DNA of 64,000 nt. It comes from Enterococcus sp. DIV0212c. Its GTDB lineage: Bacteria; Bacillota; Bacilli; Lactobacillales; Enterococcaceae. Shown piece after piece: positions 1 to 64,000 of this stretch. The first letter of the stretch is position 1, and every line of letters begins with the position of its first letter. The stretch is from the NCBI RefSeq assembly GCF_017377505.1, contig NZ_JAFREN010000020.1:1-64000 (forward strand), given 5' to 3'. A program made the translations under genes and the position numbers. The notes below the pieces were generated by a model. That model was not told the DNA's origin and did not search any database. It saw only the letters and a list, made by a program, of their open reading frames with translations.

Positions 1-105
1 TTTTTTAATATTTATTAAAAATACATTCTCATAAATAATTCGATCTTTAGTGGAGTGAACCGCAGTGTTTATGAATAGAATTAGGTGTATTTATTGAGAG
101 AGAAA

Positions 106-120
106 GTTGATTAAATCAAC
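106..120. other. 15-nt perfect palindrome upstream of the adhesin gene
   Basis: The arms GTTGATT and AATCAAC flank a single A, about 115 nt upstream of the adhesin start. The rest of the 235 nt before the gene is AT-rich with no gene. The palindrome could be an operator, but nothing links it to a known regulator. Confidence 0.3.
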
Positions 121-235
121 AATAACAGCAGGTATGTTTTTATTTTTTATTAAAACATAAAAAAATAATCATAATAAACTTTAAAAAAGTATATTATATA
201 AATATATGAAAAGATTAAGAAGAAGGAGTATGTTG

Positions 236-3200
236 ATGAGAAAAAGAAAAGTACATATTTTGATGCTTGCGGTTTTATTGTCACAAAGTTTTGGATCAGC
301 TGTGAGTGCATTTGCAACAACTACTAATAATATAGATGAAAATCTCTCAAGCGAACAGTCAGCTAACACACCAACAGAAGTGAAACAACAGACTGATTTA
401 TCGAGTGAGATAGCAGAACAACCGATAGAAAAGCTAAACACTGAAATAAGTGGAACTGACGAAGCAAATAAAACCGACACTTCAATTACGGAGTCAAACA
501 AGATCTCTGCTGAAACGACACAACAGTCAACTGGCGAACACACACAGATTTCCCAATCGAAAATGACAGATGCCAATGTACCTATTGAGGATGAGCTTCT
601 AACAAACATGACTCTGACAACTATGGATGGAACTGAATATAGTCAAAACACGTTAAATAGAGTATTAAATACAACGCCAGTAACCGCAAAATTGAATTTT
701 GTAATTGAAGATAAAGATTATGCGCCAGGTTCGGTGTATACAATGACGTTACCAGATCATTTAGGCTATTCTGATGTCAGTGGTGAAGTAGCCAATGTTG
801 GCGCTCAGTGGTCGGTCGATGCACAAAGTAAAACATTGACGATCACGTTTAACCAACGAGTGACTGAAACTCATTTTAATTTAGATTTAAAAAGTTATGT
901 ATTTACCGATGGGGAACCGTTAATAACGATTAAAACACCAGGGCAAACAACAAATCAGTATAATTTTGACTTATATGAAGATGTTGCACCTATCAAGTAT
1001 GAAGAAACGGCTAATATTTATGGGCTTAAAGGGATTGTCTATTATAACTTAGACAGAACATTATCTGGTAGCCAGACTTTAGAAGTCTTGATGACAGAAG
1101 CGCCAGGAGCAAAATTTTACAATACCTCAAAAGAACAACTCGTTGTTTTTTCATATGCGGTAGATATCAATGGCAATGTGATTCCAGATTCAAAGCAAAC
1201 CTTAGAAAAAGATAAGGATTATACGGTCAACGAAGATAACACCTATCAAGGGTCAGTTACGATTACAAATATGGATCAGCAAAAAGCATACGCCATATCC
1301 ATCGAACGCGCGTTAGCTTTAGAAAGTGTTTCGACTTATTCTTACAGTTTTTACAATCAATATCCTACGACTAAATTAGGCTCAGTTAGATTAAATAGCA
1401 CAACTGCTCCATATGGTGGGCTGGAGTTTACTGCCAAAACAAGTAAAGACCAAAAGTCATTAAAAGAAGCTAGTTTAGGCTGGTTGCAAAGTGCTAATTT
1501 CCAAGAAAAAGGAAATTATTATGTCAATATTTACAATCTACTGACACAAACAAAAGCAGGAGAACAGATAATTTTAGAAAGTAAAAATGGCCAACCAATT
1601 ACTGACTATAAATTTTCAGCATATAATGGCGAGTACCAAAAAGTTGAAATCACTGATTTTTTTGATATCAATAAAGAAAAGAATAAACTGATCTTAACTG
1701 CGACGAAAGATAGTGCGTTAAGAATAAATGCGGATAAGCTGATCATCCCGTTTGAACAAAAAGATATTGATATTGCTTTACGTACGCCGATTATCAATGG
1801 TGGAAAAGAAGTGATGCTTGTATCTGATCAATACCTTCAACCAATTTCGATCATCAATCCCAATAGTGTAGAAACAGCTTGGGGAAACTATGATGGGAAT
1901 GGTGCCTATATGGGCGACACCACGATAGCGATAGCAGGAAGTACCCAAACTCCTGTAAAGAATGCGACGATCAAAATTGAACATCCAAACTACCTGAAGC
2001 TAAGAGCGCCTAAAGGGGAGTATGATTATTACAAATTAAATAAAGATTACACGATAACAGCGGTCGAAGGTGGTTCACTTATAAAATTCACAACGCCAGT
2101 CGTTCATTCATTTAATTTGGATCTAGGCTTTAATTATATACCTGATAGTTTAGAAAAAAGCAAAAGCATTCCAGTTGATACACTTCCTGTCACACTAAGC
2201 GCAGATGAGTATGAAACAGTGGAAACGACAGTTAGAACAGGGAGAAAGCTTTATTCAGAAAACACGTTACAAGCAAGTAAAAATCAATTTTTAGTCAACG
2301 CAAGAAACGATTCGTTTGATTCATTAAGTGTTTCAACTAAGATTCCTGCGGGTGCAGATGTGATTTTTGATATTTATGATGTCTCAAATGACCAAGTGGA
2401 ATCCATTTACCCGCAGTATTGGGATCGAGGCTATTACTTTGATAAACCATTAGATCCTAACAGTTCTGCGTATCCTAAAATTACCTTCAATGAAACAGAC
2501 AATACGTATCAATTTGATTTTGGTAAAACATCGAAACGTTATATCATTGAATATAAATATGCTAATGGCTGGATCGATGCTAAGACGATCAATGTGACCG
2601 GAAGCGCGGCTGAACCATTGTACGGAGATCGAGTCATGTCAACTTCGGTTTCTGTTAGCAATGTAGGAACAGAGATAATTTCTGCAAGCCAAACAAGCCA
2701 TGAATCGTTAAAAAATGTTACAAAAAATGAAGTGAAAACAAAGAATATCAATAATGGGACACTTAAAGTTAAAAATCCCACCTTTGATATTGCAACAAAA
2801 GGAACAACAAATGCAGATATTGATTTAAATTCGATTGCGATTAATGGCGTCCCAGAAACTACGTATACCATCAAGAAAACTGCGACGGGTGCTCAAATTA
2901 TTTTTGATGATTACACACTAACTCAAAATATCACGATCACTTATAATACGATTTCTAAAAATGCAGGGCAGATTTTTACTGAGACAGTCATCAGTGCTGA
3001 CAATTTAGAACAAATGACAGCAACTCGCAGAACGGCTACAACAACACCACTCGTTTTGAGATTTTCCGATGGAGATGCGGAAGGAGTTGTCTATTTGGCT
3101 CAAGCGCAATTTCATACGTATAATGAAGATAATCAAAACATAAACGTTCCCAATGTTTCATTTGAACTGATCGATAATGTGACGAATAATCGGACTGAGT

Positions 3201-4711
3201 TTACGACAGGTGAGAATGGCGACTATAAATTTGATGCGATCATGTCTGGAGCCTACACCTTAAGAGTAACGGATCTCCCAGCAGGTTATGCGATCGCTAA
3301 AGAATATATTGATGGGAAAAGCATTCAATTGACCAAAGGTATGAATCAAATCGAGGTTCCTCTAGTAGAAAATAAAGTAGACCTTACGAGTGTAAGTGCT
3401 AAAAATTCAACCATTCCTATGGGCGCTAATTGGAAGCCGGAAGATAACTTTACCGGAGCTACAGACAAAGAGGGGAAACCAGTTACATTTGACAAAATAA
3501 CCGTAAGTGGAACAGTAAATACAGCAAAAGTCGGTGAGTATGAGATTACTTATCGAAATCAAAGTCAAGAAGCGAAAGCCACAGTATCTGTTGTTGCCAA
3601 TCAAGAAACCCTAGCAGTCAAAAATTCTACGATATACGAAGGAGATTCTTGGCAAGCAGCCGATAACTTTGTGTCTGCAACGGATGAAAATGGAAAAATG
3701 ATGCCATTTGAAGATGTAACTTTTTCTGGCTCTGTTGATACAACTAAAGCCGGTGACTATAAAGCGACTTATACTTTCCATGAACAAAGAGAAGTAGCTA
3801 CAATCACTGTGTTACCAAATCAAACAACTGTCAAAGGTAAAAATTCAACCATTTCTGTCGGTACGAATTGGAACCCAGAAGATAATTTTGTCTCAGCAAC
3901 AGATAAAACAGGAAAACCTGTTGCCTTCGATCAAATCACTGTAACTGGTACAGTGGATTCATCCAAAATTGGAGAGAATAGAGTCACATATGAAAATCAA
4001 GGAAAAAAAGATGTAGTAATCATCAATGTTGTAGACGAACAAGAAACGCTCGCTGTGAAAGACTCTACGATTTATGTTGGAGATTCATGGCAGGCAGCCG
4101 ATAATTTTATCTCAGCAACAGATAAAATCGGGCAAATTATCCCAATTCAACAAATCACTGTAACAGGTTCTGTCGATACAACCAAAGCTGGGATTTATGA
4201 AGTTGTTTACGGATCTGGAAAATTAAAAGAAACAGCTAAAATCACAGTGAAAGCTGATCAATCAACATTAGTCGTAAAAGATTCTACCATTTATGTCGGC
4301 GATGATTGGAAGAGCGCAGATAACTTTGTGTCAGCGACTGATCGTGACGGTAATGCCATTTCATTTGAAGAAGTAGAAGTGACTGGAACTGTGGACACCA
4401 AGGAAAAAGGCGAGAGTAAGGTATCTTACACCGTTCAAACCACTAAACAATCTGAGCCAAGTAAAACTAAAAAAACTGTACAATCTGAAAAACAACTGAC
4501 TGCGACAGCAAAAATCACAGTACTGGAGAAAAATTCTACCAAACCAAATGAAACGAATAAGAATCAAACGCATAGTGTAAAACCAGACAAACAAGGGAAT
4601 TACCCTAAAACGGGTGAAAAGACCAATCATTATTTTAGTTTAATCGGACTATCAGCCGTGTCGATCGCAATAGTTGGCATGATTCGATTAAGAAAAAAAC
4701 GAACAGATTAA
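236..4711 (+). CDS. Large cell-wall-anchored Ig-repeat surface protein (adhesin-like)
   Basis: A secreted surface protein of about 1,491 residues. The first ATG in frame is at 206, but AGAAGGAG at 221-228 fits the ATG at 236 (7-nt spacing), giving a signal peptide that starts MRKRKVHILM and ends near SAFA. After a Ser/Thr/Gln-rich stretch comes a long beta-rich region typical of Gram-positive adhesins. A SpaA/Cna-B-like domain lies at about residues 950-1045. Five Big_3-type Ig-like repeats of about 73 residues follow at about 1048-1430. The C terminus has a sortase signal in which Tyr replaces Leu (YPKTGE, near residue 1456), a hydrophobic segment and a basic tail. Host-surface binding is inferred from architecture only; the ligand is unknown. 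A terminator follows, then a small relative and an Mga-type regulator. Confidence 0.85.
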   Translation: MRKRKVHILMLAVLLSQSFGSAVSAFATTTNNIDENLSSEQSANTPTEVKQQTDLSSEIAEQPIEKLNTEISGTDEANKTDTSITESNKISAETTQQSTGEHTQISQSKMTDANVPIEDELLTNMTLTTMDGTEYSQNTLNRVLNTTPVTAKLNFVIEDKDYAPGSVYTMTLPDHLGYSDVSGEVANVGAQWSVDAQSKTLTITFNQRVTETHFNLDLKSYVFTDGEPLITIKTPGQTTNQYNFDLYEDVAPIKYEETANIYGLKGIVYYNLDRTLSGSQTLEVLMTEAPGAKFYNTSKEQLVVFSYAVDINGNVIPDSKQTLEKDKDYTVNEDNTYQGSVTITNMDQQKAYAISIERALALESVSTYSYSFYNQYPTTKLGSVRLNSTTAPYGGLEFTAKTSKDQKSLKEASLGWLQSANFQEKGNYYVNIYNLLTQTKAGEQIILESKNGQPITDYKFSAYNGEYQKVEITDFFDINKEKNKLILTATKDSALRINADKLIIPFEQKDIDIALRTPIINGGKEVMLVSDQYLQPISIINPNSVETAWGNYDGNGAYMGDTTIAIAGSTQTPVKNATIKIEHPNYLKLRAPKGEYDYYKLNKDYTITAVEGGSLIKFTTPVVHSFNLDLGFNYIPDSLEKSKSIPVDTLPVTLSADEYETVETTVRTGRKLYSENTLQASKNQFLVNARNDSFDSLSVSTKIPAGADVIFDIYDVSNDQVESIYPQYWDRGYYFDKPLDPNSSAYPKITFNETDNTYQFDFGKTSKRYIIEYKYANGWIDAKTINVTGSAAEPLYGDRVMSTSVSVSNVGTEIISASQTSHESLKNVTKNEVKTKNINNGTLKVKNPTFDIATKGTTNADIDLNSIAINGVPETTYTIKKTATGAQIIFDDYTLTQNITITYNTISKNAGQIFTETVISADNLEQMTATRRTATTTPLVLRFSDGDAEGVVYLAQAQFHTYNEDNQNINVPNVSFELIDNVTNNRTEFTTGENGDYKFDAIMSGAYTLRVTDLPAGYAIAKEYIDGKSIQLTKGMNQIEVPLVENKVDLTSVSAKNSTIPMGANWKPEDNFTGATDKEGKPVTFDKITVSGTVNTAKVGEYEITYRNQSQEAKATVSVVANQETLAVKNSTIYEGDSWQAADNFVSATDENGKMMPFEDVTFSGSVDTTKAGDYKATYTFHEQREVATITVLPNQTTVKGKNSTISVGTNWNPEDNFVSATDKTGKPVAFDQITVTGTVDSSKIGENRVTYENQGKKDVVIINVVDEQETLAVKDSTIYVGDSWQAADNFISATDKIGQIIPIQQITVTGSVDTTKAGIYEVVYGSGKLKETAKITVKADQSTLVVKDSTIYVGDDWKSADNFVSATDRDGNAISFEEVEVTGTVDTKEKGESKVSYTVQTTKQSEPSKTKKTVQSEKQLTATAKITVLEKNSTKPNETNKNQTHSVKPDKQGNYPKTGEKTNHYFSLIGLSAVSIAIVGMIRLRKKRTD
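3386..4530 (+). repeat. Five tandem Big_3 Ig-like coding repeats
   Basis: Each unit is about 219 nt. Units share the protein pattern NSTI/DSTI..G..W...DNF.SATD..G......V..GTVDT...G.Y...Y. Units 2, 4 and 5 begin almost identically (LAVKNSTIY / LAVKDSTIY / LVVKDSTIY) and units 1 and 3 resemble each other, which suggests growth by duplication of a pair. Repeat number may vary between strains. Edges are approximate. Confidence 0.8.
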
Positions 4712-4740
4712 CTAAACGATACGGAGAAATAAGGCTGGGA

Positions 4741-4768
4741 TAAAAGGCAGAGTTGACGCTGCCTTTTA
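4741..4768 (+). terminator. Rho-independent terminator after the adhesin gene
   Basis: The arms TAAAAGGCAG and CTGCCTTTTA form a perfect 10-bp stem with an 8-nt loop. The T-tract lies within the 3' arm. It separates the adhesin from the downstream small gene and regulator. Confidence 0.75.
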
Positions 4769-4816
4769 TTCAGGCCTTTATTCAATTGAAGCGAAATCTG
4801 GAAAGGCGGAAAATAG

Positions 4817-5422
4817 GTGAAAAAAAAACCGTTGATATTAGGTACAGCCTTACTATTTTCATCGGCACTTTTTGTTCATTTTGACACTTTTTACGGAGAA
4901 GAAATGACAACTCCTGGAAAATACAAAATGACCTATGAAGTAGATGGAAAAGTAGAAACAGCGACAGTTGAAGTGAAAAAAAATCAGACGGAGCTTCTCT
5001 TAAAAGACATCATCATCAAACAAAACGAGCACTGGTCGCCCTTAGACAATGTTGTTTCACTAAAAGATCGAGATGGCGAGCCGCTAGATTTAAATCAAGT
5101 GACGATCAAACATAATGTAAATACACAAGAAACAGGGCTTTATTTTGTGAAATTTTCATATAAAACTTACGTTTCTGTAGCCAAAGTATCAGTGAATCAA
5201 TTTACCAGTTCTAATCACAAAAAAAGAGTACAAAATCACTATTCCCCAAATGATTCTCAAACTAAAATCATGCTGAATGACGAACTGTTAAAAAATGATC
5301 CTGCTAAACAAAAGATCAACATCAACACTTCTGGAGGAGCCGACCCACTAGGTTCTGCGAGTTTTGGAAATATGTTGGGGTTTCTATCAGGGACACTTCT
5401 GTATGGAACAAGGAGAGTATAA
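4817..5422 (+). CDS. Small secreted Big_3-domain protein, probable truncated adhesin paralogue
   Basis: A 201-residue protein starting at GTG (MKKKPLILG...) with a hydrophobic signal-like segment at residues 4-20. It then enters directly the end of one Big_3 repeat (TTPGKYKMTYEVDGKVETAT), followed by one complete repeat (about 57-130) resembling those of the upstream adhesin. There is no sortase motif; the tail is Gly-rich and mildly hydrophobic, ending in YGTRRV. This looks like the 3' end of a longer adhesin gene rejoined to a signal peptide. Its stop codon touches the start codon of the Mga-type regulator (0-nt spacing), so the two are probably translationally coupled. Whether it is a sensor partner or a decaying gene cannot be told from sequence. 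Confidence 0.65.
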   Translation: MKKKPLILGTALLFSSALFVHFDTFYGEEMTTPGKYKMTYEVDGKVETATVEVKKNQTELLLKDIIIKQNEHWSPLDNVVSLKDRDGEPLDLNQVTIKHNVNTQETGLYFVKFSYKTYVSVAKVSVNQFTSSNHKKRVQNHYSPNDSQTKIMLNDELLKNDPAKQKININTSGGADPLGSASFGNMLGFLSGTLLYGTRRV

Positions 5423-6850
5423 ATGGATTTCTTGTTATTAGACGATCGAGCAAATTTAAAATTATCAATTATTCGAAAATTAGAGCAGCAATACTCGTTT
5501 TCAGAGCGTAAGGATATGTTGTGTGAGCAATTGAATATCTCCCAATATCTTTTGGAACGAAGTGTTCTGGAAATAAATGAGGACTTGAAAAGATTTGAAC
5601 TGATCGATGAGATGGAATTGATTGAACAAAACAATGAGATCATATTATTTCAAGGTTCTCAAATGTCATCTAGTATTGTTGAGGAAAGATATTTAAAGTA
5701 TTCACTGGAATTCACATTATTGCAAACGATATTTTTCAACCAATTTACATCGATCAAAAAATACGGGGAAAAAGAAGGGATGAGTCGGACGGTTGTTTAT
5801 AAAATCATTGATAGAATTCGTAAAGAGTTGGAACAATATGATATAAAATTATCCAAAACGTTTCAATTGATCGGCAACGAAATGCAGATTCGCCAATATT
5901 TCAATATGCTCTATTATCGGATTTATAAAGATTCAGATGAGTTATACAATCAATCAGATATCTTAGCAGTCAATGAACTATTTTCTGCTATTAAATTACA
6001 TTGTGAAGAAATCAACACTTTTTATCTGTTTAAACATTATATGTTTGTTATGCTAGAAAGAGTAAAGCGAAAGCATAACTATTTTTTGCCTACTAATGTT
6101 GAGTCGGCTGATTTAGATGAAGAAAATGTGCTGTATCAAACGATCAAACAATGGAGCAGCCGTACCTTACAAGGAACAAACCGGGAAATTGATGTCGAAG
6201 TAAGAGGAATTCTTAATCAGTTGTCAGTTTATCGAAGCGAATTTTGTGACTTTGAAGACGAGGCTGTTGAAGCATATAGTTTGCAGTTAAAGCAGCAAAT
6301 TCTTAACTATCCACAACTAACGATGATGGGGCCTGAATTTAGTGATAGTGTGAATATGGCGATTTATCAGCACCGATATATTACCCCTTTAATCGACCTG
6401 ACGTTACGAGTGATGGATTTAGAATTTTTTCATGAGCGTTACCCGATCGTATTTGAGATCTGTCATACCTTCATTTATCAATTGAAAAAGGATGAATTTC
6501 AATGTAGTAAGAAGTCCCTTTTTTTTAATTTATTGATTATTCTTTCTCAACAATATGACCAGGAAAACGAGAAAAATACGATCAATATCCATGTGAATTT
6601 CACACAAGGGGAAAAATATAACCAATTTATCAAAACGCAAATCAAGATTTTCGATTCTTTTAGCATAAATTTCCAGCCAGCAATACGTCCAGATACAGAT
6701 TTGATTATCTCCGATTACATCCCAAAAACAACTTTTTCAGCTCGAAGTCTGATCTGGTTGGCACCTCCTAGAGCAAGCGACTGGCGCAATTTTGGAAATG
6801 AGATCATACAAATCAATAAGAATTTACAATTGAATAAGAATCGGATTTAG
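5423..6850 (+). CDS. Mga-family transcriptional regulator
   Basis: A 475-residue cytoplasmic DNA-binding regulator of the Mga/AtxA type. An N-terminal helix-turn-helix lies at about residues 28-55 and a second at about 113-137 (GMSRTVVYKIIDRIRKEL). These are followed by long helical PRD-like regions and a C-terminal EIIB-like segment at about 388-440. AAGGAG sits 5 nt before the ATG. Family members activate surface-protein genes and are often controlled by PTS phosphorylation of His residues in the PRDs. Placement just after two Ig-repeat surface genes suggests it controls them, which is inference. Confidence 0.8.
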   Translation: MDFLLLDDRANLKLSIIRKLEQQYSFSERKDMLCEQLNISQYLLERSVLEINEDLKRFELIDEMELIEQNNEIILFQGSQMSSSIVEERYLKYSLEFTLLQTIFFNQFTSIKKYGEKEGMSRTVVYKIIDRIRKELEQYDIKLSKTFQLIGNEMQIRQYFNMLYYRIYKDSDELYNQSDILAVNELFSAIKLHCEEINTFYLFKHYMFVMLERVKRKHNYFLPTNVESADLDEENVLYQTIKQWSSRTLQGTNREIDVEVRGILNQLSVYRSEFCDFEDEAVEAYSLQLKQQILNYPQLTMMGPEFSDSVNMAIYQHRYITPLIDLTLRVMDLEFFHERYPIVFEICHTFIYQLKKDEFQCSKKSLFFNLLIILSQQYDQENEKNTINIHVNFTQGEKYNQFIKTQIKIFDSFSINFQPAIRPDTDLIISDYIPKTTFSARSLIWLAPPRASDWRNFGNEIIQINKNLQLNKNRI

Positions 6851-6855
6851 GGTGA

Positions 6856-7019
6856 GGTTGGGACAGAAGCGTTTAGTCCCGAGAAATAAGAAGGAATTCA
6901 CGAAAATTGCTCTTCAAATTTTTGTGAATTTTAGCTTATTTCCGAAGCCTTCAAATCTTAGTGCTTTAGCACTTAGAATTTGATGTGATCGAAGCGTAGT
7001 GATTGCTTCTGCTCCCACC
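6856..7019. repeat. Structured palindromic intergenic element (about 164 nt)
   Basis: The ends pair as GGTTGGGACAGAAGC with GCTTCTGCTCCCACC (two small mismatches). Inside are two further hairpins: AATTCACGAAAATT with AATTTTTGTGAATT, and TCAAATCTTAGTGCT with AGCACTTAGAATTTGA. The result is a three-way, clover-like fold. It resembles abundant short intergenic repeats of enterococci (I recall the EFAR class), but I could not verify the family. It lies immediately after the stop codon of the Mga-type gene. Confidence 0.6.
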
Positions 7020-7026
7020 GTTTATC

Positions 7027-7087
7027 CGGATTCTATGTGAGTGGGCTATGACTCTAAGAGTTATGGCCCACTCACATCCGCTTTTTT
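7027..7087 (+). terminator. Strong terminator with ATGACTC/GAGTTAT core
   Basis: A long stem (CGGAT...ATCCG outer pair, GTGAGTGGGC with GCCCACTCAC inner pair) is capped by ATGACTC-TAA-GAGTTAT and followed by six T. Closely similar cores occur in the terminators at 25287 and 29541. Confidence 0.85.
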
Positions 7088-7314
7088 ATTACATAAATCA
7101 AGGATCAAAATAAATAAAAATACTACGGATAATCATCCTTAATTATTTTTTCATGTGTTATACTGAACAAGATGTAACTAGGAATGATTAGCTAGTGAAA
7201 TAGCATTATTTATCGGAAAAACATAAGACCAGCATGAGACGAAATACGTTACAGTTAATTTTTTATTGGAGACTGAATGAGCTCATTTGCTTTAATTTTG
7301 GGAGGGGATGTAAA

Positions 7315-7638
7315 GTGAGACAGAAAAATTCAGGACCGATCATTATGGAAGAGATCCGTTTAATGGAAGTCATGATTCAAGTTTATTATCATAAGCAAGA
7401 AGATAACCTGATTCCAGAAGAGAGAATGTTGAACTATGCTAGAACTCGTTTAGAATTCTGTCAATTTGGGGAGCAAAAAACGACCTGCCAGAAATGTCCA
7501 GTTCATTGTTACCAACCCAAATATCGGGAACAAATGAAAAAAATCATGCGTTATTCAGGTCCACGCATGTTATTTAAGCATCCTGTTTTAACGTTTAAAC
7601 ATGCGTATCGTGGATTGACAAGGAATGTAGAAAAATAG
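7315..7638 (+). CDS. Nitrous oxide-stimulated promoter family protein (PF11756-like)
   Basis: A 107-residue protein starting at GTG 7315, chosen because GGGAGGGG at 7300-7307 is well spaced. The frame is open upstream to ATG 7234, but without a ribosome-binding site. It is a small Cys-rich protein: EFCQFGEQKTTCQKCPVHCY holds four Cys in a metal-binding-like arrangement, followed by the family hallmark YREQMKKIMRYSGPRM and a basic HPVLTFKHAYRGL tail. The family name is historical and the biochemical role is unknown. It stands alone between a terminator and the leader of the ABC-F gene. Confidence 0.75.
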   Translation: MRQKNSGPIIMEEIRLMEVMIQVYYHKQEDNLIPEERMLNYARTRLEFCQFGEQKTTCQKCPVHCYQPKYREQMKKIMRYSGPRMLFKHPVLTFKHAYRGLTRNVEK

Positions 7639-7833
7639 TTATTTATTTTATTAAGATCAATCACATTATGTTTGGGAACAGTGGGGATTTTTCTGGTTAA
7701 GAAGTTTTGAAAAACTATATCAAAAAATTTGTCCAAGATGGGCTGAGCAATAAAAAACTTCTTTGTTTTTCTTAGTTTATAGTGTTCTCAAATAAATAGC
7801 GACAATGATAATTCAGACTTATTTTATCTGGAT

Positions 7834-7862
7834 TTGACTATTTATTTCCAAAATGATAAAGT
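7834..7862 (+). promoter_or_regulatory. Predicted promoter of the ABC-F leader
   Basis: TTGACT at 7834-7839, 17-nt spacer, TAAAGT at 7857-7862. It lies 24 nt upstream of the leader peptide ORF. The 200 nt before it, after the previous gene, hold no gene that I can see. Confidence 0.5.
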
Positions 7863-7885
7863 AACACCTGAGGAAGGTGTTTCAA

Positions 7886-7957
7886 ATGTACGTATTATAT
7901 ATTTCAACTCTTAGCTCCCTACAACTTATTTTTGATGAAGTGTTGTACGGAGCTTAA
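7886..7957 (+). CDS. 23-codon upstream ORF (candidate leader peptide) of the ABC-F gene
   Basis: An ATG preceded by GAGGAAGG (about 8-nt spacing) opens 23 codons. The peptide begins MYVLYISTLSS and ends DEVLYGA. Its second half overlaps a hairpin with arms AGCTCC-C-TACAAC (7913-7925) and GTTGTA-C-GGAGCT (7942-7954), so a ribosome on the ORF would change leader folding. Further hairpins and a terminator lie between it and the ABC-F start. This is the layout of ribosome-mediated attenuation known for several antibiotic-responsive ABC-F genes; the function here is inferred. Confidence 0.5.
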   Translation: MYVLYISTLSSLQLIFDEVLYGA

Positions 7958-8068
7958 TCGGAAAGCTTATGAGCTTTTCTTATTCATCAGTAAATTTAGT
8001 ATAGTAAAAAAAATAGCATCTGTTTGCTATGTTTTTGTTGTACTCATTTACTGAAGGATATATAGATT

Positions 8069-8105
8069 AAAAAGGCCCTAGACATTTTGTCTATGGGTCT
8101 TTTTT
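8069..8105 (+). terminator. Leader terminator (candidate attenuator) just before the ABC-F gene
   Basis: AAAAAGGCCCTAGACA pairs with TGTCTATGGGTCTTTTT (one G-T pair, one bulge) around a 4-nt loop, followed by a T-run. It ends 51 nt before the ABC-F ATG and has no gene immediately upstream to terminate other than the short leader ORF. That favours regulated readthrough. Confidence 0.65.
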
Positions 8106-8155
8106 GTATGTTCTTTAGTAAAAATCAGGGAAACCACATGAAAGAGGAAAATAGA

Positions 8156-9703
8156 ATGGAATTATTACAAGTCAAAGATTTAACCTATGCAGTACCAGAT
8201 AAACAGCTTTACGAAGATAGCTCATTTACCTTAAGAAGTAAGGAACATATGGGGATCGTTGGTAAAAATGGTGCAGGGAAAAGTACCTTATTGAAAATAC
8301 TTTTAGGGAATGTATTGCCAGATGACGGTGCGATCACTTGGAATCCAGCAGCTACTTTAGGCTATTTAGACCAATATGTAGACATGGATCAGTCACTTAC
8401 GATCAACGAATTTTTAAGATCCGCCTACCAAGAATTATTTAACACAGAAAAAGAAATGCTTAAACTATATGAAACATATGGCGAAACAGGCGACGACCAA
8501 TTATTAACAAGAGCCGCAACGTATCAAGAACAATTAGAAATAAAAGGATTTTATCAAGTCGAAAATGACATCAGCAAAGCTGTCACAGGGCTTGGAATTA
8601 GCGATGGCGATGCCGAGCAAACCTTAAGTGCGTTAAATCGTGGCGATCAAATCAAAGTTATTTTAGCCAAGCTTTTATTAGAAAAACCGTCTGTCTTAAT
8701 CTTAGATGAGCCGACGAACTACTTAGATCAAGAACATATCGAATGGTTGACTGACTATTTAAATGCCTTTGAAAATGCGTTTATTATCGTTTCTCATGAT
8801 ACTACCTTTTTAAGCAACATTGCTACGTGTATCTGTGACATTGATTTTGGTTCAATTAAAAAATACCATAGCAACTACACAGATTTCTTAAAACAAAAAG
8901 CACATTTAGCCGAAGCTTATCAAAGCCAATTTGATGCTCAACAACGAAAGATCAAAGAAACAGAAGCTTTTATTCAGAAGAATATTGCTGGTATCAAAAC
9001 GAAAATGGCTCAAGGTAGAAGGAAACATTTGGAAAAAATGGACAGACTGAAAGAACCTGAAAAAAACGTCAAATCGAATTTTTCATTTAAACTAATGCCA
9101 CAAAGTTCACCTAACGTCATGACCATCGATACGCTGACTGTAGGCTACAAAGAGCCATTACTAACTGTGCGTGATCTACAAGTGAAAAAAGGTGAAAAAA
9201 TAGTGATTACAGGCGCAGATGGTTTAGGTAAATCTACCTTAGTGAAAACACTGCTTTCAATGGTACCTGCGATTTCTGGAACAAGCCATTTTTCACCACA
9301 AGTTGCTGTTGGTTACCACTCACAAGAAATCGAATGGGAAAATACTGAATGGACACCAATTGAAGCGTTGGCTAACAAATATACAAAACTTACTTATGAA
9401 GATGTTCGTCGTGAACTAGCGAAATGCGGTTTGAAACGAGAAATTGCTTCAAAAAATCTTTATATGTTAAGTGGCGGAGAACAATCAAAAGTGAAGTTGT
9501 GCGATTTAACGATGCAGCCAAGTAATTTACTGATCTTAGATGAGCCAACCAATCATTTAGATGTCGACTCAAGAAAAGCCCTTCAAGATGCGTTAAAAGC
9601 GTTTAGAGGCAGTGTGTTATTGATTTCAAATGATGATGAGTTTTACTCAACAGTTGCAGATCATGTGTACACGGTTGCTGATAAACATCTTATTAGACAA
9701 TGA
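8156..9703 (+). CDS. ABC-F family ATPase with one degenerate ATP site
   Basis: A 515-residue soluble protein with two ABC domains and no membrane segment. The start at ATG 8156 follows GAGG. NBD1 has GKNGAGKS, DEPTNYLD and SHD, but its signature is LNRGD instead of LSGGQ. NBD2 has GADGLGKS, LSGGE and DEPTNHLD, but its switch His is Asn (ISND). A linker rich in Lys/Arg (about residues 240-310) joins them. ABC-F proteins act on the ribosome as translation factors or antibiotic-protection factors. The closest type by feel is YkpA/YbiT, not Lsa or Msr. The attenuator-like leader suggests induction by translation stress. Resistance is not shown. Confidence 0.85.
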   Translation: MELLQVKDLTYAVPDKQLYEDSSFTLRSKEHMGIVGKNGAGKSTLLKILLGNVLPDDGAITWNPAATLGYLDQYVDMDQSLTINEFLRSAYQELFNTEKEMLKLYETYGETGDDQLLTRAATYQEQLEIKGFYQVENDISKAVTGLGISDGDAEQTLSALNRGDQIKVILAKLLLEKPSVLILDEPTNYLDQEHIEWLTDYLNAFENAFIIVSHDTTFLSNIATCICDIDFGSIKKYHSNYTDFLKQKAHLAEAYQSQFDAQQRKIKETEAFIQKNIAGIKTKMAQGRRKHLEKMDRLKEPEKNVKSNFSFKLMPQSSPNVMTIDTLTVGYKEPLLTVRDLQVKKGEKIVITGADGLGKSTLVKTLLSMVPAISGTSHFSPQVAVGYHSQEIEWENTEWTPIEALANKYTKLTYEDVRRELAKCGLKREIASKNLYMLSGGEQSKVKLCDLTMQPSNLLILDEPTNHLDVDSRKALQDALKAFRGSVLLISNDDEFYSTVADHVYTVADKHLIRQ

Positions 9704-9714
9704 GGTGAGTAGAA

Positions 9715-10086
9715 ATGAGTTTTACAGGATATAAAGATTGTCATTTGTACCAACTGCCAGTTGTGAAACGAGAAGTGACAGAAAAGCAGTTGGCTCAACG
9801 GATTTTAGTCATCGACAGCGGTGTTTCAGAATGCATGCTGGCCATTGATTTAGCTAAGCAAGGAAAAGAAGTGACGATAATAGAACGTTCAGATGAAATT
9901 CTTTCAGATTGTTTAGCAGCCCCAAAAAGAGCTGAATTGATGCGCCAGCTAGAGAATTTGGTCGTAACGATTTTTTTAGAAACCTTTTGTATTGATGTAG
10001 AAGCGAACCATGTCTGCTTATCTAATCAAGAAGGATTTAAGACAGTTATTAATATTGATAACATCATTGTTTCTAAAAAACTATGA
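9715..10086 (+). CDS. Remnant NAD(P)-binding domain of a pyridine-nucleotide oxidoreductase
   Basis: A 123-residue protein, 11 nt after the ABC-F gene and preceded by GAGGTGAG, so probably co-transcribed. RILVIDSGVSECMLAIDLA followed by KEVTIIERSDEIL matches the Rossmann beta-alpha-beta of Pyr_redox domains such as the C-terminal part of 2,4-dienoyl-CoA reductase or enoate reductases. The usual GxGxxG is changed to DSGVSE, and the flavin and catalytic domains are absent. It is either a pseudogene remnant still in frame or a small protein with a new role. Confidence 0.5.
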   Translation: MSFTGYKDCHLYQLPVVKREVTEKQLAQRILVIDSGVSECMLAIDLAKQGKEVTIIERSDEILSDCLAAPKRAELMRQLENLVVTIFLETFCIDVEANHVCLSNQEGFKTVINIDNIIVSKKL

Positions 10087-10147
10087 ATATTTTTAAAATC
10101 GTTTATAGTGTAAATAGACAGAGTCAAAAAATGAAGGGAGAACCATC

Positions 10148-10972
10148 ATGTTTATACCTATAAACGAAGCAGATTTTCAACAAGTAGTGGAAACATGGAA
10201 CCAAGGCTTCAGCGATTATCTATTGCCAATCCATGTTGATCAAGCAGCCTTAGAACAAAGAATTCAGTCACTAAAACTTTCGAAAAAGCTCTCAGTTATT
10301 TTTTCTATGGACGGAGAATTTGCCGGCATCATTTTATTAGGCATGGAAACATTCCAGCAAACAAAAGTGATGTGGGTGGGCGGTATGGCTGTAGTTCCCA
10401 AATATCGCAGAAGTAAAGTCGCTTCTAAATTGATTGATTATGCAGAAAACCTAGCAAAAGAAAATCAATGTGAGCAGCTGATTCTTGAAGTGATTGCTAC
10501 TAATGAACGTGCTAAACGTCTTTATGAAGCAAAAGGGTTTCAGGTTATAAATGAGTTGGCAGTCGGTTCAGTTAATTTACCAGCTACACCTAAGAAACAA
10601 AGCAACATAGAATTTAAACCAGCAGTATCGAAGGATCTCGCTTTGATTGAAAATAAATGGACCCCATGGCAAAATCGCTTTATTTTTTCAGATAAAAATT
10701 ATGATATCTATCAGGGCGAACATAAGCTTGGTTCAACTAGTTTTAATGTAATCGGAGAAGAATTGGTCATTAAGCAATTGAATGTGTTAGAATCGAAAGA
10801 TATACTCTTAACAATGGATATCTTGCTTAGTTTAAAAGAACGAGAAAATGTTGCTACTGTCAAGCTGACAAACTTCGATATGGCAACACCTGTTTATACT
10901 GAGTTAGAAAAAATAGACGTTAAACTGCAACTTACCCAATTTCAATTAGCCAAAAATTTGATGGAAGAATAA
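10148..10972 (+). CDS. GNAT-family N-acetyltransferase
   Basis: A 274-residue protein with AAGGGAG well placed before the ATG. The GNAT domain covers about residues 1-150: motif A at VVPKYRRSKVASKLIDYAE, then LILEVIATNERAKRLYEAKGF. The acetyl-CoA loop is atypical (RRSKVA rather than R/QxxGxG/A). The C-terminal 125 residues form a second, more divergent domain. Substrate unknown. It has its own short upstream region and no obvious operon partner. Confidence 0.75.
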   Translation: MFIPINEADFQQVVETWNQGFSDYLLPIHVDQAALEQRIQSLKLSKKLSVIFSMDGEFAGIILLGMETFQQTKVMWVGGMAVVPKYRRSKVASKLIDYAENLAKENQCEQLILEVIATNERAKRLYEAKGFQVINELAVGSVNLPATPKKQSNIEFKPAVSKDLALIENKWTPWQNRFIFSDKNYDIYQGEHKLGSTSFNVIGEELVIKQLNVLESKDILLTMDILLSLKERENVATVKLTNFDMATPVYTELEKIDVKLQLTQFQLAKNLMEE

Positions 10973-11183
10973 TAAATCCATTTTTTCGGAATAAAATATC
11001 TTTGCTGCATTTGTTGATTAAAATGAATGTGGTGAGGATATTTTTTTGAGTGTATCAAATTGCGGATAACCGACATTAAATCAAGGGGCAATGCATCGTT
11101 GCGTACGTCTTTATTGTATAATCAAGTAGAGCAACGCATTTGTGCAACAAAAATGATGGACGCTAAGAAAGGAGTGGCTTATA

Positions 11184-11987
11184 GTGACTGTAGAAATTGG
11201 TAAGCAAATCAAAAAATTCCGTCAAGAACGACAAATTTCACAACAGGAACTAGCGGACTATTTGAACATTTCACGTCAAACGATTTCTAAATGGGAGCTA
11301 GGAAAAAGTCTTCCTGACTTGGAAAATGTCGTTAGACTTTCGGAATATTTTAATATCAGCGTAGATGTTCTATTGGGACATAAAAAGCTTGGTTTCTTTA
11401 GGGAATTGTTCGGAGGGAAAGAAAGAAGGCAAATCCACATGGATCAAAATAAGAAAGAAACTAATAACGCAGCATTTTACAGCGCTTATGCACAAGATAT
11501 ACAACCGTTGTTTGCAGAAGGGAAGCGAGTGAATACCTTTGTAAAAATTGAAGAAGAAATTTTTCCTCAAGCAACATTTTCGAAATTAATTGGTTATGCA
11601 AATTGTTTATGCGACTTTAGTGGCGAACAAGTTTCGATCAAGCAAATCGGAAAAGCAAAACTCGCTGTAAAGGTTTCTGTAGAACAAACTATAGCTGTGT
11701 TTTCTCTTCATGATATCTTAGAAATAAACCTGCAATTTGGTAAATATATTCGGAATGTGGGTGGTAATTTTGTGACACTGATTGATATTGTTACGAAAGA
11801 TCAAAACTATTATCTTTGGGTGGAATCTTTAAAAGTTGCCCACGAGATTTGGCATCATGAAAAGTTTACTTCTATAAAAATCAATATAGATAAATCATTT
11901 AAAACAGCACTGGATCTATTGAGTGAAGAAGATGCAGTCGCAGCAATTCGCAGCAATGCGGAGGATATCCAGCTGATCTATAGATAA
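11184..11987 (+). CDS. XRE-family transcriptional regulator with unknown C-terminal domain
   Basis: A 267-residue protein with GTG start after AAGGAG. A clear XRE helix-turn-helix at residues 5-62 (QQELADYLNISRQTISKWE) is followed by a roughly 190-residue C-terminal domain that I do not recognise and that has no membrane segment. Such proteins are usually single-gene cytoplasmic regulators with a sensing C terminus. Neighbours do not reveal a target. Confidence 0.75.
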   Translation: MTVEIGKQIKKFRQERQISQQELADYLNISRQTISKWELGKSLPDLENVVRLSEYFNISVDVLLGHKKLGFFRELFGGKERRQIHMDQNKKETNNAAFYSAYAQDIQPLFAEGKRVNTFVKIEEEIFPQATFSKLIGYANCLCDFSGEQVSIKQIGKAKLAVKVSVEQTIAVFSLHDILEINLQFGKYIRNVGGNFVTLIDIVTKDQNYYLWVESLKVAHEIWHHEKFTSIKINIDKSFKTALDLLSEEDAVAAIRSNAEDIQLIYR

Positions 11988-12217
11988 GAAAGTAGAATAT
12001 TGAAGGATTATTTGTTTATGTTGCTGATCTCTGATTTGTGGTAATACTTTCTTTTCCTCGGATTGCTGCATTGATCTTTTCATATCAAACTAGTCCTAAA
12101 GCAGTGAGGAAATCTCAGACTTAAAGCCGATAAAATGAAGTATATGTTTTGCTACAATTAAAAGTAACAGAAGTAGAACATGTTCGTTTAATCAACAGCT
12201 TTCTATGACAGTCAGGG

Positions 12218-13297
12218 GTGAATGGTATAAATAAGCAAGTCAGCAAACAAACTATCGGTAATAACGGGATCGATGTAATAAAATATGCAGCAGCGGTTTT
12301 GATTATCTGTTTTCATTGCGAACGGGTGATTCAAGATCCAGTCGTTCATCATTTGTTTAAAAATGTGCTATGTCGAATCGCTGTTCCATATTTTTTGATT
12401 TCCACCAGTTATTTTGTCAGAAGAGGGCAAAATAGCTCACCAGGTTATTTGAAACGTTACCTAAAATCAATGATCAATTCGTATTTATTTTGGAGTTTGA
12501 TTTATTTGCCAATTGGGTTTATGTGGATTCAGGAGAATTATTCATTGGGACCACAACTCTATCCAGTGGCATTGTTTGCAGGTTTAGTTTATACAGGAAC
12601 GTATTACCATCTTTGGTATATTCCGGCCATGATTTTTGGTATTATCATTGCCCACTGGCTGATTAAGAAAAAAGGTTATATTCCGTTGTTTTGCCTGACA
12701 TTTGTGTTATGTCTTTTTGGGTCATTAGAAACGTATTATGGCTATATCGAAAATGAACAGTTGAAATCATTTTTTGATCAGTATTTGAATGTATTTGTGA
12801 CTACTCGTAATGGCTTATTCTTTGCTTTGGTGTTTGTAGCTGTTGGTTATTTTTTATGGGACTATCGTGAAAAAATAGCTGGGTATCAGAAATATTTTGG
12901 TTTAATGGTCGTGGTATTTGGAGGTCTTTTAGTAAGTGAAGGTTTGATGATTTATGCTAGGACGGGGATCGATAAAAACTTTATGTGGTCATTGATTCCA
13001 TTTACTGCTGTCTTTTTTTGTTGGAGTTTGACATGGAATTTGAAAATAGATATTGATTATAAACATTTGAGGAACTTAGGAAAATATTATTTTTTCATCC
13101 ATCCATTGTGTATCTTGTGGGCTGCTAGTTTAGTGAATAGCTATGATTTTTTTGCCAATAGCTGGCTGCAACTGGTTGTAACACTGATTGCGACACATTT
13201 ATTAAGCTCCTTAGTGATAGTTATCAATAATCAACTGCCATATTATTATTTTGATTTACAGCTGATGTTGAGAGTGACTAAAGGGTATCGGATTTAG
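12218..13297 (+). CDS. Integral membrane acyltransferase (acyltransferase_3 family)
   Basis: A 359-residue membrane protein with about 9-10 hydrophobic segments. It opens with GIDVIKYAAAVLIICFHCER, the family's N-terminal helix with the conserved His (here FHCER). These enzymes transfer acyl groups, often acetyl, to sugars or cell-wall glycans. GTG 12218 is the first possible start after an in-frame stop, but no good ribosome-binding site precedes it, so the start is uncertain. A convergent terminator separates it from fabI. Confidence 0.75.
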   Translation: MNGINKQVSKQTIGNNGIDVIKYAAAVLIICFHCERVIQDPVVHHLFKNVLCRIAVPYFLISTSYFVRRGQNSSPGYLKRYLKSMINSYLFWSLIYLPIGFMWIQENYSLGPQLYPVALFAGLVYTGTYYHLWYIPAMIFGIIIAHWLIKKKGYIPLFCLTFVLCLFGSLETYYGYIENEQLKSFFDQYLNVFVTTRNGLFFALVFVAVGYFLWDYREKIAGYQKYFGLMVVVFGGLLVSEGLMIYARTGIDKNFMWSLIPFTAVFFCWSLTWNLKIDIDYKHLRNLGKYYFFIHPLCILWAASLVNSYDFFANSWLQLVVTLIATHLLSSLVIVINNQLPYYYFDLQLMLRVTKGYRI

Positions 13298-13313
13298 TAA
13301 GAAGGATGAAGTA

Positions 13314-13358
13314 AAGTTGAGACAAAACGCCGCTGGTTTTGTCTCAGCTTATTTTTTT
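13314..13358 (+). terminator. Terminator between acyltransferase and fabI
   Basis: AAGTTGAGACAAAAC pairs with GTTTTGTCTCAGCTT (15 positions, one mismatch), loop GCCGCTG, then a run of seven T. It serves the plus-strand acyltransferase. Confidence 0.85.
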
Positions 13359-13361
13359 CTC

Positions 13362-14114
13362 TTAAGTTAAATGAACACCTTTATCCACATAAATAATATC
13401 TCCAACAATACCAGCGGCTAACTCACTAACAAGGAACGCACAAGTATTACCAACTTCTTCAATCGTAACACCTGCTTTATCTGGCGTACGGCCTTCTGAA
13501 ATTTTGATTAATTGATCATAATCTTTTACGCCTGTTACAGCTAATGTTTTGATAGCGCCAGCTGAAATTCCGTTAACACGGATTTTGTCTGCTGCGAATT
13601 CGTACGCTAGATATTTTACAGCTGTTTCTAAAGAAGCTTTGGCGATTCCCATCATGTTGTAGTTTGGGATAGCTCTTTCAGAACCTAGATAAGTCATTGT
13701 AACAATTCCAGAACCAGGATTTAACAAAGGTTTAGCATAATGTGCCACAGCTAAAAGTGAGTAGCTGCTGATATCTTGAGCCAATAAAAAACCTGAACGG
13801 CTGATATCACTAACATTCCCATCTAGCTCTTCTTTGTTAGCAAAAGCAATGGCATGTACTAATCCGTCGATTTTGTCGTATTTTTCTTGGATTGTTTGAA
13901 AAGCTTGAGCAATCGACTCATCAGAGGCAACATCACATTCAACAAGTAGATCAGTTGGTTCAGCTAATTTTAGCAATTGTTTTTTCATGCGGTCGTTTTG
14001 ATATGTATAGATAATATCAGCCCCTTGCTCTTTCAATGCTTTAGCACATCCCCAAGCAATACTTCTTTTGTTGGCTACGCCCATCACGACGACTTTTTTA
14101 TTTTTTAGAAACAT
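13362..14114 (-). CDS. fabI: Enoyl-ACP reductase FabI
   Basis: A 250-residue NADH/NADPH-dependent short-chain-dehydrogenase-type enzyme that reduces trans-2-enoyl-ACP in the last step of fatty-acid elongation. The start at 14114 (MFLKNKKVVVMGVANKRSIA) follows AAGGGG. The FabI cofactor motif GVANKRSIAWG, catalytic Tyr/Lys region (YLGSERAIPNYNMMGIAKA) and C-terminal DIIYVDKG are present. Length is normal. It is divergent from fabO-fabN with a 304-nt shared control region, as I recall for E. faecalis. It is the target class of triclosan. Confidence 0.95.
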   Translation of the reverse strand: MFLKNKKVVVMGVANKRSIAWGCAKALKEQGADIIYTYQNDRMKKQLLKLAEPTDLLVECDVASDESIAQAFQTIQEKYDKIDGLVHAIAFANKEELDGNVSDISRSGFLLAQDISSYSLLAVAHYAKPLLNPGSGIVTMTYLGSERAIPNYNMMGIAKASLETAVKYLAYEFAADKIRVNGISAGAIKTLAVTGVKDYDQLIKISEGRTPDKAGVTIEEVGNTCAFLVSELAAGIVGDIIYVDKGVHLT

Positions 14115-14200
14115 ATGGTTTTTTCCCCTTTTAAAATTATTTTTAGTGTGTGAAAAAGGTCTCACATCTTAACAAAATCTAAATATCTGATTTTATTTAA

Positions 14201-14230
14201 GTTGACGGATAAAATTGCAACTGGTATTAT
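14201..14230 (+). promoter_or_regulatory. Extended -10 promoter for fabO-fabN
   Basis: TTGACG at 14201-14206, 18-nt spacer, TATTAT at 14225-14230 preceded by TGG. A small hairpin (CAGACAT/ATGTCTG, 14281-14302) lies in the resulting leader. Confidence 0.55.
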
Positions 14231-14320
14231 CTGTGTTGAGAATGATAAAAAAATTCTCTAACGAATAAGCAACACCCGTACAGACATTTTATCGGATGTC
14301 TGAATTATTAACTAAAATAC

Positions 14321-14333
14321 TTTGAAAGTCAAA
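14321..14333. promoter_or_regulatory. FabT-like box 1 upstream of fabO
   Basis: TTTGA-AAG-TCAAA, flanked by AC and CT, matches the FabT operator pattern (TTTGATTATCAAA-like). FabT is a MarR-type repressor of fatty-acid genes whose co-regulator is acyl-ACP. The match is by eye. Confidence 0.55.
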
Positions 14334-14386
14334 CTATTTTACTTAAATTTAAACAAAAAAGTGTTGTTTAAGCAAGTTTTTTTTAA

Positions 14387-14399
14387 TTTGATAGTCAAA
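14387..14399. promoter_or_regulatory. FabT-like box 2, adjacent to the fabO ribosome-binding site
   Basis: TTTGA-TAG-TCAAA, preceded by AA, is a better match to the FabT operator than box 1. It lies 19 nt before the fabO ATG. Two boxes 53 nt apart (centre to centre 66 nt) may allow graded repression. Confidence 0.6.
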
Positions 14400-14418
14400 A
14401 CAATAGTGGAGGTGCACG

Positions 14419-15657
14419 ATGAAACGAGTTGTAATAACAGGAATGGGAGCAGTGACTCCTTTAGGAAATACGGTAAAAGAGTATTGGCAAAATCTAGTCA
14501 ATGGAAAATTAGGAATCGCTAAAATCACTAAATTTGATTCTGAAGATACAGGTGTGGCACTTGCGGGTGAAGTGAAAGACTTCGATCCAAGTGAGGTTCT
14601 TGATCGTAAAGAACAAAAGCGGATGGATTTATTTTCGCAATATGGTGTAGTCGCTGCGATGGAAGCGTGGAATATGAGTGGTTTAACTCAAGAAACGATT
14701 GATCCCAAGCGTTTTGGTGTAATCGTCGGCAGTGGTATCGGCGGTATGACAACATTACAAGATCAAGTCAGAGTCATGGATAAAAAAGGGGCTAAACGAG
14801 TGACACCTTTCTTTGTACCGATGGTGATCGCAAATATGGCTTCAGGAAATATCTCTATCAAATTAGGGGCAAAAGGGCCTTCTCAAACAATCGTCACAGC
14901 TTGTGCCTCAGCGACAAATGCAATCGGTGAAGCGTTCCGTACCATCAAATACGGCTTGGCTGATATGATGATCACAGGTGGAACGGAAGCGACGATTTGT
15001 GAAATCGGAATTGCTGGATTTGCAGCTTTGAGTGCGTTGAATACGACAGAAGATCCAACAAGAGCATCGATTCCGTTTGATAAAGAAAGACATGGTTTTG
15101 TGATGGGCGAAGGTGCTGGCATGTTGATGTTGGAAGAACTGGAGCACGCTCAAAAACGTGGTGCGACGATTTTAGGTGAAATCGTAGGTTATGGTAGTAA
15201 TTGTGATGCGAGTCATATGACAGCGCCGTTAAAAGACGGTAGTGGTGCAGCAGATGCGATCGAATTAGCGTTAGCAGAAGCCTCAATTGATGCCTCAGCT
15301 GTTGGGTATGTCAATGCACATGGCACTTCAACACCAGCTAACGATGCAGCTGAAACAGCAGCTTTAAAACGTGTATTTGGTGAACGTGCCTACAATATTC
15401 CGATCTCTAGCACGAAAAGTATGACTGGACACCTTTTAGGAGCCGCTGGAGGCATAGAAGCCATCGCTTGTGTAAAAACATTACAAGAAGGCGTTGCTCA
15501 TCCGACAGTCGGTTATGAAGTAGCCGATCCAGAATGTGATTTAGATTATGTAACAGATGGCTCACGCCCCGTAGAAGCAGAATATGCGATTAGTAATTCG
15601 TTTGGCTTTGGCGGTCACAATGGCGTTATTTGTATGAAAAAATGGGAGGAAAAATAA
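14419..15657 (+). CDS. fabO: Beta-ketoacyl-ACP synthase II-type (FabO/FabF1)
   Basis: A 412-residue condensing enzyme that elongates acyl-ACP with malonyl-ACP. The catalytic Cys sits in TIVTACASATNAIG, the two His in NAHGTSTPANDAAE and STKSMTGHLLGAAGG, and the C-terminal loop is NSFGFGGHN. GGAGGTG precedes the ATG. In E. faecalis the fabI-linked paralogue FabO has the FabB-like role in unsaturated fatty-acid synthesis together with FabN. The same neighbourhood here supports FabO rather than the FabF of the main fab operon; that assignment rests on synteny. Confidence 0.85.
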   Translation: MKRVVITGMGAVTPLGNTVKEYWQNLVNGKLGIAKITKFDSEDTGVALAGEVKDFDPSEVLDRKEQKRMDLFSQYGVVAAMEAWNMSGLTQETIDPKRFGVIVGSGIGGMTTLQDQVRVMDKKGAKRVTPFFVPMVIANMASGNISIKLGAKGPSQTIVTACASATNAIGEAFRTIKYGLADMMITGGTEATICEIGIAGFAALSALNTTEDPTRASIPFDKERHGFVMGEGAGMLMLEELEHAQKRGATILGEIVGYGSNCDASHMTAPLKDGSGAADAIELALAEASIDASAVGYVNAHGTSTPANDAAETAALKRVFGERAYNIPISSTKSMTGHLLGAAGGIEAIACVKTLQEGVAHPTVGYEVADPECDLDYVTDGSRPVEAEYAISNSFGFGGHNGVICMKKWEEK

Positions 15658-15659
15658 CA

Positions 15660-16094
15660 ATGACAAGACTAATGAATGCAACAGAAATTATGGAAATGAT
15701 TCCAAATAGATACCCAATTTGCTTTATCGACTATGTGGATGAAATTATCACGGATAAAAAAATCATCGCAACAAAAAACGTAACGATCAATGAAGAATTC
15801 TTCCAAGGACATTTCCCTGGAAACCCAACAATGCCTGGTGTTTTGATTATTGAAGCATTAGCTCAAGTTGGTTCGATCTTGATTTTAAAAATGGATCAAT
15901 TTAAAGGTGAAACAGCTTATATCGGAGGAATCAACAAAGCAAAATTCCGTCAAAAAGTTGTTCCAGGAGATGTGTTAAAATTACACTTTGAAATCGTGAA
16001 GATCAGAGATTATGTAGGAATCGGAAAAGCAACTGCTTTTGTTGAAGATAAAAAAGTTTGTGAATGCGAATTGACGTTTATTGTAGGTAGATAA
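15660..16094 (+). CDS. fabN: 3-hydroxyacyl-ACP dehydratase/isomerase (FabN/FabZ1)
   Basis: A 144-residue hotdog-fold dehydratase. The catalytic His lies in FFQGHFPGNPTMPGV and the Glu in IIEALAQVG. The start ATG at 15660 follows GGGAGG and lies 2 nt after the fabO stop, so the pair is translationally linked. In E. faecalis the fabO-linked FabZ homologue (FabN) also isomerises trans-2 to cis-3-decenoyl-ACP and so starts unsaturated fatty acids. Isomerase activity cannot be read from motifs alone; the call relies on linkage. Confidence 0.85.
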   Translation: MTRLMNATEIMEMIPNRYPICFIDYVDEIITDKKIIATKNVTINEEFFQGHFPGNPTMPGVLIIEALAQVGSILILKMDQFKGETAYIGGINKAKFRQKVVPGDVLKLHFEIVKIRDYVGIGKATAFVEDKKVCECELTFIVGR

Positions 16095-16108
16095 TCAAGA
16101 AAATAGTA

Positions 16109-16147
16109 AAAAGCCGAAAAGGATGTTGTTCTTTTCGGCTTTTTTGT
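16109..16147 (+). terminator. Terminator of fabO-fabN
   Basis: AAAAGCCGAAAAG and CTTTTCGGCTTTT form a perfect 13-bp stem followed by T-rich sequence. It ends just before the stop of the convergent pucR-type gene. Confidence 0.9.
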
Positions 16148-16148
16148 T

Positions 16149-17825
16149 TTAGTGATGCAGTTCATATAACTTCAAGGCTAATTGTAATGCAAACGTATTT
16201 TTTTCCTCTTCTAAATCTACTGGCAACAGTCCCTTGATTTTTTCAATCCGATACAGCAGCGTATTTCGATGAATAAACAACGCTCTGGATGTAGTTGCAA
16301 TATTGAGGTGATGAGCGAGATAAGCTTTTAATGTTGGTGTAAAGCTGGTGTTATTTTTTTTATCATACGTCAGTAAGGTATTTAAATAATGAGTGTAGAA
16401 TTTTTTTCCTTGCTCTTTTGAAATCGAATCTACTAAAAAAGAATCAAAGTAAAAATCATTAAAAAAGTAAATCTTCTCTTCTTTATCGTCATCTTCAAGT
16501 AACTGGATGACTTTTTTTGCTTCTTCAAAGCTTTGAGATAACTCAAGAATCGGCAAGGTCGAGCCAATCGTGCAGAAAATCTTTCGTTCGGCTTGTCCTT
16601 GATTCTCTAAATACATGCGGATTCGTTCAGCCGTATCGGATAGTTCATTGTGTGTTTTTAAGGAGCTTAACTTGGCATCAGTCCCTAACAGCATCACCAA
16701 TTGATTTTTGCGACTGAACAAATGAAGGTGAGGGAAACGATTAGTTGTATAAGTCGTTAGTGAAGACAGTAAACTCTTCATTAAGCGATCTTCCATTTGT
16801 TTTTTCTTCATCAAAGAATCAGCTGGATTTCCTAAGGTCTGAATGGAAAGAATCAACACCGTATAATTTAAGCTTGGGTCAAGGGTTGTATCGTAAGTTG
16901 CCAAAGTTTCTAAGTCTTTGATTTGCCCTGATAATAATTGATCGAAAAAATCACGGCGAATTCTATTTTCTGTCCGTTCAATTTCAAACAACCGCATTTG
17001 TTCTAGCGCAAAGGCCATCGATCCATTTTCTAAAGCGACATAATCAAGATCTGTTAAGGGGCGTTCAACTTGATAAACCAGAATAAAACCGTAGTGGATC
17101 GTATCAAAATAAACGGGCATGATCACACAAGGATATTCTCTTTCTTCAAATAAAAGTGAGCGTGTAATAGGTTTTTGAATTCGTTCAAAGTTTGCTGGTA
17201 AATCAGTAAACGTTTGAATAGGGAAAGTAAAGGTGTCCCCTGTTTTTTTGATTGTTTCTTGAATTAGCGGCTGTTCTTGGTCGCTCACGGCTGTCACTGA
17301 CCAGTCTGTATCAACTAAAACAACAGGATTTTGGACCATGTGAGCTAAGCCTGCAGCGATTTTTTTCATTCCGCCGCCATGTAGTGAAATCTCGAAAAAT
17401 TGTGAGTGAATATCTAGAGAAGCTTGATTTAGTTTATCCATTTGCCCTGAAATTTCTGCCATAACGATATTCATGATCTTTGAAAAGGCAATGCCGTAAG
17501 GAATCTCTATGATTGGTAAAGCCAATTCATCAGCTAACTGACGCATAGATTCGGGAATTCCTTTTAAGTAAATATGTGGTTTGATACAAATCGCAGAACA
17601 ATTTATTTCTTTAAAACGTTGAATGAAGCGTTTTTGGATCTCTGAATTTTCACTGAAAAAATAGCCCGAAGTAATCAACAATTCTCCAGCGGATAACCAA
17701 TCTGATGCATCAGGATTATCTAAAATATTGACCCCAGTGATTTCATTTTCAAGTCCTTTTTGTCCAGCAACCAATTGAAATGCTTTGAAAGGGGACAGTT
17801 GCAGGAAGTTTTTTACTGTTAACAT
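16149..17825 (-). CDS. PucR-family transcriptional regulator
   Basis: A 558-residue regulator. The N-terminal PucR domain (about residues 1-125) contains NILDNPDASDWLSAGELLIT, a middle GAF-like/GGDEF-like region follows, and the C-terminal PucR helix-turn-helix (about 500-555) contains FIHRNTLLYRIEKIKGLL. PucR proteins activate purine and allantoin catabolism genes in Bacillus. It is divergent from the AllH-AllF-AllG gene cluster across a 171-nt region with two palindromes, so it is the likely regulator of that cluster; the effector is unknown. Confidence 0.85.
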   Translation of the reverse strand: MLTVKNFLQLSPFKAFQLVAGQKGLENEITGVNILDNPDASDWLSAGELLITSGYFFSENSEIQKRFIQRFKEINCSAICIKPHIYLKGIPESMRQLADELALPIIEIPYGIAFSKIMNIVMAEISGQMDKLNQASLDIHSQFFEISLHGGGMKKIAAGLAHMVQNPVVLVDTDWSVTAVSDQEQPLIQETIKKTGDTFTFPIQTFTDLPANFERIQKPITRSLLFEEREYPCVIMPVYFDTIHYGFILVYQVERPLTDLDYVALENGSMAFALEQMRLFEIERTENRIRRDFFDQLLSGQIKDLETLATYDTTLDPSLNYTVLILSIQTLGNPADSLMKKKQMEDRLMKSLLSSLTTYTTNRFPHLHLFSRKNQLVMLLGTDAKLSSLKTHNELSDTAERIRMYLENQGQAERKIFCTIGSTLPILELSQSFEEAKKVIQLLEDDDKEEKIYFFNDFYFDSFLVDSISKEQGKKFYTHYLNTLLTYDKKNNTSFTPTLKAYLAHHLNIATTSRALFIHRNTLLYRIEKIKGLLPVDLEEEKNTFALQLALKLYELHH

Positions 17826-17853
17826 GTGGAGACCCTCTTTCTAATGCCTGATT

Positions 17854-17896
17854 TAGTTACTTTAACTATACGGCAGTTGGTTAAAGTATACAACTG
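17854..17896. promoter_or_regulatory. Two inverted repeats in the pucR/allH divergent control region
   Basis: TAGTTA-CTT-TAACTA (17854-17868) and CAGTTG...CAACTG with an 11-nt spacer (17874-17896) lie side by side 29-71 nt upstream of the PucR-type start. They are plausible operators for the PucR-type protein; no consensus was available for comparison. Confidence 0.4.
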
Positions 17897-17996
17897 AAAA
17901 TAAAAATATTCGGGTACTCTATCTGTATTTGAAAAGGCTTTCTTGATGTAAAGTTTAAAGTGTAAAGAAGAGACAGCAACTAAGGAAGTGAGTGAC

Positions 17997-18884
17997 ATGC
18001 GCACCTACCAATCCCTGTCAGGTGAACAAACATTCTTATCTAAGATTAGAAATGAACAGTGGAAAGGAGAAGTTCATAGTACATTTAATCGAACGATAAA
18101 TATTATTTGTGCTTCTGGAGAATTGTATACGATAGCGGCAGAGGAATTGGATAATGCGCCCAATACCTTGCGAGTATCAGAATTTTTTAATGACCGACTT
18201 GAACTGGCTATAGGAACGCCTATTTTCACTCGAAAAGACCAACTATTGATCAGTGATATTGCTGAAATTCAACTTCAAAATGTGAATGAATGGCAGTATC
18301 CTCAAATCGAATTTCCCAAAAAACAGGAATATTCAAGGCTTAGTGATCGAGTAAATTTAGTGAATGAATGGCTTAAGCAAATAAATGAAAATGGTGGTTA
18401 TTTATTAAATAAGGTGAGCGTAACGACCTACGAGAAAATGATTTACACGATGCTTTGGAAGGAGTCCAATCAATTGTTGACTTACTTAAAAGAAAAGCAA
18501 TTGTTTCAAGCCATGAAACAATTAAATCGAGTAATTGGTTTGGGTCCTGGTTTGACTCCATCAGGTGATGATTTTTTAGTTGGTTTAGCACTTATTTTTA
18601 CCACCGAAAATTATCCGTATCATTCATTGAAACAGTGGTTAGTCAACAGTCGAAATGAGCTGAAGAAACGAACGAATGTTATTAGCTTTTCAACATTAGA
18701 CTGGGCGATCAAAGGAGCTGCACGTGAGCGAATCGGTTTATTCTTGGAGGAATTATTTTGTGGAGAAAAAGAAGAGCTGCTGAAAGAAAAAATGATGGCA
18801 GTCTTAGCAATAGGCTCAACTTCTGGCGGCGATATGCTGACAGGCATGTTGGCAGGGATTAAATTGACGTTGGATTTGCATTGA
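17997..18884 (+). CDS. allH: DUF2877 protein, AllH-type oxamate carbamoyltransferase subunit
   Basis: A 295-residue soluble protein of the DUF2877 family, recognised by GLGPGLTPSGDDFLVGLALI and the C-terminal STSGGDMLTGMLAGI. In E. coli the homologue AllH (YlbF) works with AllF (FdrA) and AllG (YlbE) as oxamate carbamoyltransferase, which converts oxalurate plus phosphate to oxamate and carbamoyl phosphate at the end of anaerobic allantoin use. AAGGAAG (17982-17988) favours ATG 17997 over GTG 17988. Gene order here is H-F-G, not F-G-H. Substrate in this organism is inferred. Confidence 0.75.
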   Translation: MRTYQSLSGEQTFLSKIRNEQWKGEVHSTFNRTINIICASGELYTIAAEELDNAPNTLRVSEFFNDRLELAIGTPIFTRKDQLLISDIAEIQLQNVNEWQYPQIEFPKKQEYSRLSDRVNLVNEWLKQINENGGYLLNKVSVTTYEKMIYTMLWKESNQLLTYLKEKQLFQAMKQLNRVIGLGPGLTPSGDDFLVGLALIFTTENYPYHSLKQWLVNSRNELKKRTNVISFSTLDWAIKGAARERIGLFLEELFCGEKEELLKEKMMAVLAIGSTSGGDMLTGMLAGIKLTLDLH

Positions 18885-18890
18885 AACAAG

Positions 18891-18926
18891 GTAAGACTGG
18901 AAGAGCCGGCTAAGCTTTTATATTGT
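18891..18926 (+). repeat. Partial copy (3' end) of the 121-nt element
   Basis: GTAAGACTGGAAGAGCCGGC then AAGCTTTTATATTGT resembles the last 36 nt of the full copies that follow, with several differences. It suggests an older third copy whose 5' part was lost at the allH 3' end. Confidence 0.45.
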
Positions 18927-19047
18927 CTAGCTTCACGAGCTAGCACCTCGGAAAAAAGATAAAAATGGAGAGAGACAAAAAGCGTCTCAATCAATTTTCC
19001 CTATTTTTCAGTCGATGCTAAATGAGCTCGTTCAGCTTTTATATTAT
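18927..19047 (+). repeat. 121-nt structured element, copy A
   Basis: It starts CTAGCTTCACGAGCTAG and ends CAGCTTTTATATTAT. Outer helix ACGAGCT (18935-18941) with AGCTCGT (19025-19031); middle helix AGCA with TGCT; inner GAGAC with GTCTC around loop AAAAAGC. Constant internal-loop strings are TCGGAAAAAAGATAAA and CCTATTTTTCAGTCGA. It lies between allH and fdrA. Confidence 0.8.
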
Positions 19048-19168
19048 CTAGCTTCACGAGCTAGCACCTCGGAAAAAAGATAAAAATGGAGAGAGACAAA
19101 GAGCGTCTCAATCAATTTTTCCTATTTTTCAGTCGATGCTAAATGAGCTCGTTCAGCTTTTAAATTAG
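19048..19168 (+). repeat. 121-nt structured element, copy B
   Basis: Almost identical to copy A (only a few substitutions), so this tandem pair is a recent duplication. It runs straight into the fdrA ribosome-binding site AGGAGG at 19168-19173. Confidence 0.8.
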
Positions 19169-19180
19169 GAGGACCCCACT

Positions 19181-20731
19181 ATGACAATCAGCATCAAAAT
19201 TCAACCTAACACTTATATTGACTCTGTTTCACTGATGGCTTTATCAACCAAAGCAAATCAATTAGCAGGTGTTGATCAAGCAATCATTGCTATGGCAACA
19301 GAAATGAACAAGGAAGTCATGAAAAATGTTGGCTTATTCACGAATGAAATCGCCGAAGCGCAAACGAGTGATTTGATTATTGCGTTAGAGGCTAAAGAAG
19401 AGCAAGATTCCGCCGATTTGATCAAAAAAATCGAAACACTCATGACAGAGAAAAAAGAAAAAAGTACCAGCCAAACAATAGAAAATTATACAACAATCGA
19501 AACAGCCAAAAAATCTATCCCAGAAGCGAATTTGGTAGTAATTTCTGTTAATGGTCAGTATGCCGCTCGTGAAGCCAGAAAAGCGTTGAACAATGACTTA
19601 CATGTCATGATGTTTAGTGATAACGTCAGCGTAGAAGAAGAAATTCAATTAAAAGCGTTGGCATATGAAAAAGGTTTGCTAATGATGGGACCTGATTGCG
19701 GCACAGCTATTATTAATAATATTGGATTATGTTTTGCTAACAAGGTTCGTAAAGGAAGTATCGGGATTGTAGGCGCTTCTGGAACGGGTAGTCAAGAAAT
19801 CAGTGTTCGTATTCATGAATTCGGCGAAGGCGTTTCTCAATTGATTGGTACCGGCGGACGTGATCTAAGTGAGGCAGTTGGCGGACGAATGATGTTGGAT
19901 GCTATTGATGCTTTAGAAGCAGATGAAAATACAAAAGTGATCGTCTTGATTTCTAAACCACCAGCAAAAGCTGTAGAAGAAAAAATTCTTGCTAGAGTAA
20001 GAAAAGCTGAGAAACCCGTTGTTATCTGGTTTATTGGTAGTGAAAGTCGTGAAAATGAAGAAGGCATTTATTTTGAGAAAATGTCTAAAGCTGCGGCTTT
20101 AAAAGCAGTAACACTTGCAGGGATCGATGAAAACAGCTTAGATGTTCATCCGTTGAACCTGCCGTTGATTGATGAAGTTCGCGAAAAATTGACTTCAGAG
20201 CAAAAATACATTCGCGGTTTATTTACTGGTGGAACGCTTTGTGATGAAGCGATGTTCACAGCAAAAGAAAGATTTTCTGATGTTTACAGTAATATTGCAA
20301 CAGATCAAGAGCATCTTTTACATTTTGGTGATACAAGTAAAGCACACACATTTATAGATTTCGGTGCAGATGAATTTACCAATGGCAAACCTCATCCAAT
20401 GATCGATCCATCTAATCGAATCGCCCGATTTAAAGAAGAAGCTGCAGATCCGACTGTTGGAGTGATTTTGATGGATTTTGTACTCGGGTATGGTGCGCAT
20501 CCAGATCCAGTCGGTGTAATGGTGCCAGCAATGAAAGCCGCTAAGGAACAAGCTTTAAAAGAAGGACGTCATCTAGAAATCATCGGGTATGTTTTAGGAA
20601 CGGATTTAGATAAACAAAATATTGATGAACAAGTAGAAAAGTTGACCTCGATTGGTGCAACGTATGCTAGCAGCAGTCAAAATGCTGGTTTATTGGCAAG
20701 AGAATTTGTTGTGAAAGGAGCAGAACAATGA
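19181..20731 (+). CDS. fdrA: FdrA/AllF, acyl-CoA-synthetase-like subunit of carbamoyltransferase
   Basis: A 516-residue protein of the FdrA family (AllF), which resembles succinyl-CoA synthetase alpha. The nucleotide-fold segment GIVGASGTGSQEISVRIHEF lies at about residues 195-215, then QLIGTGGRDLSE, and FTGGTLCDEA at about 350. It is preceded by two tandem structured elements and an AGGAGG. Its stop overlaps the next start by 4 nt (ATGA), so it is coupled to allG. With AllG and AllH it should form the oxamate-carbamoyltransferase-type enzyme; the true substrate is not proven by sequence. Confidence 0.85.
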   Translation: MTISIKIQPNTYIDSVSLMALSTKANQLAGVDQAIIAMATEMNKEVMKNVGLFTNEIAEAQTSDLIIALEAKEEQDSADLIKKIETLMTEKKEKSTSQTIENYTTIETAKKSIPEANLVVISVNGQYAAREARKALNNDLHVMMFSDNVSVEEEIQLKALAYEKGLLMMGPDCGTAIINNIGLCFANKVRKGSIGIVGASGTGSQEISVRIHEFGEGVSQLIGTGGRDLSEAVGGRMMLDAIDALEADENTKVIVLISKPPAKAVEEKILARVRKAEKPVVIWFIGSESRENEEGIYFEKMSKAAALKAVTLAGIDENSLDVHPLNLPLIDEVREKLTSEQKYIRGLFTGGTLCDEAMFTAKERFSDVYSNIATDQEHLLHFGDTSKAHTFIDFGADEFTNGKPHPMIDPSNRIARFKEEAADPTVGVILMDFVLGYGAHPDPVGVMVPAMKAAKEQALKEGRHLEIIGYVLGTDLDKQNIDEQVEKLTSIGATYASSSQNAGLLAREFVVKGAEQ

Positions 20732-22152
20732 GCAAAATCAACGAGTTATTCAAAGAAAAACCTGTAATTATCGACCTTGGGATCGAATCTTTTCAAGAAG
20801 AATTGATCGAGCAACAAGTAAAAGCAACTTATCTAAATTGGGCACCGCCAGGACGAGGAAAAGCGAGTATCTTAGCTGCTTTAGAAAAAATAGAAACACC
20901 AGAAAATTTAGAAAAGATCCAAAAAGCTAATGAAGAAGCTGTCAACCGAATCATTTCTTCTCAAATCTCGTTGATCGGCTATGATCAGGCAATCAATGTT
21001 GTACCAGGAATGACTAAAAATACCATTTTACATGCAGGACCGCCAATTACTTGGGATAAGATGAATGGTCCAATGAAAGGAGCAGTTAAAGGGGCTTTAG
21101 TTTTTGAAGGCTTAGCGAAAGACTTGGATGATGCTGAAAATGTTGCAGCATCTGGGGAAATCATTTTCTCTCCGTGTCACGAACATCAATGTGTAGGATC
21201 TATGGCAGGTGTGACCTCTGCATCAATGTATATGCATATCGTGGAAAATAAAACATACGGAAACTTGGCTTTCACGAATCTAAGTGAACAAATGTCAAAA
21301 ATTTTACGAATGGGTGCTAACGATGAAAGTGTGATTGAACGCTTGATTTGGATGAGAGATGTTTTTGGCCCAATTTTAAGAGATGCAATGAAACTATGCC
21401 CAGAAGGAATTGATTTAAAACATATGCTGGCTCAAGCGCTGCATATGGGAGACGAATGTCATAACCGCAATAATGCTGGCACAACACTTTTGATCCAAGC
21501 ATTGACGCCTTATATTATCCAAACGGATCATTCAATCGAAGAAATGAAAGAAGTGTTTGATTTTGTGGCTAGCAGTGACTATTTCTCAGGACCTACTTGG
21601 ATGGCGATGTGTAAAGCTGCTCTTGATTCAGCAGTCGGTATTCCTTACAGCACAGTTGTCACAACAATGGCTAGAAACGGTACTGAGTTTGGGATTCATA
21701 TCAGTGGAATCAAAGGGAATCCTTGGTTCGTTGGTCCTTCTCAAAAAGTTATTGGGCCAATGTTTGCTGGCTACAAACCAGAAGATGCCGGACTTGATAT
21801 TGGCGATAGTGCCATCACAGAAACTTATGGAATCGGCGGTTTTGCGATGGCAGCAGCTCCAGCAATCGTAGCTTTAGTTGGCGGAACGATCGAAGATGCA
21901 TTACGTTTCTCTACTGAAATGCAAGGAATTACAACAGCAGAAAATCCCAATATCACGATCCCAACGCTAGATTTTATGGGTATTCCATCAGGGATCGACA
22001 GCTTAAAAGTTATCCAAACGAATACATTACCGATCATCAATACAGCCATCGCGCATAAAGAAGCAGGAATCGGGATGATTGGTGCTGGAATCACTCACCC
22101 GCCGATGGAAGCTTTTGAAAAAGCCGTCATTGCCTTTAGCGAACAACTATAA
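20728..22152 (+). CDS. allG: DUF1116 protein, AllG-type carbamoyltransferase subunit
   Basis: A 474-residue soluble protein of the DUF1116 (YlbE/AllG) family. Typical segments are NWAPPGRGK near residue 31, HAGPPITWDKMNGPMKGAV near 110, and GDECHNRNNAG near 240. In E. coli this family is one of three subunits of oxamate carbamoyltransferase. Overlap with fdrA by 4 nt and the close downstream ankyrin gene show a tightly packed operon. No carbamate kinase is nearby to use carbamoyl phosphate. Confidence 0.85.
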   Translation: MSKINELFKEKPVIIDLGIESFQEELIEQQVKATYLNWAPPGRGKASILAALEKIETPENLEKIQKANEEAVNRIISSQISLIGYDQAINVVPGMTKNTILHAGPPITWDKMNGPMKGAVKGALVFEGLAKDLDDAENVAASGEIIFSPCHEHQCVGSMAGVTSASMYMHIVENKTYGNLAFTNLSEQMSKILRMGANDESVIERLIWMRDVFGPILRDAMKLCPEGIDLKHMLAQALHMGDECHNRNNAGTTLLIQALTPYIIQTDHSIEEMKEVFDFVASSDYFSGPTWMAMCKAALDSAVGIPYSTVVTTMARNGTEFGIHISGIKGNPWFVGPSQKVIGPMFAGYKPEDAGLDIGDSAITETYGIGGFAMAAAPAIVALVGGTIEDALRFSTEMQGITTAENPNITIPTLDFMGIPSGIDSLKVIQTNTLPIINTAIAHKEAGIGMIGAGITHPPMEAFEKAVIAFSEQL

Positions 22153-22174
22153 AGGAATAGAAAGGAGTAAGACT

Positions 22175-23317
22175 ATGGATGCTGTAAAAGAAAACCAACG
22201 ATTAGTTCAGGCAGTAAAGCATAAACAAATTGAAAAAGTTACACATTTATTAAACGAAGGCAGTGATGTTTCGTTGACAGATGAAGCAGGTAGATCGCCG
22301 TTAATGCTGGCGGTACAGCAAAATAATTTGCCGATCGTCAAAGAATTGCTTACTTGTGGCGCAGACGTAAATCAACGAGATCATACATTGCTTACACCGT
22401 TCATTTGCGCTGCGGCTAATGGCTTTGATGAAATCGTTAAAGAGCTTCTTCGGTCAGGGCAAGCTGATTTAGCTTCAGTCAATCGCTTTGGAGGCACAGC
22501 GTTATTGCCTTCCAGCGAAAAAGGTTATTTAAGAACCGTTCAGTTGTGTTTAGCTGCTGGTGTACCAGTCAATCACGTCAATCGTTTAAGCTGGTCTGCA
22601 TTATTAGAAGCAACGATTTTAGGCAATGGCGGATTCTTATATCGAGATGTGATTCGTGAACTTGTTCAGCATCAAGCTGATGTTGAACAAGTAGATGATA
22701 CTGGTGAAAATGCGCTAGATTACGCAAAAGAAACAGGGAATAAGGAACTGATCGCTATTTTAGAAAAACAAGAAGTAGAAGAAATGGTTTTCCATGAGAT
22801 ACGGACTTATTTGCGTAAAGATGAATTACTTTTAGCACTTAAAGTATTAGAGGAACAAGACCAAACAGATTTAGCGGTTCTTTATTATCTAGGCTATACG
22901 TATCAACGACTAAAAGAGTACCAAACGGCTATTGAGTACTACGAAAAAGGATTGCGCCTAGACAATGAATTTGCTTTTTATGTCGGAAATAGTTACCGTA
23001 TGATGGGAGAAGTAGATAAAGCACTTCAAACATATGATCAAGCAATCAAAACAGATCAAAGTTTCTTTTACCGCTATCATAAATCAAATTTTTTAAGAGA
23101 ACTTGGTCGACATGAAGAAGCGATTCAACTGATGGATCGTTTAATAAAAGATTACCCAAATAGAGTTGATTTCTATTTTCATAAAGCAAATAGTCTCCGT
23201 AGCTTGAATCGCCATCAAGAAGCAATCGAAGCAATGGAACAAGCAATAAAGATCAATCCAGAAAATCCATTATTTTCAGAACACCTTGAACAATCACTTC
23301 AATTAGTAAAAAACTAA
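22175..23317 (+). CDS. Ankyrin-repeat plus TPR-repeat protein
   Basis: A 380-residue protein starting at ATG 22175 after AAAGGAG. The N-terminal half (about residues 5-190) has four to five ankyrin repeats (AGRSPLMLAVQQNNLPIVKE and similar). The C-terminal half (about 205-378) has at least four TPR-like units (YQTAIEYYEKGLRLD, KALQTYDQAIKTD, HQEAIEAMEQAIKINPENP). There is no enzymatic motif, signal or membrane segment. Both repeat types bind proteins, so a scaffold or chaperone for the carbamoyltransferase subunits or a regulator is possible, but this is inference from position 22 nt after allG. Confidence 0.8.
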   Translation: MDAVKENQRLVQAVKHKQIEKVTHLLNEGSDVSLTDEAGRSPLMLAVQQNNLPIVKELLTCGADVNQRDHTLLTPFICAAANGFDEIVKELLRSGQADLASVNRFGGTALLPSSEKGYLRTVQLCLAAGVPVNHVNRLSWSALLEATILGNGGFLYRDVIRELVQHQADVEQVDDTGENALDYAKETGNKELIAILEKQEVEEMVFHEIRTYLRKDELLLALKVLEEQDQTDLAVLYYLGYTYQRLKEYQTAIEYYEKGLRLDNEFAFYVGNSYRMMGEVDKALQTYDQAIKTDQSFFYRYHKSNFLRELGRHEEAIQLMDRLIKDYPNRVDFYFHKANSLRSLNRHQEAIEAMEQAIKINPENPLFSEHLEQSLQLVKN

Positions 23318-23341
23318 AGAAATGTATTGGAGGAAAATACG

Positions 23342-24784
23342 ATGGAATCAGTAGAAAAACAAATTATTGATACAGCACCGACATATTCCGCAGAACTTTT
23401 ACCGAAAACAGGCGCAGACAAAAATTGGGGCATCTTTAACTATGTGACTTTATGGATGGGTGCAGTGCACAATATTCTTTCTTATATGACGGTGGCAGGC
23501 TTTTTCTTACTAGGATTAAATACGAAGCAAGTGTTGGCGGCTGTCATGTTATCTGCGGTGATTGTTTCGACGTTCTATGTCTTAAATGGCGTGGCATCTG
23601 CGAAGTATGGCTTGCCGTTTCCCATGTTGTTGCGTTCTGTTTTTGGAGTGAAAGGAGCAATTATTCCGTCCTTATGTCGAGGCTTGATTGCTGGTGTGGT
23701 TTTCTTTGGAACCCAAAGTGTGGTAAGTGCGCAATCTTTAGACGTTTTGTTTAGCCGGATTTTTCCTAGTTATATGAGTATTGGTGGTGGAATGACGATC
23801 TTAGGGATGCCCGCGCCTACGATGTTAAGTTATTTGATCGTTTGGTGTGTGACAGTTGCTTTGTTTTTAGGTGGAACAAAAGTGTTGGATAAATTTGGTA
23901 ACTGGTCTTCACCGATCGTATATGTATTTATTATTGGCGCAGCGGTGTGGACGATTCAAATTGCTGGAGGATTTGGTCCAATTTTAGCTTATTCACCTGC
24001 AAATGCAACGAGTAGTCCAATTGTTTTTATCGCTTGTGTGAGTGCACTGGTTTCAAACTGGGCGGGACCGATCGTTAATATTGGCGACTTTACTCAAAAA
24101 GCAAAAACACCCAAAGCTATGATCATTGGATTGCCATTAGGTTTTATTCTTTCTTATATCCTATTTGCTATTACATGTGTTGGGTTGATTGCAGGGACTC
24201 AAATTGCTTTTGGCGAACCGATTTTTAATATCGTCAATGCATTTGATAAAATTGATAATACCTTTGCTGTCTTTGTTTTGATACTAGCGTTGAATATGGG
24301 TGCTTTAGCCTTTGTAGTGTTCGGTAATTTATTCCCAGCAGGTCTGCAAATGTCTTCCTTGTTTCCAAAAGTGTTAGATGTGAAAAAAGCAGGCGTTTTG
24401 ACGGCTATCATTGGTACGATGATTTTACCTTGGAAACTAGTAGAAAATGCTTCTACGTTATTTTACTTCTACAGTTTTATTGGTTCAATGTTTGGGCCAA
24501 TTGCTGGAATCATGTTAGCTAGCTTTTATATCGAACATAAACAAGTGATCAATTTGGACAATATTTATGTTGAAAATGGGGCGCTTGGCGAGTTTAAATC
24601 AGGCTACAACAAAAAAGCCATGATCACTTTAGCGACAAGCTTTGTGATCACGATGTCGGGTGCATTTTTACAATCTGTTCCGTTTTTGAAAACAATCAAT
24701 GACTTTGCTTTCTTTTCAGGTTTGATCTTTTCGTTTGTTGTATATAGTGTTCTAAGTAAAGTAAGGGAGGGAGAAAAGGCATGA
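23342..24784 (+). CDS. NCS1-family nucleobase/hydantoin/allantoin permease
   Basis: A 480-residue membrane protein with about 12 hydrophobic segments. TTGGAGG before ATG 23342 fixes the start. Family hallmarks are NYVTLWMGAVHNILSY near the N terminus, VSNWAGPIVNIGDFTQ in mid-protein and KTPKAMIIGLPLG. NCS1 carriers import purines, cytosine, hydantoins, allantoin or thiamine with Na+ or H+. In this operon it should supply the substrate of the pathway; exact specificity cannot be read. It overlaps the deaminase start by 4 nt. Confidence 0.85.
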   Translation: MESVEKQIIDTAPTYSAELLPKTGADKNWGIFNYVTLWMGAVHNILSYMTVAGFFLLGLNTKQVLAAVMLSAVIVSTFYVLNGVASAKYGLPFPMLLRSVFGVKGAIIPSLCRGLIAGVVFFGTQSVVSAQSLDVLFSRIFPSYMSIGGGMTILGMPAPTMLSYLIVWCVTVALFLGGTKVLDKFGNWSSPIVYVFIIGAAVWTIQIAGGFGPILAYSPANATSSPIVFIACVSALVSNWAGPIVNIGDFTQKAKTPKAMIIGLPLGFILSYILFAITCVGLIAGTQIAFGEPIFNIVNAFDKIDNTFAVFVLILALNMGALAFVVFGNLFPAGLQMSSLFPKVLDVKKAGVLTAIIGTMILPWKLVENASTLFYFYSFIGSMFGPIAGIMLASFYIEHKQVINLDNIYVENGALGEFKSGYNKKAMITLATSFVITMSGAFLQSVPFLKTINDFAFFSGLIFSFVVYSVLSKVREGEKA

Positions 24785-25239
24785 ACTATATGAAAATGGC
24801 AGCAGATGCCACAGTTGCTGGAATGGAGCAGAAATTTGGTGGACCATTTGGAGCAACCTTAGTTAGAAATGGCGAGGTGATTGTTTCTGTCAGTAATACA
24901 ATGATGAGAGATACAGATCCCTCTGCTCATGCAGAAATGGTCGCGGTGAGAGAAGCGTGTAAAAAGTTAAATACGATGGATTTATCTGATTGCGAAATTT
25001 ATGCGACTTGTGAACCATGTCCAATGTGTGTAGGAGCTATTTTATGGGCAGGCATCAAAACGGTTTATTACTCAAATACCAGAGAAGATGCTGCGAAACA
25101 TGGTTTTTCGGATATGCATTTACGGAGCTATTTAGATGGCTCAGATCAGTCTTCGTTAGCGATGATTCATACGGAGGGATGTCCAGAGTGTGATTCTTTG
25201 TGGCAAAAATTTGAGGAGATTAATTTGAACGAAGTCTAG
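24781..25239 (+). CDS. Zinc-dependent nucleobase deaminase, guanine deaminase-like
   Basis: A 152-residue cytidine-deaminase-fold enzyme. HAEM supplies a zinc His and the catalytic Glu; CEPCPMC supplies two zinc Cys. GGPFGATLVRNGEV and the length resemble Bacillus GuaD (guanine to xanthine) more than TadA (tRNA), and the operon context with a nucleobase permease supports a free-base substrate. The C terminus CPECDSLW differs from GuaD, so substrate could also be another aminated ring. Last gene of the cluster, followed by a terminator. Confidence 0.75.
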   Translation: MNYMKMAADATVAGMEQKFGGPFGATLVRNGEVIVSVSNTMMRDTDPSAHAEMVAVREACKKLNTMDLSDCEIYATCEPCPMCVGAILWAGIKTVYYSNTREDAAKHGFSDMHLRSYLDGSDQSSLAMIHTEGCPECDSLWQKFEEINLNEV

Positions 25240-25286
25240 AAAGAAGTTTATGCTACTTTTGTTATCACTATTTATCTATATTTCGT

Positions 25287-25331
25287 GTGATTGGGATATG
25301 ACTCAAAGAGTTATCGCTCAATCACTTTTTT
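25287..25331 (+). terminator. Terminator of the carbamoyltransferase cluster
   Basis: GTGATTGGG...CTCAATCAC arms enclose ATGACTC-AAA-GAGTTAT and are followed by six T. The core is shared with terminators at 7027 and 29541. Confidence 0.8.
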
Positions 25332-25478
25332 CTTTGCAAATAAGATTTTACAAGGTTTTACTACAAAAAAATGAATCCAAATAGCGTATTCTCTAGAATA
25401 TCCGCTAGTAATCTGCTACAATGGTTGAGAAGAATTTTTTTAAGAAGGATCTCTAACCTAGAGGCACTACACTAACGT

Positions 25479-25501
25479 TTCGATCAGATTTTTAGATCGA
25501 A
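25479..25501 (+). other. Small hairpin in the efp leader
   Basis: TTCGATC and GATCGAA enclose a 9-nt loop and end 25 nt before the efp ATG. No T-run follows, so it is not a terminator. Its role is unknown. Confidence 0.35.
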
Positions 25502-25526
25502 CCTTAAAGAAAGAGGAGAAAACAAC

Positions 25527-26090
25527 ATGATAGCAGTAAGCGATCTTAAAGCAGGTATGACTTTTGAACAAGACGGCAAATTAATCCGCGTAATGGATGC
25601 TAGCCACCACAAACCTGGTAAAGGAAATACCGTTATGCGTATGAAACTAAAAGACGTTCGTACAGGCGCTACAACGGATACAACGATGCGTCCAGATGAT
25701 AAAGTAAAAAAAGCCTTCATCGAAAGCAAACCAGTTCAATATCTTTATAGCCAAGATGATACAGCCAACTTCATGGATTTAGAAACATATGAACAATATG
25801 AAATTCCAACTTCTGTGATTGAATATGAATTAAAGTATCTTCTAGAAAATATGGAAGTAAAAATCCAATTTTACGGATCAGAAGTAATCGGGATCACACT
25901 TCCAACAACGGTTGTCTTAAAAGTAAAAGAAACACAACCATCAATCAAAGGTGCAACTGTCTCAGGTTCTGGTAAACCAGCAATCATGGAAACAGGCTTA
26001 GTAGTCAATGTTCCTGATTTTATCGAAGCGGATGAATCATTAGAAATCAATACACAAGAAGGTACGTACCTAAAACGTGCGTCAAAATAA
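25527..26090 (+). CDS. efp: Translation elongation factor P
   Basis: A 187-residue protein that binds between the ribosomal P and E sites and relieves stalling at proline runs. The loop HKPGKGN carries Lys32, the position modified in Bacillus EF-P. The KOW, OB and C-terminal domains are complete ([20 protein letters not shown]). AAGAGGAG precedes the ATG. Stand-alone gene with its own terminator. Confidence 0.95.
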
Positions 26091-26104
26091 GTTGAATGAA
26101 ATAG

Positions 26105-26137
26105 CTGACAGGTGAGAAATCAATCTGTCAGTTTTTT
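26105..26137 (+). terminator. Terminator of efp
   Basis: CTGACAG and CTGTCAG form a 7-bp stem with a 13-nt loop, followed by six T. Confidence 0.75.
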
Positions 26138-26234
26138 ATTGTGTTTGTAGTGTAATAATCCTTTCGTAACTACTAAATTCAGTTGGCATGGTACAATAAG
26201 TTATATATTTTTATAAGTAGAAAGGGAGAGAAAT

Positions 26235-27398
26235 ATGGGTTTTCTATTAACATTGTGTCTGGTCTTATTATTTACAAAACTTGCTGGGCATTTTTGTAAT
26301 CGAGTAGGGGTTCCTTCTGTCATTGGGGAATTGTTAGTCGGTATTTTGATTGGGCCAGCATTATTAGGCTGGATCAAACCAGATGATTTTATGCATTATT
26401 TTTCAGAAATCGGTGTTATTATTTTAATGTTTATTGCAGGTTTGGAAAGTGATTTGGAATTATTGAAAAAATATTGGCGGCCAGCCTTATCAGTCGCGCT
26501 TTTAGGGATTGTATTTCCTGCAGCGATGGGGTTTGGCGTTGGAGAAATGTTTCAGTTTTCCGTTCAGAATTCAATTTTTCTAGGGGTTCTTTTTAGTGCA
26601 ACATCTGTTAGTATTTCGGTTCAAGTGCTGAAAGACTTAAAAAAAATAGACAGCGAAGAAGGTGCGACGATCCTTGGTGCAGCGGTTGTCGATGATATAG
26701 TTGTGGTTTTGATCTTAGGGATCATGCTGAGCTTGATGAATCGCTCTACGCCAGGTGGAAGTTTGCCGATGTGGGAAGTTTTGTTGTTGAAAGTCTTCTT
26801 CTTTGTTGTGATTTTTGCGGCCAGCAAATGGCTAGTACCTTGGCTCTTGAATTTGAGTAAGAAGTTAATTGCGATTGAAGCTGTTTCTGCTATTTCCTTG
26901 GTGATTTGTTTAGGCTTTGCTTATTTTGCTGAGATGTTGGATATGGGTGCGATCATTGGGGCCTTTTTTGCAGGTGTAGCAATTGCTCAGACAGATTATC
27001 GTAAGCGAGTAGACGAGAAATTAGAAACGATTGGCTATACTGTATTTATTCCAATGTTTTTTGTTTCTATTGGTTTAAATATGACATTTGCCGGCATGTC
27101 GAAGCATTTTCTTTTTATTGTCGTTTTAACGGTTGTCGCAGTGTTGTCGAAATTATTAGGCGGTGCTTTAGGGGCTCGTGTAACTGGGTTCAAAGGCGTA
27201 TCTACATTGATCATTGGGTCAGGAATGGTTTCTAGAGGTGAAATGGCGCTGATTATTGCCCAAGTAGGATTGACCTCAAGTTTCCTTTCAGAAGAGTATT
27301 ATTCCTCTGTGATCATTGTTATTATTGCTACGACGATCATTGCACCATTGTTGTTAAAAGCGACGATCATGAAACAAGAAAAACAACTTCAGTACTAG
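26235..27398 (+). CDS. napA: CPA2-type Na+/H+ antiporter (NapA-like)
   Basis: A 387-residue membrane protein with about 12-13 hydrophobic segments. The transport core has ATSVSISVQVL and the paired acidic motif in GAAVVDDIVVVLIL, and the C-terminal half has MVSRGEMALIIAQVGL. Length and layout fit Enterococcus hirae NapA, which exports Na+ or Li+ in exchange for H+. There is no C-terminal TrkA domain, unlike KefB/C. Start after GGGAGAG. Single gene with a convergent terminator. Confidence 0.8.
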   Translation: MGFLLTLCLVLLFTKLAGHFCNRVGVPSVIGELLVGILIGPALLGWIKPDDFMHYFSEIGVIILMFIAGLESDLELLKKYWRPALSVALLGIVFPAAMGFGVGEMFQFSVQNSIFLGVLFSATSVSISVQVLKDLKKIDSEEGATILGAAVVDDIVVVLILGIMLSLMNRSTPGGSLPMWEVLLLKVFFFVVIFAASKWLVPWLLNLSKKLIAIEAVSAISLVICLGFAYFAEMLDMGAIIGAFFAGVAIAQTDYRKRVDEKLETIGYTVFIPMFFVSIGLNMTFAGMSKHFLFIVVLTVVAVLSKLLGGALGARVTGFKGVSTLIIGSGMVSRGEMALIIAQVGLTSSFLSEEYYSSVIIVIIATTIIAPLLLKATIMKQEKQLQY

Positions 27399-27404
27399 AA
27401 TAAA

Positions 27405-27456
27405 AAAACAGTTTCTACCAAAGCCGAATGAAACATGCTTTGGTAGAAACTGTTTT
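27405..27456. terminator. Bidirectional terminator, 20-bp stem
   Basis: A perfect 20-bp stem (AAAACAGTTTCTACCAAAGC and its complement) with A-run before and T-run after can stop transcription from both the antiporter gene and the convergent peptide transporter gene. Confidence 0.9.
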
Positions 27457-27459
27457 ATT

Positions 27460-28929
27460 TTAGTGGATAGAACCCATTAATTTTTTGATTGGATTCTTAG
27501 AAAGAATCAGTAGTATACCAGCGATAACAGCTACGATTCCGACAATACCGAAATACGCTGATTCAGTTTGAGGTGTGTAAAAACGCGCGATTTGAGCATT
27601 GATAGCTTGTGAAGCGGCATCTGCCAATAGCCAAATTGCGACTGTTTGTGATTCAAAGGCTTTAGGAGCAAGTTTTGTTGTAATCGATAGTCCAACTGGA
27701 GAAATACACATTTCCCCTACGATCATAATGAAGAAACTAAAGAATAACCACAAAGGGCTGACTCTTGTATCCGTGCCGTAAAGTAATCCAGGCAACATTA
27801 ACAGTACAAAAGAAAGACCAGCAAAAACTAAACCTAATGAAAATTTGACCACAGTTGAAGGTTGTTTTTTCCCTAATCTGGTCCATAAAGTCACAAACAC
27901 AGGTGTTAAAACAACCACAAAAATCGGATTTAATGATTGGAACCAACTAGGTGCAATCGACAAGCCAAATAAGGTATCATTTGTCCGTTCATTTGCAAAT
28001 AATGCTAAAATTGAAGAGCCTTGTTCTTCTAATGACCAAAAAACGATTCCAGCCAAAAATAATGGAATGTAACCAAGGACTCTCGGTTTTTCTTCTGCCG
28101 TTACGTTTTTTGATGTCAACATCTTGATAAAATAATAGACAGGCAACAAAATTCCCAGAACACTAACACTATTGATAAAGAAACCAATCGTTAAATGACC
28201 CATCATAAAGGCACCGCCAAAAAGTACGATGACAAAGATAAGAGCAATCAAAGATGAGCGCATGAATGTTTTACGTTCTTTTGGCCCAATCGGATTCGTC
28301 GGTTTTAAACCGATACCTGCTAATGATTTTTTACCTTGTAAATAATATTGCAGTAAGCCGAAAAACATACCGAACGCGGCTACAGAGAACCCAACATGAT
28401 AGTTATAGGTTTGGCCTAATGTTCCGACAATAAATGGTGCCAATAATGCGCCGATATTGATTCCCATATAAAAAATAGAAAAACCGGCATCACGGCGTGT
28501 ATCTGTTTTTGAATAAAGATGTCCCACCATACCAGAGACATTCGGTTTTAGCATCCCTGTACCGATTACGATCAGTAGGATAGAAAGAAATAAGGCTGCA
28601 ATACCAAACGGTGTCGCTAAAACGATGTGCCCGACCATAATGAATACGCCGCCGAAGAAAACCGTTTTTCTAGCGCCAAACACTCGGTCAGAGAGCCATC
28701 CTCCAACAATACTGGACATAAAAACCAGCGATCCATAAATCGACATGATGGCTAAAGCTGTTTCTTTCGGTAATCCTAAGCCGCCATTTGATACCGTATC
28801 ATAGATATAATAGAGTAAAATTGCCCGCATACCATAATAACTAAATCTTTCCCACATCTCAGTAAAGAAGAGTGTAGACAATCCTTTGGGCTGTCCCAAA
28901 AATGATTTGTCTAACTGCTGCTCGTCCAT
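27460..28929 (-). CDS. dtpT: POT/PTR2-family di-/tripeptide transporter
   Basis: A 489-residue membrane protein with about 14 hydrophobic segments. The proton-coupling motif appears as FFTEMWERFSYYGMRAILL near residue 21, and the FYMGINIGALLAPFIVG segment is typical of POT carriers. The ATG at 28929 is chosen because GAGG precedes it. It takes up small peptides with H+. Single gene on the minus strand. Confidence 0.9.
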   Translation of the reverse strand: MDEQQLDKSFLGQPKGLSTLFFTEMWERFSYYGMRAILLYYIYDTVSNGGLGLPKETALAIMSIYGSLVFMSSIVGGWLSDRVFGARKTVFFGGVFIMVGHIVLATPFGIAALFLSILLIVIGTGMLKPNVSGMVGHLYSKTDTRRDAGFSIFYMGINIGALLAPFIVGTLGQTYNYHVGFSVAAFGMFFGLLQYYLQGKKSLAGIGLKPTNPIGPKERKTFMRSSLIALIFVIVLFGGAFMMGHLTIGFFINSVSVLGILLPVYYFIKMLTSKNVTAEEKPRVLGYIPLFLAGIVFWSLEEQGSSILALFANERTNDTLFGLSIAPSWFQSLNPIFVVVLTPVFVTLWTRLGKKQPSTVVKFSLGLVFAGLSFVLLMLPGLLYGTDTRVSPLWLFFSFFIMIVGEMCISPVGLSITTKLAPKAFESQTVAIWLLADAASQAINAQIARFYTPQTESAYFGIVGIVAVIAGILLILSKNPIKKLMGSIH

Positions 28930-29150
28930 AAGTAATAACCTCAATTCTTTTTTAATATTCAGAAAATTTATTTAACCTGGTGTTTCTGAAAAAAATACAT
29001 GGAATAATTGTAAACTGTTACTCTTGTAAAATACATAAAATTTAATGATTAGACTATAAGAAAAATTGAATATTTATTCATTTGTTTTTCATATTGAGAG
29101 ATAAAATTCAATGGATAAACGGTTTAATCCTTTAAGAGAGGGAGATTTTT

Positions 29151-29540
29151 TTGACTGCAATAGCAAAAAGGCAACAAGAATGGGCAACATTAAAGTATTT
29201 GATTTTATCGAAATCCCAAAAAGATTATCGCGCAATCAGAAAACTATTTGCAGATAATAGATGGAATGAAGAAAAAGAGCAGGCTTTTCGCTTTTATCTT
29301 CAGCATGCACTAGCTGCACCACTTAAAAAAGGAAATGTGTTGAACGCTTATCAGCATATCTGGGGATATTTTAAAACGAAAGCCACCGAAGCAGAACGGG
29401 AAAAATACAACGCATTGATTGCATCGTTTTCTGTAGAACAAGATGAATTGTTGCCTTTTTTAAAAGAATTAGCTATAAAATATCAAGAGCAATACTTGCT
29501 ACATTCGAAAATACTGTTTAATGAAGCGTCATACAAATAA
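29151..29540 (+). CDS. DUF1722 (YbgA-like) protein
   Basis: A 129-residue protein with TTG start after GAGAGGGAG. LKYLILSKSQKDYRAIRKLF, then NVLNAYQHIWGYFKTKATEAE and LAIKYQEQYLLHSKILFNEA, match the C-terminal domain of E. coli YbgA (DUF1722). In many bacteria this domain is fused to a DUF523 domain; here it stands alone. Function unknown. Single gene between a peptide transporter and a flavoprotein. Confidence 0.75.
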   Translation: MTAIAKRQQEWATLKYLILSKSQKDYRAIRKLFADNRWNEEKEQAFRFYLQHALAAPLKKGNVLNAYQHIWGYFKTKATEAEREKYNALIASFSVEQDELLPFLKELAIKYQEQYLLHSKILFNEASYK

Positions 29541-29583
29541 AAAAACTGGGACATAACTCTATGAATTATGTCCCAGTTTTTTT
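29541..29583 (+). terminator. Terminator of the DUF1722 gene
   Basis: AAAAACTGGGACATAA pairs with TTATGTCCCAGTTTTT (16 bp) and is followed by T. The A-run on the other side could also serve the convergent gene. Confidence 0.9.
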
Positions 29584-29607
29584 GAAGTTAGTTGCTTTTA
29601 TTTTGAT

Positions 29608-30708
29608 TTACTTCAAATAATGATCAATCGTTTTTTGATAGTTGTGCCAATCATTTTGTCCTGAATTAAAATAATTTGCTAATAGGTAACCGATGTAAGG
29701 ACCCGTTGTTAAACCAGAAGAACCTAATCCGCTAGCAACAATAGCTGTGGGATCATTTGGTAAGCAGCTGAAAAATGGCGCAAAGTCTGATGTATAGGCA
29801 CGAGTTCCAACACGATAAGCAGCAGGAAATTCTTCGAAAAAGCTCGAGTTAGCCAGGAAGGGCACTGTTTTTTTCTGCAACATAGAAAAAGCCTCTTTCG
29901 TTGGAGCTAAATCAAAACCAGCATCATTTTCATGCGTTGCTCCTACTAAAATTTGACCGTTTTCAAAAGGAATCAAATCACTTTCACCATCCAACATCGC
30001 TACAGGCCAGCTGCTGCTCTTTTTGTAAGGTGTATCAAAAGCTAATAATTGACCTTTTTGTGGTCGAATATCAGTTTTATAGTCAAGCGGTTCTAATAAA
30101 GAGGGAAGACCAGGCCCTGCACAGATTGCAACCACATCAAAATCTTCTGTTTCTGTCGGTGTACTGACGCGCCAATGCTCTTGCGTTCGACTAAGCTTAA
30201 CAGAGCTTGTTTTTAAGGTTATATTTTGGAGTATTGCCCGTTTTCTCAATGTTTCTAAGTAGCTAGCCCCGTCTAATTTTCCGCCGCCAGTGATAAATAG
30301 TGCAGGCTGTGCATTTAATAAAGGCAGTTTTTCTTGTACCTGTTGTGCAGTTAATAACTGGATATCACCAATTTCAGGAGCCGCTTGTTTTCTTTCGAGG
30401 GCTAAGTCCAGTAAAGACTCAAGTTCACCATCTTTTCTAAGGATCAAGGTGCCAGTTTTTTGATAAACACTTTCTGACAGAGCAAAATCTTGGACTAGTT
30501 TTGGGTAAAACGCAGCACCATCTTTTGCTAATTGGTACCATTTTTTATTTCGGCGTTTAGAAAGCCAAGGAGAGATAATCCCAGCACTAGCTTTAGTCGC
30601 TTGTCCGACAGGATTATCATACAAGGTTACGTTATATTTTTTTAAATCGATATAGTTGGCTAAAGTCAGGCCAATGATCCCGCCACCGATGATTGCTAAT
30701 TTTTTCAT
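29608..30708 (-). CDS. FAD-dependent oxidoreductase, glycine/D-amino-acid oxidase family (DAO)
   Basis: A 366-residue flavoprotein. The FAD-binding GGGIIGLTLANYI begins at residue 7, and the DAO-family C-terminal motif ASGLGSSGLTTGPYIGYLLA is present. The start at 30708 follows AAGGAG; the frame runs further up without a ribosome-binding site. Likely oxidises an amino acid or amine; the substrate is not evident. Transcribed alone, 77 nt before the transglutaminase gene stop. Confidence 0.8.
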   Translation of the reverse strand: MKKLAIIGGGIIGLTLANYIDLKKYNVTLYDNPVGQATKASAGIISPWLSKRRNKKWYQLAKDGAAFYPKLVQDFALSESVYQKTGTLILRKDGELESLLDLALERKQAAPEIGDIQLLTAQQVQEKLPLLNAQPALFITGGGKLDGASYLETLRKRAILQNITLKTSSVKLSRTQEHWRVSTPTETEDFDVVAICAGPGLPSLLEPLDYKTDIRPQKGQLLAFDTPYKKSSSWPVAMLDGESDLIPFENGQILVGATHENDAGFDLAPTKEAFSMLQKKTVPFLANSSFFEEFPAAYRVGTRAYTSDFAPFFSCLPNDPTAIVASGLGSSGLTTGPYIGYLLANYFNSGQNDWHNYQKTIDHYLK

Positions 30709-30785
30709 AAGTAACTCCTTTTTGTAAATCTGAATTAAGTAATTCATTTTTACATAAGTTTGTAGAGGATGCAAGTGTTCTTGAA

Positions 30786-32960
30786 TTACCCTCTAGCCTC
30801 TTTCTTTAAGTCAGCCACCGATTTTGCTACATCCTTCAATAAAACGGTATATTCATTTTCCTTGGGGTGGGCATCGCCATAAAGTGTCTGTTCATATACT
30901 TCTGTCAACTGGATAAAACGACCTTCAAAGTGCGGATATTTCTGTTCAAAACGTTTCGCATAATGCGTTAAGGGTTCATTTGCCTGACGATACAAAATTT
31001 GCTCTGCTTTGTGCAGAACGATCATGTAAGCCCCAGTGAATTGTTTAGGTTGAACTTTGCGATAAAGACTAAAATAAAGTAAGAAAAAGTACTTGTGCAA
31101 AAAGAAACCGCCGATAGCTGCTAAAAGAATCAATAAACCAAGCAAAACCCAATGTAAGTTTGGGTGCCAGTAAGCGAAACCAGTTTTTTGTGCTGCTTTT
31201 TCAGATACTTTTTCTACGCTACTTGAAGTTGTTGTCGTTGTTTTTTGTGCTTCCTTAGGTGACGAAGACTCCGTGCTGGTATTTGTATATTTACTATCAA
31301 CTGTAGAGTTTTTAGTAACAGCACTTGGGCTTGCATTATTCGTAAAACTTGGTGTCGGTTCAAATGGCAGCCAACCATACCCTTCAAAATAAACTTCTGT
31401 CCAAGAATGAGCATCATTATTTCTAATGGTATATTCTGAATACTCGCCGTCTTTGTTGCTGGTCATGGTTCCTGAACTAAAGCCTTTTGCCCAACGGCTA
31501 GAAATGCCCAGTGAGCGAAGCATGATCGTCATTGCACTGGAAAAATTATCACAATATCCAACCTTGGATTCAAAAAGAAAATAATCAACATAATCTTCAT
31601 TTTCCGGTGTAAAAGGTGTATCTACTTTTGAATAGCGGTAGCCGCCGCCCATTTTTAAATAGTGTTCAATTGCTTTAACTTTTCCATAAAGAGTATCTTG
31701 ATTTTCAGTCAATGAAATAGCTAGTTCTTGAATTTGTTTAGGCATATTTGTTGGTATTTGCACGGTCTGAATATCTTTGGAAGGCTGATAAGGAACTTGT
31801 TCTAACGCATCTAGTGAGACTTCAGGTTCTTGCCAAGTAAGTTGTACGGTTTTAGGCTTAGTTAAAAGATTGATGCGCTGTTTCTTTTGGAATTGTTCTG
31901 TTTGACCTATGGCATCCAAAGTCGCTGAAACATTTCCATAAGGATAAGGCAAATATTCTATAGGATTGTTAAATGACAAGGTAATCGTCATTTCTGGTCC
32001 AAATGCACCTTTGTATACTTGATTTTCCAACACGCTTAAAGGATTTACAGTATCTGAAATAGCGGATTCTGAGGTATCGTTCCATCCTTTTCCAGTATAA
32101 TTATATTTAGTTTCAACGCGCCAATAATGTTCTTTTTTCTGCTTAGCGGTGAAAACGACAGTTTGATCGTCATTTAGCGGACCACCTAGCTGGGTATCAT
32201 TATTACTAAAACCGGAGCTGGAAATATCCTCGGAACCATATTGAGCGATGTGCTGATAAATACCTTGCTGATTCATATATGTGCGGACTGCAGCAGTTTG
32301 GGTAAAAATAACATTTTTAGTTTGAGGAAATACAAGTAAAAAAATATAGGCGCTTCCTGCAATCAAAAACAAAATAAATCCGCTTAAAAGAACCAAAGAT
32401 CTTTTTTCTTTTCCAATGCCTATTATTTTAGAACGCTTTAATCCATAAAAAAGGACGGCAGCGCTAGTGATTATCATTACCTCAATGCCAAAATTCAGCT
32501 GGTTAAAGACAGCCAACATAAACAGGTAGCTAATGAGCAGTAAGTAGCCGAGTGTCCAGCGTTCATACTGAATAAACAAAACGGCTAAAAGGATCAATAA
32601 AAATAAAATAATAGACAAAGCAATGATATCAGGTAAATAATTAACTTCTCCCGTAAGCATTTTGACATAGATTTGAAGATTCTTTTGAAGCAAGGTTCCC
32701 AGCCAAGTAAAGCCGAAAGAGTGGTGTAAAGGAAAATAGCAATACAACGTAAAAAGATAGCTAAATAGATAAAGAGGAAACCGTATCAGATTACGCTTAA
32801 TAATTAGTGTAATAAAGCAAATCAGTGCCAGTATTCCAATAAAAAAAGAGGAATTAGTTTGCTTTAAATGATAAACGTTTAAAAAAGGTAAACTTGCCGC
32901 TGCCAACATAAAAAAACTAAGAATAGCAAAAGGCCATTTTTGTTTGATTCTAGTCTTCAA
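30786..32960 (-). CDS. TgpA-type membrane transglutaminase-like protein
   Basis: A 724-residue protein from TTG 32960, chosen for GGAGG upstream and the 11-nt overlap with the DUF58 gene. It has about seven N-terminal membrane segments (residues 1-200), an extracellular transglutaminase core at about 450-560 with catalytic Cys in KVGYCDNFSSAM and His in NDAHSWTEVYF, a Ser/Thr-rich stretch, one more membrane segment and a cytoplasmic DUF4129-like tail. MoxR-DUF58-TgpA operons are common and thought to process surface or envelope proteins. Substrate unknown. Confidence 0.85.
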   Translation of the reverse strand: MKTRIKQKWPFAILSFFMLAAASLPFLNVYHLKQTNSSFFIGILALICFITLIIKRNLIRFPLYLFSYLFTLYCYFPLHHSFGFTWLGTLLQKNLQIYVKMLTGEVNYLPDIIALSIILFLLILLAVLFIQYERWTLGYLLLISYLFMLAVFNQLNFGIEVMIITSAAVLFYGLKRSKIIGIGKEKRSLVLLSGFILFLIAGSAYIFLLVFPQTKNVIFTQTAAVRTYMNQQGIYQHIAQYGSEDISSSGFSNNDTQLGGPLNDDQTVVFTAKQKKEHYWRVETKYNYTGKGWNDTSESAISDTVNPLSVLENQVYKGAFGPEMTITLSFNNPIEYLPYPYGNVSATLDAIGQTEQFQKKQRINLLTKPKTVQLTWQEPEVSLDALEQVPYQPSKDIQTVQIPTNMPKQIQELAISLTENQDTLYGKVKAIEHYLKMGGGYRYSKVDTPFTPENEDYVDYFLFESKVGYCDNFSSAMTIMLRSLGISSRWAKGFSSGTMTSNKDGEYSEYTIRNNDAHSWTEVYFEGYGWLPFEPTPSFTNNASPSAVTKNSTVDSKYTNTSTESSSPKEAQKTTTTTSSSVEKVSEKAAQKTGFAYWHPNLHWVLLGLLILLAAIGGFFLHKYFFLLYFSLYRKVQPKQFTGAYMIVLHKAEQILYRQANEPLTHYAKRFEQKYPHFEGRFIQLTEVYEQTLYGDAHPKENEYTVLLKDVAKSVADLKKEARG

Positions 32961-34026
32961 AAGGCTGACCTCCTTTATCGATGAAGAAAACTTGATCTTT
33001 CCAATACAAACAAAGATCCGCTCCTTCAAAGGTGACTAAATAGAGATCATTGTTTCGATTTAATACATAAAGTTGATCATCTAGCCAGTTTGTTTTTGTT
33101 GGACTGAAAACAACTAGTTTTTTATTAGAAATAGTCGGTAAACTCATTTCTTCAAGTAAAGGATCGATTGCTGCTAATACGTGATCTTTCGGTGTAGAAT
33201 TAGGAAAATCAGCCATGATCGTTTGTTGAAAGGAAAGCTTATTTTCAACTACCTGAATAAACGAATAGTAAACAGAAAGCAGCTGTTCAAAGTTCTCATG
33301 AGACAATCCATAAAATAAAAAATGAGTCCCAGTCTCGGTTTCTTGTTCATATTCTTTAACAATCAATTCATTTCTTTTTCCAGATTGTTTCCAATCAATC
33401 GAATGAAAGGAATCCCCAATTTGGTAGTCACGAAAATTTTTAATCGAAAACGATGGACAGCCAAAATCCTTAGAAAAGGTAGGTTGAGCAACTAACAATT
33501 GTTGGTATAACTGCTCTGCCAAATCCAGCTGTAAAGTGGGCATAACCACAAAAGGACCAGCTAAATTCAATATGGATCTTTTAGAGAAAAGACCAAATAA
33601 ATCAGAACAAATGAAAACAAGAGGTAGCTGTTGAAAAACGCCTCTTTGCATTGGCTGCCAGTCCAACGTCAGTTCTTTTTTTCGCCCAGAATATAAAGTT
33701 AGATAGTGTTTTTTAGCTTGCGGAGTATCTTTGAGCCAAAGCGTTAGTATAGGAAGTCGAAGCAGTGTTGGCCGATAACGAAAGAGGGCTATTTCGATTT
33801 GATTCGGCTGATTGACTACGTAAGTCCTGTTTTCAGTTGATTGAACTTGAATTTTTTTTAATGATGGAAATAAAGTAAAAAGGTCACATAATAATATAAA
33901 CGTTAAAAAGAATAACAGCAGCCAGCCAGTGGAATTATTAAAAATTATCGCATAAAGAAAAACAGCAAAATAAAAACAAAAAATGCCGATTATTCTTATA
34001 AAAGTAGTGACCCTATTCTGTTTCAT
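32950..34026 (-). CDS. DUF58 membrane-associated protein
   Basis: A 358-residue protein with two N-terminal membrane segments (about residues 8-50) and the DUF58 core containing NFRDYQIGDSFHSIDWKQSGKRNELIVKE, its hallmark. It lies 2 nt after the MoxR gene and overlaps the transglutaminase gene, so the three form one operon. DUF58 proteins often have von-Willebrand-A-like folds and pair with MoxR ATPases. Confidence 0.85.
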   Translation of the reverse strand: MKQNRVTTFIRIIGIFCFYFAVFLYAIIFNNSTGWLLLFFLTFILLCDLFTLFPSLKKIQVQSTENRTYVVNQPNQIEIALFRYRPTLLRLPILTLWLKDTPQAKKHYLTLYSGRKKELTLDWQPMQRGVFQQLPLVFICSDLFGLFSKRSILNLAGPFVVMPTLQLDLAEQLYQQLLVAQPTFSKDFGCPSFSIKNFRDYQIGDSFHSIDWKQSGKRNELIVKEYEQETETGTHFLFYGLSHENFEQLLSVYYSFIQVVENKLSFQQTIMADFPNSTPKDHVLAAIDPLLEEMSLPTISNKKLVVFSPTKTNWLDDQLYVLNRNNDLYLVTFEGADLCLYWKDQVFFIDKGGQPFED

Positions 34027-34028
34027 CG

Positions 34029-34970
34029 TTATTTCCTAACAGGAACAGGGACATGTCCAAGTATTTGGTCAAAGATTTCCTGTAACTGTTCTCTAGAGGC
34101 TGTTTGTCCGTTTTTCAATAATAAGCGATGACCAAAAGTGGCTGGTAAAATGTGTTGAAGGTCACTTGGCGTAACATAAGAACGTCCTTCAGTTAAAGCA
34201 AATGCTTTGGCGGCCCTTACAAAAGAAATCGATCCACGAGGACTGATTCCAAGTGCGATATGTTTATGAGTACGAGTAGCCTGAACTAATTGAAGAGCAT
34301 ATCGGGCGACGTTTGGATCGATATAAATTTCTTCCACTAATCTTTTTAAGTGACTAATTTCAGCAGTATCAAGAATTTGCTGTACATGATTTAACTCGGC
34401 ACCCGATTGATTCAAGATTAAATCAAGTTCATCCGTAAATTCAGGATAACCAATATGAAGTTTAAATAAAAAACGATCTAACTGAGCTTCAGGTAAAGGA
34501 TAAGTTCCTTCATAATCCAATGGATTTTGAGTGGCTAATACGAAGAAATGGTCATCTAGTGGATACGTGTAATTATCAATGGTTATATGATTTTCAGACA
34601 TTGCTTCCAATAAAGCAGCCTGAGTTCTTGGTGTCGTACGATTGATCTCATCAGCTAGCAAGACTGTTGTAAAGACTGGTCCTTTATGAAATTCAAATGT
34701 TTGAGAAGAATTATTATAAACAGAAACCCCTAAAATATCACTAGGCAGTAAATCTGGCGTGAACTGAATCCTATTGTAGTTGCCGTGAGTTGCTTTGGCT
34801 AATGTTTTAACCATCATGGTTTTCCCAACACCAGGAACATCTTCAAATAAAACATGTCCGCCCGATAAGAAAGCGGTAACAGTCAATTGAAGAACATCCC
34901 GTTTTCCTAGAATAACTTTTTCCATTTCATCAATCAATAAGGTGATTTTGTTATGTGCTGATTCAAGCAT
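34029..34970 (-). CDS. MoxR-family AAA+ ATPase
   Basis: A 313-residue ATPase. Walker A is in EDVPGVGKTMMVKTLA, Walker B in LLADEINRTTPRTQAALLEA, sensor 1 in FVLATQNP. MoxR proteins act as chaperone-like remodelers for partner proteins, here DUF58 and the transglutaminase. AGGAGG lies 12 nt before the ATG, a rather long spacing. First gene of the operon. Confidence 0.9.
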   Translation of the reverse strand: MLESAHNKITLLIDEMEKVILGKRDVLQLTVTAFLSGGHVLFEDVPGVGKTMMVKTLAKATHGNYNRIQFTPDLLPSDILGVSVYNNSSQTFEFHKGPVFTTVLLADEINRTTPRTQAALLEAMSENHITIDNYTYPLDDHFFVLATQNPLDYEGTYPLPEAQLDRFLFKLHIGYPEFTDELDLILNQSGAELNHVQQILDTAEISHLKRLVEEIYIDPNVARYALQLVQATRTHKHIALGISPRGSISFVRAAKAFALTEGRSYVTPSDLQHILPATFGHRLLLKNGQTASREQLQEIFDQILGHVPVPVRK

Positions 34971-35264
34971 AAGTAATTATTGCCTCCTTAGTTTAAACGT
35001 ATAACGACTCGTTCTGAGAACGACCGTGAAATAAGAGAAGATAAACGTGTAGTCAGTTTATGCAACTCTAATTGAAAATAAAGTGTGTTCTTTTATTGTA
35101 TAGATAACACTGGTTCAGTTCAAGGCGTTATAAGAATTTCTTAAGGGAGCAGCTGAAAATTTTGGTGAAATGTAAAACCATAAGTGGTTTTGTTGTAGCT
35201 AAAGTAAAACAAGCATAGGAAATTGTATCGCCATAAAGCAGATAAATATCAATCGTAACAGATT
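34971..35264. other. Divergent control region, no gene seen
   Basis: An AT-rich intergenic stretch between the MoxR operon (minus) and the quinone-reductase-like gene (plus). I see no ORF with a ribosome-binding site and no RNA gene. It must hold both promoters. Confidence 0.5.
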
Positions 35265-35290
35265 GGGTTCATACTAATTAGTATGAACCC
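35265..35290. promoter_or_regulatory. Perfect 26-bp palindrome, likely operator
   Basis: The half-site GGGTTCATACTAA is followed directly by its exact complement. It ends 16 nt before the start codon, just ahead of AAAAGGAGG. The TACTAATTAGTA core resembles operators of HxlR/MarR-type redox repressors that control quinone reductases. As RNA it would form a 5' hairpin next to the ribosome-binding site instead. Confidence 0.55.
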
Positions 35291-35306
35291 AAAAGGAGGA
35301 CAACTG

Positions 35307-36353
35307 ATGTATAAGGACAAACAAATGAATGCTGTCGGTTTTTATGAAGGATTGCCAATTGGAAATGAAGCAAGCTTTATCAATGAATGTCAACCAATTC
35401 CAAGTCCGAACGAACGTGATATTCTTGTGAAGGTAAAAGCAGTTTCTGTCAATCCTATAGATACTAAATTAAGGCAAACAGCAAAGCACCAAAGCCAGTT
35501 ACATGTACTTGGTTTTGATGGCGTAGGAGAGGTTGTTTCTGTCGGTAAAAATGTTGAGAAATTTACTATTGGCGATCGTGTGCTTTATGCAGGTACAACC
35601 AAGCGGGCAGGGAGTAATCAAGAGTATCAATTAGTAGATGAACGAATCGTAGCTTTGGCGCCTAAAAATTTAAGCAATGAAGAAGCTGCTGCTTTGCCAT
35701 TAACTTCGTTGACAGCTTACGAGTTATTATTTGAGAAATTTGACCTAATTCCAAAAGAAAATGCCAATCAGGGCAAGTCTATTTTAGTGATCAATGGAGC
35801 TGGCGGTGTGGGATCGATTTTAACTCAGCTTGCTCATTGGGCTGGATTAACTGTTTATGCTACAGCAAGTCCTGCAAATTTTGACTGGTTAAAAGAAAAT
35901 GGGGTAGATCATCCTATTGATTATCATGAGAATATCAAGGATAGTTTAGAAAATTTGGGAGTTACTACTGTGGATTATGCTGCCGTATTATTTAATATCA
36001 GTTCTTATTTTGAGAGGGTAGCGGAATTGATTCATCCGTTCGGGCATATCGGCACAATCGTTGGTTTAGATACCGCATTAGATATTAGCTCATTAAAAAA
36101 TAAGTCAGTCAGCTTTGATTGGGAGTATATGTTTGCTAAAACTGATTTTAATTATCAAATCGAAACACAAGGTGAAATACTAGCTTTAATTGCCAAGCTG
36201 GCTGATGAAAAGAAACTAAAGACGACACTAAAAAGAACGTACGCAACAGGTATCAATGCTGAAAATATTAAACAAGCAACAGCCGACGTTGAAACAGGTC
36301 ATATGAATGGGAAAGTTGTGATAAGTGGTCCGTTTAATGGAGGAAGTCTATAG
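35307..36353 (+). CDS. NADPH:quinone reductase-like / zinc-type alcohol dehydrogenase-like protein
   Basis: A 348-residue MDR-superfamily oxidoreductase. The GroES-like N-terminal domain contains VSVNPIDTKLRQTA and LGFDGVGEVVSVG, and the Rossmann domain has NGAGGVGSILTQLAHWAGL. Typical catalytic zinc ligands are absent, as in quinone reductases. The ATG at 35307 follows AAGGAGG; an earlier in-frame ATG lies inside the palindrome without a ribosome-binding site. Probably detoxifies quinones or reactive carbonyls; regulation through the palindrome is inferred. Confidence 0.8.
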   Translation: MYKDKQMNAVGFYEGLPIGNEASFINECQPIPSPNERDILVKVKAVSVNPIDTKLRQTAKHQSQLHVLGFDGVGEVVSVGKNVEKFTIGDRVLYAGTTKRAGSNQEYQLVDERIVALAPKNLSNEEAAALPLTSLTAYELLFEKFDLIPKENANQGKSILVINGAGGVGSILTQLAHWAGLTVYATASPANFDWLKENGVDHPIDYHENIKDSLENLGVTTVDYAAVLFNISSYFERVAELIHPFGHIGTIVGLDTALDISSLKNKSVSFDWEYMFAKTDFNYQIETQGEILALIAKLADEKKLKTTLKRTYATGINAENIKQATADVETGHMNGKVVISGPFNGGSL

Positions 36354-36375
36354 AAATCTGTTGATTTTTTTGAGA

Positions 36376-36425
36376 AATAAAAAAGAGAGCATAAAATTAA
36401 CTGTGTTTTAGTTAATTTCATGCTC
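36376..36425 (-). terminator. Terminator of the LRR surface protein gene
   Basis: GAGCATAAAATTAAC pairs with GTTAATTTCATGCTC. On the minus strand the stem is followed by CTCTTTTTTATTT, the expected U-tract for the gene ending at 36461. Confidence 0.8.
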
Positions 36426-36460
36426 AAAATCAGTTTCTTTAGATTTAATCTGTGGGTAGT

Positions 36461-38401
36461 TTATTTTGTTTGTCTTACTTTTTTTAAAACATACTGATAA
36501 TTAACAAATCCGATGAAGACCAGACCAAGTATCAACCAAGTATGATTTGAGCGTTCGCCTGTAGCTGGAAATTTCTTTTCAGTTGAGGCAGTAGCACTTG
36601 TTTTTGATAATTGTTTGTCATTTGTGGAAGGACTTTTAATCGCTGAATCGTTTGCTGCTGGCTTGTTTGGCGTTGTGTCATTGGTTTTAGAAGAATCAGT
36701 AGTGGGTTCTGTTTTTGTTTCATCTTTAACATAGATGTATGTCACTTCTTGATCTTCTTCAGTAAATAGACCAGTTGTCGCACCTTTGATATCTTTCAAT
36801 GTGAAGCCATTTATTTCTACTTTTTCAGTTTTAAAAGGATCACCAATAGTTCCAGTCTGGACAAATTCATCTTGAATCGTTTGATTATTGATATCTACAT
36901 AATGAACGGTCACTTTACCCATTTTTTCAATGATTGGCGCTGAGTTTTTTTTGTAAATAAAGATCACTGTTTGTTCTTGATCGGTGAAAGTACCGGCTGT
37001 GTCTCCCTTTGTTTCGATTAACTCATAATCTGGGATTTCCTGTACAGGAATATCAAACGATTGTCCAACTAAACCTGAACGTGTTTCACTAGGCAGTAAT
37101 AATTTTCCATCAGTATCCTGATAGTGTATCGTTACAGGTTTTCCATCATCAAGAACGTTAAATTGGTGCAAATACGTTCCCCCTGATATCGCATAAAAAG
37201 CGAAGCCTGGTGGTTGAGCATAAGAGCCTGCTAGATTGTTTAAACGAGCATTGTACTCAATGGTAGAAAGATTCGCAAATTCATCTTCTGTTACGCCAGA
37301 AATCGTGATACCTTCATCAGTAATCTGTAAACGATTTGCAGGTAATTGCATACCATTAAAATCTAGATACGTATTGCTGGCTGAATTAGATGTTGTGAAT
37401 GGCGGAACATAACCATCAAAGTTTGTCATTCTGTTAGGCATCATTGAAAATGGTAGGAATAAAGTTTCTTGATCAAAATCATAGGCTAAAGAAGAACGTC
37501 CAATTGTTGTTGGTGGATCATTCCGTCCTGTATTTTGTCCGAAGGCCGCTAGATCGTTAAGCGCAGGAAACTCATTAATTACTGTAAAATCAGTGATACC
37601 ACAAAACTGAACAGAAAGTGACTTTAGATTAGGAAGTGCTTTAAATGGTGCAATAGTCGTAATGTTCATATTTGAATCCATGTAAATACGCGTTAATGAC
37701 GTTAACTGAGCAATTTTAGGCAAAATATCATCATCGATACTTGTAGAACCTAAACCAAGATTTGTAAGTCCAGAATTGCTGCTTAAATCAGGAAAGTTAG
37801 CGCTAGTTAAACTTTTCGTTTGTAGCGTGACAAAGGTTAAAGAAGATAGCTGTTCTAACGGGCTAAAATCAGTTATATTATTCGTTGTATTCATATAAAT
37901 AGAACTTAAATTTGTTGCATGTTCTATTCCGGAAAGACTGCTGATTTGAGCTGAATTAAGAGAAAGATTGGTTAGACGGTCCATATCTGCTTGGGTCAAT
38001 TCACTGCCAGCAGGTAAACCTAGAGTCGATAAAATCGCTTGTTTTAAAATTGGATCAGCAATAGTGATGACATCAGCTCTAGGAATAGCCAAAGTAGCGG
38101 CTGTCTCCTCAGTAGTTGTAGAATCTGCCGTTGAAATTGTCGTATCGTTCTCAACTGGAGTCGTTGATGCAGTTGGCTCTTCAAAAGTAGAACTTTCCAA
38201 TGGTGTAGAAGATTCAAGCGCTGATTCTGTCGTTGCTGTGTTTTCTTGTGTTTGAGATACATCAGTTTGCTTGTCAGCAGGTGCAAGATCTTCAGCGAAA
38301 ACAAAAGATGGTGTTAGAAAGATCGGAGCTAATAAAGCGAGAATCATGATTGTCGGGATCGTTTTTTTCTTATGTACTGGTGTTCTGTACCTGTTTTTCA
38401 T
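36461..38401 (-). CDS. LRR and MucBP surface protein with FPATG sortase signal
   Basis: A 646-residue secreted protein starting at 38401 (GGAGG 7 nt before). Signal peptide at residues 1-36, then a Ser/Thr/Glu-rich linker (40-105), leucine-rich repeats of internalin type at about 142-290, two MucBP domains at about 421-485 and 495-559, a Thr/Asn/Lys linker, sortase motif FPATGE at 611-616, hydrophobic anchor and basic tail. Phe replaces the usual Leu of LPXTG. The LRR plus MucBP layout suggests binding to host glycoproteins or mucin; the ligand is unknown. Confidence 0.9.
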   Translation of the reverse strand: MKNRYRTPVHKKKTIPTIMILALLAPIFLTPSFVFAEDLAPADKQTDVSQTQENTATTESALESSTPLESSTFEEPTASTTPVENDTTISTADSTTTEETAATLAIPRADVITIADPILKQAILSTLGLPAGSELTQADMDRLTNLSLNSAQISSLSGIEHATNLSSIYMNTTNNITDFSPLEQLSSLTFVTLQTKSLTSANFPDLSSNSGLTNLGLGSTSIDDDILPKIAQLTSLTRIYMDSNMNITTIAPFKALPNLKSLSVQFCGITDFTVINEFPALNDLAAFGQNTGRNDPPTTIGRSSLAYDFDQETLFLPFSMMPNRMTNFDGYVPPFTTSNSASNTYLDFNGMQLPANRLQITDEGITISGVTEDEFANLSTIEYNARLNNLAGSYAQPPGFAFYAISGGTYLHQFNVLDDGKPVTIHYQDTDGKLLLPSETRSGLVGQSFDIPVQEIPDYELIETKGDTAGTFTDQEQTVIFIYKKNSAPIIEKMGKVTVHYVDINNQTIQDEFVQTGTIGDPFKTEKVEINGFTLKDIKGATTGLFTEEDQEVTYIYVKDETKTEPTTDSSKTNDTTPNKPAANDSAIKSPSTNDKQLSKTSATASTEKKFPATGERSNHTWLILGLVFIGFVNYQYVLKKVRQTK

Positions 38402-38643
38402 ATGTTTTTCCTCCATAGTTCATAATAAAGTGTGTAATTTATGATAAAAGAATATCATCACAAATCATTTTATCATAAAAATGCGAATAAAATGCACAAA
38501 TTATTTAAAAAAGTAAATATTTTTGTTATAAAACTCTTTTTATGCTTGTACTTACGCCTTTTTTGTAGCTCGTGATAATTAAATTGAAATTAGATTTTTT
38601 TTATTTATGAAAAAATTGCTGAATTGAGTACTAGATTAAAAAG
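38402..38643. other. Divergent intergenic region, no gene seen
   Basis: Very AT-rich sequence between the LRR surface gene (minus) and the queG promoter. I see no ORF with a ribosome-binding site. Confidence 0.5.
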
Positions 38644-38673
38644 ATGACAAGATTTCGCCAGGTAGCTTATAAT
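38644..38673 (+). promoter_or_regulatory. Predicted promoter of queG
   Basis: ATGACA at 38644-38649, 18-nt spacer, TATAAT at 38668-38673. The roughly 90-nt leader that follows has weak pairing (TGGAACG with CGGGTCCA) but no recognised riboswitch. Confidence 0.5.
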
Positions 38674-38767
38674 AAAGTGAACTGATATTGAAAAGTACAA
38701 GGTGCAGTGGAACGAAATGATATTACCATACGGGTCCATTCAGTTTTTATAATAAGGAGTACATAAA

Positions 38768-39913
38768 ATGACACTAAAACAAAAAATCATAGCTGAAAGT
38801 AAACGTCTAGGAATCGATAAAATCGGTTTTGCTTCAGCTGAACCGTTTTATGAATTAGAGGATTCATTAATAGAACAAAAAGAACGTGGCTTTAATTCGG
38901 GCTTTGAGCATCAAGTGATCGAGGAACGAATCTATTTGGAAAAAACATTTGAAAATCCTAAAACAATTATTTCCATTGCCTTGGCTTACCCGACCAAAAT
39001 CGAAGGGAAAGTGCCTCGAGATGAAAAAAGAGGTATGTTTGCCAGAGCGTCATGGGGGATCGATTACCACGATGTTTTACGTGATCGTTTGACAAAATTG
39101 ATTGATTTTATTCAAACACAGGCTCAAACGTTAGAAGAGTCTGAATCTTGGCGTTTTGCACCACAAGTTGATACTGGAGAATTAGTAGATGTAGCCGTTG
39201 CTCAACGTGCCGGTTTGGGATTTATTGGGAGAAATGGCTTGTTGATCACAGAAGAATTTGGCTCTTTTGTTTATTTGGGAGAGATTGTAACCAATATTGA
39301 TTTTGAAGTAGATAAGCCTGTCCCGTTTGGCTGTGGCGACTGTACTCGATGTGTGACGGCATGTCCTACACAAGCATTATTAGGTAATGGTAGTATGAAT
39401 GCTAAAAAATGCTTATCTTACCAAACGCAAACAAAAGGAATGATGCCGGAAGAATATCGCAAAAAAATGCACAATGTGATTTATGGTTGTGATATTTGTC
39501 AGTTGGTTTGTCCATATAATAGAGGGAAAGATTTTCATTTTCATAAAGAAATGGAACCAGAAGTCGATACTGTATACCCAAAATTGAAACCAATGCTGAG
39601 TATTTCAAACAAAGAATTTAAAGAGCAATTTGGGCATCTTTCAGGTTCTTGGCGTGGGAAAAAGCCGCTACAAAGAAATGCTTTGATTGCCTTAGCGAAC
39701 TTAGGCGATCGTAGCGCCTTACCAGAAATTTTAACGTGTGCAAAAGAAGATGTTCGTCCTGTAATCAGAGGAACAGCTGCTTGGGCGATCGGTAAATTAG
39801 GAAATAAGGAAGCGGAAAAATGGATCGATGTTTTAACTGAATTGCTGGAGGTAGAGCCAGAACCAGAAGTGCTTGTGGAGATACAAAATGCAATCAAGCA
39901 ATTGGAAAAATAA
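38768..39913 (+). CDS. queG: Epoxyqueuosine reductase QueG
   Basis: A 381-residue cobalamin- and iron-sulfur-dependent enzyme for the last step of queuosine formation in tRNA. Two 4Fe-4S motifs are visible: [12 protein letters not shown] (about residue 188) and [11 protein letters not shown] (about 243). The C-terminal HEAT-like repeat region (about 300-380) is present. The start follows AAGGAG. Single gene with terminator. Confidence 0.95.
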
Positions 39914-39918
39914 TAGAG

Positions 39919-39955
39919 AAAAAGCACTGAAAAGAACATCTCTTCAGTGCTTTTT
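39919..39955. terminator. Terminator of queG (bidirectional)
   Basis: AAAAAGCACTGAA pairs perfectly with TTCAGTGCTTTTT (13 bp) around an 11-nt loop. A-run and T-run on the two sides allow use by the convergent small membrane protein gene. Confidence 0.9.
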
Positions 39956-39965
39956 GATATTAAAA

Positions 39966-40265
39966 TTAAGCTTTTGCAGCTTCTTTTGGTTCGCGGCCTA
40001 AAATAGCTTGTAAGACTGTTAAGACACCATATGAAGCTAAAATTGTGTAAATTAAGCTAGAATATGTTGAAATATCAAAATCCCACGTTTTGTAAATAAC
40101 TAAAACAATTGCTAAAACAATAGCTGCAAGAACGTTTAAGAATGCAAATGCCCATAGATTTCCGTTTTCTTTGCGTGAAAGGTAATAAATCGAAAACCAT
40201 AAGCTTAATACGCCCCAAGCGATACAGACTAAAATTGCTGCCCAATAAATAATAAATGCTACCAC
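39966..40265 (-). CDS. Small three-helix membrane protein, function unknown
   Basis: A 99-residue protein with three clear hydrophobic segments (about residues 3-28, 37-60, 66-88) and a short basic C terminus REPKEAAKA. No known motif recognised. A reading-frame start after GAGGTGAAA on the minus strand supports translation. Single gene. Confidence 0.7.
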   Translation of the reverse strand: MVAFIIYWAAILVCIAWGVLSLWFSIYYLSRKENGNLWAFAFLNVLAAIVLAIVLVIYKTWDFDISTYSSLIYTILASYGVLTVLQAILGREPKEAAKA

Positions 40266-40494
40266 GAAGTTTCACCTCACTTTTATACATTAAGTATTCT
40301 ATCACGTTCTCTTTTGTTTGTCATGAAAAGACAGTGAAAATCCCGACATTCTTAAAAGCTTCTCACTTGCCCTTAACACCTGGATTTTCATGATAGTAAG
40401 TTATCAGGTAAAACAGTTCTTTTTCAATTTATGCGATTATTTTTTCTATCTGACTCGCATTTAAGCTATAATAAAACTATTAGGAGATGAAGTT

Positions 40495-41211
40495 ATGCAA
40501 ATGATCGATGGACAAAAAGCGGTAACCCTGATCGAACAAGAAGAAAAAATAGTTTTTTTAACTGGTGCAGGCGTTTCGACCGCATCCGGGGTACCGGATT
40601 ACCGTTCTTTATCTGGAATTTATCAAGGGATCGAGCGTCCTGAATATTTATTAAGTCAGACCTGTTTGCTTGAAGAGCCGGAAAAATTTTATTCATTTGT
40701 GCAGACCTTGTATCATCCAAATGCCAAACCTAATAGTATCCACTTAAAAATGGCGGAATTAGAAAAAACAAAAGATACATGGGTTATTTCTCAAAATATA
40801 GATGGTCTTCATGCGGCAGCTGGAACACAACATTTAGTGAATTTTCACGGAGATTTATACGATTGCTACTGCAGAAAATGTGGGCAAAAGGTTTCAGCAA
40901 AAATGTATGCATTGTCCGATCGACATGAACAATGCGGCGGCCAAATTCGGCCTAATATCGTATTATATGAAGAAGGCTTAGATGAACAAGCGATTACTAC
41001 AGCAATAAAAGCGATTGAAGCTGCAACCCTGATCGTCATAGTTGGAACCAGTTTTCAAGTACATCCTTTTTGTGACTTGATTCATTATGCAGCAGATTCC
41101 GCAAAGATTTTAGTAATCAATCAAACGCCGGTTCCATTAAATAGAAATGCTTATTTTTTAAAAGCAGATGCAACGAAGGTCTTTAAAAATATCATGACAG
41201 AGGAGCTTTAA
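40495..41211 (+). CDS. Sirtuin, NAD-dependent protein deacylase (Sir2/CobB)
   Basis: A 238-residue sirtuin. NAD-binding GAGVSTASGVPDYRS, QNIDGLH and the catalytic His in NFHGD are present. The zinc site has CRKC as first pair, but the second pair reads HEQC, so one Cys is replaced by His. The start follows TAGGAGATG. It consumes NAD and releases O-acetyl-ADP-ribose. It heads a three-gene operon with an acetyltransferase fusion (1-nt gap) and the NAD-related repressor NiaR. Confidence 0.9.
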   Translation: MQMIDGQKAVTLIEQEEKIVFLTGAGVSTASGVPDYRSLSGIYQGIERPEYLLSQTCLLEEPEKFYSFVQTLYHPNAKPNSIHLKMAELEKTKDTWVISQNIDGLHAAAGTQHLVNFHGDLYDCYCRKCGQKVSAKMYALSDRHEQCGGQIRPNIVLYEEGLDEQAITTAIKAIEAATLIVIVGTSFQVHPFCDLIHYAADSAKILVINQTPVPLNRNAYFLKADATKVFKNIMTEEL

Positions 41212-41212
41212 C

Positions 41213-42052
41213 ATGGAAGAAATAAAATCAGAACGACAAAAAATGATTGACGGGGAACTTTATTTTGCAGCAGATCCAGAACTAGCAACAGCTCGGAAAT
41301 TTGCTAGAGAACAAATGAAATTGATCAATAAAGAAGAAGATAGCTTAATTCGTCGACAGTTAGTTGAAGAAACCTTTGGCACAACTGGCACAGGCAGCTA
41401 CATTGAACCTTCGATCAGTTTTGATTATGGTTTTAATATTCATGTAGGGAAAAATTTTTATGCCAACTTTAACAGTATTTTCTTGGATATTTGTCCGATC
41501 ACGATTGGTGATAATTGCATGTTTGGACCAAATGCACAACTATATACAGCAACGCATCCCCTACATCCAGTGAAACGAAATAGCGGATTAGAATATGGCA
41601 AACCAATCACTTTGGGAAATAACGTGTGGCTTGGCGGCGGTGTTGTGATTACGCCTGGTGTGACGCTAGGTGATAATGTTGTTGTTGCAGCAGGAGCTGT
41701 AGTAACAAAATCATTTCCAGATAATTGCGTGATCGGTGGAAACCCTGCGAAAGTCATTAAAGAAATCGAGTTAGATGAAAAACGTTCACCTCTAACGATT
41801 CAACGGGAAAAAATCAATGCATTAGATAAACAAATCGTTGCTTTATTAGAGGAACGGATGAATGTCGTTGAAGCAATTGCTTCTATTAAAAAGACATCTG
41901 AAACACCTATTTTAGATAGTTCAAGAGAACAAGAAGTCTTAACGAAAATCGAGACATACGTCAAAAATGATGCATATAAAGAAACGATCAAAGAAACGTA
42001 TCAAGGGATTATGGATGCGTCAAAGCAGTTTCAACAAAAGCACATGGATTAA
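41213..42052 (+). CDS. Sugar O-acetyltransferase fused to chorismate mutase
   Basis: A 279-residue fusion. Residues 1-188 are a complete maltose/galactoside O-acetyltransferase with left-handed beta-helix repeats and the catalytic-His region TATHPLHPVKR, ending GGNPAKVIKEIE. Residues about 195-277 are an AroQ-type chorismate mutase: REKINALDKQIVALLEERMN, IKKT, PILDSSREQEVL and GIMDASKQFQ keep the Arg, Arg, Lys, Asp, Arg/Glu pattern of the E. coli active site. It lies 1 nt after the sirtuin stop. Why the two activities are joined is unknown. Confidence 0.85.
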   Translation: MEEIKSERQKMIDGELYFAADPELATARKFAREQMKLINKEEDSLIRRQLVEETFGTTGTGSYIEPSISFDYGFNIHVGKNFYANFNSIFLDICPITIGDNCMFGPNAQLYTATHPLHPVKRNSGLEYGKPITLGNNVWLGGGVVITPGVTLGDNVVVAAGAVVTKSFPDNCVIGGNPAKVIKEIELDEKRSPLTIQREKINALDKQIVALLEERMNVVEAIASIKKTSETPILDSSREQEVLTKIETYVKNDAYKETIKETYQGIMDASKQFQQKHMD

Positions 42053-42071
42053 GAGTTCAGGAGGGAATTGA

Positions 42072-42599
42072 ATGGATGGCGTAAAAAGACGGGAAACGAT
42101 TTTACTCGAATTAGAAGCAACAGAAAAACCAATCAGTGCCAGTCGTTTTGCAAAAGAGTTCAAGGTCAGCCGCCAAATTGTTGTTGGAGATGTTGCACTG
42201 TTAAGAGCAGCAGGTTATGAAATAATCGCAACGGCCAGAGGCTATTTGCTTGAATCAGAAAAAGACAAACAAGGAATCATTCGAAAAATTGCTTGTCAGC
42301 ATACACCAGACCAAACAGAAACTGAATTATTGACGATCGTGTCATTTGGTGGAGAAATAATTGATGTTGTAGTAGAGCATCCAATTTATGGTGAATTGAC
42401 AGGCGGCTTGCATATCCGCTCAGAAAAAGATGTAAAAGAATTTGTAAAAGCGTATGAAAAAAGCCGCGCTTCGTTATTATCTGAGTTAACAAGCGGTATT
42501 CATTTACACACGATTCGCTGTAAAGATGAAGCAACATTGAATCAGATTAAAGAAGCACTTATTCAAAAAGAAATCTTATATCAAGAATCTGTACAATAG
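42072..42599 (+). CDS. niaR: NiaR-type transcriptional repressor (3H domain)
   Basis: A 175-residue regulator: an N-terminal helix-turn-helix (ASRFAKEFKVSRQIVVGDVA, about residues 22-42) and a C-terminal 3H domain with conserved His in VEHPIYGELTGGLHI and GIHLHTI. NiaR proteins bind nicotinic acid and repress niacin uptake and NAD synthesis genes. GGAGGGAATTG precedes the ATG. Being co-transcribed with an NAD-consuming sirtuin fits an NAD-homeostasis role. Confidence 0.9.
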   Translation: MDGVKRRETILLELEATEKPISASRFAKEFKVSRQIVVGDVALLRAAGYEIIATARGYLLESEKDKQGIIRKIACQHTPDQTETELLTIVSFGGEIIDVVVEHPIYGELTGGLHIRSEKDVKEFVKAYEKSRASLLSELTSGIHLHTIRCKDEATLNQIKEALIQKEILYQESVQ

Positions 42600-42682
42600 A
42601 ATTATGAAATAGCCGGATATCTCGGATATGATCATTGATATCATTGATTTATTTAATGCATAGAGCAGATATTTTTAAAGAA

Positions 42683-42750
42683 AAACCATCTGATTTCTTA
42701 ATTAATAGGAATTTCCTACTAGTTAAGAAATCAGGTGGTTTCGCTTTTTT
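42683..42750 (+). terminator. Terminator of the sirtuin-niaR operon
   Basis: AAACCATCTGATTTCTTAA pairs with TTAAGAAATCAGGTGGTTT (one G-T type mismatch) around a 20-nt loop, followed by CGC and a T-run. Confidence 0.85.
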
Positions 42751-42797
42751 TATGAAGAAAGTTATTTCCGCTATGCAATAAACACAGTCAAATTATT

Positions 42798-44318
42798 TTA
42801 TAGATAAGTTGGAGCTAGTTCATGGTCAAAGCTTTTTTCCAACAATTTTTTTTGTATCCAATAAAAGAGTGACTCCCATGTTTGTTCTTCAAGAATATTA
42901 TTTATAAAGAAAATATTCGTATTTTCAATAGACGGCTCAGAAAAATCAGTAATGACAATATCTGCTCGAGTCGTATCTTCAACAAAAAGAATGCTTTTTT
43001 CGTTGAAGGTGTTTTTTATTTTATTTCTGATAAACAGTTCGATTAATGCATCTTTTGAAAACTGCAAAGTGACTTTCAATTGCTTATCTTTAGCGAAATC
43101 GATGATAAAATAAATCCAATTATGAACGATATGAGAATAATGTGAGTCGATATTTAACTCATCAACAAAGGCAAATTGTTTTTTTAGACGGCTAGAAAAC
43201 ACCTGGATTTCTTTAGATTTTTTTTTAGGAATATAGCTAGCTAATAAAGTAGGGCTGAATGTTTCGGAGTAATTGAAAAATTCATAAAAACTAATGCCTA
43301 CATAACGAACAAGCAATAAAGTAATCGTCAATTGATATAATAATTGATAGTAATCAGATTCAGGTAGTCTTAGGTGCCATTGAGAAAGAACAGCGTTGAT
43401 AAACTGTTTGGCAAACTGAGTGAGCGGTAGGTCAATTGCTGCGAATTGTTTAGCTAATTGGATTTGTTCAGCTTCTTTATCAATTACTAAAAACGTTCGA
43501 GCAGCAAAATTAAAAAATAAATTTTCATTTTTTAAAATCATTGAAAGCTCTGAATGGGGCTCTTCAATTGGATAAATAGAGGTATCATTTGTTTGCTGCA
43601 AAAGTGTTGCTAATCTAATAAATTGTTCGTCAAGCTCAAGGCCTTTCTTTTTTTCCGTTGAACGATAAACACTATAGGCAATATAGTATCTCAAATGCTG
43701 TTGCTTAGAAGGTGAATTGATATAAGGGGTGATTTTATCCATCATGACTTTGTCACTATCGAAAACAGTTCGCTGTATAGGCAATTTTATCGTTTTATAC
43801 GATGACCAATAAAAGGCAGAAATAAAGTAACGTAAAACAGGCTCATCACAAATGATATTTGATTCACCATATTCTTGAGTAAAGGTTAATTCAACACCTA
43901 ATGGGTTCAATTTATTTTTCAAATGAATCAACTGTTTGTAAACATAAGATGGTGCTAGATGTAAATCAGTAGCTAATTCTTCAATTGAATAATAGTTTCG
44001 CCTAAATAATGCTTGAACGATTTCAAAAGGAGTTGACTGTTCAAGATAATGCATCTTCAATAACTCTAACAATTTAATATGAGTCAATTCATTGGTTATC
44101 TTTAATTGGTAACTATCATCTAGCTTTAAGATACAGACGTCACTGCCAAACAATTCATAAAGATCACCATTTAATAAAGAGAGTTGCTTTTTCAGCTTTT
44201 GCTTATCAATTTTTAAAATTGTAAGAAGTGTTTTAGTTGTATGACTCATAGAAAACTCTAAGAAACAGCTTAGTAAACGTAATTTAAAAAGATTATTTTT
44301 TTTTAATAGTATGTTCAT
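42798..44318 (-). CDS. Mga-family transcriptional regulator next to the WxL cluster
   Basis: A 506-residue regulator; the start at 44318 follows GAAGGAGG. Helix-turn-helix SIEELATDLHLAPSYVYKQL lies at about residues 111-130, with a long helical middle and a C-terminal EIIB-like segment (VTLQFSKDALIELFIRNKIK, then ADIVITDF). Layout matches the other Mga-type gene at 5423, but the sequences are not close. It is divergent from the WxL cluster and the likely regulator of it; this is inference. Confidence 0.8.
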   Translation of the reverse strand: MNILLKKNNLFKLRLLSCFLEFSMSHTTKTLLTILKIDKQKLKKQLSLLNGDLYELFGSDVCILKLDDSYQLKITNELTHIKLLELLKMHYLEQSTPFEIVQALFRRNYYSIEELATDLHLAPSYVYKQLIHLKNKLNPLGVELTFTQEYGESNIICDEPVLRYFISAFYWSSYKTIKLPIQRTVFDSDKVMMDKITPYINSPSKQQHLRYYIAYSVYRSTEKKKGLELDEQFIRLATLLQQTNDTSIYPIEEPHSELSMILKNENLFFNFAARTFLVIDKEAEQIQLAKQFAAIDLPLTQFAKQFINAVLSQWHLRLPESDYYQLLYQLTITLLLVRYVGISFYEFFNYSETFSPTLLASYIPKKKSKEIQVFSSRLKKQFAFVDELNIDSHYSHIVHNWIYFIIDFAKDKQLKVTLQFSKDALIELFIRNKIKNTFNEKSILFVEDTTRADIVITDFSEPSIENTNIFFINNILEEQTWESLFYWIQKKLLEKSFDHELAPTYL

Positions 44319-44614
44319 GTAAATCCTCCTTCTTCTCATCATATAAAAAATATTTTTCTTTTCATTAAAATGTACTTTGAGATTACAATATATTTCATTT
44401 CTTTTATATTTGAAAGTTAATTGTTTTTCTTTTTATGTTTGAAAAGAAAAATAATTAAAAATCATAGAAATGCTTTGGAATCAATCGTATTGGAAAAATA
44501 AAAAAGAAGGCGGTGATTCATTATTATTACCATTAATTATTAATAATACTCTTTCAAATAAATGTTTATCTTTTAAAGTATTTAATTGAGTATAAAAAAG
44601 AAAAGTCTGAATTA
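44319..44614. other. Intergenic region upstream of the Mga-type gene, no gene seen
   Basis: Very AT-rich sequence with no ORF carrying a ribosome-binding site. It must contain the minus-strand promoter of the Mga-type regulator. Confidence 0.5.
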
Positions 44615-44643
44615 TTGAAAATAGGATATATTCTTGGTATGAT
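44615..44643 (+). promoter_or_regulatory. Promoter of a candidate small RNA
   Basis: TTGAAA at 44615-44620, exactly 17-nt spacer, TATGAT at 44638-44643 preceded by TGG. The next feature downstream is a terminator rather than a gene. Confidence 0.5.
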
Positions 44644-44649
44644 TATTAT

Positions 44650-44785
44650 TTTTTTGAGATAAAAATAATAATATGTCACATGTAGAGAATATCTATGTTG
44701 AATTTTTAACGATGACAGCTTTCACTGTATAGCTGTACGTATGGTGTGAGCAAAAGGGAGTGTTCCTTTTGTTCACACTTTTTTT
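44650..44785 (+). ncRNA. Candidate small RNA of about 135 nt
   Basis: Between the promoter and a strong terminator (GTGTGAGCAAAAGG with CCTTTTGTTCACAC, then seven T, 44744-44785) there is no ORF with a ribosome-binding site. An inner hairpin (ACAGCT...AGCTGT, 44715-44736) precedes the terminator. A 19-codon frame from an ATG near 44671 lacks a ribosome-binding site. It lies between the Mga-type regulator and the WxL cluster. A short, self-contained transcript is predicted; expression is untested. Confidence 0.4.
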
Positions 44786-45138
44786 CTATTTTAAAAATCA
44801 CCAAAGTCGTGAAATAGAATGATTAGAAAACCAAGTGCAGATTGAAGGTAAGAGAAGATCACTTAATTCAACGTGTTTAAGTGAGGTGCACTATATATGC
44901 GGCATTTTTTTGACTACTAATTGAAAAAAACTAAAGTTGATTATAAATATTAGTTTTATCTAATTTATTTCAAAAATGTGAATAAAAATGCTAAACGGGG
45001 CTGTTGAAAATGGAAAATAGGACACTTATACTGGGAAATGTTGTTTGAACACAAGACGTTCTAAATGGTAAGCGTGAAAATGTTGGTAAAAGAAGAACAG
45101 CATAAGTTGTTCAGTTAAATAATAAAAGGAGATCAAAA
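44786..45138. other. Intergenic stretch before the WxL remnant
   Basis: A hairpin CACTTAA...TTTAAGTG lies near 44861-44884. Otherwise I see no gene; the stretch may hold the promoter of the remnant at 45139. Confidence 0.4.
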
Positions 45139-45316
45139 ATGAAAGGAATGAACAAGGTGTTAAAAAAAAACGTATATATTAACCTTTTGGTAAGTATTAT
45201 TACCATTGGATTGGCAAGAAAAGAGCGGTTTACTATTTAATGTATTACCCAGTTCATATTATGGCGATTATTCAGGTGTTATAAATTGGATGTTGGAAGA
45301 CGTACCAACCAGTTAA
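45139..45316 (+). pseudogene. Frameshifted, internally deleted WxL protein gene
   Basis: After AAAAGGAG an ATG opens a signal-peptide-like start (MKGMNKVLKKNVYINLLVSI) that stops after 33 codons. In the +1 frame, right where the hydrophobic stretch ends, the sequence reads DWQEKSGLLFNVL then GDYSGVINWMLEDVPTS and stop, the characteristic C-terminal end of a WxL domain. So only the two ends of a WxL protein remain, out of frame with each other. It lies 101 nt before the first intact WxL gene. Confidence 0.65.
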
Positions 45317-45417
45317 TTAATTAAAGTCGTAACATGAGGTAGACATAATTTGTTTAAGAGTTAGTAATCTACCTTGTTTTACATATATAAAATATTGTTA
45401 GAGAGAGGGATAAAAAA

Positions 45418-46131
45418 GTGAAAAAATTCATTTTTGGAGTATTACTATCAACATTACTATTAGCTGGCGGAATGACAGTTCACGCCGAAAAGAGTAATGG
45501 AGAAACAGAGAATAGTGGAGTAGGGAATGAAGTGACAGGTACGTCAGATGGGAAAGGGGCAACTTCCCAAGCACATATGACACTAATGCCAGGAGATGGA
45601 GCGACAGACCCAACAGATCCGATTGTACCAACAGATCCAGAAGAGCCAGGGGGCGGTACTGGAAATAAAGGACCATTAACAATTGATAACGTGACACCGT
45701 TAGAATTTGGGGAACATAAATTAGCTGGTGGAGAATCTATTTATTCTACAACAAGTAAAAAACCAAATGTTCAAGTGACAGATAGCCGTGGAGAAGGAAA
45801 AGGTTGGACATTACAAATCACTTCTTCAGAATTTAAAGATATCAAAGATTCTAAAAAAATATTAAAAGGTGCCGTTTTGACTTTACCGATTGGTACTTTA
45901 CAAACAACAACAGGCAACGTATCTGAAAAACCAGAATCAAAAGAAGTCAAGTTAAATACAGATAAACCATCAACAGAAAATTTATTGGTCGCAAAAGCTA
46001 AAGCAGGTATGGGAACATGGGCGAATGAATTTGATGCAAAAGCAGTGACAGTTAAAGTACCAGCAGGTAACTTTGCTGGCGAATATGTTTCAACATTAAC
46101 ATGGACAATGCTAGATGCACCTAAAGCTTAA
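45418..46131 (+). CDS. WxL-domain surface protein 1
   Basis: A 237-residue secreted protein with GTG start after GAGAGGG. Signal peptide MKKFIFGVLLSTLLLAGGMT ends near VHA. An acidic Pro-rich linker (DPTDPIVPTDPEEPGGG) leads into the WxL domain: first motif GWTLQ (about residue 130) and second in LTWTMLDAPKA at the C terminus, where Met replaces Leu. WxL domains bind peptidoglycan non-covalently. First of three paralogues followed by DUF916 and a small anchored protein, a Csc-type cell-surface complex. Confidence 0.9.
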   Translation: MKKFIFGVLLSTLLLAGGMTVHAEKSNGETENSGVGNEVTGTSDGKGATSQAHMTLMPGDGATDPTDPIVPTDPEEPGGGTGNKGPLTIDNVTPLEFGEHKLAGGESIYSTTSKKPNVQVTDSRGEGKGWTLQITSSEFKDIKDSKKILKGAVLTLPIGTLQTTTGNVSEKPESKEVKLNTDKPSTENLLVAKAKAGMGTWANEFDAKAVTVKVPAGNFAGEYVSTLTWTMLDAPKA

Positions 46132-46152
46132 TAAAATATTGGAGGAAACAAC

Positions 46153-46836
46153 ATGAAGAAAGTAAATTTACTAACAGTAGCAGCATTATTAAGTATCAGC
46201 TTAATCGGTTCAACAATAAGCTTTGCTGAAGAAAACGAAGGTGGCGGAGATCAACCGGAAGCTAGTAAAAAAGCAGAATCTCAAATCAAAGTCGGTATAG
46301 AGCCAGGTGATGACAAGGTTCCTACTGATCCGATTGATCCAGAAGATCCAGAAAATCCAGGAGAAGGTGGTACTGGCCAAATTGGTAATTTAACAATTGA
46401 TATGATTACAAATTTAGATTTTGGAACATTCAAATTAACCTCTAAAGAAACAACAGTTACACCAAATAAAGACAAAACAAAAAATCCAATGACTCAAGTA
46501 ACGGATAAGCGTGGTACGGGAGCTGGTTGGACATTAGATGTAGCAATGTCTGAATTTAAAAGTAAAGACAAAAAGACCTTGAAAGGTGCAAAATTAACGA
46601 TTCCAAAAGGCGAATTAAAAACAAACAACGTTGACAAAGCGTTTGCACCAGAAAACTTTGAAGTTTCAGTAAATGATGAAGCTCAAACAATTATGACTGC
46701 AGCTAAAGATAAAGGGTTAGGAACATGGGCAAATAGCTATAGCAAAGAAGAAACAAAATTAACGATTCCAGCAGGAAATTTTGCTGGTGAGTACGGTTCA
46801 ACTCTAACATGGACATTGAGTAACGCACCAAAATAA
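46153..46836 (+). CDS. WxL-domain surface protein 2
   Basis: A 227-residue secreted protein with ATG after TTGGAGG. Signal peptide ends near SFA. The linker is DPIDPEDPENPGEGG, then the WxL domain with GWTLDV and C-terminal TLTWTLSNAPK. It shares PAGNFAGEY and GTWAN segments with WxL protein 1, showing tandem duplication. It lies 21 nt after it in the same operon. Confidence 0.9.
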   Translation: MKKVNLLTVAALLSISLIGSTISFAEENEGGGDQPEASKKAESQIKVGIEPGDDKVPTDPIDPEDPENPGEGGTGQIGNLTIDMITNLDFGTFKLTSKETTVTPNKDKTKNPMTQVTDKRGTGAGWTLDVAMSEFKSKDKKTLKGAKLTIPKGELKTNNVDKAFAPENFEVSVNDEAQTIMTAAKDKGLGTWANSYSKEETKLTIPAGNFAGEYGSTLTWTLSNAPK

Positions 46837-46869
46837 AAAGTAATCATATTATTGGGAAGAGGAATAAAA

Positions 46870-47577
46870 TTGAAAACAACAAAAGTAATTAGTTTATTAG
46901 CATTGGTAAGTATTTTTACATTGAACAGTATGTCTGTATTGGCAGCTGAAGATGCCAAACCTCAAGCAGGCGTATCTGAGAACCATATTATGTTTAAAGC
47001 AAATGAGGAACCAACTAATCCAGTTAATCCGATAGATCCAGATGTACCGATTGAGCCAGGTACACCAGTTGACCCAGAAGATCCAGATAATCCAGGTACT
47101 GGAAATGAAGGTCCGCTAACAATTGACTATGTATCTAATATTGAATTTGGTCAAAAAGATATTGAGTCAGGAGATACGGTTTATAACGCATTGAATGAAG
47201 ATCCCTTTGTTCAAGTTACAGATAAACGTGGTACAGGTGCAGGTTGGCTACTAACTGCACAAACACAAGGCTTTAAAACAAAAGCTGGAAAACAATTAAA
47301 AGGTGCTGTTTTAAGCATGAAAAATGGACAAATCAAAACGAGAACAGGAAATGTATCAGCACCAGCCCAAGGTTCAGATGTAATCTTTACAAATGGCGAT
47401 GCGAAAGTTGTTATGACTGCTAAAAAAGATGCAGGACGTGGTACTTGGTTAGACATTTTCTCTGGTGAAGCACAAAACAACGGCAATGTTCAATTGAAAG
47501 TACTAGAAGGTTCAGCAGATGCAAATGTTGAATATCTTGCTGAAATCAACTGGACATTATCTAATGCACCCAAATAA
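46870..47577 (+). CDS. WxL-domain surface protein 3
   Basis: A 235-residue secreted protein. TTG 46870 after GAAGAGGA is the likely start, giving the signal peptide MKTTKVISLLALVSIFTLNS. The Pro/Asp linker is the longest of the three (VNPIDPDVPIEPGTPVDPED). WxL motifs are GWLLTA and EINWTLSNAPK; the first reads W-L-L. Last WxL gene before a hairpin and terminator region. Confidence 0.9.
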   Translation: MKTTKVISLLALVSIFTLNSMSVLAAEDAKPQAGVSENHIMFKANEEPTNPVNPIDPDVPIEPGTPVDPEDPDNPGTGNEGPLTIDYVSNIEFGQKDIESGDTVYNALNEDPFVQVTDKRGTGAGWLLTAQTQGFKTKAGKQLKGAVLSMKNGQIKTRTGNVSAPAQGSDVIFTNGDAKVVMTAKKDAGRGTWLDIFSGEAQNNGNVQLKVLEGSADANVEYLAEINWTLSNAPK

Positions 47578-47593
47578 TATACATTGATAGATG

Positions 47594-47667
47594 CTTGATT
47601 AAATAAAGCTGAAAAGGGTAAGTGAAATAACATGAGGCAACGAGTGGTTTCACTTACCTAAATCAAG
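47594..47667 (+). other. Two-helix hairpin after the WxL genes
   Basis: CTTGATT/AATCAAG encloses a perfect 11-bp stem GGTAAGTGAAA/TTTCACTTACC. No T-run follows, so it may be an mRNA-stabilising or processing structure between the WxL and DUF916 genes. Confidence 0.45.
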
Positions 47668-47674
47668 ATAAAAT

Positions 47675-47728
47675 GGCTGGGTAGAAACAATGATTTCGAT
47701 GTGGATCGTTTCTCCACCAGTCTTTTTT
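47675..47728 (+). terminator. Imperfect terminator between WxL and DUF916 genes
   Basis: GGCTGGGTAGAAAC pairs with GTTTCTCCACCAGTC (small internal loop), followed by TTTTTT. It overlaps the region just before the DUF916 ribosome-binding site, so it probably lowers rather than ends downstream expression. Confidence 0.6.
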
Positions 47729-47746
47729 CTAATTTGGAGGAAAATC

Positions 47747-48862
47747 GTGAAAAAAAATTATTTAGTTCTATTATTTACTGTTACTATTTCCCTGATTTTT
47801 TCGATACATATAGAAGCAAATGCTGCAGACATGAATTTTTCTGTAGAAGCGAACATCCCTGAAAATCAAGTAGACAAATCACAAACCTATTTTGATTTAC
47901 GAATGAAACCTGAACAAAAACAAGATATTTCAATTACGATCAAGAATAGTTCAGATCAACCAGCCACGTTCTCCGTTGTTCCTCATATAGCAGTAACCAA
48001 CCAAAATGGTGTGATTGATTACGGGAAGGAATTAACTAAAGATCCATCTTTAAAACATGGAATTACGGATATTATTTCTGGTGATACAAAATATACACTC
48101 AAAGCAAAAGAAACCAAAAAAGCTGTTTTTCATCTAAAAATGCCAAAAGATTCGTATGATGGGATTATTCTTGGTGGTTTTCAAATCAAGAAAGAAGAAA
48201 AAAAATCTGAAAAAGAAGAAAAACAAGCAGTCCAGATCAAAAACCAATATGCTTATGTTATTGGGATAAAACTGACTGAAACGGAAAAAAATGTAGAGCC
48301 GGAACTCCTTTTAAATAAAGTGAAACCAGGACTGCAAAACTACCGAACAGTTGTGACAGCAAATTTGCAAAATACTCAGCCAGTCATCGTTAGTGGATTA
48401 AGTGTGAATGCCAAAGTAACTCAAAAAAGCGGAGACACGGTTCTGCATAAAACTGAGAAAAAAGAGATGAGTATGGCGCCAAACTCCAACTTTGATTTTC
48501 CTATTTCTTGGGATAACCAAGAATTAAAAGCAGGTAAATATCATCTTTCACTTGTTGCTGAGGATAAAAATGGGAATAAATGGGAACTAGAAAAAGATTT
48601 TGAAATCAAAGGGAAAGACTCCAAGGTGTTAAACAAAGAAGCTGTGGAAGTAAAGAAAAATTATACTCTTTGGATTGTTGAAGCAATAATATCCTTCGTA
48701 ATAATAGTGCTGCTACTTTGGTTTATTATCAAAAAAAGAAAAGAAAAAGTTGAAAAAGAACGTAAGAAAAGTTTAGCTCTTGATCGTAAACGACGAAAGA
48801 AAGCACAAGCAAAAAACAATGCCTCAAAAACAAAAAAGAGACCAAAAAACAATAGACCATGA
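47747..48862 (+). CDS. DUF916/DUF3324 cell-surface protein (CscA-type)
   Basis: A 371-residue membrane-anchored protein with GTG start after TTTGGAGG. Signal peptide ends near EANA. DUF916 domain at about residues 30-150 (DLRMKPEQKQDISITIKNSS), DUF3324 domain at about 160-295, one membrane helix near 305-325 (WIVEAIISFVIIVLLLWFII) and a very basic cytoplasmic tail. Such proteins occur with WxL proteins in csc clusters and are thought to link them to the membrane or to peptidoglycan and host proteins. Confidence 0.9.
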   Translation: MKKNYLVLLFTVTISLIFSIHIEANAADMNFSVEANIPENQVDKSQTYFDLRMKPEQKQDISITIKNSSDQPATFSVVPHIAVTNQNGVIDYGKELTKDPSLKHGITDIISGDTKYTLKAKETKKAVFHLKMPKDSYDGIILGGFQIKKEEKKSEKEEKQAVQIKNQYAYVIGIKLTETEKNVEPELLLNKVKPGLQNYRTVVTANLQNTQPVIVSGLSVNAKVTQKSGDTVLHKTEKKEMSMAPNSNFDFPISWDNQELKAGKYHLSLVAEDKNGNKWELEKDFEIKGKDSKVLNKEAVEVKKNYTLWIVEAIISFVIIVLLLWFIIKKRKEKVEKERKKSLALDRKRRKKAQAKNNASKTKKRPKNNRP

Positions 48863-49006
48863 TTTTTGAGAGTCGCTAAAAACGTATTTCCCCAAAATTA
48901 TATTCGTATGATATGACGTGATAAGATGAAAAAAGTTAGTAATAATGAGTAAAAATCTAGATTCACTTCACTTTAAATCAAGAATTTGATATACAGGAGG
49001 GATTGA

Positions 49007-49321
49007 ATGATAAAAAAAATAACCTATCTAGGTTTACTGTTGATGTTTGTTGGGCTATTTGCTAATACTTCTACTAAGGTTTATGCCGAAGATGCTAGTA
49101 ATGCGAAGTCAAGAGTTGGGATTCGATTTGTTGATAGGCGAGAACATAAAGAAACGAATCAAAGTACAACTGGAAATAACCAATTGGCGGACGGCAACCT
49201 TCCTAGTACAAATGAAGAATCAACTGTATACCTAATTGTCATCGGAATAATAATTGTGTTGCTAGTTTCGGTGATAGGCTATTGGGAATTAAAAAAAAGA
49301 AGCAAAAATAATCATTTATAG
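49007..49321 (+). CDS. Small anchored surface protein with LPSTN sortase-like signal (CscD-type)
   Basis: A 104-residue protein with ATG after CAGGAGGG. Signal peptide ends near VYA, followed by a short polar stretch, the sortase-like motif LPSTNEES, a hydrophobic segment (VYLIVIGIIIVLLVSVIGYW) and basic tail. Asn takes the place of the Gly that sortase A normally cleaves before, so processing is doubtful. Small LPXTG proteins are standard partners of WxL/DUF916 clusters. Confidence 0.8.
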   Translation: MIKKITYLGLLLMFVGLFANTSTKVYAEDASNAKSRVGIRFVDRREHKETNQSTTGNNQLADGNLPSTNEESTVYLIVIGIIIVLLVSVIGYWELKKRSKNNHL

Positions 49322-49349
49322 GTATAGAATCGTTAGATAATTTTATAGA

Positions 49350-49412
49350 ACATCTCACTTCCATTTTTGATTGGTTTTTAGCCACGATTTTAAGGAAGTC
49401 AAGATGTTTTTT
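49350..49412 (+). terminator. Terminator of the DUF916/anchor genes
   Basis: AACATCTCACTTCC pairs with GGAAGTCAAGATGTT with a small bulge, followed by TTTTTTT. Confidence 0.7.
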
Positions 49413-49448
49413 TATTTTATATAACATATAACCAACAGGTCCTTTAGG

Positions 49449-49685
49449 TTGGTATGTTTATTATACTTAGTGAACGGATATATTGATGAAAAGGGAATTA
49501 TAATAAGATTGGAAAAAGATAGTTCCCTAGTAATAGCTTCTGGGGATACTGGTGCTGAAAATAAGGAAACAGAAGTTATTTTGGAGCATGATGCCCAAAA
49601 CGGAATTTTACTGAATTTATCTCCTGATATGAAAAAAGATAGCTATTCTGCAAGTTTAACTTGGAGCTTAGTAAACACTCCTTAA
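49449..49685 (+). pseudogene. C-terminal remnant of a WxL protein gene
   Basis: The frame encodes about the last 65 residues of a WxL domain and ends ASLTWSLVNTP, the family C terminus. It lacks a signal peptide, the linker and the first WxL motif, and has no ATG or convincing ribosome-binding site; the first possible starts are TTG 49449 or GTG 49470. It lies beyond the cluster's terminator. With the fragment at 45139 it shows that WxL gene remnants flank the intact cluster on both sides. Confidence 0.7.
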
Positions 49686-49737
49686 GAATAAAGGCATAGA
49701 AAATTTATGATTTTGAGTAACTAGAAAAATTAAACAA

Positions 49738-49769
49738 AAAAAGTCGCAGACATTTGTCTGCGACTTTTT
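49738..49769 (-). terminator. Terminator of ldh
   Basis: AAAGTCGCAGACA and its complement form a perfect stem with a 4-nt loop; A-run and T-run flank it. It directly follows the ldh stop on the minus strand. Confidence 0.9.
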
Positions 49770-49771
49770 AT

Positions 49772-50752
49772 TTAATCATTTTCAGCTTCCAATTTCTCAA
49801 AAGCCAATTTAATAACTTCTTTCAATGCATTAGCAGAAGCATTCATACGATCTTTCTCAGAATCTGTTAGTGGAATTTCAATGACTTGTTTGATACCTTG
49901 ACGATTAATTACAGCGGGAGCACCGATGTAAATATCATTTTGTCCATATTCACCATCTAAATAAACAGATAGTGGGAAAACAGAATCTTCGTCATCTAAA
50001 ATCGCTTTAGTGATTCGAGCTAAGGCAGCCGCAATTCCGTAGAATGTTGCTCCTTTTTTCTCAATGATCGAATAAGCCGCATCTCTTACATTGAAGAATA
50101 AATTGACCATGGCTTCTTCGTCGATATCAGGATTGTTTTTAACCCATTCATAAATTTGCAAGCCGGCAACATTCGCATGAGACCAAACTGGAAATTCAGT
50201 ATCTCCGTGTTCACCTAAAATGTAAGCATGGACGTTACGAGCATCCACATCAACTAATTCAGCAATTGCTTGACGGAAACGAGCTGAGTCTAATGAAGTT
50301 CCTGAACCGATAACGCGTTCCTTTGGAAATCCTGAGAATTTCCATGTAGAATAGGTTAAAATATCAACTGGATTAGCAGCGACTAAGAAAATTCCGTTAA
50401 AGCCAGAATCAACAACTGCAGTGACAATTTGTTTGTTGATCTTTAAGTTCTTGTGAACTAAATCGATTCTTGTTTCGCTAGGCTTTTGTGCAGCGCCTGC
50501 TGTTAATACCACAAGATCAGCGTCATGACAATCGTCATACGTAGCTGCATAAATTTTCTTAGGAGAAGTAAAAGCCAATGCATGAGATAAATCAGCAGCG
50601 TCTCCTTCGGTTTTCTTTGTATCTATATCAATAATACCTACTTCTTGAGCAATATTTTGAGTGACTAAGGCAAAAGCATAACTAGATCCGACAGCGCCAT
50701 CTCCAACTAAAATTACTTTTTGGTGATCTTTATTCCCAACTGCTGCAGTCAT
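49772..50752 (-). CDS. ldh: L-lactate dehydrogenase
   Basis: A 326-residue cytoplasmic enzyme reducing pyruvate to L-lactate with NADH, the main fermentation step of enterococci. NAD-binding [13 protein letters not shown] and the active-site His in [14 protein letters not shown] are present. The start at 50752 ([19 protein letters not shown]) is preferred because GAAAGGA is well spaced from it. The sequence is very close to E. faecalis Ldh-1 as I know it. A Rex-like box lies about 50 nt upstream. Confidence 0.95.
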
Positions 50753-50803
50753 GTGTATCATTCCTTTCAGATAATTGTTTTATCACAATGATAATACCAC
50801 CGT

Positions 50804-50821
50804 TTGTGATGTTTGTCACGT
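50804..50821. promoter_or_regulatory. Rex-like operator upstream of ldh
   Basis: TTGTGA-TGTTTG-TCACGT compares with the Rex consensus TTGTGA-N6-TCACAA; the second half has two differences. Rex is the NADH-sensing repressor that commonly controls ldh in Gram-positives. The call is by eye. Confidence 0.45.
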
Positions 50822-50989
50822 TTTTTGTTTAGTATATTAATACAGTTTTTGAAGCTGTTTCATAAGAAAACTCTTTCATGTGCGGTATTTCACTATTTGT
50901 GATTTTACTGTTTTTTTTTATCTTTAAACAATTAAAAGAAGCTTATGGCTTTTTTAAGAATTTAAATGAGCTGGCAGTTACTTGTTTTA

Positions 50990-50998
50990 TGGTATAAT
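50990..50998 (+). promoter_or_regulatory. Extended -10 promoter of pth-mfd
   Basis: TGG-TATAAT at 50990-50998 without a good -35 element. It lies 80 nt before pth. The rest of the ldh-pth intergenic region shows no gene. Confidence 0.45.
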
Positions 50999-51078
50999 TA
51001 GAAAAACTGGGCAGAAGATTTTCCTGCTCGGGTATTTTGTGGTGGAAAATGGAATAGCTAAATTAAGGGGAAATATAG

Positions 51079-51645
51079 ATGAAAATGATCGTCGGATTAG
51101 GTAATCCAGGAAGTAAATATCAAGAAACAAAACATAATATTGGTTTTATTACTGTAGATGAAATCGCTCACCGTTACAATGCAACCTTTAATAGAAGTCA
51201 ATTTGAAGCAGATATTGCTGAATTTTTCATTGGAACTGAAAAAATCATGTTAGTTAAACCGCTAACATTTATGAATGAGTCAGGTCGTTCGGTAGGACCT
51301 TTGATGACTTATTATGGTGTAGAAGATGAAGAATTGATCGTGATCTACGATGACTTAGATTTAGAAACTGGCAAAATTCGTTTGCGTGAAAAGGGCGGAG
51401 CAGGAGGACATAATGGGATGAAGAGCTTAATTGCACATCTAGGTACAAATGTCTTTCCAAGAATCAAAATCGGTATCGGTCGTCCAATGGGCAGTAACAC
51501 AGTTGTTCATCATGTATTGACTGGCTTTCCTAAAGAAAAGCACGAAGAGATTTTACTTGCAGTAAAAAGTGCAGCAGATGCAGCGATTTATGCCTGTGAA
51601 GGTCATACGTTTGTTGATACAATGAATCAATTTAATGGAAAATAA
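51079..51645 (+). CDS. pth: Peptidyl-tRNA hydrolase
   Basis: A 188-residue enzyme that frees tRNA from peptidyl-tRNA. GLGNPGSKYQETKHNIGF holds the catalytic His (residue 20), MNESGRSVGP and DDLDLETGKIRLREKGGAGG are conserved, and length is normal. AAGGGG precedes the ATG. It heads the operon that continues to mfd after one structured element. Confidence 0.95.
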   Translation: MKMIVGLGNPGSKYQETKHNIGFITVDEIAHRYNATFNRSQFEADIAEFFIGTEKIMLVKPLTFMNESGRSVGPLMTYYGVEDEELIVIYDDLDLETGKIRLREKGGAGGHNGMKSLIAHLGTNVFPRIKIGIGRPMGSNTVVHHVLTGFPKEKHEEILLAVKSAADAAIYACEGHTFVDTMNQFNGK

Positions 51646-51676
51646 ATAAGGTACAAGGATTGTTTAGCTTTGTGGG

Positions 51677-51798
51677 CTAGCTTCACAGGCTAGTCTTTCA
51701 GAAAAAAAGATAAAATATGAATGTGGCGAAGAACGCCACCCCTATATTTTCCTATTTTTCAGACAAGACTGAACGAGCCTGTTCAGCTTTTAAATTTT
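51677..51798 (+). repeat. 121-nt structured element, copy C (before mfd)
   Basis: It starts CTAGCTTCACAGGCTAGTC. Outer helix ACAGGCT with AGCCTGT, middle helix AGTCTT with AAGACT, inner AAAATATGAATGTGGC with GCCAC...ATATTTT. The loop reads GAAGAAC instead of AAAAAGC. It ends at the mfd ribosome-binding site TAGGAGGAG. Confidence 0.8.
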
Positions 51799-51812
51799 AG
51801 GAGGAGTCTAAC

Positions 51813-54800
51813 GTGAACATCATTGAACAAATTGGTGCAAGTGAACTAGCTCGTGATTGGCGTGAGCAATTAACAGGAAATACCCGCCAGCTGATCACAG
51901 GCTTAGCCGGCTCAGCCAAAACACTAGTTATGACCAGTGGATTTAAACAAAAAAATAAGAAAATCGTTGTTGCTGTTCCTAATCTTTATTATGGAAACCA
52001 ACTAGTTGAAGATTTTCGGAATGTTTTATCAGATGAAGAAGTATATTTATTCCCTGTAGATGAAGTGCTTTCGGCAGAAATGGCTTTTTCTTCACCAGAA
52101 GCGAGAGCAGAAAGAGTAGCAGCGCTTAATTTTCTTTTAACGGATCAAGCAGGAATTGTCGTTGTTCCAGTGGCAGGGTTAAGAAAATATTTACCAAGTA
52201 AACAGACTTGGGCGAATGCTCAATTGCATTGGGAAATTGGCGGAGAAATCGAGTTAGATGACTTAGCGCAACAATTAGTAATGATGGGCTATGAACGTCA
52301 ATCTTTAGTAGGCAAGCCTGGTGATTTCAGTATTCGAGGCAGTATCGTCGATGTCTATCCGTTGAATTCCGAATATCCAGTTCGAGCGGAATTATTTGAT
52401 ATTGAGATCGATTCTTTACGTTACTTCGAAGCAGATACTCAACGATCGGTTAATAACATTGAATCTGTGACTCTTTCACCAATGAGCGATCTCGTTTTCT
52501 CGAAAGAAGATTTAGCACGTGGGGAAAAACAATTAAACAAAGCGCTAGAAAAAAGAATAGCGATTGCTAAAGATGATACTGAAAAAGAATTCCTTCAAGA
52601 TTATTTTGGGCAATTAGCAACTTCTTGGGGACAAGGGATTCCAACCGACACCGCGCATTACTATACAGATCTTTTATATGAAACAAAAACGACTTTACTG
52701 GATTATCTATCAGAAGATAGTCTTGTTTTTGTAGACGATTATGCACGGATTTTAGAAGCTGAGCGTGAAATCATTCGTGAGGAAAATGAATGGCACGTTC
52801 TAAAATTAGAAGAAATGCGTGTTTTCCCAGAGCAGACATTCGGCTTAGAGTTCCATGAACAAGTGAGAAAAATGACGTTTGCAACTACGTTCTTTTCACT
52901 ATTCCAAAAAGGAATGGGAAATCTGCGGTTTCAGGCAATTCACAATTTTCAATATCGTTCTATGCAACAGTTCTTTGGTCAAATGCCTCTATTAAAAACG
53001 GAAATGGATCGCTGGCAAAAACAAGACCAGACAGTTGTGGTCTTTGTACCAACGAAAGAACGCAGTCAAAAAGTAGAAGAACTGTTTCGAGATTTTGATA
53101 TTTCAAGTGTGACTGCTTCATCCGATAAATTAATAGAAGGAAAAATTCAAATTGTTGAAGGTTCTTTGCAGTCAGGGTTTGAATTACCAGTTGAAAAAAT
53201 TGTTGCGATCACTGAAAAAGAAATTTTTCATACGACAACGAAAAAAAGAGCAAGACGCCAAACAGTTTCTAATGCGGAGCGTTTAAAAAGCTATAGTGAT
53301 CTGAAAACAGGCGACTATGTGGTTCACGCCAATCATGGGATTGGTAAATATATCGGCATGCAGACATTAGAAGTTGATGGTGTTCACCAAGATTACATCA
53401 CGATTTTATACCAAAACGATGACAAGTTATTTATTCCAGTTACTCAGTTGAATCTGATTCAAAAATTCGTTGCATCTGAAGCAAAATCACCGAAGGTCAA
53501 CAAATTAGGCGGTAGCGAATGGAGCAAAACTAAGCGTAAAGTATCTTCGAAAATTGAAGATATCGCAGACGATTTGATTCAACTCTATGCTTCAAGAGAA
53601 TCTGAAAAAGGCTACGCTTTTCCACCTGATGATGCATATCAGAAAGAGTTTGAAGACGCCTTTCCTTATAGTGAAACAGACGATCAACTACGCAGTACCG
53701 CTGAAATCAAACACGATATGGAAAAAACACGGCCGATGGATCGTTTACTCGTCGGAGATGTGGGTTATGGGAAAACAGAAGTGGCCTTACGCGCAGCGTT
53801 TAAAGCAATCAACAACAACAAACAAGTGGCCTTTTTAGTTCCTACAACCATCTTAGCGCAGCAGCATTATGAAACGATGTTGGATCGTTTTGAAGGTTTT
53901 CCAGTAGAAGTTGGTTTGCTGAGCCGTTTTAGAACGAAAAAACAACAAGCTGAAACAATCGAAAAAATCAAACATGGCCAAGTCGATATTGTGGTTGGAA
54001 CGCATCGCTTACTTTCTCAAGATGTAACCTTTAGTGACTTGGGATTATTGGTGATCGATGAAGAGCAACGTTTTGGTGTGAAACACAAAGAACGATTGAA
54101 ACAGCTTCGGGCGCAAGTAGATGTGTTAACACTAACAGCCACACCGATTCCAAGAACTTTACACATGTCAATGCTTGGTGTACGAGATCTTTCAGTCATC
54201 GAAACACCACCAGAAAATCGTTATCCGATCCAAACTTATGTCATGGAACATAATCCCGGAGCGATTAGAGAAGCCATTGAAAGAGAAATGGCTCGTGATG
54301 GACAAGTCTTTTATCTATATAATCGTGTCGATACCATCGAGCAAAAAGTTGAAGAAATCCAAGCTTTAGTTCCAGATGCTAGAATCGCTTATGCACATGG
54401 TCAGATGACAGAAGTTCAATTGGAAAATACGCTATTTGATTTTATTGAACGCCAATATGATGTTTTGGTGACGACGACGATTATCGAAACAGGTGTAGAT
54501 ATTCCTAATGCCAATACATTGTTTGTCGAAAATGCCGATTATATGGGCTTATCTACGTTGTATCAATTACGTGGCCGTGTTGGTCGAAGTAACCGTGTCG
54601 CTTACGCTTATTTTATGTATGAACAACAGAAGATTCTAAATGAAGTCAGTGAAAAACGTTTAGAAGCTATCAAAGACTTTACGGAACTGGGTTCAGGTTT
54701 TAAAATTGCGATGCGAGATTTATCCATTCGTGGTGCAGGAAATTTATTAGGCGCCCAACAGCATGGCTTTATTGATTCAGTTGGTTTCGATATGTACTCA

Positions 54801-55346
54801 CAAATGCTTTCAGAAGCTGTGGCTCGTAAACAAGGTAAAAATATTCAAGACCAAAAAACTTCTGTTGAAATTGACTTGGGTATCGATGCCTACCTACCAA
54901 CAAGCTATATCTCTGATGAACGTCAGAAAATCGAAATCTATAAACGCATCCGTCAACTGGAAAATATGGATATGTATGATGAATTAGAAGCAGATCTACT
55001 TGACCGTTTTGGGGAATACCCAGACGAAGTTGCTCATTTATTAACCACAGGGAAAATCAAAATGGATGGCGATCGTGCCTTAGTTGAAACGATTCGCAAG
55101 AGACAGCAAGAGATCACGTTTACCCTAAGTAAAATCGGGACGAAAACATATAATGTAGAACAAATTTTTGAAGCATTGTCTCATACGCAATTAAAAGCAG
55201 ATCTTGCTGTAGATAATGAAAAAATGGCTGTTCGTTTGAAAGTACCTAAAGATATGAAAGAAGCCGCTTGGCTGCAAGAAGTCGCGCTGTTTACGACAGC
55301 TTTGAGACAGGAAAAATATAAAACTGCGGCTGTTGAGACAGAATGA
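51813..55346 (+). CDS. mfd: Transcription-repair coupling factor Mfd
   Basis: An 1,177-residue ATPase that removes stalled RNA polymerase at DNA damage and recruits UvrA. GTG start after TAGGAGGAG. UvrB-like N-terminal domains (about 1-350), the RNA-polymerase-interacting domain near 490-560 (GDYVVHANHGIGKYIGMQT), helicase domain with GDVGYGKTEVALRAAF, DEEQRFG, and the TRG/C-terminal domains (to about 1,170). Length is normal for the family. Confidence 0.95.
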   Translation: MNIIEQIGASELARDWREQLTGNTRQLITGLAGSAKTLVMTSGFKQKNKKIVVAVPNLYYGNQLVEDFRNVLSDEEVYLFPVDEVLSAEMAFSSPEARAERVAALNFLLTDQAGIVVVPVAGLRKYLPSKQTWANAQLHWEIGGEIELDDLAQQLVMMGYERQSLVGKPGDFSIRGSIVDVYPLNSEYPVRAELFDIEIDSLRYFEADTQRSVNNIESVTLSPMSDLVFSKEDLARGEKQLNKALEKRIAIAKDDTEKEFLQDYFGQLATSWGQGIPTDTAHYYTDLLYETKTTLLDYLSEDSLVFVDDYARILEAEREIIREENEWHVLKLEEMRVFPEQTFGLEFHEQVRKMTFATTFFSLFQKGMGNLRFQAIHNFQYRSMQQFFGQMPLLKTEMDRWQKQDQTVVVFVPTKERSQKVEELFRDFDISSVTASSDKLIEGKIQIVEGSLQSGFELPVEKIVAITEKEIFHTTTKKRARRQTVSNAERLKSYSDLKTGDYVVHANHGIGKYIGMQTLEVDGVHQDYITILYQNDDKLFIPVTQLNLIQKFVASEAKSPKVNKLGGSEWSKTKRKVSSKIEDIADDLIQLYASRESEKGYAFPPDDAYQKEFEDAFPYSETDDQLRSTAEIKHDMEKTRPMDRLLVGDVGYGKTEVALRAAFKAINNNKQVAFLVPTTILAQQHYETMLDRFEGFPVEVGLLSRFRTKKQQAETIEKIKHGQVDIVVGTHRLLSQDVTFSDLGLLVIDEEQRFGVKHKERLKQLRAQVDVLTLTATPIPRTLHMSMLGVRDLSVIETPPENRYPIQTYVMEHNPGAIREAIEREMARDGQVFYLYNRVDTIEQKVEEIQALVPDARIAYAHGQMTEVQLENTLFDFIERQYDVLVTTTIIETGVDIPNANTLFVENADYMGLSTLYQLRGRVGRSNRVAYAYFMYEQQKILNEVSEKRLEAIKDFTELGSGFKIAMRDLSIRGAGNLLGAQQHGFIDSVGFDMYSQMLSEAVARKQGKNIQDQKTSVEIDLGIDAYLPTSYISDERQKIEIYKRIRQLENMDMYDELEADLLDRFGEYPDEVAHLLTTGKIKMDGDRALVETIRKRQQEITFTLSKIGTKTYNVEQIFEALSHTQLKADLAVDNEKMAVRLKVPKDMKEAAWLQEVALFTTALRQEKYKTAAVETE

Positions 55347-55353
55347 ACAATGA

Positions 55354-55475
55354 CTAGCTTCACAGGCTAACCTCTCGGGAAAAAGATAAACTAAGATAGT
55401 GATAAAAAGCGTCACTTTCTTATTTTCCTATTTTTCAGTCGAGGGTAAACGAGCCCGTTACGCTTTTGAACTTAT
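55354..55475 (+). repeat. 121-nt structured element, copy D1
   Basis: CTAGCTTCACAGGCTAACCTC start. Outer ACAGGCT with AGCCCGT (one mismatch), middle ACCTC with GAGGG, inner AAACTAAGATAGTGA with TCACTTTCTTATTTT. First of four tandem copies just after the mfd stop. Confidence 0.75.
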
Positions 55476-55597
55476 CTAGCTTCATGAGCTAGCTCTTCGG
55501 AAAAAAGATAAAATATGAATGAGGCAAAAAGCGCCACATTCATATTTTCCTATTTTTCTGTCAGAGCTGAACGAGCTCATTCAGCTTTTGAACTTAT
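55476..55597 (+). repeat. 121-nt structured element, copy D2
   Basis: Outer ATGAGCT with AGCTCAT, middle AGCTCT with AGAGCT, inner AAAATATGAATGAGGC with GCCACATTCATATTTT (one mismatch), loop AAAAAGC. Period to the next copy is 122 nt. Confidence 0.8.
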
Positions 55598-55718
55598 CTA
55601 GCTTCATGAGCCAGTCTCTCGGGAAAAAGATAAAAATAGAGTGAGGCAAAAAGCACCTCAATCGATTTTTCCTATTTTCCAGTCGAGACTAAACGGCTCA
55701 TTCAGCTTTTAAACTTAT
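55598..55718 (+). repeat. 121-nt structured element, copy D3
   Basis: Outer ATGAGCC with GGCTCAT, middle AGTCTC with GAGACT, inner AGTGAGG region with CCTCAAT. The outer and middle helices are fully paired although their sequence differs from neighbours. Confidence 0.8.
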
Positions 55719-55840
55719 CTAGCTTCACGGGCTAACCTCTCGGAAAAAAGATAAACTAAGATAGTGACAAAAAGCGTCACTTTCTTAGTTTCCTATTTTT
55801 CAGTCGAGGTTAAACGAGTCCGTTACGCTTTTAAAATAGG
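55719..55840 (+). repeat. 121-nt structured element, copy D4
   Basis: Outer ACGGGCT with AGTCCGT (G-T pair), middle AACCTC with GAGGTT, inner AAACTAAGATAGTGAC with GTCACTTTCTTAGTTT (one mismatch). It runs directly into the flippase ribosome-binding site TAGGAGG. Confidence 0.8.
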
Positions 55841-55850
55841 AGGTAAACCA

Positions 55851-57434
55851 ATGGCGCATAAGGAAATGCGGACGATGATGCAAGGTGCTGTTGTTTTGAC
55901 TGTTGCATCGTTTATTGCCAAGGTGCTAAGTGCAGTTTATCGTGTGCCTTTTCAAAATTTAGTTGGTGATGAAGGATTCTATGTATACCAACAAGTTTAT
56001 CCAATCTATGGAATTGCCATGACACTAGCCTTATCTGGCTTGCCGCAGTTTATTTCAAAAGTCGTAGCTGAACAATCAGAAATTAGTGGACAGAAAAAAG
56101 TGCTGCAGCAACTGTTTCCTTTTGTTTTTAGTATAGCCAGTTTGTGTTGGGCATTTTTCTTTTTCGGAAGTCACGAGATTGCTGTGATGATGGGGGATCA
56201 GCGGTTAGCATCATTGATTCAAGTGGTGTCTTTTACGTTTTTATTGGTTCCTATATTGTCCTTTTACCGTGGGAATTTCCAGGGACATTTACTAATGATC
56301 CCAAGTGCTGTTTCTCAAGTAGTAGAGCAAATTGTTCGAGTAGGTGTGATTTTGATTGCTGCTTATTCCTTTAGCCAGTTTGGCTGGACAGTCTATCAAA
56401 CGGGAACGATTGCTATGGGCGGCGCTTTACTAGGTGGCGTAGTTGCCGTTGGAATTCTTTGGTATTATGATCGGAAAATTCGTGTAGGGAGCTCAGCATA
56501 TCTCACTCAGTGGCAAATGACTAAAGGTTCTGGAAAATTATTTGGACGTTTATTAATAGAAGGCGGCATCGTATCATTATATAGTGCTTTTCTGATTTTC
56601 TTTCAATTGATTGATTCTTTTCTGGTCAAAAATTCTTTGGTTGCATCAGGAATCAGTGATTCTGCTGCTAAAATCGATAAAGGGGTTTATGATCGCGGGC
56701 AACCTTTGGTACAATTGGGATTAGTTGTTGCGTTAGCATTAAGCTCAAGCTTTTTACCAGCACTGACTAAATATTTTATGGGTCAGGAGCAAGCTCGTTT
56801 TTTACAGGCGGCAAAAATGTTTTTACGTTTAACAACGACAGTGGCATCAGCTGCTTCGTTAGGTTTAGTATTATTGCTTCCTTATATGAATTTTGCATTA
56901 TTCAAAGATTATAAAGGAAATGGTGTTTTAGGGATTTATGTGTGCTCAATTGCTTTTATGGCGGTAATTCAAGCATATCAAAGTGTTTTGCAAAGCCGGA
57001 ATCAATTTGTGCCATCGATGTTTTCAGCTGGAATAGGATTGTTAATCAAACTATTCTTAACAGGTCCTTTGACCTATGCTTGGGGAACAATTGGTGCAAG
57101 CGGCTCAACGATTGCAGGTTTAATAGCAACACTATTTTGTTTAGTCTTATTTTCAAAAAAAGAAATCAATCGTTTTGCTGCAGAAAATCATTTTTTTAGA
57201 AAATTAACGATTAGTTTAGGAACTATGGGAGTTGTGTTATTCTGTTATCAAGGGATTATTGCAATAGTGCTAGGAACCGTTAGTCATCGTGGTCAGGCAT
57301 TGTTCGTTACGATACTTGGTGTTTTACTTGGTGGGGCAACATTTCTATTCATAATAATCAAAATAAACTTATTTACGATTCGAGAATGGCTGACATTGCC
57401 ATTTGGTGCGAAAATATTAAGGATGAAGAGGTAA
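55851..57434 (+). CDS. MOP-superfamily lipid flippase (YabM/SpoVB-like)
   Basis: A 527-residue membrane protein with about 14 hydrophobic segments. The polysaccharide-biosynthesis/MurJ-like family is recognised by [33 protein letters not shown] and [20 protein letters not shown]. The ATG at 55851 follows TAGGAGG; the longer open frame into the repeat is not used. Position between mfd and the S4/divIC/yabR genes matches Bacillus yabM. Likely moves a lipid-linked cell-envelope precursor across the membrane. Confidence 0.85.
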
Positions 57435-57439
57435 AAGTT

Positions 57440-57715
57440 ATGCGTTTAGATAAATTTTTAAAAGTTTCTCGTATTATCAAAAGACGACCTGTAGCCAAAG
57501 AAGTTGCTGATAAAGGTCGAATTCAGATCAATGGAATCTTGGCAAAATCATCTAGCAATGTAAAAATCGGTGACCAAGTGAAGATCCAATTTGGCAATAA
57601 AATCTTAGAAATTGAAGTCCTTGAACTTCGAGATTCAACGAAAAAAGAAGATGCAGAAAAGATGTATCAGATACTATCAGAAAAAAGAGTCGAAAATAGT
57701 GATAATTTAGATTAG
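57440..57715 (+). CDS. rqcP: S4-domain RNA-binding protein RqcP (YabO/HSP15-like)
   Basis: A 91-residue protein starting at ATG 57440 after GAGG, 5 nt after the flippase stop. The S4 fold is [20 protein letters not shown] then [20 protein letters not shown]. In Bacillus RqcP works with RqcH to add C-terminal alanine tails in ribosome quality control. Same operon order as Bacillus. Confidence 0.9.
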
Positions 57716-57741
57716 ACAAGCTTCTTAGATGTTGGTATAAT
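57712..57741 (+). promoter_or_regulatory. Predicted promoter of divIC
   Basis: TTAGAC at 57712-57717, 18-nt spacer, TATAAT at 57736-57741 with TG upstream. It lies 36 nt before divIC, so divIC has its own promoter beside operon readthrough. Confidence 0.5.
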
Positions 57742-57777
57742 GAAACAGACAAACCAAAAACGAGTGGAGCGGAAAAC

Positions 57778-58245
57778 ATGGGAAAAAAGGAAAAAGACGT
57801 GGAGAAAGTTGCTGCATTAGATAATGAGTATACCAAAGAACAGTATGCCGAATTTCAAAAACAGCAAAAGCAGTTGATTTTCAGACGCCGACGTTTAGCG
57901 GTTGTTTTTCTCGTGGCGTTTGTGATTTTTATCGTTTCTGGTCTTCAGCTGATGAAAGATTATCAACAACTGAACGCTTTTAAAGCACAACAAGCAGATG
58001 CCGTTGCCGAATCAGCAGAAGCGGACAAGAAGCTGAAACGTTTGGAACAAGACGTTGCTCTTTTAAGAGATGATGATTACGTGGCAAAATTAGCTCGCAG
58101 TCGTTATTATGTTTCAAAAGAAGGCGAACAAATCTATAACATTCCAGAGTTAGGCGGAACGACTAGCTCCAGTAATGAGCAAAAACAGTCATCAGAAGGA
58201 AGTCAATCACAGTCTCGTTCATCTGATCAACAATCAGGCGAATAA
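57778..58245 (+). CDS. divIC: Cell division protein DivIC/FtsB-like
   Basis: A 155-residue bitopic protein: cytoplasmic N terminus rich in charge, one membrane helix at about 41-58 (LAVVFLVAFVIFIVSGLQ), an extracellular coiled coil (about 60-105) with the conserved YVAKLARSRYYVSKEGEQIY segment, and a Ser/Gln-rich tail. It forms the divisome complex with FtsL and DivIB. Confidence 0.9.
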   Translation: MGKKEKDVEKVAALDNEYTKEQYAEFQKQQKQLIFRRRRLAVVFLVAFVIFIVSGLQLMKDYQQLNAFKAQQADAVAESAEADKKLKRLEQDVALLRDDDYVAKLARSRYYVSKEGEQIYNIPELGGTTSSSNEQKQSSEGSQSQSRSSDQQSGE

Positions 58246-58288
58246 CTGCAGATATAATAGGGTAAATAATAGGAGGAACATTTTTTTT

Positions 58289-58762
58289 ATGTCAATTGAA
58301 GTAGGAGCGAAATTGCCAGGGAAAGTATCAGGTATCACTAATTTTGGTGCCTTCATCGATTTAGGTGAAGGAAAAACAGGGTTGGTTCACATTAGTGAAG
58401 TATCCAATGGATTCGTAAAAGATATCCATGATGTATTGACCGTAGGGGATGAAGTAACAGTAAAAGTTACCTCAGTCGGTGATGATGGTAAAGTGGGTCT
58501 GTCGATTCGTAAAGCACAGGAACAACCAGCAGAGCCAAAACGTGAGTTTCAACGTCGTGATAACCATGAACATCAAGGTAATCGTGATCGCGGGCAACGT
58601 CCAGCACCTAAAAAACAATTTACAAGAGCACAACCTATGAACTCAAAACAAGATTTTGATTCATTGATGAGCTCATTTTTGAAAGATAGTGATGATCGTC
58701 TAACTTCTTTGAAACGCAATACAGAAGGTAAACGCGGTGGACGCGGCGGACGCCGTAACTAG
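58289..58762 (+). CDS. S1-domain RNA-binding protein (YabR-like)
   Basis: A 157-residue protein starting at ATG 58289 after AGGAGG. The S1 domain at residues 1-78 contains GKVSGITNFGAFIDLGEGKT and GLVHISEVSNGFVKD. The C-terminal half is basic and disordered, ending RGGRGGRRN, suited to RNA binding. Equivalent of Bacillus YabR; role in translation is assumed. Confidence 0.85.
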   Translation: MSIEVGAKLPGKVSGITNFGAFIDLGEGKTGLVHISEVSNGFVKDIHDVLTVGDEVTVKVTSVGDDGKVGLSIRKAQEQPAEPKREFQRRDNHEHQGNRDRGQRPAPKKQFTRAQPMNSKQDFDSLMSSFLKDSDDRLTSLKRNTEGKRGGRGGRRN

Positions 58763-58776
58763 TAAATAAATAATTG

Positions 58777-58800
58777 AAGCTGAGCGGAAGCTCGGCTTTT
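58777..58800 (+). terminator. Terminator after yabR-like gene
   Basis: AAGCTGAGC with GCTCGGCTT (one G-T pair), loop GGAA, then TTTTCTGTTTT. The loop and stem are short but GC-rich. Confidence 0.7.
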
Positions 58801-58860
58801 CTGTTTTATGCATTTTTCTTATGAAGGCGTATAGAAACAATGGAACAAAGAGGTGAGTAC

Positions 58861-60243
58861 ATGTTTCAAGAATTCTACAATCATTGTAAAAGAAATGAAT
58901 ACTGGGAATCGAACCAAAACATACTTTTGGCGATATCTGGCGGCGTCGATTCAATGGTTTTATTAGAATTGATGCAAAAAGCTGCTGAAAAAGATGATTT
59001 AAGAGTAGCGGTCGCCCATATTGACCATCGCTTGCGGGCAGAATCGATAGATGAAGCAGCTTACTTAAAAAACTATTGTCAAGAACGATCCCTTCCTTAC
59101 TATAGTAAAGAGTGGGATGCTCCAAATAAGGAAAAAAATACAGAAGCACGTGCGCGTAAATTCCGTTACGATTTTTTTGCTGAGATAATGGAACAAGAAA
59201 ACTATCAGGTGCTATTAACTGCTCATCATAGTGATGATCAAGCAGAAACAGTATTAATGAAGCTAACTAGAGGAACTACGTTACCAAATCTAGTTGGGAT
59301 AAGAGCAAAACGGTCGTTTGGCATTGGGAAATTGATTCGCCCATTCTTAATTTTTTCCAAAGAACGTTTGGAACAGTTCGCAAAACAGACGGGAATTGTG
59401 TATTTTGAAGACAGTTCAAATCAAGGCGATAACTATATGCGCAATCGAATAAGGCATCAAGTTGTTCCTGTTTTAAAAAAAGAAAACCAGCAATTCTTGC
59501 AGCATATCACTAATTTTAGTGAGCAAATGGAGTTAGCTGACGAACTCATTCAATCCGTTATTGAGCCTAAATATGATCGTTGGGTTAAAAAAACAACAGA
59601 AGGATGGCAGATTCAATTATCTGAGTTAGCAAAAGAAAAAAGAAGTGTTCAGACTTTTTTCCTAATGATGTTGTTTCAACGAACGTTAGTGCCAAAGAAT
59701 ATAACAATCAGCCAATTACATATCCAGCAATTTTTGACATTGCTTAATCAACCAGCGCCTCAGCGGTCCATGGATATTGAGCAAGGGTGGCAAATCATTA
59801 AAGAATATGACATTGCGCACTTAAAAAAAAGAAATACGGATGACGATGAAAAACTATTCTATCTGAACGAAAATGAACAGCTTTTTCTTTCTGACAATGA
59901 GTGGCTGGGTCTGGAATGTGTTGGGAAACAATTTGAGCTGCCTGAATCGGTTCAAAATTGGCAAGAATTTTCTTTACCGATAAGCGGGGAAGTATCACGC
60001 CCGTTAAAGATTCGCCATCGAAAGAATGGTGATAGAATCGCTTTGACCCCTGATTTAACGAAACGATTAAATCGAATATTTATTGATCAGAAAACACCCA
60101 ATCTGATTCGAGAACGAGCATGGGTCATCCTTTCTGCGCAAGAGAACATTATTTGGGTACCTAAATTCGCAAATTCATATTTGAGTATTCCTAAAGAAAC
60201 TGATAAAATACTCTACAGGCTCCTTTATAAAATAAAAGAGTAA
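58861..60243 (+). CDS. tilS: tRNA(Ile)-lysidine synthetase TilS
   Basis: A 460-residue ATP-dependent enzyme that makes lysidine at C34 of tRNA-Ile(CAU). The PP-loop ISGGVDSMVLLELM lies at residues 27-40; HIDHRLRAES and TAHHSDDQAETVLM follow. C-terminal TilS substrate domains are present (PLKIRHRKNGDRI). ATG 58861 follows AGAGGTGAG. Upstream of hpt and ftsH as in other Firmicutes. Confidence 0.9.
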   Translation: MFQEFYNHCKRNEYWESNQNILLAISGGVDSMVLLELMQKAAEKDDLRVAVAHIDHRLRAESIDEAAYLKNYCQERSLPYYSKEWDAPNKEKNTEARARKFRYDFFAEIMEQENYQVLLTAHHSDDQAETVLMKLTRGTTLPNLVGIRAKRSFGIGKLIRPFLIFSKERLEQFAKQTGIVYFEDSSNQGDNYMRNRIRHQVVPVLKKENQQFLQHITNFSEQMELADELIQSVIEPKYDRWVKKTTEGWQIQLSELAKEKRSVQTFFLMMLFQRTLVPKNITISQLHIQQFLTLLNQPAPQRSMDIEQGWQIIKEYDIAHLKKRNTDDDEKLFYLNENEQLFLSDNEWLGLECVGKQFELPESVQNWQEFSLPISGEVSRPLKIRHRKNGDRIALTPDLTKRLNRIFIDQKTPNLIRERAWVILSAQENIIWVPKFANSYLSIPKETDKILYRLLYKIKE

Positions 60244-60333
60244 AAGCTACACTGAATACTTTTTATTCAAAGAAGCAAAATAATATAAAATAATGGAACA
60301 CTACACTGGATCTATAAAGAAAAGGAGAGCAAT

Positions 60334-60879
60334 ATGTTAGAGAAAGATATTAAACAAATGTTGATCACAAAAGAACAGATTCTCGAAAAATCGGCTGAAC
60401 TTGGAAAACAGTTAACCGAAGATTATAAGGACAAAAACCCATTAGTGATTGGTATTTTAAAAGGAGCGATTCCTTTTATGGCGGATATTACTCGATCTAT
60501 TGATACTTATTTAGAAATGGATTTTATGGATGTATCTAGCTATGGAAATGCAACAGTGTCTTCTGGCGAAGTGAAAATCGTCAAAGATTTGGATACAAAT
60601 GTAGAAGGGCGCGATATCTTGATTGTAGAGGATATTATTGACAGCGGCCGTACGCTAGCTTATCTAGTTGATTTATTTAAATATAGAAAAGCTGCATCTG
60701 TGAAGATTGTCACGTTGTTAGATAAACCAGAAGGCCGTGTCGTTGATATTGTTGCAGATTATGTTGGCTTCAATGTGCCAAATGAGTTTGTCGTAGGTTA
60801 CGGTTTAGACTATGCAGAAAGATACCGAAATCTCCCTTATGTAGGCGTATTGAAACCAGAAATCTACGAATCAAATTAA
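60334..60879 (+). CDS. hpt: Hypoxanthine(-guanine) phosphoribosyltransferase
   Basis: A 181-residue purine-salvage enzyme. The PRPP-binding motif [17 protein letters not shown] lies near residues 90-106; [16 protein letters not shown] near 32 is the other conserved loop. AAGGAG precedes the ATG. It converts hypoxanthine or guanine to IMP or GMP. Placed between tilS and ftsH as in Bacillus. Confidence 0.95.
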
Positions 60880-60979
60880 TATCTCTCTGGGATTTAGTTA
60901 TGTTACAATGTAATGGTCAGAATTGATAAAAAATAAACCGTAAAATAAACTTACGAGCAGTAACCAAAGGAGGACAGGC

Positions 60980-63142
60980 ATGAATAAAAAGAATAACGGC
61001 ATGAAAAATGGCTTATATTATGTATTGCTTATCTTGGCGATGGTCATGGTTGTTTATTTCATTTTTGGAAATAACAATCCTCAATCACCAGATATCGAAT
61101 ACTCAACCTTCAGTACTCAATTAGAAGAAGGTAAAGTGAAAGAACTGACAATCCAACCAACAAATGGTGTTTTTAAAATCACAGGTCAGTACAAAGAAAA
61201 ACAAGAAATCAAAAATACTGGCGGTCTTTCTTTATGGGGATCAACAGAAGTTTCTACAAAATCATTTACCACAATTGTCTTACCAAGTGATATCACATTA
61301 TCGGGTATCCAAGATATGGCTCAAGACAAAAATGTGAAACTTACAGTGAAAGAACAATCATCAAGTGGTGCTTGGCTTTCAATCTTATTTAGTTTCTTAC
61401 CGATCGTATTGTTCATCTTCTTATTCTACATGATGATGGGACAACAAGGCGGCGGTGGCGGTGGTGGCGGCCGTGTCATGAACTTTGGTAAATCAAAAGC
61501 CAAAGAAGCTGACAAAAAAGCGAACCGCGTACGCTTCTCTGATGTAGCAGGAGCAGAAGAAGAGAAACAAGAATTAGTTGAAGTGGTTGAGTTCTTAAAA
61601 GATCCTCGACGTTTCGTTGAATTAGGTGCCCGTATTCCAGCAGGTGTTCTATTAGAAGGACCTCCAGGAACAGGTAAAACATTACTTGCAAAAGCCGTTG
61701 CCGGTGAAGCAGGCGTACCGTTCTACTCTATCTCAGGTTCAGACTTCGTTGAAATGTTTGTCGGTGTCGGTGCAAGCCGTGTCCGTGATTTATTTGAAAC
61801 AGCGAAGAAAAATGCACCAGCAATCATCTTCATTGATGAAATCGATGCAGTTGGTCGTCAACGTGGTGCTGGTATGGGTGGCGGACACGATGAACGTGAA
61901 CAAACCCTTAACCAATTACTAGTTGAAATGGATGGATTTGATGGCAACGAAGGCGTTATTGTCGTAGCTGCAACAAACCGTTCAGACGTGTTAGACCCTG
62001 CGTTATTACGTCCAGGCCGTTTTGACCGTCAAATTTTAGTTGGTCGTCCTGATGTGAAAGGCCGTGAAGCAATCCTTAAAGTTCATGCCCGTAACAAACC
62101 GTTGGCTGATGACGTTGATTTAAAAGTGGTTGCCCAACAAACACCAGGTTTTGCTGGTGCTGATTTAGAAAATGTCTTGAACGAAGCAGCCTTAGTTGCC
62201 GCTCGTCGTAATAAGAAGAAAATCGATGCATCCGATGTGGATGAAGCAGAAGACCGCGTAATTGCAGGACCTGCTAAAAAAGATCGTGTTATCAACAAAA
62301 AAGAACGCGAAATGGTTGCTTACCACGAAGCTGGACATACAATTGTTGGTTTAGTCTTAAGCCGTGCTCGTATCGTTCATAAAGTAACGATTATCCCTCG
62401 TGGACGCGCTGGCGGTTACATGATCGCATTACCAAAAGAAGATCAATTCTTGATGACTAAAGAAGATATGTTTGAACAAATCGTAGGATTACTTGGTGGA
62501 CGTACAGCGGAAGAAATTATTTTCGATGTTCAATCAACAGGTGCATCTAATGACTTTGAACAAGCAACAGGCATTGCCCGTAGTATGGTAACTGAATATG
62601 GAATGAGTGACAAATTAGGCCCAGTTCAATATGAAGGAAACCACCAAGTCTTTGTTGGCCGCGATTACGGTCAAACGAAAGCATATTCTGAGCAAGTTGC
62701 TTATGAAATCGATCAAGAAGTACGTCGTATCTTGATGGAAGCTCATGATAAAGCACGTGAAATCATTGAATCTCACCGTGCCCAACACAAACTAATTGCT
62801 GAAAAACTGTTGGAATTTGAAACGCTGGATGCCCGCAGTATCAAATCATTGTTTGAAGAAGGCGTTATGCCTCAAGACGTTATTGATAGCCAATTCCCTA
62901 GTGAAAAAGCGCAAACGTTTGAAGAAGCAAAACGTGCATTAGAAGAAAAAGATGCACAAAGACAAGCTGAAGAAAAACAAGATTTTGAAGAAGCGAAAAA
63001 AGAATTACATGACGAAGCTGAAGAAGTAAAAGCGGACAGTGAAAAAACAGAAGAAAAAGTTCAATCAGAAGTTAAATCTGATGATGAAACTAAAAATGAT
63101 TCTGAATATGACCGTAATAATTTTGATGATCGTTACAAATAA
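60980..63142 (+). CDS. ftsH: ATP-dependent membrane zinc metalloprotease FtsH
   Basis: A 720-residue membrane-bound AAA+ protease. Two membrane helices (about 10-28 and 134-154), a Gly-rich linker, Walker A in [19 protein letters not shown], Walker B in [14 protein letters not shown] segment and zinc-binding HEAGH near 448. The C-terminal tail is very acidic/Lys-rich, as in other lactic acid bacteria. It degrades misfolded and regulatory membrane proteins. Confidence 0.95.
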
Positions 63143-63148
63143 AACACT

Positions 63149-63178
63149 TAGAGCATCCCTTTAACGGGGTGCTCTTTT
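63149..63178 (+). terminator. Terminator of ftsH
   Basis: AGAGCATCCC with GGGGTGCTCT (one mismatch), 5-6-nt loop, then TTTTC. Confidence 0.75.
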
Positions 63179-63275
63179 CTTCAAGTTGAAATTATTTAGT
63201 TGAAAAAATAGCTAAATCCTAGTATTATCTGATAATGAGTCGGAAAAAGTACCAAGTGAGAAGAGGAAAATAAAA

Positions 63276-64000
63276 ATGGAAGATTATTTAGTTAAAGCAT
63301 TATGTTATGAAGGATCAATTCGCGCGTACGCAGTTTGCGCAACAAATACAATTTCAGAAGCACAAAAACGTCACGATACATGGAGTTCATCAACAGCTGC
63401 ATTAGGCCGAACGATGGTTGGGTCGTTATTGTTAGGTGCCACACTAAAAGGCGATGACAAGCTAACGGTAAAAGTCCAAGGAAATGGCCCTGCTGGCAGT
63501 ATCGTTGTTGATAGTGATGGTAGCGGAAATACCAAAGGCTACATAAAAAATCCCCATGTGAGTTTAACATTAAATGAAAGTGGTAAAATCGATGTTCGCG
63601 GAGCAGTTGGAACAGAAGGTATTTTCACTGTAATCAAAGATCTAGGGTTGAAAGAAACCTTTTCAGGGCAAACACCAATCGTTTCTGGTGAAATCGGCGA
63701 AGACTTCACTTATTTCATGGCGGTTTCAGAACAAATCCCATCAGCAATCGGCTTAAGTGTTTTAGTCGATACAGATGAAAGTGTCAAAGCAGCTGGTGGA
63801 TTTATGATCCAAGTGATGCCAGGAGCAGATGAAAAGACCATTGATTTTATTGAACAACGTTTACAAGAAGTACCGATGATCTCTCGTTTGATCGATGAAG
63901 GCGAATCGCCAGAAGGAATTTTAGAACGTTTACTTGGCAAAGATGAAATCGAAATCTTAGATAAAATGCCTGTTCAGTTTAAATGCAATTGCTCAAAAGA
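63276..64000 (+). CDS. hslO: Redox-regulated chaperone Hsp33 (HslO), cut by window end
   Basis: The first 241 codons of the gene; the frame is open at the window edge. ATG 63276 follows AGAGGAAAA. MEDYLVKALCYEGSIRAYA and GSLLLGATLKGDDKLT are Hsp33 hallmarks, and the first zinc-binding CxC (KCNCSK) lies at the end; the second CxxC would be outside. Under oxidative stress it binds unfolding proteins. It follows ftsH as in other Lactobacillales. Confidence 0.9.
   Translation, partial: MEDYLVKALCYEGSIRAYAVCATNTISEAQKRHDTWSSSTAALGRTMVGSLLLGATLKGDDKLTVKVQGNGPAGSIVVDSDGSGNTKGYIKNPHVSLTLNESGKIDVRGAVGTEGIFTVIKDLGLKETFSGQTPIVSGEIGEDFTYFMAVSEQIPSAIGLSVLVDTDESVKAAGGFMIQVMPGADEKTIDFIEQRLQEVPMISRLIDEGESPEGILERLLGKDEIEILDKMPVQFKCNCSK

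Follow-up and report, generated by a model that had tools for sequence, protein, structure and literature searches.

A hairpin repeat lying directly upstream of Shine-Dalgarno sequences in Enterococcus is probably a mobile DNA palindrome of the Enterococcaceae

Several similar units of about 120 nucleotides lie in the first 64,000 nucleotides of contig NZ_JAFREN010000020.1 of Enterococcus sp. DIV0212c, the whole stretch of DNA analysed here and hereafter called the window. Each unit can be folded into a hairpin, and the paired positions change on both sides from copy to copy. Such a pattern is left by a selected RNA structure and also by a mobile palindrome kept by its own mechanism, and the locus therefore raises the question of which of the two is present, and whether the repeat is one that has already been named in enterococci.

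The first-pass annotation had listed seven copies that fold alike. All seven were found where it had placed them, with a period of 121–122 nt, and in each case the fold is a long imperfect hairpin of one kind (−30.4 to −44.8 kcal/mol). They form three sites on the plus strand, at 18927–19168 (two units), 51677–51797 (one) and 55354–55839 (four). The first site consists of units 18927..19047 and 19048..19168, which are 97% identical; the Shine-Dalgarno sequence (SD) AGGAGG follows directly at 19167..19172, with the ATG start of an FdrA-like gene at 19181. By eye, the remains of an earlier unit, its decayed tail (GAGCCGGCTAAGCTTTTATATTGT), can be seen before this array at 18903..18926; they resemble other unit tails. 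The single unit at 51677..51797 stands between pth and mfd, followed by the AGGAGG of mfd at 51799..51804 and its GTG start at 51813. A truncated head of another unit (TTTAGCTTTGTGGG, 51663..51676), recognised by eye and by the orthologous unit in L212, is joined to it at CTAG. The third array, between mfd and a MurJ/SpoVB-like gene, comprises units 55354..55475, 55476..55597, 55598..55718 and 55719..55839, the last of which is 92% identical to the first and 73–76% identical to the second and third; AGGAGG follows directly at 55838..55843, with an ATG start at 55851.

These units belong to a large family. A hairpin unit gave 72 BLAST matches in its own genome, and a covariance model based on 65 own-genome copies (16 truncated or odd copies were left out of 81) found at least 133 copies at E ≤ 0.001 when the best 150 of 4032 first-look candidates were scored. 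From 197 matches of the model, 135 were used to define arrays, the rest being mainly reverse-strand echoes of the palindrome with a few partial or weak matches, among them the window match at 6860–6962. The 135 copies fall into 87 arrays, of which 52 are single, 24 double, nine triple and two quadruple. Searches with one hairpin unit gave no match in plasmids and none in phages. No Rfam family reached its gathering score anywhere in the window, and 14 weak sub-threshold matches were seen within 55200–56000. Neither a description of the hairpin element nor its letters in full text was found in the open-licence PMC literature, and a term search gave no matches in PMC10969869 and PMC2229807.

Variant forms were also observed. 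Some units are short, about 60 nt in length, with the outer helices kept and the inner core missing; they occur at L052 6604–6665, L012 403–526 and L035 4847–4904. A linker module, GTTGAAAAGTACAAGGTG...GTTGTTACCATATGTTAT, precedes some hairpin units (G006 stretch A:232593; A:377308; L003, L013 and L002) and was seen once alone beside an SD, so composite modular forms exist.

The structure itself is well supported. The helix pairs with two-sided changes quoted in the first-pass annotation are present, with mismatches in helices 2–3 of the copies at 55354 and 18927/19048, and helices 1–3 join both ends of the unit as terminal inverted repeats. In the alignment of 65 own-genome copies, 93.1% of the paired cells can pair, compared with 81.0% after shuffling and 37–52% when the partners are slid by 1–3 columns; both-sided changes occur in 26 of the 37 pairs, and the covariation score is 0.396 against 0.178 for shuffled alignments. 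The apical AAAAAGC had been described as nearly fixed, and it is so, and unpaired, in these copies. The same had been said of the internal loops, which holds in part: AGAT/CCTA and TCG/WGTC are unpaired and nearly fixed, whereas GAAAAA/TTTTTC proved to be a covarying helix that also appears as GGAAAA/TTTTCC.

Covariation of this kind is expected of an RNA, and the types of mismatch in the stems can separate the two readings, since an RNA under selection tolerates G-U in its stems and does not tolerate A-C. Stem mismatches in the own genome were 47 G-U and 44 A-C (65 copies and 32 of the 37 pairs, five worse-pairing inner-helix pairs being left out), where cells, here and in the counts below, are not independent events. 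Thinning to 47 dissimilar copies left 37 G-U and 36 A-C, and the 30 copies proximal to an SD gave 15 and 18. Among 96 distinct copies from relatives the counts were 101 and 133, and among 50 distinct copies from other genera 20 and 43. In contrast, a purine riboswitch used as a control in the same 22 genomes gave 59 G-U against 3 A-C; two mostly wobble positions supplied 36 of the 59, and without these the counts were 23 and 3. The near-equal numbers of G-U and A-C show that the copies are not kept as RNA stems; they say nothing directly on the selection of active elements, and neutral decay after insertion may be part of their cause. Pooled over alignments A1, A3 and A5, A-C was slightly above G-U (220 against 168). 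This excess, if real, might mean that the folding strand is the bottom (non-coding) one, but we do not lean on it because one loop-closing pair supplies 19 A-C cells.

The unusual and striking feature of the family is its position directly before the SD. Based on gene calls from a simple open-frame script, the downstream gene is co-directional in 79 of the 87 arrays, and in 65 the SD starts between −6 and +8 from the end of the model, in 54 of them at exactly +3 or +4. The other 22 arrays include six in antisense between two genes, ten between co-directional genes and six after a divergent gene. A converging downstream gene was scored for one of the 87 (L003), yet an SD and an open frame follow there as well. 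In two sister genomes, SD-abutting arrays made up 20 of 32 in G006 and 17 of 31 in G013. A common function or regulon was sought in 30 of the 63 downstream genes with a readable start, and none was visible: families over the cut-off included mfd, tsf, rplI, codY, hslV, fabD, lgt, pyrB, nfo, trpB, dapA, menB, map and citrate synthase, and for four of the 30 genes nothing matched within the limit applied.

Sites are rapidly gained, lost and altered between related genomes. In the pth–mfd spacer, inspected by eye in 21 genomes, the element is present in seven and absent in 14, and the SD is kept in each of the 14 empty spacers. Filled and empty alleles differ in the sequence immediately downstream of the SD as well, and therefore some whole-allele exchange or shared descent is likely. 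At the empty pth–mfd and mfd–murJ spacers and at site B:86173, the SD is present and no stem-loop has been lost. G006 and G013 represent sister species with 94% identity in mfd; G006 has 32 arrays in 800 kb, 24 of which could be mapped onto G013, where five sites are empty, seven hold another number of units and 12 hold the same number. Retention at orthologous loci is weak, as only seven of the 24 have both the same number of units and at least 85% identity. At site A:366212 a different hairpin stands between flanks of 99% identity. Adjacent units share a mean identity of 0.83, compared with 0.75 between arrays, and the nearest relative lies in the same array for 19 of 65 copies; both duplication and the arrival of other units thus seem to contribute to the growth of arrays. 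Another short insert was noticed by eye in the tilS–hprT spacer (L210, L213, L217, L218, L219, L221, L222); it is absent from sister genomes and is flanked by direct repeats, each some 20 nt long and including the SD region.

The family was found in all 22 genomes of the genus that were searched, with 3 to at least 150 matches each and at least 82 in 16 of them. Across the Enterococcaceae, where the best 34 candidates per genome were scored, matches occurred in at least 61 of 105 genomes and at least 12 of 17 genera, many of them weak. The architecture recurs, with stems of quite different sequence, in five genomes belonging to four other genera, and both-sided changes were seen there in all 37 pairs of an alignment fitted to the model. 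The SD was abutted in only two of the 32 arrays looked at in these other genera. In G031 and G060, four of six loci each were seen by eye to have the unit after a T-rich terminator-like stretch, with a further conserved stretch before the hairpin; these units are about 190 nt long, and in G060 the extra stretch is a second hairpin. SD adjacency is mainly a habit of the present genus, which speaks against an SD-bound function in the family as a whole.

Two accounts other than a mobile palindrome have to be weighed against these results. The units could be cis-acting RNAs, in which a transcribed hairpin beside the SD, itself under selection locus by locus, governs how the downstream gene is translated or processed or how stable its message is; the sense orientation and the constant spacing from the SD that most arrays have, the strong covariation and the conserved unpaired motifs would all fit. 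However, a preference for G-U over A-C is lacking even in the SD-proximal copies and is pronounced in the riboswitch, the unit at a locus may be missing, multiplied or exchanged for another in the sister species, the scanned downstream genes share no function, and Rfam offered nothing above threshold. We therefore regard cis-acting RNA as improbable, and the selected RNA structure that had been proposed from the seven copies is not supported. A passive origin of the palindromy would have template switching during replication copy one arm onto the other, producing both-sided changes without any recognition of the hairpin. Mismatches without strand preference agree with this, as does the small number of intermediates relative to both-sided changes, but the mismatched AGAT/CCTA and TCG/WGTC should then have been corrected too, and they are nearly invariant in 65 copies. 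Dispersal and the position at the SD would also be left unexplained, and we give this account even less credence than the RNA.

The best-fitting explanation is the other one that the first-pass annotation had offered, a mobile palindrome kept by its mechanism, with which both the stem mismatches without strand preference and the turnover between sister species agree. We conclude, with a probability of roughly 0.6, that the 112–122-nt units represent copies of a mobile, non-coding palindrome, a small piece of DNA that occurs in the Enterococcaceae and is kept through recognition of the DNA hairpin itself.

The next question is whether this palindrome is EFAR (Efa-1), the named repeat of E. faecalis, or a close branch of it. 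According to a 2007 paper, EFAR is said to be about 170 bp long, to form two independent hairpins and, on insertion, to replace a 24–37-bp stem-loop with part of the stems kept. The units in the window, in contrast, are single hairpins of about 120 nt that stand beside SDs, and the empty sites have no lost stem-loop. Judged by behaviour rather than by sequence, the hairpin family is probably not EFAR. Moreover, a different element in these genomes behaves as EFAR is said to: G006 has three two-hairpin elements of 167–170 nt at places where G013 has 23–25 nt of a terminator hairpin, and this replacement of terminator hairpins we take to fit EFAR. An interrupted relative of the two-hairpin repeat (GAGGTTGGGACAG...) lies in the window at 6854–7070, with 88–94% identity over 6854–6947, 75–76% over 7003–7070 and other sequence between. 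A piece intended to represent the EFAR-like element gave no match in plasmids. In favour of identity with EFAR, or of a close branch of it, are the G031 and G060 units with their further conserved stretch, and a weakly similar motif shared with the EFAR-like element (18.7–19.4 against shuffled means of 14.6–15.0 and shuffled maxima of 18.3–22.0, which is near chance and too weak a match to rely on). PMC2267715 lists Efa-1 as a 163-nt palindromic intergenic repeat with 65 (18) members and a pair of adjacent stem-loops, and it is thus of the same general kind, a small palindromic intergenic enterococcal repeat in many copies. We nevertheless see only a slight chance that the two families are one.

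For the mobile palindrome, a route can be proposed from the conserved motifs and the positions of the units. A trans-acting enzyme would use the fixed motifs (AGAT/CCTA, TCG/WGTC and the apical one) to recognise the DNA folded as a single strand, would move or duplicate the units and, in this genus, would put them next to A/T-rich-AGGAGG. The gene would tolerate the element because its SD and start spacing are left intact. It is a tentative and rather unlikely extension of this proposal that insertion is aimed at translation-initiation signals, the putative enzyme placing the folded strand in sense directly upstream of AGGAGG; if so, the element could spread through operons and before core genes such as tsf, rplI and codY without loss of gene function. 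An SD-targeting rule is not known for any MITE, REP, BOX or EFAR repeat, and a search of the open-licence PMC literature found no description of an SD-targeted repeat in enterococci.

The mobilising enzyme was not found in a search of the own genome (G000) for Y1 transposases (PF01797), which gave 0 matches. Such transposases occur in 12 of the 22 genomes of the genus; since they are absent from the own genome and from G089, a Y1/IS200-type partner was rejected as the resident mobiliser, a verdict that does not extend to a past role. Target-site duplication as a general feature is not supported. Flanks were no more alike than permuted pairs (p = 0.31 for 49 of the 87 arrays and p = 0.14 for 28 single-copy arrays), and one site, B:86173, has a suggestive 7-nt duplication, ATTTTAG. 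The ends of the insertion are consequently not fixed.

The family shares features with several known classes of repeat. REP/BIME palindromes are imperfect hairpins with conserved mismatches, a conserved foot tetranucleotide and a high copy number, and in these respects the present units resemble REP/BIME with its Y1 partner (RAYT); they differ in the longer hairpin, the position at the SD and the genome without a Y1 transposase. Like MITEs, the units are short, non-coding and A/T-rich, with imperfect terminal inverted repeats, high copy number and polymorphic sites; unlike in MITEs, internal mismatches are fixed over the full length of the hairpin, target-site duplication is unsupported, and the Y1 search found no parent insertion sequence. 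BOX, RUP and SPRITE of Streptococcus pneumoniae are also small, hairpin-forming and MITE-like, and the number of internal units of BOX varies as the number of units does here (PMC3049150). The same text describes them as over-represented between convergent genes, whereas the arrays here mostly precede a co-directional gene and abut its SD. It also gives about half of the pneumococcal insertions as core within the species; turnover was followed there within a species and here between species, and the rates are not directly comparable (PMC3049150).

The finding would mean that a family of more than 100 copies, present in many genomes of one genus, has been reshaping dozens of gene leaders, and this at the very spot next to the SD where insertions are expected to be harmful. 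It would also be a clean example of strong covariation without a selected RNA, in which the count of G-U against A-C, together with a riboswitch control, separates the RNA and DNA readings. Repeats of such a kind could easily be mistaken for regulatory RNAs.
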